40,210 nt of DNA from a virus: positions 1-40,210 of the IMG/VR virus record IMGVR_UViG_3300046011_000964; one strand, given 5' to 3'. Each line of letters begins with the position of its first letter. The first letter of the stretch is position 1. This document shows positions 1 to 40,210 of the stretch, piece after piece. The translations under genes were made by a program, and so were the position numbers. The notes beneath the pieces are model-generated. The model was not told the origin of the DNA, did no database searches, and saw only the letters and a list, made by a program, of their open reading frames with translations.

Positions 1-2175
1 CAGAAAAGACGCGATGAAGTTGCTACAGGCCATCAACCTAGCAATTTAAACGAATATTTAAAACCTTTTCAACATGCCATTGTTTCTTGGGCTGTACGCC
101 GTGGACGCTCTGCCATTTTTGCTGATACTGGACTTGGTAAAACCATTATGCAATTGGCATGGGCTAATGAGGTGCAATCTTACACTAATGGCAAGATTTT
201 AATCTTAGCGCCTTTGGCCGTATCCGAACAAACAATAGAGGAAGGTGCAAAGTTTGGCATTGAAGTTAAACGAGTGCCATTGGGTCAAGACATACCGAAT
301 AATGGCGTATGGATTACAAACTATGAGCGCATGGATGCTATCAACTTTGCAGAATTGCATGGATTGGTATTAGATGAATCTTCTATTCTTAAATCGCATA
401 CCGGAAAAACACGCCAGCTAATTATTGATTCGGCGCAAGGCATACCTTATCGCCTTAGCTGCACAGCAACACCAAGCCCTAATGATTTTGAAGAACTAGG
501 CAATCAATGCGAATTTTTAGGCGTAATGACACGCACTGAGATGTTAGCCACTTATTTTGTTAACGATACCGGCGATACCGGAACATGGCGTCTTAAAGGA
601 TGGGGTGCTTCTAAATTTTGGGAATGGATGGGTAGTTGGTCAGTTGTTGTACGTAATCCATCTGATATTGGATTTAATGGTGATGAGTACATTTTGCCGC
701 CTTTACAGTATTTTGAGCATGTAGTTGAAGCAAACAAACTATTAGAAGGTGAGTTATTTGCTAAAACAGCGCAAACATTGCAGGAACGCCGCAAAGCACA
801 GCGCGATAGCATTGAAGATAGATGTCGCGCATTGGCCGATGTTGTTAATGCTGATAAATCAGAACCTTGGCTTATTTGGTGCCATCTTAATGATGAAGCT
901 GAAATGCTTACAAAATTAATTGATGGTGCAGTCAATATACAAGGTAGCGATACACCCGAAACAAAGTCTAAAAATCTCATGGGTTTTGCACATGGTGATA
1001 TTCGCGTATTGGTAAGCAAACCAAAAATTGCAGGCTTTGGGATGAACTGGCAACATTGCGCAAGAATGGCGTTTGTTGGACTAGATGATTCGTTTGAAAA
1101 GTTTTATCAATCAGTGCGCCGTTGTTATCGTTTTGGTCAAAAACGCAATGTTCAAGTGCATTTATTTACCTCTGAATCTGAAGGCCAAATACTGATAAAT
1201 TTAAAACGCAAAGAAGAACAGCATCATCAAATTAGCAAACAAATGATTGATTTTATGAAAGATATTATGAACAATGAATTAAAAGGTCAACAAAACATTG
1301 TTGATGAATATAAAGAGGATACCTATAAAGCTGATAATTTTACCGTGCATATGGGTGATTGTGTGAAGTGGACACGCCGCATGGAAGATAACAGTATTGA
1401 TTATTCTGTGTTTTCACCTCCGTTTGCAGATTTGTTTGTTTATTCAAACAGCGATCACGATATGGGAAATTGTAAAAATGATGCTGAGTTTGTTGCGCAA
1501 TTGCGTTACCTTATTTCAGAGTTGTTTCGTGTAATTAAACCGGGGCGTAACGTTTCTTTTCATTGCATGAATTTGCCTACAACAAAGATGCGCCAAGGCT
1601 TTATTGGTTTACGTGATTTTCGAGGAGATCTGATTCGCGCATTTCAAGATGTGGGTTTTATTTATCATTCGGAAGTTTGCATTTGGAAGGATCCAGTAGT
1701 TGCAATGCAACGTACAAAGGCATTAGGACTGTTACATAAAACCATACGAGAAAACAGCACAATGAGCCGCATGGGATTGCCTGATTACGTTGTGACAATG
1801 CGCAAGCCTGGCGATTGTGAAGATAGAGTTAAGCATGGCGATGATTTGCCAGTAACTATGTGGCAAAAATACGCTAGCCCTATTTGGGATGACATTAACC
1901 AAAGCCGAACATTAAACAAACTGCCAGCACGTAACGAAAACGATGAGAAGCATATGTGCCCGTTGCAATTGGATGTGATTGAACGTTGCATTCATTTATG
2001 GACTAATCCCGGCGATGTAATATTTTCACCATTTACAGGTATTGGCAGCGAAGGTTATTGCGCCGTAAAGATGAATCGTAAATTTATCGGAACTGAGCTA
2101 AAACCACAATATTTTGAATTAGCAGTACAAAACATCAATGATGCATGTAACAACAATCAACAAGGATTATTCTAA
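1..2175 (+). CDS. SNF2-type helicase fused to beta-class DNA methyltransferase (5' end continues at 40060)
   Basis: The window cuts this gene: base 1 is codon 9, and the first eight codons lie at 40060-40083 because the contig is circular. The full protein is 732 aa (numbering from that start). The N-terminal half is an SF2/SNF2-like ATPase with Walker A ADTGLGKT (K55), a DESS box (133-136), TATPSPND (163-170) and motif VI QSVRRCYRFGQKR (378-390), close to the SNF2 'RxxRxGQ' signature. The C-terminal part is an amino-methyltransferase: catalytic SPPF (480-483) precedes the SAM-binding SPFTGIGSEG (684-693) and an acidic residue E707, the beta-class motif order, so N4-cytosine or N6-adenine methylation is expected. 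Such fusions are known in phage genomes. Likely roles are DNA remodelling or replication and self-modification against host restriction; which of these is inference. It is followed after one base by the nuclease gene. Confidence 0.9.
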   Translation, partial: QKRRDEVATGHQPSNLNEYLKPFQHAIVSWAVRRGRSAIFADTGLGKTIMQLAWANEVQSYTNGKILILAPLAVSEQTIEEGAKFGIEVKRVPLGQDIPNNGVWITNYERMDAINFAELHGLVLDESSILKSHTGKTRQLIIDSAQGIPYRLSCTATPSPNDFEELGNQCEFLGVMTRTEMLATYFVNDTGDTGTWRLKGWGASKFWEWMGSWSVVVRNPSDIGFNGDEYILPPLQYFEHVVEANKLLEGELFAKTAQTLQERRKAQRDSIEDRCRALADVVNADKSEPWLIWCHLNDEAEMLTKLIDGAVNIQGSDTPETKSKNLMGFAHGDIRVLVSKPKIAGFGMNWQHCARMAFVGLDDSFEKFYQSVRRCYRFGQKRNVQVHLFTSESEGQILINLKRKEEQHHQISKQMIDFMKDIMNNELKGQQNIVDEYKEDTYKADNFTVHMGDCVKWTRRMEDNSIDYSVFSPPFADLFVYSNSDHDMGNCKNDAEFVAQLRYLISELFRVIKPGRNVSFHCMNLPTTKMRQGFIGLRDFRGDLIRAFQDVGFIYHSEVCIWKDPVVAMQRTKALGLLHKTIRENSTMSRMGLPDYVVTMRKPGDCEDRVKHGDDLPVTMWQKYASPIWDDINQSRTLNKLPARNENDEKHMCPLQLDVIERCIHLWTNPGDVIFSPFTGIGSEGYCAVKMNRKFIGTELKPQYFELAVQNINDACNNNQQGLF

Positions 2176-2176
2176 A

Positions 2177-3127
2177 ATGAGCACTATACCTGAATCTACA
2201 AACTCAATTACAAACCTGATTGACAGCTACCACGCTGCAAAGACTGAAGCCCCACGCGCCCACCTTGGAGCCTCTACATTAGGCCATCATTGCGAGCGTT
2301 GGCTCTGGCTATCGTTTCGCTGGGCGGTGCTAGAACAGCATCCCGGTCGCATTAAGCGCCTGTTTCGTCGCGGCCAAAATGAAGAAGCAACCATTGTGCA
2401 AGACTTAAAAGCAATCGGTGTAAATGTACACAGCGAACAGTACCGCGTGGACTTTGGTTCGCATGTTAGCGGGTCAATTGATGGCATTGCGTCTGGTGTG
2501 CCAGGTGCGCCAAAGACTGAGCATGTGGTGGAGTTTAAAACTCACAGCAAAAAATCATTTGATGATTTAGACAAAAACGCCGTACAAAAATCTAAACCGA
2601 TGCACTATACCCAGATGCAGGTTTACATGCACGGCCTAAAGCTAGACCGCGCCTTGTATGTGGCAGTGTGCAAAGACGATGATCGCATTTATACAGAGCG
2701 CATCCACTACGATGCAGAGCATGCAGAAAAAGCAATTGCTAAAGGCCACCGTGTAACAATGTCCGATTACATACCGGCACCATGCAGCACTGACCCTACA
2801 TGGTACGAATGCAAGATGTGTGCGGCGCATGATTTTTGCCATGGCTCGAAAACCACAAAGCAAGTCAATTGCCGCACTTGTGCACACATTACGCCATTGC
2901 AAGATAGCACAATGCATTGCGCCAAGTGGGATTCTGTAGTCCCAACTGAGGCGCAAATAGCAGGATGTGATAGCCACGTTTTTCACCCTGATCTAGTGCC
3001 GTGGAAGCGACTAGAAAGCCCTAGCGACATGATAGCCGTGTATCTTATCAATGGTGCCGAATACGCTAATGGTGAGCCGGTAGAAGGCGTTTACAGTTCC
3101 GCGCAATTATTGGAGTTAGCAAAATGA
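2177..3127 (+). CDS. PD-(D/E)XK nuclease with predicted Fe-S cluster (Cas4/AddB-like)
   Basis: 316 aa. ATG 2177 is chosen over an in-frame ATG at 2138 because AAGGA lies about 10 bases upstream and the 2138 start would overlap the helicase-methyltransferase gene. RecB/Cas4-like nuclease signatures are visible: S33-x5-C39-x-R41, E68, D102 in 'SGSIDG', E119-F-K121, and Q146/Q148 in 'TQMQVY'. The cysteine pattern C39 ... C212-x2-C215-x5-C221 matches the split four-cysteine [4Fe-4S] site of Cas4 and AddB. Extra C-terminal cysteines (C232, C235, C248, C264) may form a second metal site. It probably processes DNA ends for the Sak4-type recombination pathway encoded upstream on the circle. The nuclease fold is well supported; the cluster is inferred. 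Confidence 0.82.
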   Translation: MSTIPESTNSITNLIDSYHAAKTEAPRAHLGASTLGHHCERWLWLSFRWAVLEQHPGRIKRLFRRGQNEEATIVQDLKAIGVNVHSEQYRVDFGSHVSGSIDGIASGVPGAPKTEHVVEFKTHSKKSFDDLDKNAVQKSKPMHYTQMQVYMHGLKLDRALYVAVCKDDDRIYTERIHYDAEHAEKAIAKGHRVTMSDYIPAPCSTDPTWYECKMCAAHDFCHGSKTTKQVNCRTCAHITPLQDSTMHCAKWDSVVPTEAQIAGCDSHVFHPDLVPWKRLESPSDMIAVYLINGAEYANGEPVEGVYSSAQLLELAK

Positions 3128-3225
3128 TGATGTTGTATCGTTTTTATAAGATGTACCGCAACTTTGGATGCACCCGAATCGAAGCTTTGCGCCGCGCTAA
3201 TCGCCAGGTTAAATACCATGCATAA
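3124..3225 (+). CDS. Small basic hypothetical protein (33 aa)
   Basis: A 33-aa ORF beginning MMMLYRFYKMYRN, overlapping the nuclease stop by ATGA. GGAG lies 8 bases upstream (3112-3115) and the ORF ends just before the Shine-Dalgarno of the next gene. It is rich in Arg, Tyr and Lys, with a helical 'RIEALRRANR' segment. Position, ribosome site and coupling support translation. No function is recognised. Confidence 0.6.
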   Translation: MMMLYRFYKMYRNFGCTRIEALRRANRQVKYHA

Positions 3226-4063
3226 GGAGCATTTAAATGAGTTGGCTTTATTCGCGGGCGCTGGTGGAGGAATACTTGGCGGAAAACTGCTTGGATGGCG
3301 AACAATCTGCGCAGTTGAATGGGAACCATACCCAGCTAGCGTATTGTGCGCACGACAAAATGACAGCATTCTCCCGCCTTTCCCGATTTGGGATGACGTA
3401 CAAACCTTTGACGGAAAACCTTGGAGAGGAATTGTTGATGTTGTATCTGGCGGATTTCCGTGCCAAGACATTAGCGCAGCAGGAAAAGGAAAAGGACTTG
3501 ACGGAAAGCGAAGCGGGATGTGGCGCGAAATGGCACGAATTATTAGCGAAGTACGACCCAGATTTGCATTTGTGGAAAATAGCCCAATGCTCACTACTCG
3601 CGGAGGAACAAGAGTTATTGCAGATCTTACCCAAATCGGGTATGACTGCAAATGGATTGTTATTGGAGCTTCCGATGTTGGAGCGCCGCACCAAAGAAAG
3701 CGTATATGGATTGTGGGCAACTCCAACAACAATGGACAAATTGCCCCCGAAGTCAGAAAAGGCGCTACACAAGGAAGCAACTCAAGCAAGGCCAGGGCGA
3801 AGCAAACCAGCGAATTTACGAGATCAAGTAAGCAATATGCACAATTGGCCAACACCGACCGCGCACAATGCAAAGGAGACAAATGCACCCAGCGAAGCCA
3901 ATCGGAATACTCCGACATTGGCGAATCAAGTTGGTGGGAAACTGAACCCGATGTGGGTAGAGTGGCTGATGGGGTGGCCGCTAGGGTGGACAGACTTAAA
4001 GCCATTGGTAACGGACAAGTGCCATTGTGTGCAGCTACCGCATGGAGATTGTTAAATGCTTAG
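3218..4063 (+). CDS. dcm: DNA (cytosine-5) methyltransferase
   Basis: 281 aa from ATG 3218, which puts motif I close to the N-terminus as usual; an in-frame ATG at 3164 is possible but would add residues inside the preceding small gene. C5-methylase motifs are clear: FAGAGG (12-17), catalytic PCQ with C82, ENS (120-122), QRKRIWIV (159-166), and KAIGNGQVP near the C-terminus (261-269). The target-recognition region between motifs VIII and IX is short. The protein would methylate cytosine in phage DNA, probably as anti-restriction. There is no strong Shine-Dalgarno before 3218. Almost the whole gene is overlapped in the +1 frame by another long ORF (3237-4055) that has the better ribosome site. 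The gene overlaps the next helicase gene by 8 bases. Confidence 0.9.
   Translation: MHKEHLNELALFAGAGGGILGGKLLGWRTICAVEWEPYPASVLCARQNDSILPPFPIWDDVQTFDGKPWRGIVDVVSGGFPCQDISAAGKGKGLDGKRSGMWREMARIISEVRPRFAFVENSPMLTTRGGTRVIADLTQIGYDCKWIVIGASDVGAPHQRKRIWIVGNSNNNGQIAPEVRKGATQGSNSSKARAKQTSEFTRSSKQYAQLANTDRAQCKGDKCTQRSQSEYSDIGESSWWETEPDVGRVADGVAARVDRLKAIGNGQVPLCAATAWRLLNA
3237..4055 (+). CDS. Overlapping-frame protein embedded in the cytosine methyltransferase gene
   Basis: 272 aa, beginning MSWLYSRALVEEYL, read in the +1 frame relative to the methyltransferase over nearly its entire length. AAGGAG (3224-3229) sits 7 bases before ATG 3237, the best ribosome site of this locus. The stop TAA abuts the next gene's ATG (TAA|ATG at 4053-4058), as expected for a coupled operon gene. 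From memory, a protein family with the same start and internal phrases such as 'GLWATPTTMD', 'ARPGRSKPANLRD' and 'WVEWLMGWPLGWTDLKPL' recurs in phages and prophages, sometimes mislabelled as methyltransferase. That recurrence argues for real coding, but I could not search. No catalytic motif is recognised; a role in methylation or target specificity would be guesswork. Confidence 0.7.
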   Translation: MSWLYSRALVEEYLAENCLDGEQSAQLNGNHTQLAYCAHDKMTAFSRLSRFGMTYKPLTENLGEELLMLYLADFRAKTLAQQEKEKDLTESEAGCGAKWHELLAKYDPDLHLWKIAQCSLLAEEQELLQILPKSGMTANGLLLELPMLERRTKESVYGLWATPTTMDKLPPKSEKALHKEATQARPGRSKPANLRDQVSNMHNWPTPTAHNAKETNAPSEANRNTPTLANQVGGKLNPMWVEWLMGWPLGWTDLKPLVTDKCHCVQLPHGDC

Positions 4064-5642
4064 AAAATATCAACAACGTGCTATTGACCAGCTATACGCA
4101 TGGTTTGCAGCGGGTAACGATGGCAACCCGTGCCTAGTTTTGCCCACTGGTGCAGGTAAAAGCCACATTGTGGCCGCGCTATGCAAGGGTATCTTGCAAG
4201 AATACCCAGATCAGCGCATTTTGATGTTAACGCATGTGAAAGAGCTGATACAGCAAAATGCTGAAAAGATGCGCCAACATTGGCCTAACGCGCCGATGGG
4301 TATCTATAGCTCTGGTTTGCGTTGTAAAGAACTAGGAGAACCGATAACCTTTGCCGGCATACAATCAGTGGCTAAACGTGCCGCTGAAATAGGTCATGTG
4401 GACATTGTAATCATTGATGAGTGCCATTTGGTTAGCCACAAAGATGAGGGAGGGTATAGAACGCTATTAGCGGCCTTGCAAGCCATTAATCCAGCATTGC
4501 GGGTAGTTGGATTGACCGCTACTCCGTACCGCTTAGGCCACGGTTTAATCACGGATGCGCCTGCTTTGTTTAGCGCATTGATTGAGCCGGTGAGCATTGA
4601 GGAGCTAATTTTTAAAGGATATTTATCAAAGCTGCGAAGCAAGATAACTAAGGCCAAACTGTCCACTGAGGGTGTGCATAAGCGAGGCGGTGAATACATC
4701 GAATCAGAGTTGCAAGCTGCCGTCGATACAAACGACAAGAATCAATCTATTGTTAGCGAAGTAATCCGGTTAGCCGGTGATCGCAAATCATGGTTGTTTT
4801 TCTGCTCTGGTGTTGACCATGCGCGCCATGTGCAAGAGGTTTTAAGCGCGCATGGCATTACATCGGCCTGCGTAGTTGGAGATACGCCGGACACCGAACG
4901 TGCGCGCATACTTGCTGATTTTAAGGCGGGTAAGATTAAAGCCTTAACTAATGCCAATGTGCTTACTACCGGATTTGATCATCCTAGCATTGACCTGATT
5001 GCCATGATGCGCCCCACTATGTCGCCAGGGCTATACGTGCAAATGGCCGGCCGAGGTTTACGCATTGCAGACGGTAAAACAGATTGTATGGTGTTAGATT
5101 TTGCCGGTGTAGTTGACCAGCATGGGCCGATTACAGCCGTAAAACCTCCGCCAAAGAAGGGCGATAAAGTAGGCGAAGCGCCGGTTAAAGTTTGCGAACA
5201 ATGTCAAGAAATTGTGCATATTAGCTGTAAGATATGCCCAGCATGTGGTGCTGCTTTTCCTGAGATTGAAAAGCCAGCGTTAAAGCTGCATAACCTAGAC
5301 ATCATGGGCATAGAAGGTATTGATCTGGACGTTACAGCATGGCAATGGCGCAAGCATATCAGCCGTGCAAGCGGTAAAGAGATGCTCGCAGTTACTTACT
5401 ATGGCGCGCTGTCAGATACGCCTGTAACAGAGTATTTAACGGTCATGCATGATGGTTACGCCGGTGAAAAAGCAAGGCGTTTGCTAGCTGTGCTAGCAGA
5501 TCAATCCAGCGCCACGCTTGACTATTCAATCGCTGACATACAGCAACATGCCGACGTTTTAAACCTAGCCAATGCCCCAGCCGCTATTGAATATAAAAGC
5601 GAAGGTAAATTTTTTACAATAATGAAAAGGACTTTTCAATGA
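4056..5642 (+). CDS. SF2 DEAD/DEAH-like helicase with C-terminal zinc ribbon
   Basis: 528 aa. Helicase motifs in order: Walker A PTGAGKS (30-36), DECH (121-124), TATP (154-157), a C-terminal RecA-like domain with 'LTTGFDHP' (about 303-310) and motif VI QMAGRGLR (329-336). It resembles the RAD25/type III restriction-like SF2 helicases of phages. A CxxC...CxxC zinc ribbon follows (C380, C383, C394, C397), and then a C-terminal domain of unknown role. It probably unwinds DNA during replication or recombination, since its neighbours are nucleases and methyltransferases. It starts immediately after the embedded ORF's stop and overlaps the next gene by ATGA. Confidence 0.9.
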   Translation: MLRKYQQRAIDQLYAWFAAGNDGNPCLVLPTGAGKSHIVAALCKGILQEYPDQRILMLTHVKELIQQNAEKMRQHWPNAPMGIYSSGLRCKELGEPITFAGIQSVAKRAAEIGHVDIVIIDECHLVSHKDEGGYRTLLAALQAINPALRVVGLTATPYRLGHGLITDAPALFSALIEPVSIEELIFKGYLSKLRSKITKAKLSTEGVHKRGGEYIESELQAAVDTNDKNQSIVSEVIRLAGDRKSWLFFCSGVDHARHVQEVLSAHGITSACVVGDTPDTERARILADFKAGKIKALTNANVLTTGFDHPSIDLIAMMRPTMSPGLYVQMAGRGLRIADGKTDCMVLDFAGVVDQHGPITAVKPPPKKGDKVGEAPVKVCEQCQEIVHISCKICPACGAAFPEIEKPALKLHNLDIMGIEGIDLDVTAWQWRKHISRASGKEMLAVTYYGALSDTPVTEYLTVMHDGYAGEKARRLLAVLADQSSATLDYSIADIQQHADVLNLANAPAAIEYKSEGKFFTIMKRTFQ

Positions 5643-5830
5643 GATTGCAAGAACCCGAATTTGTAACGTTGTACCGCCAACAAATACAACAAAGACCCCC
5701 CAAAGTGTGCCATACCTGCGAAAGCTACCAGCAGAATGGCATGTGTTTGGAATTTAACCAAGAGCCGCCGGAGTTGTTTACTCGCACTGTAGGCGTGTGT
5801 GACCTGTGGACTGAGGAGATACCATTTTGA
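5639..5830 (+). CDS. Small cysteine-containing hypothetical protein
   Basis: 63 aa with CHTC (C24, C27) followed by two further cysteines, C36 and C54, a spacing suggesting a metal-binding knuckle. AAAAGGA lies about 7 bases upstream of ATG 5639, which overlaps the helicase stop as ATGA, so translation is coupled. Small Cys-rich proteins of this kind occur next to phage helicase and VRR-NUC genes. No specific function is recognised. Confidence 0.75.
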   Translation: MRLQEPEFVTLYRQQIQQRPPKVCHTCESYQQNGMCLEFNQEPPELFTRTVGVCDLWTEEIPF

Positions 5831-6126
5831 CTATCAAACGCAACAACAAGATGCTTGCTATTTGCAAAGCATTGGAAACTGTACAACCTGCAAAATATCA
5901 GGCCATAACTGCCGCATATGGCATGGCATGTGAAAAGCATGTTCATACATACCTAAAGCGCGCTATCAGCTATGGCCTGATGCACAAAGATGCAAACCTG
6001 CTTTACACGCTAACAGCCAACTGGAAAGAGATCATTGCTAAACCGATGGAATTGCAAGATGTATATGTACCTCAACCTGCACGTTTTAAACGCGTATCTA
6101 GCGTGTGGGACTTAGCCCATGCTTGA
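5827..6126 (+). CDS. Hypothetical protein, possible winged-helix DNA-binding (TTG start)
   Basis: 99 aa. The start is TTG 5827, overlapping the previous stop as TTGA, with a strong GAGGAG (5813-5818) 8 bases upstream; the first in-frame ATG (5851) has no comparable site. Residues about 8-50 read as three helices followed by a 'YGLMHKDANLLYTLT' wing-like segment. That is compatible with a winged helix-turn-helix and hence a DNA-binding or regulatory role. The fold assignment is by eye only. It overlaps the VRR-NUC gene by 8 bases. Confidence 0.7.
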   Translation: MTIKRNNKMLAICKALETVQPAKYQAITAAYGMACEKHVHTYLKRAISYGLMHKDANLLYTLTANWKEIIAKPMELQDVYVPQPARFKRVSSVWDLAHA

Positions 6127-6478
6127 TAAAGTACCAAGCGAGCATTACGAACAATCTATGTTTGTGCAATGGTTTAGACGCACTTATCCTGATGTGCTTA
6201 TCTTTGCCATACCTAACGGTGGTGCTCGCAGCATCACTACAGCAGCCGCGCTCAAGGTCGAGGGTGTCACTAAAGGCATACCCGATCTATTTATCCCAGC
6301 TTGGCGTTTGTGGGTTGAGATGAAGCGCATTAAAGGTGGAGTTGTAAGCCTCGAACAAAAAAACGTTAAAAAGTACCTTGAAAGTGTTGCAATGTGTGTT
6401 ATAGTTTGCAAAGGTGCTGAGGATGCTAAGATGCAAATTCAGCAATTCTTACAAACGATAAAGGAACCAAGTGATTAA
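6119..6478 (+). CDS. VRR-NUC domain nuclease
   Basis: 119 aa, the usual length of stand-alone phage VRR-NUC proteins. PD-(D/E)XK-type landmarks: E11, PNGG (32-35), GIPD (53-56) with D56, E67-M-K69, and 'SLEQK' (77-81). These proteins are Mg-dependent structure-specific nucleases that often sit beside SF2 helicases in phage replication modules, as here. It probably resolves branched DNA. The 8-base overlaps with both neighbours show tight translational coupling. Confidence 0.88.
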   Translation: MLDKVPSEHYEQSMFVQWFRRTYPDVLIFAIPNGGARSITTAAALKVEGVTKGIPDLFIPAWRLWVEMKRIKGGVVSLEQKNVKKYLESVAMCVIVCKGAEDAKMQIQQFLQTIKEPSD

Positions 6479-6608
6479 AGATAAGTTTTTTAGCATGCGT
6501 ATGACAAAGGATATGTTAGATGCGCTCAAGGTGGAGGCTGCTAAAAACAGCCGCACCGTTGCAGGTCAAATTATTGCTTACATTAAGCAAGGTTTGCAAA
6601 ATGTATGA
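6471..6608 (+). CDS. Arc-like ribbon-helix-helix DNA-binding protein
   Basis: 45 aa with a GTG start at 6471, AAAGGA 5-6 bases upstream, overlapping the VRR-NUC stop by 8 bases. The sequence reads as a minimal ribbon-helix-helix: beta strand 'FFSMRMT', helix 'KDMLDALKVEAAKN', turn 'SRT', second helix 'VAGQIIAYIKQGLQ'. This matches the Arc/MetJ pattern of a hydrophobic/basic strand plus a 'small-R-T/S' turn. It would act as a dimeric repressor; the target is unknown. Confidence 0.72.
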   Translation: MIKDKFFSMRMTKDMLDALKVEAAKNSRTVAGQIIAYIKQGLQNV

Positions 6609-6948
6609 AATAGACATTAATCCAGAGGGACCATGCGCAAAGGCTGTTTATTGCATGATAGCCAGCCAGCGTTATCTTAAAAATTCACAATGGCCAAACA
6701 AAAAAGAATTGTACGTTGCTGATGGAAGAGCATTTGCCAAAGTGAAAATTGCAACTCCACGCCTGATTGAAACTCAAAAAGAATTAAAAAAATGGATAGA
6801 CCCTAAAAAGGTTTATTTTATGGATGCAATTACAGGTACGCTTTATTTTGAAGATGGAATTTGTGTTAGCAATTATAAAAAACAACGTAAGTTTGTACGT
6901 GACCAAAAATTGGCAACTAAGATTTTAAATGAAACCAGAGCAATATGA
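6601..6948 (+). CDS. Hypothetical protein (115 aa)
   Basis: Starts at ATG 6601 (MYEIDINPEG), overlapping the Arc-like gene stop by 8 bases; the open frame extends further upstream but only through the Arc-like gene. A weak AAGG is about 9 bases upstream. The protein is Lys-rich (pI likely high), with aromatic and charged segments and no signal peptide or membrane segment. It is locally more A/T-rich than its neighbours. No family recognised. It overlaps the DUF3310 gene by 4 bases. Confidence 0.7.
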   Translation: MYEIDINPEGPCAKAVYCMIASQRYLKNSQWPNKKELYVADGRAFAKVKIATPRLIETQKELKKWIDPKKVYFMDAITGTLYFEDGICVSNYKKQRKFVRDQKLATKILNETRAI

Positions 6949-7169
6949 TTAAACAAACTCAGGTCGGTGGAGATCATTACAGCAAGTTAAAAATACAACC
7001 AATTGATTTTATACATGGTAACAAAATCAGTTATATGGAAGGTAACGTAATTAAATACGTTGTCCGGTGGCGTGATAAAGGTGGGATAGAAGATTTACGC
7101 AAGGCTCGCCATTATTTAGATTTGCTTATAGAAATGGAAACTAAATGCTCGGTAGCAATAGACCTTTAA
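6945..7169 (+). CDS. DUF3310 family phage protein
   Basis: 74 aa with the DUF3310 signatures VGGDHY (7-12), 'IQPIDFI' and 'EGNVIKYVVRW', then 'LRKARHYLDLLIE'. The family is common in phage early regions and is sometimes labelled nucleotide kinase-like, but no activity is established. ATG 6945 overlaps the previous stop by ATGA. The following small ORF begins within its 3' end. Confidence 0.85.
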   Translation: MIKQTQVGGDHYSKLKIQPIDFIHGNKISYMEGNVIKYVVRWRDKGGIEDLRKARHYLDLLIEMETKCSVAIDL

Positions 7170-7291
7170 TGCTTTGCGAAAAATGCGAGACAAAACGTGT
7201 CCCTGAAGGTGGGATTTTTATAGGACAAACGCGCTGGTTATGCGCTAGATGTTGGAAGAAACGCAATGACAAAACGAAGAAAACGGCCTAG
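7145..7291 (+). CDS. Small putative zinc-ribbon protein (48 aa)
   Basis: Reads from ATG 7145, or from ATG 7169, which overlaps the DUF3310 stop as TAATG. It holds two CxxC pairs (CEKC at 11-14 and CARC at 33-36) separated by 18 residues, the geometry of a treble-clef or zinc ribbon, plus a Lys-rich tail. Neither start has a strong ribosome site, so the N-terminus is uncertain. Role unknown. Confidence 0.55.
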   Translation: MLGSNRPLMLCEKCETKRVPEGGIFIGQTRWLCARCWKKRNDKTKKTA

Positions 7292-7415
7292 CAGTGTTTA
7301 TAGTTTTTTGGATGAACTTATGGCTAGTCCAACTCAACCAATGCCTGTGGCAATGCGAAATTCACAGCTAACCCAAATGCTTACCGGGTTAAACGCCATG
7401 GAGAAGGATGCATAA
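7266..7415 (+). CDS. Small hypothetical protein (49 aa)
   Basis: ATG 7266 with GGAAG about 7 bases upstream, overlapping the zinc-ribbon ORF by 26 bases. The N-terminus is very basic (MTKRRKRPSS), followed by 'VYSFLDELM' and a Met- and Pro-containing middle. Short proteins with a similar basic start are common in phage early operons. No function recognised. Confidence 0.5.
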   Translation: MTKRRKRPSSVYSFLDELMASPTQPMPVAMRNSQLTQMLTGLNAMEKDA

Positions 7416-7460
7416 CCAAAAATTAGAGACTGGCAGGTTGTAAGCGATGCCATCAATTTA

Positions 7461-7748
7461 ATGGAGACGTTAGTTGCAATGCGCGTATGTGATGATGCTA
7501 GCGGGTTATTAAATGATGCTATTGCAGCTATGGCTAAAGCAGGCCAACGGCATATGGCCGGTGGAAACATACGTTTAGATGCTAACGGCATACAAGCGGT
7601 TAGAGCTGTGATAGAGGACTATGCAAGCATGCTTGATATGGTGTCACACCGAGACATGGTGCATTGCCATCGGCAAACTGAAAAACGTATTTTAGAAATT
7701 TTTAAAGGCAAAAATTTGCCGCATGACGTGAAAGTGATTGCGCTGTGA
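7461..7748 (+). CDS. Hypothetical protein (95 aa, possibly 5'-truncated by a frame break)
   Basis: Helical, Ala/Met-rich protein from ATG 7461. There is no Shine-Dalgarno before 7461, yet the frame stays open upstream to 7416 and encodes a protein-like 'IRDWQVVSDAIN'. ATG 7408, preceded by GGAGAAGG (7400-7407), reads MHNQK in the adjacent frame and then stops at TAA. One extra A in the A-run at 7419-7423 would join the two into a longer protein beginning MHNQK-IRDW. So the true N-terminus may lie at 7408 through a frameshift or sequence error. Function unknown. Confidence 0.65.
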   Translation: METLVAMRVCDDASGLLNDAIAAMAKAGQRHMAGGNIRLDANGIQAVRAVIEDYASMLDMVSHRDMVHCHRQTEKRILEIFKGKNLPHDVKVIAL

Positions 7749-7918
7749 AAAGTGATTTGATGGAACCCATCTTAATGACAGATAGAGATAAATTAGCGGT
7801 TGAAGCGGTGATTGAATTGTTACCGCGTTATGCAAAGCAGTTTAATTTTGACATTGTGGCTATAGCTTATGCGATGGCCGACGAAACATTAAATGAAATT
7901 GAAAGGACTAAAAAATGA
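7745..7918 (+). CDS. Small hypothetical protein (57 aa)
   Basis: GTG 7745 overlaps the previous stop (GTGA). Internal ATG starts at 7760 and 7775 are possible. The acidic helical sequence contains 'LAVEAVIELLPRYAKQF' and 'IAYAMADETLNEIE'. It overlaps the next gene's ATG by 4 bases and carries that gene's Shine-Dalgarno (AAAGGA, 7902-7907). No family recognised. Confidence 0.55.
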   Translation: MKSDLMEPILMTDRDKLAVEAVIELLPRYAKQFNFDIVAIAYAMADETLNEIERTKK

Positions 7919-8025
7919 ATGACGATTTTTATTACCAACACACATTTTCCGATTGGTTTTATACTTTCTTAGTGGCTTTAGGTGCCGTAGGTGCTGTAGC
8001 TATAGCCGTGGTGGTAACACTATGA
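7915..8025 (+). CDS. Small single-span membrane protein (36 aa)
   Basis: ATG 7915 with AAAGGA about 7 bases upstream. After a polar N-terminus (MNDDFYYQHTFSDW) comes a single hydrophobic stretch from about residue 15 to the C-terminus, rich in Val, Ala and Gly and long enough to span a membrane. It would be an inner-membrane peptide. ATGA overlaps link it to both neighbours. Role unknown; superinfection control or host takeover are only possibilities. Confidence 0.6.
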   Translation: MNDDFYYQHTFSDWFYTFLVALGAVGAVAIAVVVTL

Positions 8026-8192
8026 ACTACAAACCAGCTCTTGAATATGCAGGTTTTATTGTTTTGTCAGACCTAGTTACACGGTTGAAAGAACATGCAA
8101 AAACTACATCAAACCTGAACCTTGCATGTGATATAGCAATGGCAGCAAGTTTGATTGAAAATCTTTTAAAGGGTGCTGATGACTTCAAATAA
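8022..8192 (+). CDS. Small hypothetical protein (56 aa)
   Basis: ATG 8022 overlaps the preceding stop as ATGA. The sequence is predicted all-helical ('LVTRLKEHAKTT', 'ACDIAMAASLIENLLKG'). Its 3' end overlaps the start of thyX and supplies AAAGGG (8168-8173) as that gene's ribosome site. No function recognised. Confidence 0.6.
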   Translation: MNYKPALEYAGFIVLSDLVTRLKEHAKTTSNLNLACDIAMAASLIENLLKGADDFK

Positions 8193-8838
8193 CGTCAAAT
8201 TAGTATGGTCTACGCCCGATGCAGATGCAATGATTGCCGAGATTGCGCGTGTATCCAATCCCGATAATCAAAAGAATCCAAACATCGAGGGTTTGCTAAA
8301 GTACATGATGCGGGAAGGTCACGTAAGTCCTTTTGAAATGGCTAACGCTTGCGTCGAGATTACGACAACCCGCGATATTGGCCGACAGATTTTGCGCCAT
8401 CGCTCATTCAGTTTTCAGGAATTTAGCCAAAGGTATGCAAACGTTGATAGTTTGCCTGATGCGCAGTTACGTGAGTGTCGCTTGCAAGATACTAAGAACC
8501 GTCAGAACAGTATTGCAACGGATGACTATGAGCTAACCCAGACATGGGAACTAGCCCAACAAACCATATTAAAAGAAGCGCATACCGCTTACCAGTGGGC
8601 ACTTGAACAAGGCATTGCTAAAGAACAGGCAAGGGCATTCCTGCCCGAAGGCTTGACCACTTCCCGTATGTACATGAACGGCAATATTCGTAGCTGGATT
8701 CACTACCTACAAAGCAGACTGCATGAATCGACCCAAAAAGAGCATCGGGATATTGCGGTTGAAGTTCTGGCAATCTTACGCAAAGTTGCACCTGTAACAA
8801 TGGCAGCGTTTTTTCAAGCAACTAAGCCTGTAAGATAG
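8179..8838 (+). CDS. thyX: FAD-dependent thymidylate synthase ThyX
   Basis: 219 aa. ATG 8179 is preferred over GTG 8173 because AAAGGG (8168-8173) lies 5-6 bases before it. The ThyX signature RHRSFSFQEFSQRY (73-86) matches RHRxxSxxxxSxRY, which binds FAD and dUMP; 'RAFLPEGLTTSRMYMNGNIRSW' carries further conserved residues. The enzyme makes dTMP from dUMP using methylene-tetrahydrofolate and NADPH, supplying nucleotides for phage replication. It is the last gene of the rightward arm, and its end overlaps the convergent endolysin gene by 25 bases. Confidence 0.95.
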   Translation: MTSNNVKLVWSTPDADAMIAEIARVSNPDNQKNPNIEGLLKYMMREGHVSPFEMANACVEITTTRDIGRQILRHRSFSFQEFSQRYANVDSLPDAQLRECRLQDTKNRQNSIATDDYELTQTWELAQQTILKEAHTAYQWALEQGIAKEQARAFLPEGLTTSRMYMNGNIRSWIHYLQSRLHESTQKEHRDIAVEVLAILRKVAPVTMAAFFQATKPVR

Positions 8839-9278
8839 ATAGTCTTACCATCTTTTTTGATAGCGGTTAAAGCCTGATTTTTTAGGCTTTTAGGGTCATA
8901 CGATACATGCACCCAGCCGCTATGCGGATTGCCCATTACGTAAAATTCTAAAATTACTTGCGTAAACTTTAGATTAGCTTGTATCCATTCTGCTAAATCA
9001 TAATTAGAAATCCCTGGCACTTCAATATCCGCTGCAAAGCCTTGCATATGGTCTGATGTTTTAGAGCCGCCCACGGCCTTATTAAGCGCCTCTCCACGGT
9101 ATCCACTGCTTATCTTTACCGGCTTTTCGTAATGCTCGCGTATAGGCTGCAATACGTTAATAACCAATTCTCGCAAATTCTGCAATATTCCCTGTGTTGG
9201 TGTATTGTCTAAATTGTTGCGTAAAGCAATATCGCTTTTTATCAATTCAAGCAATGTAAAGTTTTCGCTAAGTTTCAT
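8814..9278 (-). CDS. Endolysin, peptidase M15 family
   Basis: 154 aa with the M15 (D-Ala-D-Ala carboxypeptidase / L-Ala-D-Glu endopeptidase-like) zinc site: SGYRGEALNKAVGG (58-71), H77 in 'SDHMQG', D84 in 'AADIEV' and H124 in 'GWVHVSYD'. There is no signal peptide, so release through the holin is expected. It would cleave peptidoglycan cross-bridges at lysis. ATG overlaps the holin stop by 4 bases. The 3' end overlaps convergent thyX by 25 bases. Confidence 0.9.
   Translation of the reverse strand: MKLSENFTLLELIKSDIALRNNLDNTPTQGILQNLRELVINVLQPIREHYEKPVKISSGYRGEALNKAVGGSKTSDHMQGFAADIEVPGISNYDLAEWIQANLKFTQVILEFYVMGNPHSGWVHVSYDPKSLKNQALTAIKKDGKTIYLTGLVA
8830..8856 (+). terminator. Weak hairpin plus T-run at the end of thyX
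   Basis: GTAAGA (8830-8835) pairs with TCTTAC (8843-8848) across a 7-base loop, followed by CATCTTTTTT. The stem is A/T-rich and therefore weak. It spans the thyX stop and lies within the endolysin 3' end. Confidence 0.35.
8869..8894 (+). terminator. Candidate terminator for the rightward arm, inside the endolysin gene
   Basis: Perfect 7-bp inverted repeat AAAGCCT (8869-8875) / AGGCTTT (8884-8890) with a T-rich loop and a short TTTTA tail on the plus strand. It lies about 30 bases past the thyX stop, where the arms converge, so it could end rightward transcription. The coding constraint of the opposing gene makes this tentative. Confidence 0.42.
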
Positions 9279-9685
9279 TTTTTAGTTCTCATATCTGCCA
9301 ATTTTTCCACTGTACGACCGCCAAAGTAGGCCAAAAATATGATCTGCCCCCACTGGCCTAGCAACTGTACATAGGATTCTTGCGCGTTGTAACCGTAGGC
9401 CGACATAAAGGTAAACAAAAAATAAGCTACAAAGATGGCTATAAGCGCCATAGGGCGTATATTTTTAGATAGCCAGCTATCACTAGCCATGTCAGCTTTC
9501 CATCGGTCTGATACGGCTGTATGCTCAATCTCAAATAGCTTGGTATCGTTAGCCATTTTAGCCAACTCGCCATCCTGAGCCATTACAGCAAGCTCCATTT
9601 GCGCTTTAGCTTTAGCTTCAGGGTCAGGGATTAACTTGTCAATGAGTTTTCCGCCAACGGTTAACAGTGCATCTAAACCAAACAT
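9275..9685 (-). CDS. Holin, 3-TM family
   Basis: 136 aa. The N-terminal 'LIDKLIPDPEAKAKAQ' and central 'DRWKADMASDSWLSKNIRP' match the 3-TM holin (gene transfer agent/phage) family. Hydrophobic spans follow at about residues 80-97 and 106-122. It forms the inner-membrane lesion that releases the endolysin encoded just downstream with an ATGA overlap. Ten bases separate it from the upstream solute-binding gene. Confidence 0.88.
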   Translation of the reverse strand: MFGLDALLTVGGKLIDKLIPDPEAKAKAQMELAVMAQDGELAKMANDTKLFEIEHTAVSDRWKADMASDSWLSKNIRPMALIAIFVAYFLFTFMSAYGYNAQESYVQLLGQWGQIIFLAYFGGRTVEKLADMRTKK

Positions 9686-9695
9686 ATAAAACCTT

Positions 9696-10457
9696 TCAAG
9701 GCGAAGCCTTTAAATTGTAAAACCGCAAGGTGTCTAATACCTCTCCGCGCAATTGCATACGCCGTAAAGCATCTACCATGCGAGCGTATAAATCCTTGTA
9801 TTTGCTTTTTTTGCTTACACCAAAGCCGTAGGTAATCTGCTTAATGTCTCCGGCAACTCTTGGCCCAATGATTGAATGCTTTTTAAGCAAAGCCAAACCA
9901 ACATCTTTATTAACCACTACCGCGCCATTGGCACCATATTTGCCCGTTATTAAGTGCTGGTAACTGGCAACAATGCTGGGTTCGATTACTAGATTAAAGC
10001 CATCAAAACCCATTGCAATGCGTTTGTCTGCTACCTCTTTAGCCACAATGCTGGTGCCACTTGGCCCATATGCGCCAACGGTCATACCATCAAGCGTAGA
10101 CACTCCGCCATATTGCCACGGGTTACGCGATGTAACAAAAAAGCTGTAACTGGTGTTTACAATAGATGGCGATAGATAAAACAACTCTGCACGCTCTGGC
10201 ACTTCTAGCAGGATGCTAAACACTACATCGGCTTCACCATCTATAGATTGTTTATAAGCATCTTTCCAAGGCAATAAATTAAACTCACAATTTAGCTTTG
10301 CTTCTTTGCATATTGATCGCATGATGGTGTACATCGGGCCTTGTATCACGCCATTATGCAAAGTTTGAAATGGTGGAAAATCCTCGGTAACAATTTTTAC
10401 AGTTTGCCCATATGCAAACCCTACTGATAAAAAATAAGCAAGAACGTATTTAATCAT
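9696..10457 (-). CDS. Periplasmic solute-binding protein, family 3 (amino-acid ABC type)
   Basis: 253 aa from the ATG at 10457 (GAGG about 9 bases upstream); an in-frame start at 10496 lacks a ribosome site. The N-terminus MIKYVLAYFLSVGFAYGQ is a classic signal peptide with cleavage expected after 'AYG'. The mature part follows the SBP_bac_3 pattern: 'IVTEDFPPF' (22-30), 'LPWKDAY' (62-68), 'GEADVVFSI' (74-82), 'ERAELFYLS' (89-97) and 'TVGAYGPSGTS' (126-136); C50 and C57 could form a disulfide. In bacteria such proteins deliver polar amino acids to ABC transporters. No transporter genes are present. In a phage lysis region this is an unusual accessory gene; role unknown. It overlaps the upstream gene by 8 bases. 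Confidence 0.85.
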   Translation of the reverse strand: MIKYVLAYFLSVGFAYGQTVKIVTEDFPPFQTLHNGVIQGPMYTIMRSICKEAKLNCEFNLLPWKDAYKQSIDGEADVVFSILLEVPERAELFYLSPSIVNTSYSFFVTSRNPWQYGGVSTLDGMTVGAYGPSGTSIVAKEVADKRIAMGFDGFNLVIEPSIVASYQHLITGKYGANGAVVVNKDVGLALLKKHSIIGPRVAGDIKQITYGFGVSKKSKYKDLYARMVDALRRMQLRGEVLDTLRFYNLKASP

Positions 10458-10893
10458 TCTCAGGCACCTCAAAACATAAATCAGGTAGCTTTGCACTATG
10501 CTGCGCCAAAGACAGCGCAGGTCGCCAATAAACCACCGTATTGCTGCACCATGCGCCCGTCATGTGTGGTGGTAATATGATAGACCGCAATACGACATAA
10601 TCCCCTACTTGGTTAACTATTACGCCGCCTTCAACTGCAACGCTTTGGCCGCCGTTGTATTGCCGGTGCAAAGTACGATAGATGGTTAGCTCGGATATAT
10701 CTGTTCCAACAAAGCCTCGGCTTTCAACCAATATATTGTTACCATCTTTTTTAGTTACCATAGTAACGCTGTCAGAGGTTGTAAATGGCGTTGATGATGT
10801 AGTAGTAATGTAAACAATAACGCCTAAAAACAGCGTGCATATAAAACTAAACCATCCACCAAGCCTAATAATCCAATGGGCTTGTAAACTCAT
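10450..10893 (-). CDS. Membrane-anchored hypothetical protein
   Basis: 147 aa with one N-terminal transmembrane segment (about residues 9-30, 'LGGWFSFICTLFLGVIVYI') and a likely periplasmic C-terminal domain with three cysteines. It resembles no family I can name. The position, between another membrane protein and a secreted binding protein beside the holin, suggests an envelope function. A spanin-like role is possible but the typical Rz coiled coil is absent. ATG overlaps the previous stop (ATGA). Confidence 0.7.
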   Translation of the reverse strand: MSLQAHWIIRLGGWFSFICTLFLGVIVYITTTSSTPFTTSDSVTMVTKKDGNNILVESRGFVGTDISELTIYRTLHRQYNGGQSVAVEGGVIVNQVGDYVVLRSIILPPHMTGAWCSNTVVYWRPALSLAQHSAKLPDLCFEVPEND

Positions 10894-11288
10894 TTTTTAA
10901 CCTCGGTTATAGCTGGTGTTGGTGTAGTAATACTAGCAGCTTGCACCCATTCTTTAAACTTAGCCTGACTACCCAGTGCAAACAATGCAGCAATAAAAAC
11001 AACAATTGCTGTTAATCCTTTTTTCATAATGTCATCGCGAAAAGAGCGCCAAAACTTTTTACGCTCGTTGGATGCTTCTTCGCGTTTATTTAACATTACA
11101 TGCACGTCATGGTGCTTTTTAATATTGCCATCGGGTGTTGCTTTAGTCATGGTGTCATGCAACGCATCTACTTTTTCAGTTAATGTGTCCATTTTGTTAG
11201 CCTGTTCAGTTAATGCAGTTCTAACCCAATTACTAGCCTCACGGTTATCTCCGCGTCGCTCAAATTCCTTAGGCAATTCATCGCTCAT
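10890..11288 (-). CDS. Coiled-coil membrane protein
   Basis: 132 aa. The N-terminal about 75 residues are charged and helical, with a heptad-like 'ALTEQANKMDTLTEKVDALHDTM'. A transmembrane segment follows at about 94-110 ('GLTAIVVFIAALFALG'), then a short tail. The cytoplasmic-coil plus C-terminal-anchor layout recurs in phage lysis-region proteins of unknown role. ATGA overlaps tie it to both neighbours. Confidence 0.72.
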   Translation of the reverse strand: MSDELPKEFERRGDNREASNWVRTALTEQANKMDTLTEKVDALHDTMTKATPDGNIKKHHDVHVMLNKREEASNERKKFWRSFRDDIMKKGLTAIVVFIAALFALGSQAKFKEWVQAASITTPTPAITEVKK

Positions 11289-11698
11289 TTTTGAAACAAT
11301 CCAATAATAAGTTTAGACAATATGACAATACGGTTAATGCGTTTGCCATAAACGTGATTTGTTTTTGTGAAAAAATCAAATTTAGACATTGCCGACAATG
11401 TGTGATTGTCAAACCATAAATCTGCAATAGATGCAACACAATGATTAATTGATTCTGCACCATTTGATTTTACAAAATGCAATTCATAACGTCCAGTAAA
11501 AACCAAATGCAAAATAAAAGTAGCAATGCTTTTATTAGCCATCAACCAAAAAATGGTTAAAGCAAAGTCTTCGCAATCGCCATAATAAAAGCCATTTGAT
11601 TTAGGTTGCATTACAAACCAAGCATCACGCAATAACGTAATGTCGGGTTCGTATAAAAACTTTTCTGATACGGTATCAATTGCATCTTCTAAAATCAT
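11285..11698 (-). CDS. Transglutaminase-like cysteine protease
   Basis: 137 aa. 'YGDCEDFALT' (39-48) is the nucleophile motif of bacterial transglutaminase-like cysteine proteinases, with C42. H86 in 'INHCVAS' and D97 in 'LWFDN' complete a plausible Cys-His-Asp triad. Phage members of this fold are known but their substrates are not. It lies at the tail-to-lysis boundary and could act on a virion or envelope protein. Overlaps by 4 bases with both neighbours. The C-terminal 'NRIVILSKLIIGLF' is hydrophobic and may contact membrane. Confidence 0.75.
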   Translation of the reverse strand: MILEDAIDTVSEKFLYEPDITLLRDAWFVMQPKSNGFYYGDCEDFALTIFWLMANKSIATFILHLVFTGRYELHFVKSNGAESINHCVASIADLWFDNHTLSAMSKFDFFTKTNHVYGKRINRIVILSKLIIGLFQK

Positions 11699-12048
11699 AG
11701 CCCTTGCCCCTGCACAATGTACACGGTAGCCGCTGACCCCGCTAAACCGCTAAAGTAACTAGCAGGGTTAAAGCGTAACACTTCTACCGCGCCTGGCACC
11801 AATACAATGGCGCTAGATGGCGTCCCTGCAACGGGTGCCACGGCATTAGCCTGTGCGTCTGCCGCACTAGCACCAAAGCCAAGAAAAACAGTGTTAGAAC
11901 CTCCGTTAACAATGCGATATTGGCCGGTAGCTTGGTTGCTTGCAAATTGGCTAACAAGTGCCTGTACGCCCAATGGTGCTGTTGCTGCCGCTGCTATAAC
12001 AACGGTTTTACCTTGCGGGGTAAATGCGATTTGTGAATTGGTTGACAT
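11695..12048 (-). CDS. Hypothetical virion-associated protein (117 aa)
   Basis: Ala-, Val- and Gly-rich, almost charge-free protein with beta-type repeats ('TVFLGFGASAADAQANA', 'VLVPGAVEVLRF'), typical of small phage decoration or tail-accessory proteins. No signal peptide or membrane segment. It lies two bases from the upstream small gene and overlaps the protease gene by 4 bases. Function not recognised; the structural label is inferred from composition and position. Confidence 0.65.
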   Translation of the reverse strand: MSTNSQIAFTPQGKTVVIAAAATAPLGVQALVSQFASNQATGQYRIVNGGSNTVFLGFGASAADAQANAVAPVAGTPSSAIVLVPGAVEVLRFNPASYFSGLAGSAATVYIVQGQGL

Positions 12049-12050
12049 GA

Positions 12051-12296
12051 TTAAATTCCTTGTACAATAGCCGCTTGATATGCGCTAACCACAGCCGTTG
12101 TGTGAGTAACAGAACAAATAGCCTTCACACGCGCATCCTCGCTGCTATAGTCATTGCCGGGGGCAACAACGTGGCGATGAAACTTGCTACTGATTTCAAC
12201 GCCATCTTCTTTGATAGCGGTTTTGGTGCGAACTTGAATGCAGCCGTTTTCAATGACTTCAATCATATCGACAGAGGTAACTTTTTCGAGAGCCAT
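12051..12296 (-). CDS. Hypothetical phage protein (81 aa)
   Basis: Small protein with 'MIEVIENGCIQVRTKTAIKEDG' and 'SKFHRHVVAPGNDYS', a pattern I associate with small phage proteins downstream of tail fibres. It is probably cytoplasmic or virion-associated. A 76-base gap upstream holds two short inverted repeats. Function unknown. Confidence 0.65.
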   Translation of the reverse strand: MALEKVTSVDMIEVIENGCIQVRTKTAIKEDGVEISSKFHRHVVAPGNDYSSEDARVKAICSVTHTTAVVSAYQAAIVQGI

Positions 12297-12344
12297 GATG
12301 ATTCCTTGTTTCCAACCTAACCATCCAGTTAAGCATTAAGGTTT

Positions 12345-12361
12345 CCAGTTGTCCGAACTGG
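12345..12361. repeat. Short inverted repeat in intergenic gap
   Basis: CCAGTT / AACTGG with a 5-base loop in the 76-base gap 12297-12372. A second small palindrome (TTTACC-AC-GGTAAA type) follows at about 12374. Neither has a T-run, so neither looks like an intrinsic terminator. Confidence 0.4.
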
Positions 12362-12372
12362 TACGGTTAAAT

Positions 12373-12741
12373 TTACCACGGTAAATACGGTTCAGCTTGT
12401 TTTTTTACTAAATGAAGTTCAATCTTTTTTGCCACCTGTGCCTCGTTGTCTTCTTTAAAATGCGTAATAACTTCTTTTTCAATGCCGTCAGATTGATCAA
12501 CAAGCCTAAGCGTTTTTGGGGCAAAACACCAATTTAACACTTGTTCTTCGGTCAACTGATCATAGTCAGTAAAAGAATCACCCAAGACAAATTTACAATT
12601 GCCAGCGGCAGCGGCAGACATTTGATTTGCGTTATCTATGGCTTGAACAAACCAATCTGCGCTAACAACAACATTGATTTTTCCAACCAATTCTGGAGTT
12701 ACTTTTAATTTAGTAATTGACCATTTAAAAGAAATTGACAT
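12373..12741 (-). CDS. Hypothetical phage protein (122 aa)
   Basis: Begins MSISFKWSITKLKV, with 'GKINVVVSADWFVQA' and 'EEQVLNWCFAP'. This looks like the small proteins found beside fibre genes in environmental phages, some of which are tail-fibre assembly or accessory factors. It sits immediately downstream of the tailspike-like gene. No catalytic motif; function not established. Confidence 0.65.
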   Translation of the reverse strand: MSISFKWSITKLKVTPELVGKINVVVSADWFVQAIDNANQMSAAAAGNCKFVLGDSFTDYDQLTEEQVLNWCFAPKTLRLVDQSDGIEKEVITHFKEDNEAQVAKKIELHLVKKQAEPYLPW

Positions 12742-12750
12742 GGCTACTCC

Positions 12751-14157
12751 TTATTTAATAGATCGCGAAACCTCAACCCATTGACTACTGTTAATTTTAG
12801 TCATTGTAATAATTGAATTTGCTGTTGGGGTTACGTTTGCAGAGCCAGTTAAAATAAAATTTCCAGAATTAACTAGCGTTGTGTTTGCATCGCCAAAATA
12901 TATTTGAATAATTTGCCCATTGTTTCCAATTAATGTGGTTACATTTTGCGGGGCGCTATTTACTAGCTTTACAAATGCAGAACCAGTTACTGCTGGAGTA
13001 GCACCACCGTTTGTAATAGTGTATGTTGTGCTGATACTAGTTGACCCGCTAGCATAAATATTTTGTAAATTAACATCTTGAAATTGTGCTGCTTGTTGAA
13101 CAAAATTTACGCTGCAATTTCTCGATGAAACTTGTGTTTCTGCTCCAGTTCCAATAATTCCATACCCAGTATTAAACGCAACAGAATCAAAAATATGATG
13201 CATTAATCCATAGGTTGCAGCAGGGTTAACTGATATGTTGCCGCCAATAAATCCACCATAAATAGTTATTGGCTGTTGGCAAGTTAACGTAATACCAGAA
13301 TTTGCCGAGTTAATGATTGGATTTATAATTGTTATTGGATACCCACTTGTTACACCCGTATTAAATTGTTGCAATATAAACGGAATGTTTGCTGAACCTT
13401 CGTTATACCAATATGAGCAAATAAAAGGTTGACAAATATTAATTATCTTAATTTGCGCTGATGTGGCTATAAACCCCATGCAACCATAAAGATTGCAAGA
13501 GCCGTTTTGATACTCAACCAATGTATCTGCTTGGGCAAAAAAACAATCTGTGTAATCAATAATGAACGCATTGGTGTTTGTATTGCGAATGCAGTTTCGT
13601 GCGCGGTTTGTTCCAGAAGTGTAGTTGTGATACTGATACAACAAGCAATTGTAAAAATAACAGTGATCTCCCCCAATTGTTCCATCGTATCTGTGAACTA
13701 CACCAGTAGCATTTGTTGCTCCGTAAAACTCACAAAAACTAAACTTTAAATATGTATTGTTAACTGTTCCGTCAAAATAACATACATTGTCCGAATATTG
13801 ACCACCATCAAAAGCCAAACCAGAAATATTTAAGTTGTACACACCTTGAAAATTTACAAATTTTGTTGAGGCACTTCTAGCTTTTAGCGTAGCAGTAGGT
13901 GCGCCAAATGCGCCAGATGCAAAGTTTTGGGTTGGCCCTTCAAGAATCAAGCCAGAGTCAGATGGCCCAAGAGTAAAAGGGTCAACCAAATATGTGCCAG
14001 TAGGGATTACACCTTTGGCCCCAGACGTAGTACAAGCTGATTTAAAAGCCAACCATGCTGCCGTATCATTAGCTGCACCATTGCCAACTGCGCCATAATC
14101 TTTAAGATTAAGGACTGGCGCGTCAACCATTGAGTAAGTTACTTTAGTGAGAGACAT
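12751..14157 (-). CDS. Tailspike with pectate-lyase-type beta-helix
   Basis: 468 aa. 'LKDYGAVGNGAANDTAAW' (18-35) is the opening of the Pectate_lyase_3/end-rosette beta-helix found in phage tailspikes. Repeated short Asn/Ile/Gly-rich beta strands fill the middle, and a C-terminal beta domain (about 375-468) ends 'SSQWVEVSRSIK'. Such proteins bind and often depolymerise surface polysaccharide. There is no head-binding domain of its own; a separate protein at 14741-15232 carries one, so this is probably attached through that adaptor. Confidence 0.82.
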   Translation of the reverse strand: MSLTKVTYSMVDAPVLNLKDYGAVGNGAANDTAAWLAFKSACTTSGAKGVIPTGTYLVDPFTLGPSDSGLILEGPTQNFASGAFGAPTATLKARSASTKFVNFQGVYNLNISGLAFDGGQYSDNVCYFDGTVNNTYLKFSFCEFYGATNATGVVHRYDGTIGGDHCYFYNCLLYQYHNYTSGTNRARNCIRNTNTNAFIIDYTDCFFAQADTLVEYQNGSCNLYGCMGFIATSAQIKIINICQPFICSYWYNEGSANIPFILQQFNTGVTSGYPITIINPIINSANSGITLTCQQPITIYGGFIGGNISVNPAATYGLMHHIFDSVAFNTGYGIIGTGAETQVSSRNCSVNFVQQAAQFQDVNLQNIYASGSTSISTTYTITNGGATPAVTGSAFVKLVNSAPQNVTTLIGNNGQIIQIYFGDANTTLVNSGNFILTGSANVTPTANSIITMTKINSSQWVEVSRSIK

Positions 14158-14165
14158 TTCATTCC

Positions 14166-14732
14166 TTAAACAAAATATGTTGCGGAAAAAATAATAGCGC
14201 TTCCACTGGCAACAAATGTGGTAACTGAATACAACTGTGTTGAAGTTCCTATGACAATCGCAGAACCTCCAGATGAAACGCCGGCGGTAATACCTGCTGG
14301 CGTATTATCGGCAGCAGTAAAAGGAAGATTACTGGTAATGATATTTGGTGCGCCAACCGCAATGGATGTTGCCCCAGACATTGTTCCGACAATCGTTACT
14401 AATCGTCCAACCTTGGTGTAAGTACCGCTAGAGCTAAAAGCGCCTACAACAGTCACAGCAGCGCCTTGGTTTGGTGTCCAAGTACCTTCCTCATAGTCAG
14501 CCAGCAACTCGCTTGTGCCTGTGCCTGGTGTGGCAGAAAAGTCGATGCCTTGGCCGCTGGCAACAATCAAATTGCCTGTGGACAGTGTGACGTTACCCGA
14601 CAACGTAGGCGCAGCAGACAGTACTGTACTGCCTGTGCCGGTACTTGTTGTAACGCCTGTACCGCCATTAAGCACCGGCAATACGCCTGCAATCTGGCTA
14701 GCGTTAATAATTGACGTTGTTGTTTTTAACAT
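14166..14732 (-). CDS. Tail fibre-like structural protein
   Basis: 188 aa with the 'LNGGTGVTTSTGTGSTVLSAAPTLSG' type sequence very common in phage fibres and a C-terminal 'EEGTWTP...GTYTKVGRLVTI' domain seen in phage tail proteins. It is poor in charged residues and rich in Thr, Ser and Gly, suggesting a beta-fibre or knob. It lies between the tailspike and the head-binding adaptor and is probably part of the same receptor-binding assembly. Confidence 0.75.
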   Translation of the reverse strand: MLKTTTSIINASQIAGVLPVLNGGTGVTTSTGTGSTVLSAAPTLSGNVTLSTGNLIVASGQGIDFSATPGTGTSELLADYEEGTWTPNQGAAVTVVGAFSSSGTYTKVGRLVTIVGTMSGATSIAVGAPNIITSNLPFTAADNTPAGITAGVSSGGSAIVIGTSTQLYSVTTFVASGSAIIFSATYFV

Positions 14733-14740
14733 TGTTAAGC

Positions 14741-15232
14741 CTAGATTAAAAATTCAACCACTGATGTTAAAGGCGGTGCTTCGCTAAATGTAACGTTGCC
14801 GCCAGCTATTGTATAGCTACTTTGATTTTGATACACGCCATTGATGTATATCAAACTAGGCGCAAATGAAACGGGGAAAACAGTCTGCACGCCATTGCCG
14901 GTAGCGTTTGCAAAGAGGTTGCCTGCGCTGTTAGGGAATGCGTTACCGTTTAATGATGTATAAATGGTGCTGCCATTTTTATTCATCACACGGATGCTGT
15001 AATCCACATTAGCATAAAAACGTGCTGGTGTACCGCTATTGGCCGGATAGCCTGCCAGCGTGCGAATAGGCTGCACAGCAGGAATTGTAAGCGCCGCATC
15101 CCAATACACCGCTATAGGGTTGCTTTGCGGGTCTAGGTTAGCCGCGCCAATCCAGATATAGCCATTCTCTAACGGTTGCCCGTCAATGTCGGGAAATATT
15201 GGGAATGTTGGCTGTATGCTGAGTGCGCTCAT
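14741..15232 (-). CDS. Tailspike adaptor with P22-like head-binding domain
   Basis: 163 aa. Residues about 7-80 ('FPIFPDIDGQPLENGYIWIG', 'PVYWDAALT'-like and 'PIRTLAGYPANSGTPARFY') resemble the N-terminal head-binding domain of P22 tailspike. The C-terminal about 60 residues ('TVFPVSFAPSLIYINGVYQNQSSYTI') match a short beta domain common in phage fibres. It would dock separate fibre/spike proteins onto the tail machine, a split version of P22 gp9. It lies next to two receptor-binding candidates. Confidence 0.8.
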   Translation of the reverse strand: MSALSIQPTFPIFPDIDGQPLENGYIWIGAANLDPQSNPIAVYWDAALTIPAVQPIRTLAGYPANSGTPARFYANVDYSIRVMNKNGSTIYTSLNGNAFPNSAGNLFANATGNGVQTVFPVSFAPSLIYINGVYQNQSSYTIAGGNVTFSEAPPLTSVVEFLI

Positions 15233-15255
15233 GTGTATGGTTCCGAGTTGGTAGA

Positions 15256-17283
15256 TTATAAGCGTGATTGTTTTGACTTCAACAATTCTTCCATTGCTTT
15301 AATGGCGTTTTCTTTGTTTACTCCGCGTAAACGCTCTGCACCTTCGGCCAATAACTCAAATGCCCGTTGTTTAGCTCCACCACTTGCAATATCTGCGCCT
15401 GTGCGTAAACTTTGCGCCACTTGGCCTTTTAACGATGTATCAGCCGCTGCGCCAAACATACGATCTAATTCATTTACAAAAATAACTTGATTGATTACAT
15501 CATCATCTATTTTCATTCCATATTTAGCTGATATTTTATTGACTTCATCCAAAGCATCAATCATGTTAGCCCGTGAGCCATAATTGCTTAACAATTTACG
15601 CATTGCAGTACCAAAGGCTTTATCAGCGTTTGGAGAATCAAAATCTAATTTTGTACCTGCCGCTTTTTGCATATCATCAAGTGCAGTAATTGAATCTGCA
15701 TATTTTGTATTTGCTACGCGATAATTTTCAAATTGATTGCCTAAAGTCTGGTTTAGGTTTTTGCGTAAATTCTTTAAAGTACGTTCTGCTTGCGTAGTTA
15801 ATGGTGATGCTAGACTTTTTTTACCATAGCTGACCTGTGTGTCAATAAACCGTTTGGCAGTATGTAAACCATAAGCATCTGGTGCCTTAGTAGTGCTTAA
15901 ACGCTCCAAGGTTGCGTTTAAAATACGTTGCGCTGCTTTGTCTCCTTGAATGTCAGAGCCGGTTAATACAGCTTTTGCAACGCCTTTATCATCCATTACC
16001 ACTTGTACGCCCAACTGGTTTAAATCATCAATAAATGAATTTATTGCCGGTTCATAATTAACTGGTTGTCCTTTTAATTGTGTTTGTGCAATTTGATCTA
16101 TTTCTTTGCCTGCTTGGTTTTTAGTGTTTACCAAAAATTGCACACGATTATCTACTGATTTACCTAAAATATCAGCAGGTCTATTCATAGCTCTAAATTT
16201 TTCGCTTTTTTCACCCATTTTAAAAATGTTTAACATTTGCTGCATTTTTGTTTTATCAGCATCTGAAGCCGTTTTAATGCTAGCTATGGTTCCATCTTTC
16301 CAACCTTGTTTAATGGTTTCATTAGCTAAGTTATCCGGCACCACTTGCGAACCTGACAATTTAAAACCTACGGTTTCCACTGAATCAGGCTGTGTCAATA
16401 ATTGCTGCTTTATGGCTTGCTGTTTTTCAGGACTAATTTTACCTTTGATAGTAGCGCCGATGCTTTGCAAAGACTCTTTAACCGGCACCAATGCCCTGCT
16501 AGTGCTAATGCCAGCCTGAGGTGGTGCCAAAGCCTTAGCTGCTGATTGCGCTGTGGCCTGTGTTGCTGTTTGTGCTGCTTTACCTATTTGCTTTACAAAT
16601 GGCAATGCTCCACCGGCTACACCGCCTAACAAACTAGCTGCAATTTGACCGCCTGTGCCTGCGCCTGATTCTGCCGCCGCTTGGCCTGCTAATCCTGCAC
16701 CTGCTCCACCTGTAACTTGCGCCAATGGTTGCGCTGCAATAGCACCGCCAACAGCCTTGCCTAATGGCGATGCTGCTGCGGCCTGTAATGTTTTACCTGC
16801 CGCCGCAAAGCCTCCGCCTAAACCTGCACCTGCTGCCGTTGTTTGTGCAATGCGCCCTGCTTCAGTTTGTACCCTTGGCATACCTGCTGCTGTTAGCAAG
16901 CCTTCAATGGCCTCTGTAGGCGTTGCAAACGTGCTGCCTGTAAGTTTGTTCACCGCATTAATAACTGGGTCACCTACCATTTGCGCTAATGCGCCTGCAC
17001 CTGCGCCAGCTATTGCGCCAGGTATTGCACCAACACCGGCCAAAGGCGCGCCCATAGCTGCGCCTAATGCTGCACCACCGGCTATAGGTGCTAAACCACG
17101 CGCTGCACCTGCCGCAATGTCTTGCATCATGCTAGGTTCTTGCACTTCTTGCGCTGGTGCTTGCTCTGGTGTGCTTGACCGTATTTGTGCCACTCTCGCT
17201 TTTAAATCTTCCGAATCTGGCTGTACATCGTCAGGTATGTTGTTGATGGTAATGCCATCTTTGGTAGTGATTGAATATGGCAT
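15256..17283 (-). CDS. Internal virion / DNA-ejection protein (P22 gp16-like position)
   Basis: 675 aa. The start 'MPYSITTKDGITINNIPDDV' is common in phage internal core proteins. Residues about 50-230 are extremely Ala/Gly-rich with repeated hydrophobic stretches ('GGAALGAAMGAPLAGVGAIPGAIAG' region), consistent with a membrane-penetrating segment. The C-terminal 400 residues are helical and charged. In P22-like phages, proteins of this kind are ejected to form the channel for DNA entry. It follows two other ejection proteins with 1-2 base spacing. The exact gp16/gp20 equivalence is inferred from position. Confidence 0.8.
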   Translation of the reverse strand: MPYSITTKDGITINNIPDDVQPDSEDLKARVAQIRSSTPEQAPAQEVQEPSMMQDIAAGAARGLAPIAGGAALGAAMGAPLAGVGAIPGAIAGAGAGALAQMVGDPVINAVNKLTGSTFATPTEAIEGLLTAAGMPRVQTEAGRIAQTTAAGAGLGGGFAAAGKTLQAAAASPLGKAVGGAIAAQPLAQVTGGAGAGLAGQAAAESGAGTGGQIAASLLGGVAGGALPFVKQIGKAAQTATQATAQSAAKALAPPQAGISTSRALVPVKESLQSIGATIKGKISPEKQQAIKQQLLTQPDSVETVGFKLSGSQVVPDNLANETIKQGWKDGTIASIKTASDADKTKMQQMLNIFKMGEKSEKFRAMNRPADILGKSVDNRVQFLVNTKNQAGKEIDQIAQTQLKGQPVNYEPAINSFIDDLNQLGVQVVMDDKGVAKAVLTGSDIQGDKAAQRILNATLERLSTTKAPDAYGLHTAKRFIDTQVSYGKKSLASPLTTQAERTLKNLRKNLNQTLGNQFENYRVANTKYADSITALDDMQKAAGTKLDFDSPNADKAFGTAMRKLLSNYGSRANMIDALDEVNKISAKYGMKIDDDVINQVIFVNELDRMFGAAADTSLKGQVAQSLRTGADIASGGAKQRAFELLAEGAERLRGVNKENAIKAMEELLKSKQSRL

Positions 17284-17284
17284 A

Positions 17285-18601
17285 TCAATAATCTACGGTT
17301 ACGTTACGTTGACCTGCTGCTGGTGCTGTAGGTACTTTATAATTTGGTGTTGCTGCTCTACCAGCTCGTGATTGTAATGATTGTAAATACATTGGTATAG
17401 CTTCTAATTTTTGTTTGCGTGTAGCCTCATCATCGGTATAAAGTGGCGTTAACTCTTGCAGTTTTTGTTCTGCTTCATCTTTGTTTACACCTGCACCAGT
17501 TGCCGCACGTAATAATGCTTCAGATAAAGAGCTTGATGCTTGTCTAAATTTTTCTCTATCTGTGCTACGTGTAAACCCACCAACCATACCACCAACTAAA
17601 GGCAATGACTCTATAAACTCTGCTTTTTCTGCGCCTGTTGGTTTTCCTGTTTTAGTATACATGGCGTTAAGCATATTCTGATATGCGTTAGTAGCTTGGT
17701 TTAACCAACCTTGTGCTTTGCGTTCATCCTCAGTAGCTGCGGCTACAGTTGTAGTTCCCGCTTTACTTGGCAATGGTAAACCTTGCAATGCAGCTTGAAA
17801 ATCTAATTTTAAAATTTTACCTTCATCATTTAATTTGTTAGATTGCGCTACAGCTTGTGATGCTTGTGCTTTACTTAATCCAATTTCTGCATATTTTTTA
17901 GCTAAATCTGCATTGATTACTTTTTCAGCAAATTTTGATTTTGTTTCTTGTTCTTTAGCTTCAGCCGTTAATTTGCGAGTTTCTACGCCTGTCTTTTCAG
18001 CGCCTAAAATGCTAGTTAATGCATCTTGCCCTACTTTTCCAGCAACTGAAAGCATAGGAATTATTGATTGAAATACAGCATTAGGATTAGCATCAATTTG
18101 CTTTAACATGGCCTCATATTGCGCAGCTTCTTGCGGGTCTGATTCTTTGTTAGCGTCTATTTGGCTTTGAATAATTGATTTAGCAACGTCAGTATTACCA
18201 CCACGAATAGATGAAACTATACCGCCCAATGTTTGTACTTGCTGTTTTTGTGCTTGCTCTGGCAATTGTTCAAACACACTTTTCATGCTTGTTTGCGTAT
18301 CTTTGTCATATAAAGATGCAAGGGCAATAGTATCTAATAGGTTGTAATCTTGAGGTCGTTTAGTTGATAATCTTTGTTGCACATCAACTCTGCGCTGTTG
18401 TTCTGCCTGCTGTGCTTGTTGCTGCTGTTGCTGCTGTTGCAGTTTCAATTCTCGCTCTTGCTGCGCTTGTTGCCTTTGCAATTGCGCTGATTTAAAGTCT
18501 TGCATAGTTGCACCAAAGCGCATGCCTTCGGTTAGTGCAGATTGAAAAGGGTTTGCAGCAAGTGTACCGCCGCCGATTAAATAGTTAGGTAATGTAGCCA
18601 T
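17285..18601 (-). CDS. DNA-ejection protein with poly-Gln coiled coil
   Basis: 438 aa. After a short Gly-rich start, residues about 38-75 form a long Gln-rich helix including an uninterrupted run of eight Gln. The rest is helical and Gln/Ala-rich with 'GGMVGGFTRSTDREKFRQASSSLSEALLRAATGAGVNKDEAE', typical of P22 gp20-like ejection proteins and other phage internal proteins. It probably travels with the DNA into the host envelope. Two bases separate it from each neighbour. Confidence 0.78.
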   Translation of the reverse strand: MATLPNYLIGGGTLAANPFQSALTEGMRFGATMQDFKSAQLQRQQAQQERELKLQQQQQQQQAQQAEQQRRVDVQQRLSTKRPQDYNLLDTIALASLYDKDTQTSMKSVFEQLPEQAQKQQVQTLGGIVSSIRGGNTDVAKSIIQSQIDANKESDPQEAAQYEAMLKQIDANPNAVFQSIIPMLSVAGKVGQDALTSILGAEKTGVETRKLTAEAKEQETKSKFAEKVINADLAKKYAEIGLSKAQASQAVAQSNKLNDEGKILKLDFQAALQGLPLPSKAGTTTVAAATEDERKAQGWLNQATNAYQNMLNAMYTKTGKPTGAEKAEFIESLPLVGGMVGGFTRSTDREKFRQASSSLSEALLRAATGAGVNKDEAEQKLQELTPLYTDDEATRKQKLEAIPMYLQSLQSRAGRAATPNYKVPTAPAAGQRNVTVDY

Positions 18602-18603
18602 AA

Positions 18604-19386
18604 TTAAAATTTAAACCCCATAAAGTCCATTTGACCACCACCACCAAGGCCGCTAAATGGATTAAAACCTCCACCACCTCCACCGCCCATAGCGTTGTAT
18701 AAGCCTAGACCTGTGCCTATGGCTTGTGGGAATGCTTGTGCCTGTTGTTGCTGCCCTGCTGCTTGCCCCATAATGCCGCCAGCCTGCGCTTCGCCTTGCT
18801 GCCCCAATAATGTAGCCACATTACCGCCCATAGCTTGACCTGCTGTACCTACGCCTGCCGCTGATTGTTGGCCTAAACTTGTTAAACCGCCTAAACGTTC
18901 ATACTGTTGATTGATAAGCTGGTTTAGCAACTGTGGCCTAAACTGTGCTAATGCTCCCTGAATATTTCCACCACGTAACCCGCCAGTGGCTGAGGCATTT
19001 TGCAGCATGGCATTTTCGCCTTGTTGCAACATGGCTTGCATAGCTGGTGATTGTTCAATACCTTGAATGGCTTGTTGCTGCGCTGGTGCACCGCCTAAAC
19101 CTAAAAACGCTTGCTGCTGCTGTAATGCTGGTGCACCTGCTTGCGTGTACGGTTGCAATAGTTTTTGCGTTAGATCAAACTGCCTGCGCTGTTCATCTAT
19201 TCCAGACTGTGCCGCTTGGGATTGTGCTGCACTTGCTTGCTGTGCTGCCTGTGCCTGCGCTTGTCCTGATTCTCTCGCACTTCCTGCTGACAATCCTGCA
19301 ACACCTCCGGCCAATGCGCCCAATGGATTGCCACCACTGCCAATAAAGCCAGTTGCTGCGCCTACAATTGCATCTAGGAATCCCAT
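18604..19386 (-). CDS. DNA-transfer protein (P22 gp7-like)
   Basis: 260 aa, Gln/Ala/Gly-rich: 'MGFLDAIVGAATGFIGSGGNPLGALAGG' at the start, long 'AQAAQQASAAQSQ' helix, 'QRRQFDLTQKLLQPYTQAGAPAL' (a strong hallmark of this family), 'GGLRGGNIQGALAQ', and a C-terminal poly-Gly tract. Family members annotated as DNA transfer or injection proteins share this layout. It is the first of three consecutive ejection proteins. Confidence 0.82.
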   Translation of the reverse strand: MGFLDAIVGAATGFIGSGGNPLGALAGGVAGLSAGSARESGQAQAQAAQQASAAQSQAAQSGIDEQRRQFDLTQKLLQPYTQAGAPALQQQQAFLGLGGAPAQQQAIQGIEQSPAMQAMLQQGENAMLQNASATGGLRGGNIQGALAQFRPQLLNQLINQQYERLGGLTSLGQQSAAGVGTAGQAMGGNVATLLGQQGEAQAGGIMGQAAGQQQQAQAFPQAIGTGLGLYNAMGGGGGGGFNPFSGLGGGGQMDFMGFKF

Positions 19387-19396
19387 AATCTGCCCC

Positions 19397-19732
19397 TTAT
19401 GTTATTTCACGACCGCTAACCCGCATGGTTAGTGAAGTGGCCGAGCTTGCTATGGTGCTGATAAATGATGATGCTTCTAACACCTGCCCCACTAACTCAG
19501 GAAATGTATAGGTTTCATCGGGTACGATTGACCTGCTATCTACAATTAGATTGCTTACACCTGCCGTGCCGCCGCTAGTCACCAAGTTAACGCTAACCGT
19601 GATATTGCTTGTATTTGTGTTTGTAACAGTGCATTTATCAATAATGGCTCTGCAATTGGTAGCCGTATATTGCGTTGTTTGCGTAGCTTCTAGCTGTTTT
19701 GGTGGTACTAAAACCTTGACTGTGATGGTCAT
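19397..19732 (-). CDS. Small structural protein (111 aa)
   Basis: Thr/Val/Ser-rich beta protein with 'CTVTNTNTSNITVSVNLV' and 'IVPDETYTFPELVGQVLEAS', a pattern common in small phage virion proteins. ATG overlaps the upstream stop by 4 bases. It may be a decoration or tail-hub accessory protein. Function inferred only from composition and position. Confidence 0.65.
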   Translation of the reverse strand: MTITVKVLVPPKQLEATQTTQYTATNCRAIIDKCTVTNTNTSNITVSVNLVTSGGTAGVSNLIVDSRSIVPDETYTFPELVGQVLEASSFISTIASSATSLTMRVSGREIT

Positions 19733-20589
19733 ATCATGCCTTCGATGTTATTGGATATTGTAACAATAATGCCAGGGATAGATGGCGAAAACGCAGTAGC
19801 AGGAAACGATGTAATTTTAGTAGCTGTATCCGTTACTGCAAACACTATTTCCATGTAATCATTGTATTTCATGTTTACAAAATAGTTAACCGTTGCCAAT
19901 ACTTCTGCATTGTTACCTTGTATTCTAACTTGGCTGCATGAATCTGGTATATCTACGCCATTTTGCCTAAACCATACAAAGAACTCATCTACGCCGCCAG
20001 TGGTTTTGTCTAATTGAATAGAAAACTGTACGTTATAAATGCCATTTGTATCGACATAAATGCGTGATGCTGGTGTACCTAGATAAATACCTTTTGATAG
20101 GTTTGTAGTGTTAAATGTAATCGGTGTAGCTGTGTTTATAGCTGGTGCTGTTTGCGTAGTGGTGTTGTAAAACGCGCCATAGCGTGAGCGCTTGAATTCC
20201 CGCGGTGCCGGTGCTAGTGCGAGCCATTCGACCATTGGAGTGAGCTTAGCTACCGCATCTAAGGCTTGCTGAGCCTTGGTTTGTGCAATGGCATTGTTTA
20301 TCTCGATGCTTTGCGCCAACTGTTCAATCTTAATTAAAGCTTCATTGGCTTTTTGATCTGCCGCACCGGTGTTTAACGCCAATGCTTGCGAAATGGTTTC
20401 AATCAATGACAATGCAGTATTAGCTGTGGCTTGCGCCTGCTCTGCATTGATCTGTATGCCTTCCGTATCGGTTAACGGTGCTATTTCCTCTACAATTTGA
20501 AACAACCGCTCAAACTGTTTTATCTGCTCGTGACTTTTTAAAAATGTAGCTAACTGGTCACGGGTTAGGTTTAGCTTTTGTGTAGCCAT
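19729..20589 (-). CDS. Structural protein with helical stalk and C1q/TNF-like head
   Basis: 286 aa. The N-terminal half (about 1-130) is a continuous Ala/Gln-rich coiled coil; the C-terminal half ('RYGAFYNTTTQTAPAIN', 'TNGIYNVQFSIQLDKT', 'FVWFRQNGVDI', 'VNYFVNMKYNDYMEIVFAV') follows the C1q/TNF-like jelly-roll pattern. This is a short trimeric fibre architecture. Sitting between gp10-like and gp7-like genes, it may be the tail needle or plug equivalent of P22 gp26, or another fibre; the former is my inference. Confidence 0.7.
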   Translation of the reverse strand: MATQKLNLTRDQLATFLKSHEQIKQFERLFQIVEEIAPLTDTEGIQINAEQAQATANTALSLIETISQALALNTGAADQKANEALIKIEQLAQSIEINNAIAQTKAQQALDAVAKLTPMVEWLALAPAPREFKRSRYGAFYNTTTQTAPAINTATPITFNTTNLSKGIYLGTPASRIYVDTNGIYNVQFSIQLDKTTGGVDEFFVWFRQNGVDIPDSCSQVRIQGNNAEVLATVNYFVNMKYNDYMEIVFAVTDTATKITSFPATAFSPSIPGIIVTISNNIEGMI

Positions 20590-20591
20590 GA

Positions 20592-21989
20592 TTAAAAGGC
20601 CAAAGGCTCTAGCTGCGCTTCCAAGCGTGCAAACGATAGGTATGCATCGCTATCGCCTTTGAATCGCTGTATACGCCAGTTGCGCATATGCCCTTGCTGA
20701 AACCATGCTAAACGCTTACCGGTGTTACCTATGGTGCCTACGCTGATGCTGCGCTCTTGGCTCCAAACCATGCCATCTACGCTGTAGCTGGTGCTTATTC
20801 TTGGGTCTTTGCCTAAAGCAACGCGGCCTGTTAGTGCCACCAATTCAAGCCGGTTGAAAATAGCGCCATTGCTTTCGTTGTACACAATCATGGTTCCAAA
20901 CTCCCAGCGAACCTTAGCGCCATAGTGACTGCTAATAGTGGGGTCTAGGTAGCCTACTGAGTTAGACAAAGGGTCACCGATTAGCCATTTGTCGTATGCC
21001 CATACAAAGTTACGCGCCCGATATTGGCCAAAGCCTACGATGTCGCTTGTTAGCGTAAACCATACCTGAGTTTGAAACACTTGCGAAGATGCTATGTCGT
21101 AAACCATAGTTCGATCGGGCAAATGCACATAAAGGTATTGGTGTGATTTATCGTTGCGTGATTCTAGCTTTACGCCAGATAGCTGTGCTTCGGTGTAGGT
21201 TAAAAGCAAACCATCTATTTCTTGCGTGCTGATTTTTTGCGCTGTGGCATTTGCACCAAGATAGATACTAGGTGCTTCATTGCGCCCGCTGCCTAAGTAA
21301 GCAATAGACTCGTTGTAAACGCAACATGCAAACGTACCTATGGCACCCTTTTGAATCTGTGCGCCTTCAATGCGCTGAAAAGGGAATAGATCACCGCCTA
21401 CGTTGTCAAATACCTCAATGGTGTGCCGGTTAATGGCATACACCTCATTGCGCAATTTGACCAATGCTATAACTGGGTCAGGGTCAACCTCAGAGCTGCC
21501 GTACTTTAACGGGTTGATCTGTGTAGGGTCATTTAACTCTGTGACAATTAAAAACTCGCCGTCGGTTGTCATGAAATAACCGTCAACCCAGCAAAAATCT
21601 ATAACAGTGCCTAAATCTGGGTCTGTCACTTGGGTTAGCGTGCCATTCCAATAGTACAAACGCCCACCGCTGGCAATGGCTAAACGATCAAATGAATAAT
21701 CAAATGTAACCAAGCCAGTGCCGCCAACATCGCCGAGCGTGGTAACTGCGCCATTGCTTGCAACGGTTACCAGCTTGGTACCCATAACGCGATAACAAAC
21801 GCCCTGCCACTCAATACCGCCACGGTCTATACCAGCGCCTGCCCCATTGGCAACTAAGCCTTCAGCGGGGCTTAAATAGCCCTTGCTGATACCGCTATCA
21901 ATAGGCACTGGTATTAGATTTACCGGATAGGCAGTCTTAATGTCTGCCGTGCTATCCGTAAAAATTCCGTTAAGTATTTGAATTTGCAT
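20592..21989 (-). CDS. Tail hub / packaged DNA stabilization protein (P22 gp10-like)
   Basis: 465 aa. The sequence 'YPVNLIPVPIDSGISKGYLSPAEGL' at the start, a beta-propeller-like body ('RLYYWNGTLTQVTDPDLG', 'VDGYFMTTDGEFLIVTELNDP') and the C-terminal 'MRNWRIQRFKGDSDAYLSFARLEAQLEPL' match the P22 gp10 family. It forms the hexameric tail hub that closes the portal after packaging and anchors the spikes. It overlaps the upstream fibre gene by 20 bases. Confidence 0.87.
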   Translation of the reverse strand: MQIQILNGIFTDSTADIKTAYPVNLIPVPIDSGISKGYLSPAEGLVANGAGAGIDRGGIEWQGVCYRVMGTKLVTVASNGAVTTLGDVGGTGLVTFDYSFDRLAIASGGRLYYWNGTLTQVTDPDLGTVIDFCWVDGYFMTTDGEFLIVTELNDPTQINPLKYGSSEVDPDPVIALVKLRNEVYAINRHTIEVFDNVGGDLFPFQRIEGAQIQKGAIGTFACCVYNESIAYLGSGRNEAPSIYLGANATAQKISTQEIDGLLLTYTEAQLSGVKLESRNDKSHQYLYVHLPDRTMVYDIASSQVFQTQVWFTLTSDIVGFGQYRARNFVWAYDKWLIGDPLSNSVGYLDPTISSHYGAKVRWEFGTMIVYNESNGAIFNRLELVALTGRVALGKDPRISTSYSVDGMVWSQERSISVGTIGNTGKRLAWFQQGHMRNWRIQRFKGDSDAYLSFARLEAQLEPLAF

Positions 21990-23940
21990 TTTTTAAGCGC
22001 TCTACTTCAGCCGATAATTCCTGTATGGCTTTAACCAATATGGGAATCAGATTGCTTTCATTGTAATAGAGTTTTTCGGGGTTAGTAGTATCAACTATAA
22101 CCGCCTCTGGCTCAATGGCTGCAATGTCCTGCGCCTTGAAACCGTACCGCACGCCGCCGTTGGTTTTTTCGCTCGCACGGTCAGTTCTGAACTGGTATGC
22201 GGTAGGCTTCAATTGCTTTACAAAATCCAAGCCATGCGGAATAGCTTTAAAGTTTGTCTTATCACGCGCATCTGATACTACTGTCCAAGGTACTTGAATG
22301 TAGGCATTGCTTATCAGCGTGTGTCCTATAGCAACACGGTTATTTTCAACTGTGCAATTAAAAACCGGAAAATATCCACCCTGATGGTATGCCGAACCTA
22401 GGAATACATTATAAGAGCCTGTTGTATTCTTTTCCAGCGCCCCCCTGCCTAACGCGGTGTTCCCCGTACCCGATGTATTACCGTTCAACGCCTTGTCGCC
22501 TACCGCAGTGTTTATAGAGCCTGTTGTGTTGAATTGCAACGCGGTTGCTCCAGTAGCAGTATTGCCCGCTCCCGTTGTGTTGCGCGACAACGCCGAAAAA
22601 CCATTAGCAGTATTGCCGTTGCCAGTTGTATTTAACGTCAGCGCTTGAAAACCATATGCAGTGTTTTGGATGCCTGTGTTTTGGCTTAACGCACTCGATC
22701 CCCCGGCTGTATTTTCAGGCTTGCTGCCGCCACCCCTACCGAACCCAACTCCATTAACATAAAGATCAGTTGTAAATGCGTTAGACGCAGCAAGAATTAA
22801 ATCTCCACTGCCTACTATAGGTTGCCCGTTAATGGTCTTAACACTGCCAATTTTGGCATTCCAAGATGATTTCTCCGCATCGGTTACAAACCGATTGCTT
22901 GCGTCTTGCGCGATAATACTAGCCGGATGGTTCGCTGGGTGTGCGTAAGTAAAGTTGTTAGCCCCCGCCGCAATGCCGTCAAGTTTAGTACGATCAGCAC
23001 CAGTTGATAGAGTAGTTGCAGAGCCCGCATTGCCGGTAATTGTGGTCTGGTCCCCGGTATTTGTACCGCTTGCGGTACCTGTGCCCGTTGCGTAAGTTCC
23101 TGCCGGTTGCTTAGCATTCCACGCTGCCTTTTCTGTATCGGTTACAAAGCGATTGCTCGCATCCTGAGTGATAACGCTTGCGGGATGGTTAGCTGGGTGC
23201 GCATAAGTAAAATTATTAGCTCCAACCGCTATGCCGTCAAGTTTTGACTTGTCAGCCGCAGATATGAAACCGGCTACGGTTGTAGTAGCAACCCCATGCG
23301 CTGCACCAGTAGCACCAGCATGTGCACTAGGTGTACTCGCCGCAATAGCCGCTGCTTGGGCTGCGCTAGCTTTAGATGTAGCATCAGCGCCAGCTCCGTT
23401 CCAAGCTGCTTTTTCGGTATCAGTTACAAAGCGATTGCTAGCATCTTGCACGATAACACTAGCTGGGTGGTTAGCAGGATGTGCATAAGTAAAGTTATTA
23501 GCTCCAGCGGCTACGCCATCTAGCTTTACCTTGTCAGCGTCTGACATAAAGCCCGCCACTGTGGTAGTAGCGGCTGCGTGAGTGTGCGTAGTAGATGATT
23601 TACCATCTAGCATAGATTGCAAACCTGTAACTGTTGCAATGGCTTGCGCGCCTGTGTGGGTGCTACGATCTCGCAATTGCGCATCAGTAGCGTTTGCAGT
23701 TGCGCCAGCTTGTATGCCGTTTAACTTGGTTTGATCTGCTGCTGATACCGATCCTGTGGCGCCTGTATCGCCTTTAAGACCGCTGCTTGACCACTTGGTG
23801 CCATCCCACATAAGCGCCTTGCTAATGGTAGTGCTAAAGGCCAATGCGCCCTTATCGCTTGCGGTAAGCGCTGGGCTAGTTGCGCCATCAGCGGCTGCAA
23901 TAACTGGCAACGATTTAAAGTTTAATTGCTTGGTTGACAT
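21970..23940 (-). CDS. Long tail fibre with S74 intramolecular chaperone
   Basis: 656 aa. In order: an N-terminal 'SDKGALAFSTTISKALMWDG' fibre motif; a short collagen-like 'KGDTGATG'; three repeats of a roughly 43-residue unit (KLDG...AGANNFTYAHPANHP...NRFVTD.EK..WN); 17-residue 'NTTGxGNTAxGxxAL' repeats resembling trimeric adhesin heads; and a C-terminal S74 peptidase domain beginning SDARDK at about residue 555, with 'YGFKAQDI' and a terminal coiled coil. The S74 domain cleaves itself off after trimer folding. The protein is a receptor-binding fibre. Confidence 0.88.
   Translation of the reverse strand: MSTKQLNFKSLPVIAAADGATSPALTASDKGALAFSTTISKALMWDGTKWSSSGLKGDTGATGSVSAADQTKLNGIQAGATANATDAQLRDRSTHTGAQAIATVTGLQSMLDGKSSTTHTHAAATTTVAGFMSDADKVKLDGVAAGANNFTYAHPANHPASVIVQDASNRFVTDTEKAAWNGAGADATSKASAAQAAAIAASTPSAHAGATGAAHGVATTTVAGFISAADKSKLDGIAVGANNFTYAHPANHPASVITQDASNRFVTDTEKAAWNAKQPAGTYATGTGTASGTNTGDQTTITGNAGSATTLSTGADRTKLDGIAAGANNFTYAHPANHPASIIAQDASNRFVTDAEKSSWNAKIGSVKTINGQPIVGSGDLILAASNAFTTDLYVNGVGFGRGGGSKPENTAGGSSALSQNTGIQNTAYGFQALTLNTTGNGNTANGFSALSRNTTGAGNTATGATALQFNTTGSINTAVGDKALNGNTSGTGNTALGRGALEKNTTGSYNVFLGSAYHQGGYFPVFNCTVENNRVAIGHTLISNAYIQVPWTVVSDARDKTNFKAIPHGLDFVKQLKPTAYQFRTDRASEKTNGGVRYGFKAQDIAAIEPEAVIVDTTNPEKLYYNESNLIPILVKAIQELSAEVERLKNANSNT
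22404..22682 (-). repeat. 51-bp coding repeats (17-aa NTTGxGNTAxGxxAL units)
   Basis: Four to five tandem 51-base units within the fibre gene encode NTTG-x-GNTA-x-G-x2-AL segments. The nucleotide copies have diverged at third positions, showing selection on the protein. They resemble the head repeats of YadA-like trimeric adhesins. Confidence 0.75.
22859..22987 (-). repeat. Fibre-gene direct repeat, copy 3 (C-terminal)
   Basis: About 129 bases, encoding the KLDG-AGANNFTYAHPANHPAS-QDASNRFVTD unit. Related copies lie at 23117-23245 and 23399-23527. Protein identity is high while codons differ. Confidence 0.8.
23117..23245 (-). repeat. Fibre-gene direct repeat, copy 2
   Basis: Middle copy of the 129-base unit; it keeps AGANNFTYAHPANHPAS-like coding (with VGANNF) and 'RFVTDTEKAAWN'. 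Confidence 0.8.
23399..23527 (-). repeat. Fibre-gene direct repeat, copy 1 (N-terminal)
   Basis: First copy of the 129-base unit in coding order, separated from copy 2 by an Ala-rich stretch. Confidence 0.8.
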
Positions 23941-23948
23941 GTAAGACC

Positions 23949-24857
23949 TTAATAATCAGTTTCAATATATAAGCTAGAAAAAGCGATACCTATCGCACTA
24001 TTACTTGACCCTACCGCATAACACCCAACTGGGGCTAATAACTGTGTTTCTGCGGGTAAATTCGTATTTGCAATATGTTTAAATACTACGCCCGTACCAA
24101 GGTTTGTAAATTCAAAATTTACCTCTGTACCGCCCGGTGCACAAAACATAGCTAATTCATACATTTCCGTATAATCCGCTGCGCTTTTAGTAATGCCTGT
24201 ATCTATCTTTGTTACCGTGCCTGTGCCGGTTTTGTGCATAATCTGATAGGTGGTGTCGGTAGCATCACATCCAACACCCAATACATTAGCAACAGTTGAT
24301 GGATTAACGTTAGCTGGCGCTGTTGCAAGTGACGTAAAGCCTACAAACCCAGTTCTAGTCGTATTGGCGGCAGCGCCAAGTGATGGGCCAAACCTGCATA
24401 TAAAATGAAATCCGCCTAATTTGCCACCTGCGGCACCTCGAAAAAATTGCAAAGCTGCCGATCTAAAACTTGCAACGCTAGTTGTTGCGGCAGTTGCAAC
24501 GTTGTAGTTAACCCTGCGCATGGCAATTTGTATATTAGATGTTCCAACAGCCGCTGCCGCTTGGTTAGCCCCTGCTACAGTCCATGCTATGCCTTCAGTT
24601 GAAATGGTTATGCTGTTACCAATAGCGCGAGCATATGCAATGGCATTACGCGCAAATGACGGCTGCAAACTTGAATCTAACCCAGATGGCCCGATAAAAG
24701 CAGGCATCATACGCCCGCCTACCTTGCGCCCGAATACTTTAACTTTATCCGCTGCGGGTGCCGTTGGTGTAGTGTTTGCCAGTTCCAAAGGGTCTACAGC
24801 GCCACCACTACCGGCCGGTAGTAACCCGACTATAAAACCATCAATATCTATACACAT
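23949..24857 (-). CDS. Hypothetical structural (fibre-associated) protein
   Basis: 302 aa, begins MCIDIDGFIVGLLPAG. The body is Ala/Thr/Asn-rich and beta-like ('FFRGAAGGKLGGFHFICRFGPSLGAA', 'VLGVGCDATDTTYQIMHKTGTGT'). The layout resembles proteins found next to fibre genes in environmental phages; the exact role is not known. It is the first gene after a strong terminator, 8 bases from the S74 fibre gene. Confidence 0.68.
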   Translation of the reverse strand: MCIDIDGFIVGLLPAGSGGAVDPLELANTTPTAPAADKVKVFGRKVGGRMMPAFIGPSGLDSSLQPSFARNAIAYARAIGNSITISTEGIAWTVAGANQAAAAVGTSNIQIAMRRVNYNVATAATTSVASFRSAALQFFRGAAGGKLGGFHFICRFGPSLGAAANTTRTGFVGFTSLATAPANVNPSTVANVLGVGCDATDTTYQIMHKTGTGTVTKIDTGITKSAADYTEMYELAMFCAPGGTEVNFEFTNLGTGVVFKHIANTNLPAETQLLAPVGCYAVGSSNSAIGIAFSSLYIETDY

Positions 24858-24865
24858 GGCAACCC

Positions 24866-24898
24866 TTAAAAAATGCCCCCCAGCATTGTGGAGGGCAT
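24866..24898 (-). terminator. Strong rho-independent terminator
   Basis: On the minus strand a 10-bp stem ATGCCCTCCA / TGGGGGGCAT (one G-T pair) with a 6-base loop is followed by five to six T. It lies between the fibre-like gene ending at 24911 and the gene starting at 24857, so it would reduce expression of all downstream tail and lysis genes. Confidence 0.85.
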
Positions 24899-24910
24899 AT
24901 GCTTTACATT

Positions 24911-25888
24911 TTAGCCAGTTACAACTACACGAATAGAAGCTGAGGCTGGTGCAATTGCGAAGCCAAGAGTTACTTGGTTAACGCTGTTACGCACAACATC
25001 ACATTCTACGCTTTCGCCAGTTGCGACAAAGTAACATTGCACAGTTACGTCAAGGTTGTTAAAACCATGATTAACAACACTGTTAACAGCGCCTCCGACA
25101 GTTGCAGCGAACTTGCGAGCCACAACGCCTGTATCAATAGCAAGGGTATTGCCACCAATGCTAATGCCGGCACCGGCACTATAGGTTGTACCTGCGCCGA
25201 TCTGGGCAAAGTCAAGACCGGTAGTGCCAACGGTAATACCGCCATCTGTGATAAGACGCCATTGGCTATCAGCCATTGTCACGCCTTCTTCAACCATCAC
25301 GGTCAAACCGGCTGTAACTTCGGCATTGGAGTTTGCATCTTCAGTGCGAACCCATGCGCCCGAGGATGCAGCATACAAACCGTTGTTTTCGACTGCGGCT
25401 TGATTCTTAACCAATACACGGTCACCGTTAGCCAGGCTAATGCCGTCAACGGTTTGCAAGCCTGACAATGTAATGTCAGCGGTAGTGGCTGCACGTACTG
25501 ATTGCTTCCAATCGGTGCCATTAACAGCTGCATCAACATAGCCTTTAGTAGCTGCATCCTGTGCGCTTACTGGGTCAGCTACGCCGGTCAACCGTTGGCC
25601 GTTAGCGCTTACAGCGGCTGTAGGGGCTGCGAACTGGTCAAGGCGAGTAGCTTGCACTACGCTAGCTAAATCGCTGATAGTGGCTGCTAACTGGGTGCCT
25701 GAATGGTTAGCGCGTGCGGTAACGTCCACATTAGCCGAACCATCACGAACCATCAGCTTGCCGGTAGTGGTGTTGTACCAAATCTGGCCGGCTACTGGTG
25801 AACTGGGGTCAGAGGCTAAGTTTTGAACTTTAGCGTTCTGAATTTCATTTTGCGAAAAGTCATAAGAGACTAGTATTTTCTTGGTCAT
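24911..25888 (-). CDS. Phage fibre-like structural protein
   Basis: 325 aa. 'QNLASDPSSPVAGQIWYNTTTGKLMVRDG' and 'GVADPVSAQDAATKGYVDAAV' are hallmark segments of phage head or tail fibre proteins; later 'RDGVLVKNQ'-like and 'ITDGGITVGTTGLDFAQIG' segments follow. The C-terminal domain is beta-rich ('VNHGFNNLDVTVQCYFVATGE'). Directly upstream of a strong terminator, it may be made in larger amounts than the following proteins, as expected for a multi-copy fibre. Confidence 0.8.
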   Translation of the reverse strand: MTKKILVSYDFSQNEIQNAKVQNLASDPSSPVAGQIWYNTTTGKLMVRDGSANVDVTARANHSGTQLAATISDLASVVQATRLDQFAAPTAAVSANGQRLTGVADPVSAQDAATKGYVDAAVNGTDWKQSVRAATTADITLSGLQTVDGISLANGDRVLVKNQAAVENNGLYAASSGAWVRTEDANSNAEVTAGLTVMVEEGVTMADSQWRLITDGGITVGTTGLDFAQIGAGTTYSAGAGISIGGNTLAIDTGVVARKFAATVGGAVNSVVNHGFNNLDVTVQCYFVATGESVECDVVRNSVNQVTLGFAIAPASASIRVVVTG

Positions 25889-25903
25889 AAAAGACGCTCC
25901 GGT

Positions 25904-26530
25904 TTAGTTAAAAAAAGCCTTCCCAGCGAATGGTGCCGAGAATTTAATTGTCAAAGTGTTAAGCCCTGTATATTGAACTTCCCCCTCAACCTCTGCTCCC
26001 GTGCTATCTGTAATCATAACGGCGGGATATTTACTCATGCTGTGCGTTACAGCCCATGTTGCTGCTGCTACAGTTTGATTGTGTGTGTAGTGCTTATCAG
26101 CAACAATGCTCGAATTTAAATCAATAGGCAAATTGGCAATTGGCACTTTGCCATTAGCGTCTAATGGTGCCTTTTTGTCTAACTCTGCCTGTATAGCTGA
26201 ACTAATACCTACGGTTGCAACTGGGGTCGTAGATGCTGGTGGTGGTGCAGTTGGGTCTGGTGCCGGTGGTAATGGTGCCGGTGTAGGGTCAACAACGCTA
26301 TATTCCACGTCATCGGTGCTAGCCAAAATGCGGATAATAATGTCCGAAGTGTATGGCCCTATTTTAGTAGGCTGCATAAACTTAGCCAATACTACCAACT
26401 TAGGCACTGAGAATGCGTTATCAACTCGATAAACTGTAGTCCATCCGCTATTGGTCAGAGGTGCTACATCTACGTAAAAAGTAGCTGTAAGCGCAAACTG
26501 TGCTTGCTGTTTTTTGGCTAGGAATGTCAT
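25904..26530 (-). CDS. Structural protein with Pro-rich linker
   Basis: 208 aa in two parts: an N-terminal beta domain (about 1-78), a Pro/Ala-rich linker (about 80-105) and a C-terminal domain with 'AELDKKAPLDANGKVPIANLPI', a fibre-type motif, then 'YTHNQTVAAATWAVTHSMSKYPAVMI', a common phage tail C-terminal fold. Probably a short fibre or attachment protein. No enzymatic motif. Confidence 0.72.
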   Translation of the reverse strand: MTFLAKKQQAQFALTATFYVDVAPLTNSGWTTVYRVDNAFSVPKLVVLAKFMQPTKIGPYTSDIIIRILASTDDVEYSVVDPTPAPLPPAPDPTAPPPASTTPVATVGISSAIQAELDKKAPLDANGKVPIANLPIDLNSSIVADKHYTHNQTVAAATWAVTHSMSKYPAVMITDSTGAEVEGEVQYTGLNTLTIKFSAPFAGKAFFN

Positions 26531-26533
26531 GAT

Positions 26534-26986
26534 TTAACCTATTCTGTACCAGCTATTTGTGGTCTGATAAAACCTAAGTTTAAAAAATGCGTTTGCATTT
26601 AATGATGTAGGTGCTCCAAATACTGCCGTTGCACCATTTAGGCCAATTGTTAAGGCTGTAATTTGCTGGGTAGTGGTTACGGTTAACTCTTGCCCATCGG
26701 CTGCTACGGTGTTTAGTGGCAGTGTGATTGTGCCGGTTGCCAGCGTGCCTGCCGGTTGTAACAGTAGCCAGCCGTTGTTACCGTTATTGGTTACAGCCAC
26801 ATTAAAGCCAGTGCCGGGCGTTACAAACTGAGTAAACACATCGGGGCTTGCAAATGTTTGCTGAAAGTAGGCCAACAATGCGCTTACTGACATTTTTCGC
26901 GCATCGCCATTGTTAGGCACGTAAACGGGAATTAAGTCACCGGCTTGAACTGTGCCAATGCTTGAAAGTTGGTTAATCGTTGGCAT
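26534..26986 (-). CDS. Structural protein (150 aa)
   Basis: 'MPTINQLSSIGTVQAGDLIPVYVPNNGDARKMSVSALLAYFQ' region is typical of small phage tail/fibre adaptor proteins. The C-terminal half is a Thr/Gly-rich beta domain ending 'RFYQTTNSWYRIG'. It lies between the gp4-like head-tail protein and fibre genes. Exact role unknown. Confidence 0.72.
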   Translation of the reverse strand: MPTINQLSSIGTVQAGDLIPVYVPNNGDARKMSVSALLAYFQQTFASPDVFTQFVTPGTGFNVAVTNNGNNGWLLLQPAGTLATGTITLPLNTVAADGQELTVTTTQQITALTIGLNGATAVFGAPTSLNANAFFKLRFYQTTNSWYRIG

Positions 26987-26994
26987 TTTGTCCC

Positions 26995-27471
26995 TTAATT
27001 AAACTGTATCTCACCATCTTGACCTGCTAACACTGGGTCAACTGGTCGATTTAAGAATGGATTGTCATATCTCCAAGGCTTATTACCTGCTCCGCTTGGT
27101 AACTGCCCTAATTGCGCTTGCATTGGCAGTGTTGCACGCGATAAGAGCGTATTGTAAGCATTTTTTGCAGTGATTTTAGTATCTGGCATTACTTGTTTGC
27201 CGTAACTAGGTGCAATGCGTATCGCCAAATTAGTGATAATAGTTTCAAATGCAGCGTCAGGTACATCTGACTGCGCATTTACATCGCTATATTGCGGACT
27301 AGATGGCAATGGATAGCCTAAGCGTATGCCCTTACCGTTCCACTCTGCCATCATTGCATCTAAGCGCCGCAATGCCGACTCTATTTGCTCTGGGCTAAGA
27401 TCAAAGACATAAGATGCAAGGCCGATTTCCTCGAATGCGGCTGCTATAAATTGACGCTTTGAATAGCCCAT
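26995..27471 (-). CDS. Tail accessory factor (P22 gp4-like)
   Basis: 158 aa, matching the P22 gp4 family: helical 'FIAAAFEEIGLA', 'PEQIESALRRLDAMMAEWNGKGIRLGYPLP', and 'FETIITNLAIRIAPSYGKQVMPDT'. gp4 proteins bind the portal after packaging and link it to gp10. Its position between coat and gp10-like genes agrees with P22 order. Confidence 0.87.
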   Translation of the reverse strand: MGYSKRQFIAAAFEEIGLASYVFDLSPEQIESALRRLDAMMAEWNGKGIRLGYPLPSSPQYSDVNAQSDVPDAAFETIITNLAIRIAPSYGKQVMPDTKITAKNAYNTLLSRATLPMQAQLGQLPSGAGNKPWRYDNPFLNRPVDPVLAGQDGEIQFN

Positions 27472-27474
27472 GAT

Positions 27475-27867
27475 TTACCCCAGTTGGTTAGCAATGTATT
27501 GCTGTAAACGTTTGTCACTCCACCGGCCATCGAATTTGATTCCTAACTCTGTAGCTTTGGTTTCTAATTCTGCCCGTGTTGGAGGTGCATTATCGGCCAT
27601 TACAGACTCTTTTTCAGGCTTTGCAACACCTAGTGGCTTAGAAGGCTTTTTCTTCTTCTTAGGCTTTACGCTCAATGTTACCTTTTTGACCTTGAAAGCC
27701 TTATCGCCCGCGGCTTTAACCGCATCGTCAATGCTCAAATGATAACCGCGTTCTAACCATACCGCCAACATATCAGCATCAATAGCTGCTATGCAGTCGT
27801 AAGAGCCTTTGGTTGCATGGTGCGTATAGTTGCCCGGGCTTTTATAAACCAATGCGGGGAATATCAT
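27475..27867 (-). CDS. Head-tail region protein with C-terminal HeH-like motif
   Basis: 130 aa. The N-terminal part ('[43 protein letters not shown]') is common in head-region proteins of P22-like phages. A very basic Lys/Pro linker (67-80) follows. The C-terminal 35 residues ('[29 protein letters not shown]') look like a helix-extended-helix (HeH/SAP) nucleic-acid-binding motif. ATG overlaps the preceding small gene's stop. Confidence 0.75.
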
Positions 27868-28007
27868 TTCTTTTTGCCCTTGGCTTTAGCTTCTTTTGCC
27901 ACGCTTAATGCAATAGCAACGGCTTGCTTTTGTGGCTTGCCTGATTTAACTTCTTTGGAAATATTCTTGCTAATAGTTTTCTGACTATAGCCTTTAGATA
28001 GTGGCAT
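27864..28007 (-). CDS. Small Lys-rich conserved phage protein (DUF6496-like)
   Basis: 47 aa, beginning [16 protein letters not shown] and containing '[18 protein letters not shown]'. The '[12 protein letters not shown]' phrase is a familiar signature of small basic proteins next to phage capsid genes. GGAG is about 6 bases before the ATG at 28007, and the stop overlaps the next start as ATGA. Function unknown; a DNA- or head-associated basic protein is likely. Confidence 0.75.
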
Positions 28008-28028
28008 GGTGTACTCCAATGTGAATAA

Positions 28029-28052
28029 GGAAAGAGGCCGAAGCCCCTTTCC
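28029..28052 (-). terminator. Hairpin with TTCG tetraloop after the coat gene
   Basis: On the minus strand GGAAAGGGGC-TTCG-GCCTCTTTCC forms a 10-bp stem (one G-T pair) with the very stable cUUCGg tetraloop. The tail TTATTC has only a partial T-run. It probably gives partial termination or protects the coat mRNA 3' end. Confidence 0.7.
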
Positions 28053-28063
28053 TATTTTACCGA

Positions 28064-29338
28064 TTACTGATTAAAAATCAGGATGCCGGACATTTCTGGC
28101 TGTTTGTTAACAACACCGAACAGAGTATCCAAACGATATTTAATGGTCATGCTGTCAATATCGTAGAATTTCTGCATTACCAACTCGATACCTTGCTCAG
28201 TGCTTGCGCGCATCACTGCAGTGCCAGCATCGGAAGGTACAGCATAACGGCCGGGCAGAATCTCCAACGCATCTTTTTGCCAGAAACAGTTAATGTTGCT
28301 TGCGCCGGTGTTAAGCCAGTTCAAAGGTGCGGAAGATGCACCGGTAACAATTTTGCAGTTTTGGTACTGCAAAGCTGCATCACTTGGTGCTGTGGTTGCC
28401 GAGATAATCGGTGGGGTAATAACCATAGTGGTGCCTGATGCGATAGCAACTACGCGGAAGGTCTTTAGCTGGCCGGTAGCTTGCTTAGTGATGTGATGCA
28501 CTGCCTCTACGCCATCAATGGTAAACGCATCGCCTACAGCCACGCCTACAGTGTTAGACACTGTAATGGTTTGGAAGCGGTTGTCCACGTTGATCTGGCC
28601 GCCCACGCTGGTGCTAGTGGCCTCTGGGGTGTACTCTTGCGAACCGTTGGAGGTGTTGATGGTGGTTGCACCGCCGCCTGCAATGGCGATACGGTTTGCA
28701 TAATCCATCTTGTAAGTGTCAAAGCCTGCCACCATACCAACGTATGAACGCTCGTATGCTTTGTCAGATTTAGCATTGCCAAAACTGCGAGTAGCTACAG
28801 CCAGATTGCCAGCTAAACCGTTATAGTCACGGCTTGACAATGCCAGGTAGCGGTCAAAGTTAGGCACGCCCTGCTCGTTCATAATCGAGTCGCACAATGC
28901 AATATCGTCATAGTCGCCGGATGCGGTAGCAACTGGCACGACTAAAGAGCCTTGGCTAGATGCCACGTTCATGATGGCAATGTTGATATCAGAGGCTAGC
29001 TTTTGCTTAGCTGAATCACCTAAGCGACCTTCTTGCAAGCTATCACGCAACTCTAGGGTTGTCATAGTCCACGGTACGGTCTTAGAGAAACCAAGCGTTG
29101 CAGGTACTGCGAGCTGGGTCATGGTCTGGTAAGACGATGAAATAGACACGCCGGGGGTGCTATTGATAGATTGGGCAATATAAGGCTGTGGACGCCAGAT
29201 AGTGTTATTGGTGCGCTCCATAGTCACGCTGTCGGTGCTATAGATAGACACGTTGCGCGACAATACCAGAGCATCGTTAAAGCCTTCAAGGATGTTCTCA
29301 AAGGCGACGCGCTCTTCTTTGTTAAATGAATTTGCCAT
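28064..29338 (-). CDS. Major capsid protein (P22 coat family)
   Basis: 424 aa, the P22 gp5 coat family length. The N-terminus '[41 protein letters not shown]' and '[40 protein letters not shown]' parallel P22-type coat (HK97 fold) helix regions; '[26 protein letters not shown]' matches the inserted domain. It follows the scaffold gene directly and precedes a stable hairpin, the usual context of the most abundant virion protein. Confidence 0.9.
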
Positions 29339-29359
29339 GATTTACTTTCAAATTAAAAA

Positions 29360-30205
29360 TTAAATTTTAGCCGATTGCTTTTGCTTTTTGTACTGTACCA
29401 CTTTTGTATAGTTTCCAGTCTTTTCAGCGTCAGCTCTCAACCGCTCAAGTGTGGAATCTAAACCGCCAGAGGTTTTACCACCATTGCTAGTGATTACTTT
29501 CTCAGGTGCGGGTATTGCTTTACGGTTTGTAACTTTCAAATCTTTCTCCAGTTTTGCGACCGCAAATGCAAACTTTACGGGGTCAGTGATTAAGCTCAGT
29601 TCTTTGGCCTTGATTGGATTTTTGCCTAGCGCATAAATAACCAATGCGGGATTGTCTGCACCTTGCAACATAACGCCTTGCTGAGTAACATTAAAGAGTT
29701 CCTGCGCCACCATTTCGGCGTCGTCGTAGTCTTTTACCTTTAGCTCTGCTTTGGCCTTGCTGTAGTTATCTAGTTTGCCCTGCCATGCTTTTTGCTGGGT
29801 CATAACTTCAGCTTCTTGCACTTTCGCTTGGTCTTCAACCTTGCGCTTTTGGTCAAACCATTTATCTAATGCAGACTCAAATACTTCAGCGTCATAATCA
29901 AAGTCTTCTAACTTTGGCTTTTTACTTAATACGACCGGCTTTGTCTCAGTCGCTGTAGTGTTCAGCTTAGCTTCAAGTTCTCTGATGCGCTTTTCTTTTT
30001 CCCGATTTTGCTTGCGCAATTCTCTAACCCAATCCGGTGCCGCTGCCGGCTCATCTTTAGGTGGTGCTTCCTCGCCAATAGTTACGACTACATCATCATC
30101 TACTGCGTTAGTTTGCTCTGATTCTGCGGTATTATCCACATCATTAGTAACATCTTCCGCTGCTTCGACAACCTCATCGGCTACTGATTCTACCGTTTCT
30201 GACAT
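29360..30205 (-). CDS. Scaffolding protein (P22 gp8-like)
   Basis: 281 aa: highly acidic N-terminal about 50 residues, long charged helices in the middle, and a basic Lys/Gln C-terminus ('TKVVQYKKQKQSAKI') suited to coat binding. Order portal-scaffold-coat and size match P22 gp8 type scaffolds. It assembles the procapsid and is released before DNA packaging. Confidence 0.85.
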   Translation of the reverse strand: MSETVESVADEVVEAAEDVTNDVDNTAESEQTNAVDDDVVVTIGEEAPPKDEPAAAPDWVRELRKQNREKEKRIRELEAKLNTTATETKPVVLSKKPKLEDFDYDAEVFESALDKWFDQKRKVEDQAKVQEAEVMTQQKAWQGKLDNYSKAKAELKVKDYDDAEMVAQELFNVTQQGVMLQGADNPALVIYALGKNPIKAKELSLITDPVKFAFAVAKLEKDLKVTNRKAIPAPEKVITSNGGKTSGGLDSTLERLRADAEKTGNYTKVVQYKKQKQSAKI

Positions 30206-30263
30206 AAAAAACCCCGTTTAAACTCACCCACTTTATACGGTTGGATGGATACCGTTTGATTAG

Positions 30264-30292
30264 ATTATATACAATTATATTTCGTTACATAA
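30264..30292 (-). promoter_or_regulatory. Candidate minus-strand promoter before scaffold/coat
   Basis: A consensus -10 TATAAT (30269-30264) lies in a very A/T-rich gap, but the matching -35 17 bases upstream (TTATGT) is poor. It would start a scaffold-coat transcript ended by the 28029 hairpin. Tentative. Confidence 0.3.
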
Positions 30293-32315
30293 CTTTAGGC
30301 GGTTGAATTAGTTTTTCAATCATATCTAATGACTGAGATTGTGTTTTTAAATCAATCCCTGATATGGTTTCCATGGTCTTAGCCTTGGCTAATTCAGAAT
30401 CTGCCAATGTCTTGATTACTGTAGCCCGTGCCTGTGCTGCTTTGGCTTGTGCTTCCTCCGCCGCGGCTGCTAGGTATTGAGCGTTAGGGTCAGGCTGTTG
30501 GCCTTGCATCTCTGCTTGCAATTTAGCTGTCTCTTCCTCAGTTGGTTTAACCACGCCCATCTTGATTAGACGGTTGCGGAAATATGCTTGCACATCTTCC
30601 ACGCCTTCGGCTTCCATGTTAAGCATAGCCATGCTGCCTAATACTTGCAACGTTTCAGGGTCTTGGGTAATCTGCATCATGCCAGTGATGGCCTGTACAG
30701 TTGCCGCCTTCTTAGATGCGCTCGATGGCCCGACATCGCTTACCACGTCAAAATTAGCCATGCTTAAATCGTTCTCTACCTCTACCATGCCATTCTCTTG
30801 GTTCAGCTTAGGCTTCATTAGCGTGACATTGTTAATGTCATTGTTACCGCCTACCTTCTTCATGCGCCGGCCTTCCTCAACATAAATATCCTTTGCAATG
30901 GATAGCCATATCTCGCCACATCGTTTCATCGCTTTAGCAAAATTTGACATGTAGATAAATGTTTGCATATCTAGGCGCTGCTGAATCATCTCCACTGCCT
31001 TGCCTGAAATATTGCTAACCATCTTCTCACCTTGCTGCGGGTTGCCTAGTATCTCCGACATATCCAATTCAGTTATTTGAAACAGTGCGCCCATTGCCGG
31101 TGGGATTACTGCTGACTGCGAGTAAGCAACTGGGCCACTGGGTAAAGTTTGGCCGTTAGCATCGGTTATCGGGTTGATAAGCAGGTATGGATAATTCTTG
31201 ATGTTGTCCTCTGCCCACATCACCTGATGCCCTGCGATCTGCTCAGGGGTTAGGATAGGCTTTTGCACGCTAGACAATGCGCTAAGCTCACCCAGTTTAG
31301 ACAACTGCATATTCTTTAAACGCTGTGCATCTTTAGCTAGGCGTACATGCCCCATGCAACGCTCTACATTGTCCACAAACCATCGTTTGCCATACACCGG
31401 CACGATAGGTATGCACTTGCCAGCAATGTAGCCACAATCCTCTAGGATGCGCCCACCGGACATGATGTACTTATGCACCTTCTTACGCTTAACCTTTTTC
31501 TGACGTATCTCACGGCTACCTGTGGCCTGTAAGGTTTCCTCTAGCTTCTCGTCATTGGCAAAGTCTGCTTCGGTGTAGCGTTCCTCTTCGCCCACCAAGT
31601 TTTCAAAGATGCGGATAGTCTCGTTCTTTTCCTCGATTTTGTAATACTCTGCAACAAACACCACGTCAGGCGTGCACCAATCATATTCATATTGGTGAAT
31701 CTCTTTAGGCCAATCAGTTGGGTTGTCCTCGTATTGTTCTTCATAGGCATCGCGGGTCATGCTATAGATAACATAGCAATGCTGTGCGTCGCTTTTGTCT
31801 TGCCGCTTGCTTTGCAAGTCAAAATATACGCTGCTATCAGCATCAAAGATGGGCTCTATGCGTATGCGCTGGTGGTCGTTGTCGTCGTCCTCTTCGTCTT
31901 CGTAACATGTGCGCAAACGCCAAGCTCCAAAGCCACCGCCTACAGCTTCCTCGAATGCGTTATCGTATGCTTCATTTGCCACGCTGTCCTGTTCATCGGC
32001 GCGGTATAGACCTTGGCATGTATCGGCTAAAGTCTCATTAGTTGTGCCATCCTTGGAAATAAAATCCACAGTAACGCGGTTATTACGATATTCGTTAATG
32101 ATACGAATAACTGCAAGATGCACTTTATTAACTTCAAAGCGCGGCTTATTCTCGAATTGGTCACCTAATGGCCCTTCCCATTGCGCACCGGCTATTGAAT
32201 AAAATCTACGGTCTTGCAAACATTGCAAGCGTTCATCACGAATAGCAGTTTGTATTTTGTCAAATTCTGACAAAGCATTTTGATGCAACTGCGATAGTTT
32301 ATATTCGTTTTTCAT
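30285..32315 (-). CDS. Portal protein (P22 gp1-like)
   Basis: 676 aa. 'RDERLQCLQDRRFYSIAGAQWEGPLG' and 'RPRFEVNKVHLAVIRIINEYRNNRVTVDFIS'-type sequence near the N-terminus, 'PIVPVYGKRWFVDNVERCMGHVRLAKDAQRLKN' in the middle, and a long helical C-terminal barrel-like tail rich in Ala/Gln ('QYLAAAAEEAQAKAAQARATV') fit P22-type portals. It forms the dodecameric DNA channel and nucleates head assembly. One base separates it from the terminase gene. Confidence 0.9.
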   Translation of the reverse strand: MKNEYKLSQLHQNALSEFDKIQTAIRDERLQCLQDRRFYSIAGAQWEGPLGDQFENKPRFEVNKVHLAVIRIINEYRNNRVTVDFISKDGTTNETLADTCQGLYRADEQDSVANEAYDNAFEEAVGGGFGAWRLRTCYEDEEDDDNDHQRIRIEPIFDADSSVYFDLQSKRQDKSDAQHCYVIYSMTRDAYEEQYEDNPTDWPKEIHQYEYDWCTPDVVFVAEYYKIEEKNETIRIFENLVGEEERYTEADFANDEKLEETLQATGSREIRQKKVKRKKVHKYIMSGGRILEDCGYIAGKCIPIVPVYGKRWFVDNVERCMGHVRLAKDAQRLKNMQLSKLGELSALSSVQKPILTPEQIAGHQVMWAEDNIKNYPYLLINPITDANGQTLPSGPVAYSQSAVIPPAMGALFQITELDMSEILGNPQQGEKMVSNISGKAVEMIQQRLDMQTFIYMSNFAKAMKRCGEIWLSIAKDIYVEEGRRMKKVGGNNDINNVTLMKPKLNQENGMVEVENDLSMANFDVVSDVGPSSASKKAATVQAITGMMQITQDPETLQVLGSMAMLNMEAEGVEDVQAYFRNRLIKMGVVKPTEEETAKLQAEMQGQQPDPNAQYLAAAAEEAQAKAAQARATVIKTLADSELAKAKTMETISGIDLKTQSQSLDMIEKLIQPPKVM

Positions 32316-32316
32316 A

Positions 32317-33540
32317 TTACCATTTGTTCATAGTAGGAATTAGATTGACTTTATCAGGTTTCTTAGTTGCCGCCCTGCGCACGCCTTCGCATGCATACCT
32401 AAGCGCATCTATAACGTGATTCTGTTTATCTTCTAACATTGGGATTATCTGATTAGTCAATGGGTCTTGCTTATAACTGTAGAGTGTAAGCTCGTCGATG
32501 GTATGTGTGCAACGTGGGTGGACAATGATATCGTATGATTTTAACCATTCTATGCCCTCTTCCAAAGATTTCGGCCCTTTAACTGCCGCCATTATTTTCG
32601 GATACCCGTTGCGCCGCATGTGGCTGATAGTCTCAGGCCGTGCGCTGTCTGCTATTAGCGGCCACTTCTCCGACTCTGGAACGGTCATAAATAAGTCAGG
32701 CGTGCTGGTAATCTCGCAGCCCACCATGTAAGCCTCATAATCCACGTACAGCGTTCTCCCAATGATGTGACAGCGTACTAGCACCGTAGGGTCAACGCTA
32801 AAGCCCCAATCAGCGCCTAGCCTGTGCATTGCATCGCGAGGTGCTTCAAAGTCCTCTATTTTCCAGTTCTTGAATACACGGGTCTCACTGTTGCGCACAT
32901 ACTCACCACGCCATACATGCATGTATTTATCTGGGTCACGGCGCTTGTCGTATTCCATCTCATCTTTAAGCACGACCGGAAACCACGGATTATTGTCGTA
33001 GTTAACTGGCAAAATGATTGAATCCTTTGGTGGAGTTGCACCACGTAGCAGGACATCTACCGGGTCAGTAGCCTGGCTAGGGTTCCATGTAAACCATATT
33101 TCAGAGTTAGGCTTGCGGATAGTAGGTCGTAACAAGTCAAGGCTTCGCTGGGATAAGCTCTGGGCTTCCTCTACCCACGCCCTATCGTATCCTTCCAGCG
33201 ACTTGATAGAGTCAGCGGTGTGATTCTGCATACCTTGAAAGATAATCAAGCCTTGCCCGTTTTTGGCCTTGATCTGGGCTTCCTGCACCTCGAAGTAAGC
33301 GCCAGCATTAAGCTCCTGAATCTTTAACTCCAGCAGGCGCTTTACTGACTGCCCTAAAGACTTTTGAACCTCACGTACACAAACGCTGCGACTGTTAGCG
33401 TCAATAATGTGCGCCTCAATCATCAGCTCTGCGAACATGTGCGACTTGCCAGAGCCGCGGCCACCATAAGCGCCTTTATAGCGCGCGCGCTCCAGCAGAG
33501 GCACTGCCCATGCTGGTGTTTTAATCTGTAGGGTTGTCAT
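32317..33540 (-). CDS. Terminase large subunit
   Basis: 407 aa, Terminase_3/PBSX-like. ATPase: Walker A GGRGSGKS (26-33), Walker B 'AWVEEAQ' with E124/E125, and the coupling motif 'FTWNPSQ'. Nuclease: D244 in 'GADWGFSVDP', D298 in 'IADSARPE' and D378 in 'NHVIDALRYA', the RNase H-like metal-binding triad. It powers DNA packaging and cuts concatemers. It is separated from the small subunit by two small genes, an unusual order compared with adjacent terminase genes. Confidence 0.93.
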   Translation of the reverse strand: MTTLQIKTPAWAVPLLERARYKGAYGGRGSGKSHMFAELMIEAHIIDANSRSVCVREVQKSLGQSVKRLLELKIQELNAGAYFEVQEAQIKAKNGQGLIIFQGMQNHTADSIKSLEGYDRAWVEEAQSLSQRSLDLLRPTIRKPNSEIWFTWNPSQATDPVDVLLRGATPPKDSIILPVNYDNNPWFPVVLKDEMEYDKRRDPDKYMHVWRGEYVRNSETRVFKNWKIEDFEAPRDAMHRLGADWGFSVDPTVLVRCHIIGRTLYVDYEAYMVGCEITSTPDLFMTVPESEKWPLIADSARPETISHMRRNGYPKIMAAVKGPKSLEEGIEWLKSYDIIVHPRCTHTIDELTLYSYKQDPLTNQIIPMLEDKQNHVIDALRYACEGVRRAATKKPDKVNLIPTMNKW

Positions 33541-33543
33541 GTT

Positions 33544-34014
33544 TTAAACACCGTTTTTCTTCTTTAGCTTTTGCTCTGCCCACCAGATAGCAGATTCAAA
33601 CGCCTGTTCAGTTACCCAAGTCTCTTTTAAGCCTTGCTGGATTTCTTCCTCCGTCAGCCCAACCCATTCGCGCACAGGCTCCTGTTCAATGGCGGCTTGT
33701 GGGGCTGGTGCGGTCATACGATCAAGCAACTCTTCCGCGCGGCGAGTACGCGCCTCAATTGACCGCGAGCCGTCAGCCATCGTCACGCTTATTTCGTCCC
33801 GATTTGATTGGCGTCGATCATCTGTAAGCCGATAAAGCAATCCATCGGCTTGCAGCCATCCATCAGTCGTCACCGGCTCTTGTCTTGGTTTCTGCTCAAG
33901 TGCGTTACGCAAGGCGTCGATTGCCAACCTTGCGTAATCTGGTTTTGGAATCAAGTGCCAACTTTCTCCCAAAGCCTCAAGCGCCTGACGCGCTGCTTGT
34001 TCAAGTGTTGTCAT
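33544..34014 (-). CDS. Hypothetical phage protein (156 aa)
   Basis: Helical protein with an N-terminal 'LEQAARQALEALGESW' repeat-like segment, a central 'TDGWLQADGLLYRLTD', and a C-terminal 'EWVGLTEEEIQQGLKETW...AFESAIWWAEQKLKKKN' region. The C-terminal motif is common in small phage/prophage proteins of betaproteobacteria, in my memory. No catalytic residues. It lies between the two terminase genes. Confidence 0.7.
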   Translation of the reverse strand: MTTLEQAARQALEALGESWHLIPKPDYARLAIDALRNALEQKPRQEPVTTDGWLQADGLLYRLTDDRRQSNRDEISVTMADGSRSIEARTRRAEELLDRMTAPAPQAAIEQEPVREWVGLTEEEIQQGLKETWVTEQAFESAIWWAEQKLKKKNGV

Positions 34015-34043
34015 ACTGTTTTCCTTTTTATTTTGTTTAGTTA

Positions 34044-34061
34044 CCGGCCATCTCTGGCCGG
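34044..34061 (-). other. Stable hairpin with GAGA (GNRA) tetraloop
   Basis: CCGGCCA / TGGCCGG, a perfect 7-bp G/C stem; the minus-strand loop is GAGA. There is no T-run on either side. In the gap between 34014 and 34070 it may be an mRNA stabiliser or processing site. Confidence 0.5.
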
Positions 34062-34069
34062 GTTGTTGT

Positions 34070-34309
34070 TTAATGCGCCAGTAATATTGCCTGAGTTAAA
34101 TTGTCGCACCATGTGCCGGCGCTGTAATCACTCTGGCTATTGTCATAGTCATTCTCTTGTCGCACTCTAATGCACAAAACACTAGTTTCTTGATTGATAA
34201 ACTCTACAACATATTCCAAACCAACTTTTTTTGCATTGTAACGATTACCATCGTTGGTTACTTCAAAGCCTGATTTGTTAAGTTTCTTGATTGCGCTGGT
34301 AAGTTGCAT
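34070..34309 (-). CDS. Hypothetical protein (79 aa)
   Basis: ATG 34309 (MQLTSAIKKLNKSGF) has AGGA about 8 bases upstream; the open frame extends further upstream but that part overlaps the predicted promoter. Mixed alpha/beta sequence: 'VTNDGNRYNAKKVGLEYVVEFINQ', 'SAGTWCDNLTQAILLAH'. This pattern recalls small phage regulatory or host-interaction proteins, but no family is certain. It is the first gene after a good sigma70-like promoter. Confidence 0.7.
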   Translation of the reverse strand: MQLTSAIKKLNKSGFEVTNDGNRYNAKKVGLEYVVEFINQETSVLCIRVRQENDYDNSQSDYSAGTWCDNLTQAILLAH

Positions 34310-34337
34310 TTTGCTATCCTTCGTTGTTGATGGCTCT

Positions 34338-34365
34338 ATTGTATCACAAAAAAACACAATTGCAA
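34338..34365 (-). promoter_or_regulatory. Sigma70-like promoter with extended -10 for the packaging/structural operon
   Basis: On the minus strand TTGCAA (34365-34360), a 16-base spacer, and TGA-TACAAT (extended -10, box 34343-34338). It lies in a non-coding stretch upstream of the 34309 start, so it would drive the gene at 34070-34309, terL, portal and later genes. Confidence 0.6.
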
Positions 34366-34388
34366 GCAGCAACGAAAAAAAGTTAAAA

Positions 34389-34841
34389 TTATTTTACGAT
34401 CACCCGCTCAATGCGCTGTATGGCAATGGGGTTTGCAGCATCTCCGGACACCTCCAGCTTGTCGCCGTACTTCTTAGGTGCCAGCTTAGACAATAGCCAT
34501 CGCCGTGTATCAATCTGTAGCTTTTGCTTTTGCACCGCCCCAGTGTCCACGCTGCCATTTGCTGTAAGCGCCGGCGCTTGGTCTGCAATCTCCATGATTT
34601 GCGAAGCTATCAATTCTTGCAGGTCTTCCCTCGCGCGCGCATATTCTACCGCCATGGTTGCGTCATCATTTAACCAGTTATTAAACGTGCTCTGAGGCAC
34701 GCCAGAGGCTACGCAAGCCTTGTATGCACTCATACCACTGCGCATGCAATTAAAAACGTTTGCAGCTATTGCTTGCTTATCTTCAATTGGCCGCGCTTTT
34801 GATGTGTGTGTTTTCGTGTTCATTGGTTCATTGTATTTCAT
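34389..34841 (-). CDS. Terminase small subunit
   Basis: 150 aa (or 144 aa from the ATG at 34823). A helix-turn-helix lies at about 37-60 ('SAYKACVASGVPQSTFNNWLND'), followed by helices with 'EYARAREDLQELIASQIMEIAD' and 'QIDTRRWLLSKLAPKKYGDKLEV', the last a signature of phage small terminases. It recognises the packaging start site on phage DNA. The repeat-rich gap directly upstream (34842-35052) is a candidate for such a site. Confidence 0.88.
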   Translation of the reverse strand: MKYNEPMNTKTHTSKARPIEDKQAIAANVFNCMRSGMSAYKACVASGVPQSTFNNWLNDDATMAVEYARAREDLQELIASQIMEIADQAPALTANGSVDTGAVQKQKLQIDTRRWLLSKLAPKKYGDKLEVSGDAANPIAIQRIERVIVK

Positions 34842-34849
34842 ATCTAGCC

Positions 34850-34864
34850 TGTGTATAACTTTTT
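34850..34864. repeat. 15-bp direct repeat, copy 1
   Basis: TGTGTATAACTTTTT, identical to 35040-35054; the two copies bracket the GGTAAC repeat cluster, and each contains a DnaA box. Confidence 0.85.
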
Positions 34865-34922
34865 TCTCTAGTTTTCAATTTTAGCGTTACGATTTCGACT
34901 GCATCGGTTGGTAACTAGTAAC

Positions 34923-34936
34923 CCCCCTTAAGGGGG
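34923..34936. repeat. Perfect palindrome CCCCCTTAAGGGGG
   Basis: Fourteen-base palindrome flanked by GTAACC on the left and GGTTAC on the right, so the whole 34918-34943 block is a larger imperfect inverted repeat. Confidence 0.85.
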
Positions 34937-35039
34937 TGGTTACGAAAAGTTACCAAAAACCGCTACTTTTGCCCTTGGTAACTATATCGTTTTATTACGT
35001 TCAGTTACCAAGTTACCAAATTATTTTGTGTGAATAACT

Positions 35040-35054
35040 TGTGTATAACTTTTT
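35040..35054. repeat. 15-bp direct repeat, copy 2
   Basis: TGTGTATAACTTTTT, second copy; a third, related box TGTGAATAACTT lies immediately before it at 35029. Confidence 0.85.
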
Positions 35055-35283
35055 ATAAAACCCTCCAAATTCTAATTCCGTTCCCTTCTTTTCTGGCAAT
35101 CATGTTTTTGCGGTTTCTTGAAAAATAGCGTTTTGCGGCTTGGATTGAATTGCTGCCATGAGTAGTGTTTTCAAAAAAAATACTGTTTCCAATTTCCATT
35201 TTTTCAAATGGGTATTTTCGCATTCCAGAGTTTTTTCCTATTTCAAAAAATGGTGTAGGTACTGATGAATCAATGGTAATCAT
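35053..35283 (-). CDS. Hypothetical phage protein (76 aa)
   Basis: ATG 35283 (MITIDSSVPTPFFEIG) has AAGGA about 7 bases upstream; an upstream in-frame start at 35313 has no such site. 'RKYPFEKMEIGNSIFF', 'SIQAAKRYFSRNRKNMIARKEGNGIRIWRV' recalls a family of small basic proteins near phage replication genes. The basic C-terminal half suggests nucleic-acid contact. It sits between the primase-helicase and the candidate origin. Confidence 0.72.
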   Translation of the reverse strand: MITIDSSVPTPFFEIGKNSGMRKYPFEKMEIGNSIFFENTTHGSNSIQAAKRYFSRNRKNMIARKEGNGIRIWRVL

Positions 35284-35320
35284 GGATAATTCCTTTTGTT
35301 GCTGAAGTTCCAATGTTACC

Positions 35321-37342
35321 CTACTTTTGATTCATACGCAATATCATGGCGCTCGCTTGCACATCGTCTGTAACAATCCAGCCATGCTCCAAGGCTTCGA
35401 TTGTGCCGGCCAATAGTAGCTCTGCTATTGGTTTATTCTGCGCGCTTGGTTTGATGTATTGCTTAGCTGATGCTGCGCTTAATGCCAAATGTTGCATCAA
35501 ATAATCCACGAAAGCAGAACGGCTCAGGTATGGCAAACCATCGCGCAATTCGGCTTTAGCGCTCCACCAAGCCGCCTCAAATAGCTTGCGGTGTTTGTCT
35601 AACTTGCTACTGGCTTTGTTAGTCTCTGTAGCTGGTGCATCGGCCTGTACTAATATTGCACTGGTTACAACCTGGCCATCTTCGTCAATCCATCCTGCAA
35701 TCTCCACGGTTTCAAGATTGGCATATATTGGCTCTGCCATCTCTGCATCTTTAGACTTACGCTGTACGATCTCCATTGGCTTATCGTCCTTGCTTGGTAC
35801 TATGCTAATCTCAATGTCTAACGCACCACGCCATGCACTTGAACCGCGAGCGCGATGCTGCGCCTCGTCTGATACGCCGGTATGGTGTACAAGTATCACA
35901 GTGCAATTAAACTCACGCATAAGGCCTGCGCATGCGTCTAGCATGGTTTTAGCATCCTGTGAGCTGTTCTCATCGCCTAATAAAAATCTATGTAATGTGT
36001 CAACCGTTATGATCTCCGGAACGTTTGGCAATGCCCTAATATTTGTCACAACCCGTAAATAACCCTCTGGTGTGTTTAAATCGCATCCGTCTTTGCTTAG
36101 CCACATATTTAACTTTTTAACGCCGTGTGCTTGCTTCCATGCCGCTACACGACCACGCAAACCATGATGGCCTTCACCTGCTAGATACACAATACCTCCG
36201 GCCTTTACTTTGTGCTTATCCATCCATACACCGCCGCCACTGGCAATGCGTAAACACCAATCAAGCACGGCAAACGTCTTTCCGCCTCCAGATGGGCCAT
36301 GCACCATAACTAATGCTTGTGCTTGTATCCAGTTTTTGACTAGCCAGCTAATTGGTGCAGGCTGCGCGCAAAAATCATCGGCTTGAATTAACCAGTCGCT
36401 AGCTGGTGGATTAAGCAATGCCGCTAGATCATGGCCTGCTACTAAGTAATCATTAGCATCCATGCCCACAATTGGTGGCATTACAACCCGCGCGCCATAC
36501 TTTGCACTGGCTTGGTCAGCATACTTTTGACCTACGCCGTGACTATCGTTATCAGCCACAATCACAATCTCTTGCGTGACCCCTAGTTTCTCGCGCCATG
36601 CTTGCACGACTGACGGCAAACTACTCGCACTGTAAGCCACAACGCATGGCCGCTTTGTAATCTCGTGAATAGTTGCCGCGGTTGCAAAACCTTCGCCAAC
36701 GTATAACGTGCCAGGCTCGTCTAACGTGCCAATCATCCAGAATTTACCCCCAGCCTGCCCGCCTGAGTGATACAACTTACCGCCTGATTCATCTATGTAT
36801 TGGAGGCTGCTAAGTTTGTTATCTATGCCGTAAAGAGGTACGATTAAACGCCCATCGCCGGTTACTCTTGCGCCATGTGGCTGTATGCCCTTACGGGTTA
36901 GGTATGGATGCTGTGCGCTCGCTATACCGCCCTCAACCCATATCTTTTCCACCGTGTTTTCAGCCGCTTGCCGGGTTATCTTTAACTCAGCTTCGCGCAT
37001 GGCTTTGGCTTCGGCCTGCCGGCGTGTGTTTGTCAACTGCTCTGCCATGCTTAAATCGCGGCCAATGTCAGCCCTAAAGTTGATAGCTTCGCCTGTGCGC
37101 CAATCTCCAAACTGTCCCGATGGTATGCCATCGCCATAGATAACGTACCAGCCGGACTTGTCGTGACCGCCTTCGCCCTTGGTGCCACTGCGGAAACGAT
37201 GCAACTTGCCATCTATAGATAGGTCTGCTGGTGGTGTTATGCCGCGGTCTAGCATTGCATCACGTAGCTGATCTTCACAGCTTTTGACGTATTTCTGTGC
37301 AGGTTCCCATGATCCACCCAATATATGCGATATATCAGCCAT
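35321..37342 (-). CDS. TOPRIM primase fused to RepA/KaiC-like replicative helicase
   Basis: 673 aa. The primase part has a TOPRIM core: E217 in 'YVGEGFATA' and D264-N-D266 in 'IVADNDSHG'. The helicase part is RecA-like: Walker A GPSGGGKT (349-356), 'YLAGEGHHGLRGR' and Walker B 'IITVDTL' with D448, then 'VILVHHTG' and 'RGSSAWRGALD', typical of AAA_25/RepA helicases. No N-terminal zinc finger is evident. It should prime and unwind DNA at the phage fork. The C-terminal about 130 residues look like a helical accessory domain. Confidence 0.9.
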   Translation of the reverse strand: MADISHILGGSWEPAQKYVKSCEDQLRDAMLDRGITPPADLSIDGKLHRFRSGTKGEGGHDKSGWYVIYGDGIPSGQFGDWRTGEAINFRADIGRDLSMAEQLTNTRRQAEAKAMREAELKITRQAAENTVEKIWVEGGIASAQHPYLTRKGIQPHGARVTGDGRLIVPLYGIDNKLSSLQYIDESGGKLYHSGGQAGGKFWMIGTLDEPGTLYVGEGFATAATIHEITKRPCVVAYSASSLPSVVQAWREKLGVTQEIVIVADNDSHGVGQKYADQASAKYGARVVMPPIVGMDANDYLVAGHDLAALLNPPASDWLIQADDFCAQPAPISWLVKNWIQAQALVMVHGPSGGGKTFAVLDWCLRIASGGGVWMDKHKVKAGGIVYLAGEGHHGLRGRVAAWKQAHGVKKLNMWLSKDGCDLNTPEGYLRVVTNIRALPNVPEIITVDTLHRFLLGDENSSQDAKTMLDACAGLMREFNCTVILVHHTGVSDEAQHRARGSSAWRGALDIEISIVPSKDDKPMEIVQRKSKDAEMAEPIYANLETVEIAGWIDEDGQVVTSAILVQADAPATETNKASSKLDKHRKLFEAAWWSAKAELRDGLPYLSRSAFVDYLMQHLALSAASAKQYIKPSAQNKPIAELLLAGTIEALEHGWIVTDDVQASAMILRMNQK

Positions 37343-37505
37343 GTGATGCCTTTAAGTAGCTGCTAATGACCTGCAGGGTTGACGGGTGAGGTGTAACCAT
37401 GCCACGCACTAATCTATACAGTGTGTGTGGGCTAACGCCTGTATTTAAAGCTACCGCCCGAAGGTTCCGGTCTTGCAAGGTTTGTTTGATCTCATCCAGT
37501 GTCAT
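37335..37505 (-). CDS. Small helix-turn-helix regulator (Cro-like)
   Basis: 56 aa from ATG 37505, with GAGG about 6 bases upstream; a longer reading from 37550 would begin inside the divergent promoter and lacks a ribosome site. 'LRAVALNTGVSPHTLYRLVRG' is a clear HTH with the recognition helix 'SPHTLYRLVRG'. The first gene of the leftward arm, next to a symmetrical operator-like site, it is the likely switch regulator. It overlaps the primase-helicase start by 8 bases. Confidence 0.82.
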   Translation of the reverse strand: MTLDEIKQTLQDRNLRAVALNTGVSPHTLYRLVRGMVTPHPSTLQVISSYLKASHG

Positions 37506-37535
37506 GATGTCCTCTTTAAAAAAGTGTGAAAAAGT

Positions 37536-37565
37536 TTGCTTATGCGCCATATTGTATGCTACAAT
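37536..37565 (+). promoter_or_regulatory. Rightward promoter of the recombination operon
   Basis: TTGCTT (37536-37541), an 18-base spacer and TGC-TACAAT (extended -10, box 37560-37565). It is about 40 bases upstream of the first rightward gene. It overlaps the dyad at 37551-37565, so it is probably repressible. Confidence 0.55.
37551..37565. promoter_or_regulatory. Operator-like perfect dyad between divergent promoters
   Basis: ATTGTA-TGC-TACAAT, a 15-base perfect inverted repeat with a 3-base centre. Each half is the -10 box of one of the two divergent promoters, so a bound dimer would block both. The HTH protein encoded 46 bases to the left is the obvious candidate ligand. Confidence 0.6.
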
Positions 37566-37577
37566 TCAGCCATGCAA
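37551..37577 (-). promoter_or_regulatory. Leftward promoter of the HTH/primase operon
   Basis: On the minus strand TTGCAT (37577-37572), a short 15-base spacer and TACAAT (37556-37551). It overlaps the same dyad. The short spacer makes it weaker than the rightward one. Confidence 0.42.
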
Positions 37578-37605
37578 CGAACTGATCTCCAGAAGGTTGC
37601 AAAAA

Positions 37606-37824
37606 ATGAAAGTGAACATGACAAACGCACAAATCAATGCAAAGTTTCTCGCATCCACCGATGCAGCTACTAAGGCAGCAATTCTTGCAAACATTGCTAA
37701 GCATTACGGCATTACAAGTGCAGAAGCTTATGACGAAGTTACCGACTCCGAAGCAGAGCATTTGCTTGACTATGTAACAGGAAAAGAACGGGTCGCTGCT
37801 AGTCTTTTGATGAAGCGCCACTAA
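37606..37824 (+). CDS. Small hypothetical protein, first gene of the rightward operon
   Basis: 72 aa from ATG 37606 (AAGG 9 bases upstream); ATG 37618 is a possible alternative. Ala/Thr-rich helical sequence 'AKFLASTDAATKAAILANIAKHYGITSAEAYDEVTDSEAEHLLDYVTG'. The pattern 'GITxxEAxxEVxxxxAExLLDYV' recurs in small phage proteins upstream of recombination genes. No function established. Confidence 0.75.
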   Translation: MKVNMTNAQINAKFLASTDAATKAAILANIAKHYGITSAEAYDEVTDSEAEHLLDYVTGKERVAASLLMKRH

Positions 37825-37844
37825 TAATTTACAAAAAATTAACC

Positions 37845-37858
37845 GCCCCGCAAGGGGC
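37845..37858 (+). terminator. Small G/C hairpin with GCAA tetraloop
   Basis: GCCCC-GCAA-GGGGC followed by TTATAAAA. The stem is short and the T-run poor, so it is more likely a partial attenuator between the leader gene and the Sak4-like gene. Confidence 0.4.
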
Positions 37859-37875
37859 TTATAAAAGGAACCAAC

Positions 37876-38547
37876 ATGGCAATCAAACTTAAAACTACCA
37901 GCGGCCTTAGTGCCAATGGCGTAAAACTCTTAGTGTACGGTCAAGCCGGTGCAGGTAAGACTTCGCTAATCCCTACACTACCTAGCCCCATTGTTATCAG
38001 TGCTGAAGGTGGCCTGCTTAGCATTCAAGACGCTGATCTGACTTACATCGAGGTAAGTAGCATGGAATCTTTGCGCGAGGCTTATCAGTATGTAGCTAGT
38101 GCAGAGGCTAATCACTTTGCATCGGTGGCTTTGGATAGCGTTAGCGAGATTGCTGAGGTTGTACTTAACCATGAGAAAAAGGTAAACAAAGACCCACGCG
38201 CTGCATATGGCGCAATGCAAGAACAGATGGCCGATATTATCCGCGCTTTTCGTGACCTGCCTAAGCATGTTTATATGTCTGCAAAGTTGGAGAAAAGCAC
38301 TGATGAAGTTGGAAAGATGTTTTATGCACCTTCCATGCCGGGTAACAAAACCGGACAAAGCCTGCCCTACTTTTTTGACGAGGTGCTAGCTTTGCGAGTT
38401 GAAAAGGATGCAGAGGGTAATACCCAGCGCGCTTTGATGTGTGATTCTGATGGCCTGTGGTTAGCCAAAGATCGTAGCGGTAAATTGTCGCAATGGGAAG
38501 CGCCTGATCTGGGTGTGATTATTTCTAAAATTGGAGGTGTTAAATAA
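37876..38547 (+). CDS. Sak4-like RecA-fold ATPase (AAA_24)
   Basis: 223 aa. Walker A GQAGAGKT (22-29), Walker B region 'FASVALDSVSEI' with D87, and 'HVYMSAKLEK' with later 'MPGNKTGQSLPYFFDEVLALRV', a hallmark of the AAA_24 (Sak4) core-RecA proteins. Sak4 proteins promote single-strand annealing with an SSB partner; the DUF669 protein three genes downstream fits that role. Stop and next start overlap as TAATG. Confidence 0.85.
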   Translation: MAIKLKTTSGLSANGVKLLVYGQAGAGKTSLIPTLPSPIVISAEGGLLSIQDADLTYIEVSSMESLREAYQYVASAEANHFASVALDSVSEIAEVVLNHEKKVNKDPRAAYGAMQEQMADIIRAFRDLPKHVYMSAKLEKSTDEVGKMFYAPSMPGNKTGQSLPYFFDEVLALRVEKDAEGNTQRALMCDSDGLWLAKDRSGKLSQWEAPDLGVIISKIGGVK

Positions 38548-38993
38548 TGAGTAACTTTGAACGTACAGCCGATTGGCTTGCAGCATGTGGCAAACAACAA
38601 ACCGAGGAAAACGTAAGCGTCCAGATTGGTTGCCAGTTAGAAGAGATTTGCGAATTTATGGCCTGCCTGCGTACAGATAAAGACGGTTATGCACGTTTGT
38701 TAGAACGCAGCATTACTGATTTGGTGTGGTTTGCTAACAAACTAAAAAACCGTGAAAACTTTGTGTATATACCTAGCCATTTGCGCGCTGATGCACTTGA
38801 TGCGCTTTGCGATATCGAAGTAACTGGCAACGGCATTGCATCACTTGCAGGCTTTGAAAAGGATGAAGCCGACATTGCAGTACTCAATAGCAATGATGCA
38901 AAGTTGGTTGATGGTAAGCCTGTGATTTTGCGCGGTGGAAAGATTGGCAAGCCGGACGGCTGGACTGCACCTGATCTAAGTTACTACGTATAA
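38547..38993 (+). CDS. MazG-like nucleotide pyrophosphohydrolase
   Basis: 148 aa. 'CQLEEICEFMACL' supplies an E-E-x2-E cluster (E32, E33, E36) and 'DALDALCDIEVTGNG' a second acidic motif (D85, D89), the paired motifs of all-alpha NTP-PPases. The C-terminal 'GKIGKPDGWTAPDLSYYV' is characteristic of phage members. It would hydrolyse non-canonical or excess (d)NTPs, or alarmones in some phages. No direct evidence for the substrate. Confidence 0.75.
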   Translation: MSNFERTADWLAACGKQQTEENVSVQIGCQLEEICEFMACLRTDKDGYARLLERSITDLVWFANKLKNRENFVYIPSHLRADALDALCDIEVTGNGIASLAGFEKDEADIAVLNSNDAKLVDGKPVILRGGKIGKPDGWTAPDLSYYV

Positions 38994-39001
38994 GGATTAA
39001 T

Positions 39002-39394
39002 ATGCCTGATTTTGACGATTTAAAACTAATGGCTGATTCTTGGATGGCATACAAACAAGCCGAAGCAAATGCCGTACAAGCCCGCCGTGAGGTGGAAGAT
39101 AAACTGTTACAAGCTCTGCAAATTGGAGCATTGGAGGGAACGGAAACCATAAAGCATGATGGTTTTATTATCAAGATGGTAGGCCGGATTGATAAAAAGG
39201 TTGACACTGCCAAGCTGCAAGAGTTGGCCGCTGAAGCCGGTTTATCCGATCATCTTGGTTCATTGTTTCGGTGGAAACCGGAAATAAACGCAACAGCATG
39301 GAAACAGGCTGATAACTCAATAACTACCCCGCTACTTGGTGCAATCACTTCAACACCCGGTCGCACATCTTTCTCAATAACTTTCAAGGAATAA
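39002..39394 (+). CDS. Hypothetical protein of the recombination operon (130 aa)
   Basis: The N-terminal helix 'MADSWMAYKQAEANAVQARREVEDKLLQAL' is followed by 'EGTETIKHDGFIIKMVGRIDKKVDTAKLQEL' and 'LFRWKPEINATAWKQAD'. This architecture is common in phage proteins between Sak4-like and DUF669 genes and probably serves replication or recombination. Function not established. Seven bases separate it from the MazG-like gene. Confidence 0.75.
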   Translation: MPDFDDLKLMADSWMAYKQAEANAVQARREVEDKLLQALQIGALEGTETIKHDGFIIKMVGRIDKKVDTAKLQELAAEAGLSDHLGSLFRWKPEINATAWKQADNSITTPLLGAITSTPGRTSFSITFKE

Positions 39395-39399
39395 TTATC

Positions 39400-39897
39400 A
39401 TGGCTTTTTTAGATCAAGAATTTAACGTTGCAGATATGCCTGTATCAACTAGCAGCTTTGACCCGCTGCCTGAAGGTTGGTACAACGTAACTATTGCCGG
39501 TGCTGAGCTTAAATCAACCAAAGCCGGCAACGGCCAATATATCGCCATCAAATACCAAGTAACCGGACCGACAATGCAGGGTCGAGTGGTATTCGGTAAT
39601 TTGAACATTAAAAACCCGAATCAAAAAGCCGAGGAAATTGGCCGCGAACAATTAGGCCAGATCATGCGAGCTACTGGGTTAGCCAAAGTAACTGATACGG
39701 ATATGCTAATTGGTGGGCAACTGGCTATCAAACTTAGCATACGCCGAGATGAACAATACGGCGATAGCAACGACGTCAAAGGCTTTAAGGCATTAGCTGG
39801 TGCTGTACCTGCATCTATGCCTAGTACGCCTTTTGGTGCTACGCCAGCGCCAGCCGCTGCCCCTGCTAAAGCCGCCCCACCTTGGGCTAAAAAGTAA
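39400..39897 (+). CDS. DUF669 protein, probable phage ssDNA-binding protein
   Basis: 165 aa with 'FDPLPEGWYNVTIAGAELKSTKAGNGQYIAIKYQVTG' at the start, then 'GRVVFGNLNIKNPNQKAEEIGREQLGQIMRATG', both strong DUF669 signatures. The C-terminus is an Ala/Pro-rich tail (about 133-165). DUF669 proteins have an OB-like fold and act as SSB equivalents next to Sak4-type recombinases, the arrangement seen here. Five bases separate it from the previous gene. Confidence 0.88.
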   Translation: MAFLDQEFNVADMPVSTSSFDPLPEGWYNVTIAGAELKSTKAGNGQYIAIKYQVTGPTMQGRVVFGNLNIKNPNQKAEEIGREQLGQIMRATGLAKVTDTDMLIGGQLAIKLSIRRDEQYGDSNDVKGFKALAGAVPASMPSTPFGATPAPAAAPAKAAPPWAKK

Positions 39898-39903
39898 AGA
39901 TTA

Positions 39904-39997
39904 TGGGGGGAAGGCGGATTCTGTAGCTTAGTTGGAAAAGCTGCCTTTCGAGGGCAAGTCGTTGGTTCGAATCCAACCAGTGCAGCGAGTACCCCCA
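39904..39997 (+). other. G/C clamp enclosing the tRNA-like element
   Basis: TGGGGG (39904-39909) can pair with CCCCCA (39992-39997). Each is 13-14 bases outside the cloverleaf core (5' insert 39911-39923, 3' insert 39978-39990), extending the acceptor region with an imperfect helix. Confidence 0.5.
39917..39985 (+). tRNA. tRNA-like gene, anticodon read as UCG (Arg), irregular
   Basis: D arm GCTT-AGTTGGAA-AAGC (39926-39941), preceded by the usual TA at positions 8-9. T arm GTTGG-TTCGAAT-CCAAC (39961-39977) contains the invariant TTC-G-A. Anticodon arm TGCC-TTTCGAG-GGCA gives U33 and anticodon UCG. Oddities: the anticodon region is about 4 bases shorter than usual (4-bp stem, 4-base variable loop), and the acceptor pairs (39917-39923 with 39978-39984) are mostly mismatched beyond the inner three. 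No encoded CCA. It is clearly tRNA-derived, but a working arginine tRNA is uncertain. Confidence 0.5.
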
Positions 39998-40004
39998 CCT
40001 ATAT

Positions 40005-40034
40005 AAAAAAAGCCCCAGCTTTAACACTGGGGCT
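40005..40034 (-). terminator. Rho-independent terminator on the minus strand
   Basis: AGCCCCAG (40011-40018) / CTGGGGCT (40027-40034), a perfect 8-bp stem with an 8-base loop. On the minus strand it runs into seven T. On the plus strand there is no T-run after it. It would stop antisense transcription coming from the helicase-methyltransferase gene. Confidence 0.75.
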
Positions 40035-40059
40035 AATGACAACAATGAAAGGAAACAGT

Positions 40060-40210
40060 ATGGATTATACAGACTTTATTAAACAGAAAAGACGCGATGA
40101 AGTTGCTACAGGCCATCAACCTAGCAATTTAAACGAATATTTAAAACCTTTTCAACATGCCATTGTTTCTTGGGCTGTACGCCGTGGACGCTCTGCCATT
40201 TTTGCTGATA
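40060..40210 (+). CDS. True 5' end of the helicase-methyltransferase gene (continues at position 1)
   Basis: ATG 40060 (MDYTDFIKQKRRDEVATGH) with AAAGGA 6 bases upstream. From 40084 the sequence is identical to window positions 1-127, and the reading frame continues into the gene at 1-2175 without interruption. The N-terminal residues ending 'YLKPFQHAIVSWAVRRGRSAIFADTG' are the Q-motif-like and Walker A-leading segment of the SNF2-type helicase. Only 40060-40083 is unique; the rest is the duplicated contig end. Confidence 0.92.
   Translation, partial: MDYTDFIKQKRRDEVATGHQPSNLNEYLKPFQHAIVSWAVRRGRSAIFAD
40084..40210. repeat. 127-base terminal direct repeat (copy of 1-127)
   Basis: Exact repeat of the first 127 bases of the window at its end. 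This length equals a common assembler k-mer size, so it most likely marks a closed circular contig (circularly permuted phage DNA) rather than a genuine terminal repeat. Confidence 0.93.

Follow-up and report, generated by a model that had tools for sequence, protein, structure and literature searches.

Results

Organization of the locus

The window analyzed here is a 40-kb virus record, in which the genes that flank the methyltransferase locus encode a Cas4-type exonuclease and a helicase. Two frames on the same strand, designated A and B, are open across this locus, and the features that bear on them are listed below.

3091–4005, minus strand: antisense ORF of 304 aa under the locus
3124–3225, plus strand: 33-aa ORF (MMMLYRFYKMYRNFGCTRIEALRRANRQVKYHA), with its stop codon (3223–3225) just inside the A start
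3218–4063, plus strand: frame A, a predicted C5-cytosine methyltransferase large-domain protein (ATG 3218, stop at 4063, 281 aa)
3224–3229, plus strand: Shine-Dalgarno sequence AAGGAG for B, within the first codons of A and 7 bases 5′ of ATG 3237
3237–4055, plus strand: frame B (+1), a 272-aa overlapping protein, the putative small domain or target-recognition subunit
3242–3283, plus strand: motif I of A (LALFAGAGGGILGG), with the B N terminus (MSWLYSRALVEEYL) read from the same DNA
3248–3772, minus strand: antisense ORF of 174 aa under the locus
3449–3466, plus strand: motif IV of A, GGFPCQ, with the catalytic cysteine C82, which is invariant in 65 relatives
3692–3718, plus strand: motif VIII region of A, QRKRIWIVG, which closes the conserved N-terminal part of A
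3714–3932, plus strand: cassette array of B (WATPTTMDKLPPK... and WPTPTAHNAKE...), the candidate target-recognition modules
3728–3931, plus strand: frame-swap region, in which A is near-neutral and without consensus and B is strongly constrained
3933–3998, plus strand: motif IX-like sequence of B (GGKLNPMWVEWLMGWPLGWTDL), with an invariant core in 67 B proteins
3986–4024, plus strand: motif X of A (VDRLKAIGNGQVP), which shares part of its DNA with the motif IX-like sequence of B
4056–5642, plus strand: ResIII/DEAD helicase gene, whose ATG adjoins the B stop and which overlaps the end of A

Frame B runs from ATG 3237 to the TAA at 4053–4055, so that its junction with the helicase gene (ATG 4056) reads TAAATG. 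The reading frame of A extends open upstream of ATG 3218, and the 33-aa ORF connects the stop of the exonuclease gene to the start of A, where it may couple translation of A to that of the upstream gene. A first-pass annotation of this DNA had reported the two open same-strand frames, the AAGGAG site 7 bases from ATG 3237, and the abutment of the B stop on the next gene, and all of these were recovered at the positions given above. A search for sigma-70 promoters or terminators local to the locus yielded none above chance.

The two antisense ORFs, which the first-pass annotation did not mention, were considered as genes and rejected, because antisense stops in 69 relatives are as numerous as the null predicts, and both ORFs are therefore incidental. 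The 174-aa ORF weakly matches phrog_28355, which is probably itself a mis-called ORF. Elsewhere in the window, all on the plus strand, an ORF open to the window start (1–2175) fuses a SNF2/DEAD-type helicase with an N6/N4 DNA methylase domain, a weak VRR-NUC match that falls under its cut-off lies at 6119–6478, and a ThyX-type thymidylate synthase is encoded at 8173–8838 (PF02511, 8e-43).

Frame A resembles a C5-cytosine methyltransferase that lacks motif IX

Judged by its homologies, frame A is a C5-cytosine methyltransferase. It matches phrog_363 (DNA methyltransferase) at 2e-70 and PF00145 at E = 6e-35, the latter over profile positions 5–214 only, which comprise motifs I–VIII. The match to M.HaeIII and M.HhaI (1e-14 for M.HaeIII) is likewise restricted to motifs I–VIII. 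In an alignment of 65 A proteins, motifs I–VIII and X are largely invariant, and the catalytic C82 in PCQ shows no variation among the 65 relatives. These proteins have no consensus in the region between motifs VIII and X, and neither the alignment nor a motif-IX PSSM located a conserved motif IX-like window in A. The first-pass annotation had credited this frame with all C5-methylase motifs, which is incorrect: the PF00145 and M.HaeIII/M.HhaI matches end with motif VIII, and of the remaining two motifs X is present and IX is absent.

Frame B is open and under selection in relatives of the locus

Two scans of viral sequences were performed, one queried with B and the other with A alone; the A-selected set does not favor B. 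As a null for constraint exerted by A alone, synonymous codons were permuted within each gene, which retains the A protein and its codon usage. Frame B is fully open in 68 of the 69 unique A-selected loci, compared with 0.04 expected from the shuffles, which predict 5.8 stops per gene in this frame. The N-terminal, middle, and C-terminal parts of B contain 0, 1, and 0 stops, respectively, against expectations of 99, 159, and 142, and the +2 frame is open at none of the 69 loci. For 40 disjoint close pairs, the dNN/dNS of B is 0.30 (bootstrap 0.26–0.35) versus 1.53 for the control frame, where changes are counted by their effect in each frame and the estimate is an approximate, OLGenie-style one with few double-silent sites. 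The N-terminal part of B gives values of 0.53–0.66 with intervals below 1. These ratios point to purifying selection on A and on B alike.

The +1 excess is absent from 11 canonical single-frame chromosomal C5 enzymes, and two-frame coding as a general property of C5-methyltransferases was rejected on this basis. Database searches with B matched phrog_1008 (labeled DNA methyltransferase) at 9e-23; no family was returned from Pfam or NCBIfam, and a PDB sequence search gave no match.

The start signals are arranged in two main ways. The A start lies exactly 4 nt 5′ of the B ATG in 92 of 118 loci (66 as ATGAATG and 26 with GTG or TTG), and a single ribosome site can thus serve both frames. In another 21 loci, including the window, A starts further upstream, and the B ribosome site falls within or just before the first codons of A. 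The B ATG is conserved in 113 of the 118 loci, and a Shine-Dalgarno match of at least 4 is found at 86% of B starts in relatives versus 22% of random positions. At certain loci B begins further upstream (MSWLISKAL...), and the MSWLxSxAL opening is retained there on different DNA, a sign that these residues are important in their own right.

Hundreds of diverse relatives share the two-frame arrangement, and A and B stand in the +1 register at every locus that carries both parts, chromosomal/MAG loci included. The +1 frame is longer than in the shuffles in all 16 diverged records tested (p = 0.0005–0.02), which include Paenibacillus, Mycobacterium SG4, Lacticaseibacillus, Bacteroides, Nodularia, Synechococcus, Edwardsiella, Vibrio, and a Leptospira plasmid, as well as the unannotated fecal record MT838282, an approximate case in that its coordinates cross a stop. 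Significant loci numbered 60 of 62, 14 of 16, and 33 of 34 in scans of the Fitz, SG4, and Bacteroides/marine clades, with dNN/dNS values of 0.39, 0.57 (from 4 pairs only), and 0.37, respectively, against 1.4–1.7 for the control. Thus, the proposal in the first-pass annotation that the locus is dual-coding, and its placement of B in a family found in other phages and prophages, are both supported: homologues of B occur in viral and chromosomal/MAG loci, the frame remains open in diverged loci, and its dN/dS ratio is not near 1. On these comparative grounds, we hold that the locus is dual-coding and that B is a real, conserved protein.

Existing annotations nearly always list one of the two proteins, which in most records is A. 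Pseudomonas phage phPA-G has only B annotated, and Paenibacillus phage Shelly has both proteins, with B carrying the note 'g55 internal gene'. At five loci (L147, L187, L188, L196, and L212), A is broken by a stop or frameshift with B open, or the frames swap partway; these interruptions could reflect decay, assembly error, or recoding.

Constraint shifts from frame A to frame B beyond motif VIII

Over motifs I–VIII, the rate per site is 0.076 for changes that affect only A and 0.251 for changes that affect only B, such that A is constrained and B only loosely so. In the stretch from motif VIII to motif X (3728–3931), the corresponding rates are 0.486 for A-changing/B-silent, 0.371 for double-silent, and 0.120 for B-changing/A-silent sites. 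A is under no visible constraint in this region and is near-neutral. The A-only and B-only rates are closer to each other in the motif X stretch.

Over the same motif VIII–X region, B is a string of cassettes, each starting with [W/F]xTP (xPTP cassettes). Among 116 B proteins we counted 79 cassette clusters and 78 cassette orders, and the same cassette is found at different positions. The array looks like a recombining specificity region, which would give B a role in target recognition.

B ends in a motif IX-like sequence

The B protein ends with the motif IX-like sequence LNPMWVEWLMGWP, and the family pattern LNPxWVEWLMGWPxGWTDL has an invariant core in the 67 B proteins compared. With the motif-IX PSSM, which was derived solely from canonical enzymes, the commonest best window in four clades is LNPxWVEWLMGxP, located at 82–89% of B; scores are modest for each B protein, and A has no comparable focus. 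No significant match emerged when B was compared by hhalign against canonical C5 enzymes, and homology is therefore argued from position and pattern rather than from a strong profile score. AlphaFold predictions of A alone and of B alone are poor (pLDDT 46) and so provide no fold in support of B as a small domain; the model of A nevertheless matches M.HhaI over part of the catalytic domain. By its position and pattern, the motif IX-like sequence in B appears to occupy the slot that is missing from A.

In a chromosomal/MAG group (L210, L214, L226, and L240), motif X (DPADTGDVPR...RLKAIGNGQVP) comes after motif IX of B without a change of frame, and A terminates soon after motif VIII in L210, L214, and L226. 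The four loci are partly de-overlapped forms. At L250 (1120–2037, minus strand), which belongs to a different C5-methyltransferase lineage, the +1 frame has 222 codons (p = 0.002), matches PF00145 by itself, and ends in a canonical-looking motif IX (VRRMLPSEYERLQGFPKNWT). Motif IX in one frame overlies the motif X DNA of the other frame.

A second type of overlap

A different overlap is present in loci L446–L449 and L450–L609, which represent the Streptococcus, Solobacterium, and Rctr41k clades. The +1 ORF of this type encodes 140–220 aa, spans approximately A codons 30–217, and was found in 71 of 71 Streptococcus phages and in 65 of 75 members of the Rctr41k clade. Its dNN/dNS values of 0.39 for Streptococcus (control 1.20) and 0.37 for Rctr41k (control 1.28) indicate purifying selection. 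Because A often retains an in-frame motif IX in this type while B is selected, B cannot be a mere carrier of motif IX everywhere. The second-type B terminates in an LSDILE...KYYLS segment, which we take to be the segment that ordinary C5 enzymes carry in frame directly behind motif VIII. Both types would be accounted for if B supplied part of the small domain.

Discussion

A proposed two-frame methyltransferase

We propose that a single C5-cytosine methyltransferase is divided here between two polypeptides, which are translated from overlapping frames of the locus and form a heterodimer, and we assign this reading a probability of roughly 0.78. A and B would then probably be the catalytic and DNA-recognition halves of a single DNA-methylating enzyme. 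A would supply the large catalytic domain with motifs I–VIII and X, and with it AdoMet binding and catalysis. B, translated from its own ribosome site, would supply the small domain with the target-recognition cassettes and motif IX. The two proteins would assemble as a heterodimer that methylates phage DNA, and this methylation probably counters host restriction. That both frames are translated, that A binds B, that the cassettes set specificity, and that the enzyme has an anti-restriction role are inferred from the comparisons described above.

Three other accounts of B were weighed against this proposal. One is that B is not translated at all and is open through codon bias or through conservation of the A protein; in its favor, four frames of the region are long by eye. 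Codon bias or composition as the source of the openness is ruled out by the synonymous shuffles, which preserve A and its codon usage yet leave only 0.04 of 69 loci open where 68 were observed, together with the +2 control frame and the antisense frames, in which stops are not depleted. The B-specific dN/dS signal and the 11 canonical enzymes without a +1 excess argue in the same direction, and this account has next to no chance of being correct. We also consider it very unlikely that a programmed ribosomal frameshift near motif VIII fuses motifs I–VIII of A to the recognition region and motif IX of B, with no separate N-terminal half of B. The change in constraint just after motif VIII does fall where slippage would have to act. 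However, the N-terminal part of B contains 0 stops against 99 expected in 69 loci and has a dNN/dNS of 0.53–0.66 with intervals below 1, its ATG is conserved in 113 of 118 loci with a strong ribosome site, and the fused product would be left without motif X.

The remaining account is that B is an unrelated overprinted protein, such as an anti-restriction factor or a regulator, whose motif IX-like end is coincidental. The lack of a Pfam or NCBIfam family, the nonsignificant hhalign result with canonical C5 enzymes, and the selection on B in second-type loci where A already carries motif IX are all as this account would have them. Nevertheless, coincidence would have to explain why motif IX is missing from A exactly where B bears a look-alike, why motifs IX and X follow one another in a single frame at L210, L214, L226, and L240, and why the +1 frame of L250 holds a clear motif IX. 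Furthermore, A is near-neutral where recognition should sit, and B is constantly paired with A. We therefore judge an unrelated B to be unlikely.

The heterodimer proposal bears on how the overlap is viewed. The first-pass annotation had suggested that an old enzyme gene was overprinted by a new protein, and had treated a partner or specificity role for B as speculation. Canonical chromosomal enzymes lack B, whereas B bears enzyme-like motifs and spans many phage lineages. Dual coding stands, but the notion of B as a new protein is not supported in that form, since its C terminus resembles the missing motif IX and recognition region, and the chromosomal/MAG group has motif IX followed by motif X, so that B looks like the other domain of the enzyme. 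A partner or specificity role is now the best-supported function for B. We lean slightly toward a broader version of the proposal, in which phage C5-methyltransferases are commonly two-frame, with superimposed catalytic and recognition domains, often with ATGAATG starts in which two ATGs 4 nt apart share one ribosome site, recognition shuffled as the xPTP cassettes of B, and A drifting as a linker.

Cloning and annotation treat the C5-methyltransferase of a phage as one gene, and B is missing from most annotations. If this broader version is true, what very many phage records call a 'DNA cytosine methyltransferase' would be half an enzyme, and if B is required, activities and specificities assigned from A alone would be wrong. 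Selection can be seen to change frame along this long overlap, and across the recognition region one frame is near-neutral, which makes the locus an exceptionally clear case in which to study the origin and persistence of overlapping genes. Swappable cassettes would also offer a compact means of altering DNA-methylation specificity.

Comparison with known split methyltransferases

A C5 enzyme divided between two polypeptides, the second of which bears motif IX, is already known. As far as the literature consulted shows, the new elements are the whole-gene overlap, its spread among phages, the frame-specific selection by which recognition falls to B, the cassettes, and the second type of overlap; our literature search found no paper that describes the overlap family. 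B-type (+1-frame) proteins are collected in phrog_1008 under a methyltransferase label, and the overlap is not described there.

In M.EcoHK31I, the 176-aa beta polypeptide is encoded within the 309-aa alpha gene in another frame. This enzyme (YGGCCR), the experimental precedent for the proposal, carries motifs I–VIII and X in one chain and motif IX in the other, and its predicted recognition domain is placed in the large subunit (PMC3404938). The large chain A similarly has motifs I–VIII and X without IX, and motif IX would reside in the second chain, B; the likeness is one of motif layout and of gene overlap. Unlike the beta polypeptide, B extends over the entire gene, from motif I onward, and often starts 4 nt after A. 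Recognition is assigned here to B rather than to the large subunit by frame-specific selection, and the proteins form a phage-wide family with shuffled cassettes. The split C5-methyltransferase M.AquI (CYCGRG) also divides the C5 motifs between two polypeptides, but its small subunit contains motifs IX and X and only part of the variable region (PMC3404938), whereas motif X remains in A at the present locus. The L210, L214, and L226 forms are nearer to M.AquI. In M.HhaI-like enzymes, the large domain comprises motifs I–VIII and X, and the small domain comprises the recognition region and motif IX (PMC3404938). Monomeric M.HhaI and M.HaeIII, unlike A, have a single chain that includes both the recognition region and motif IX, and the proposed division between A and B falls exactly along the line between the large and small domains of these enzymes.
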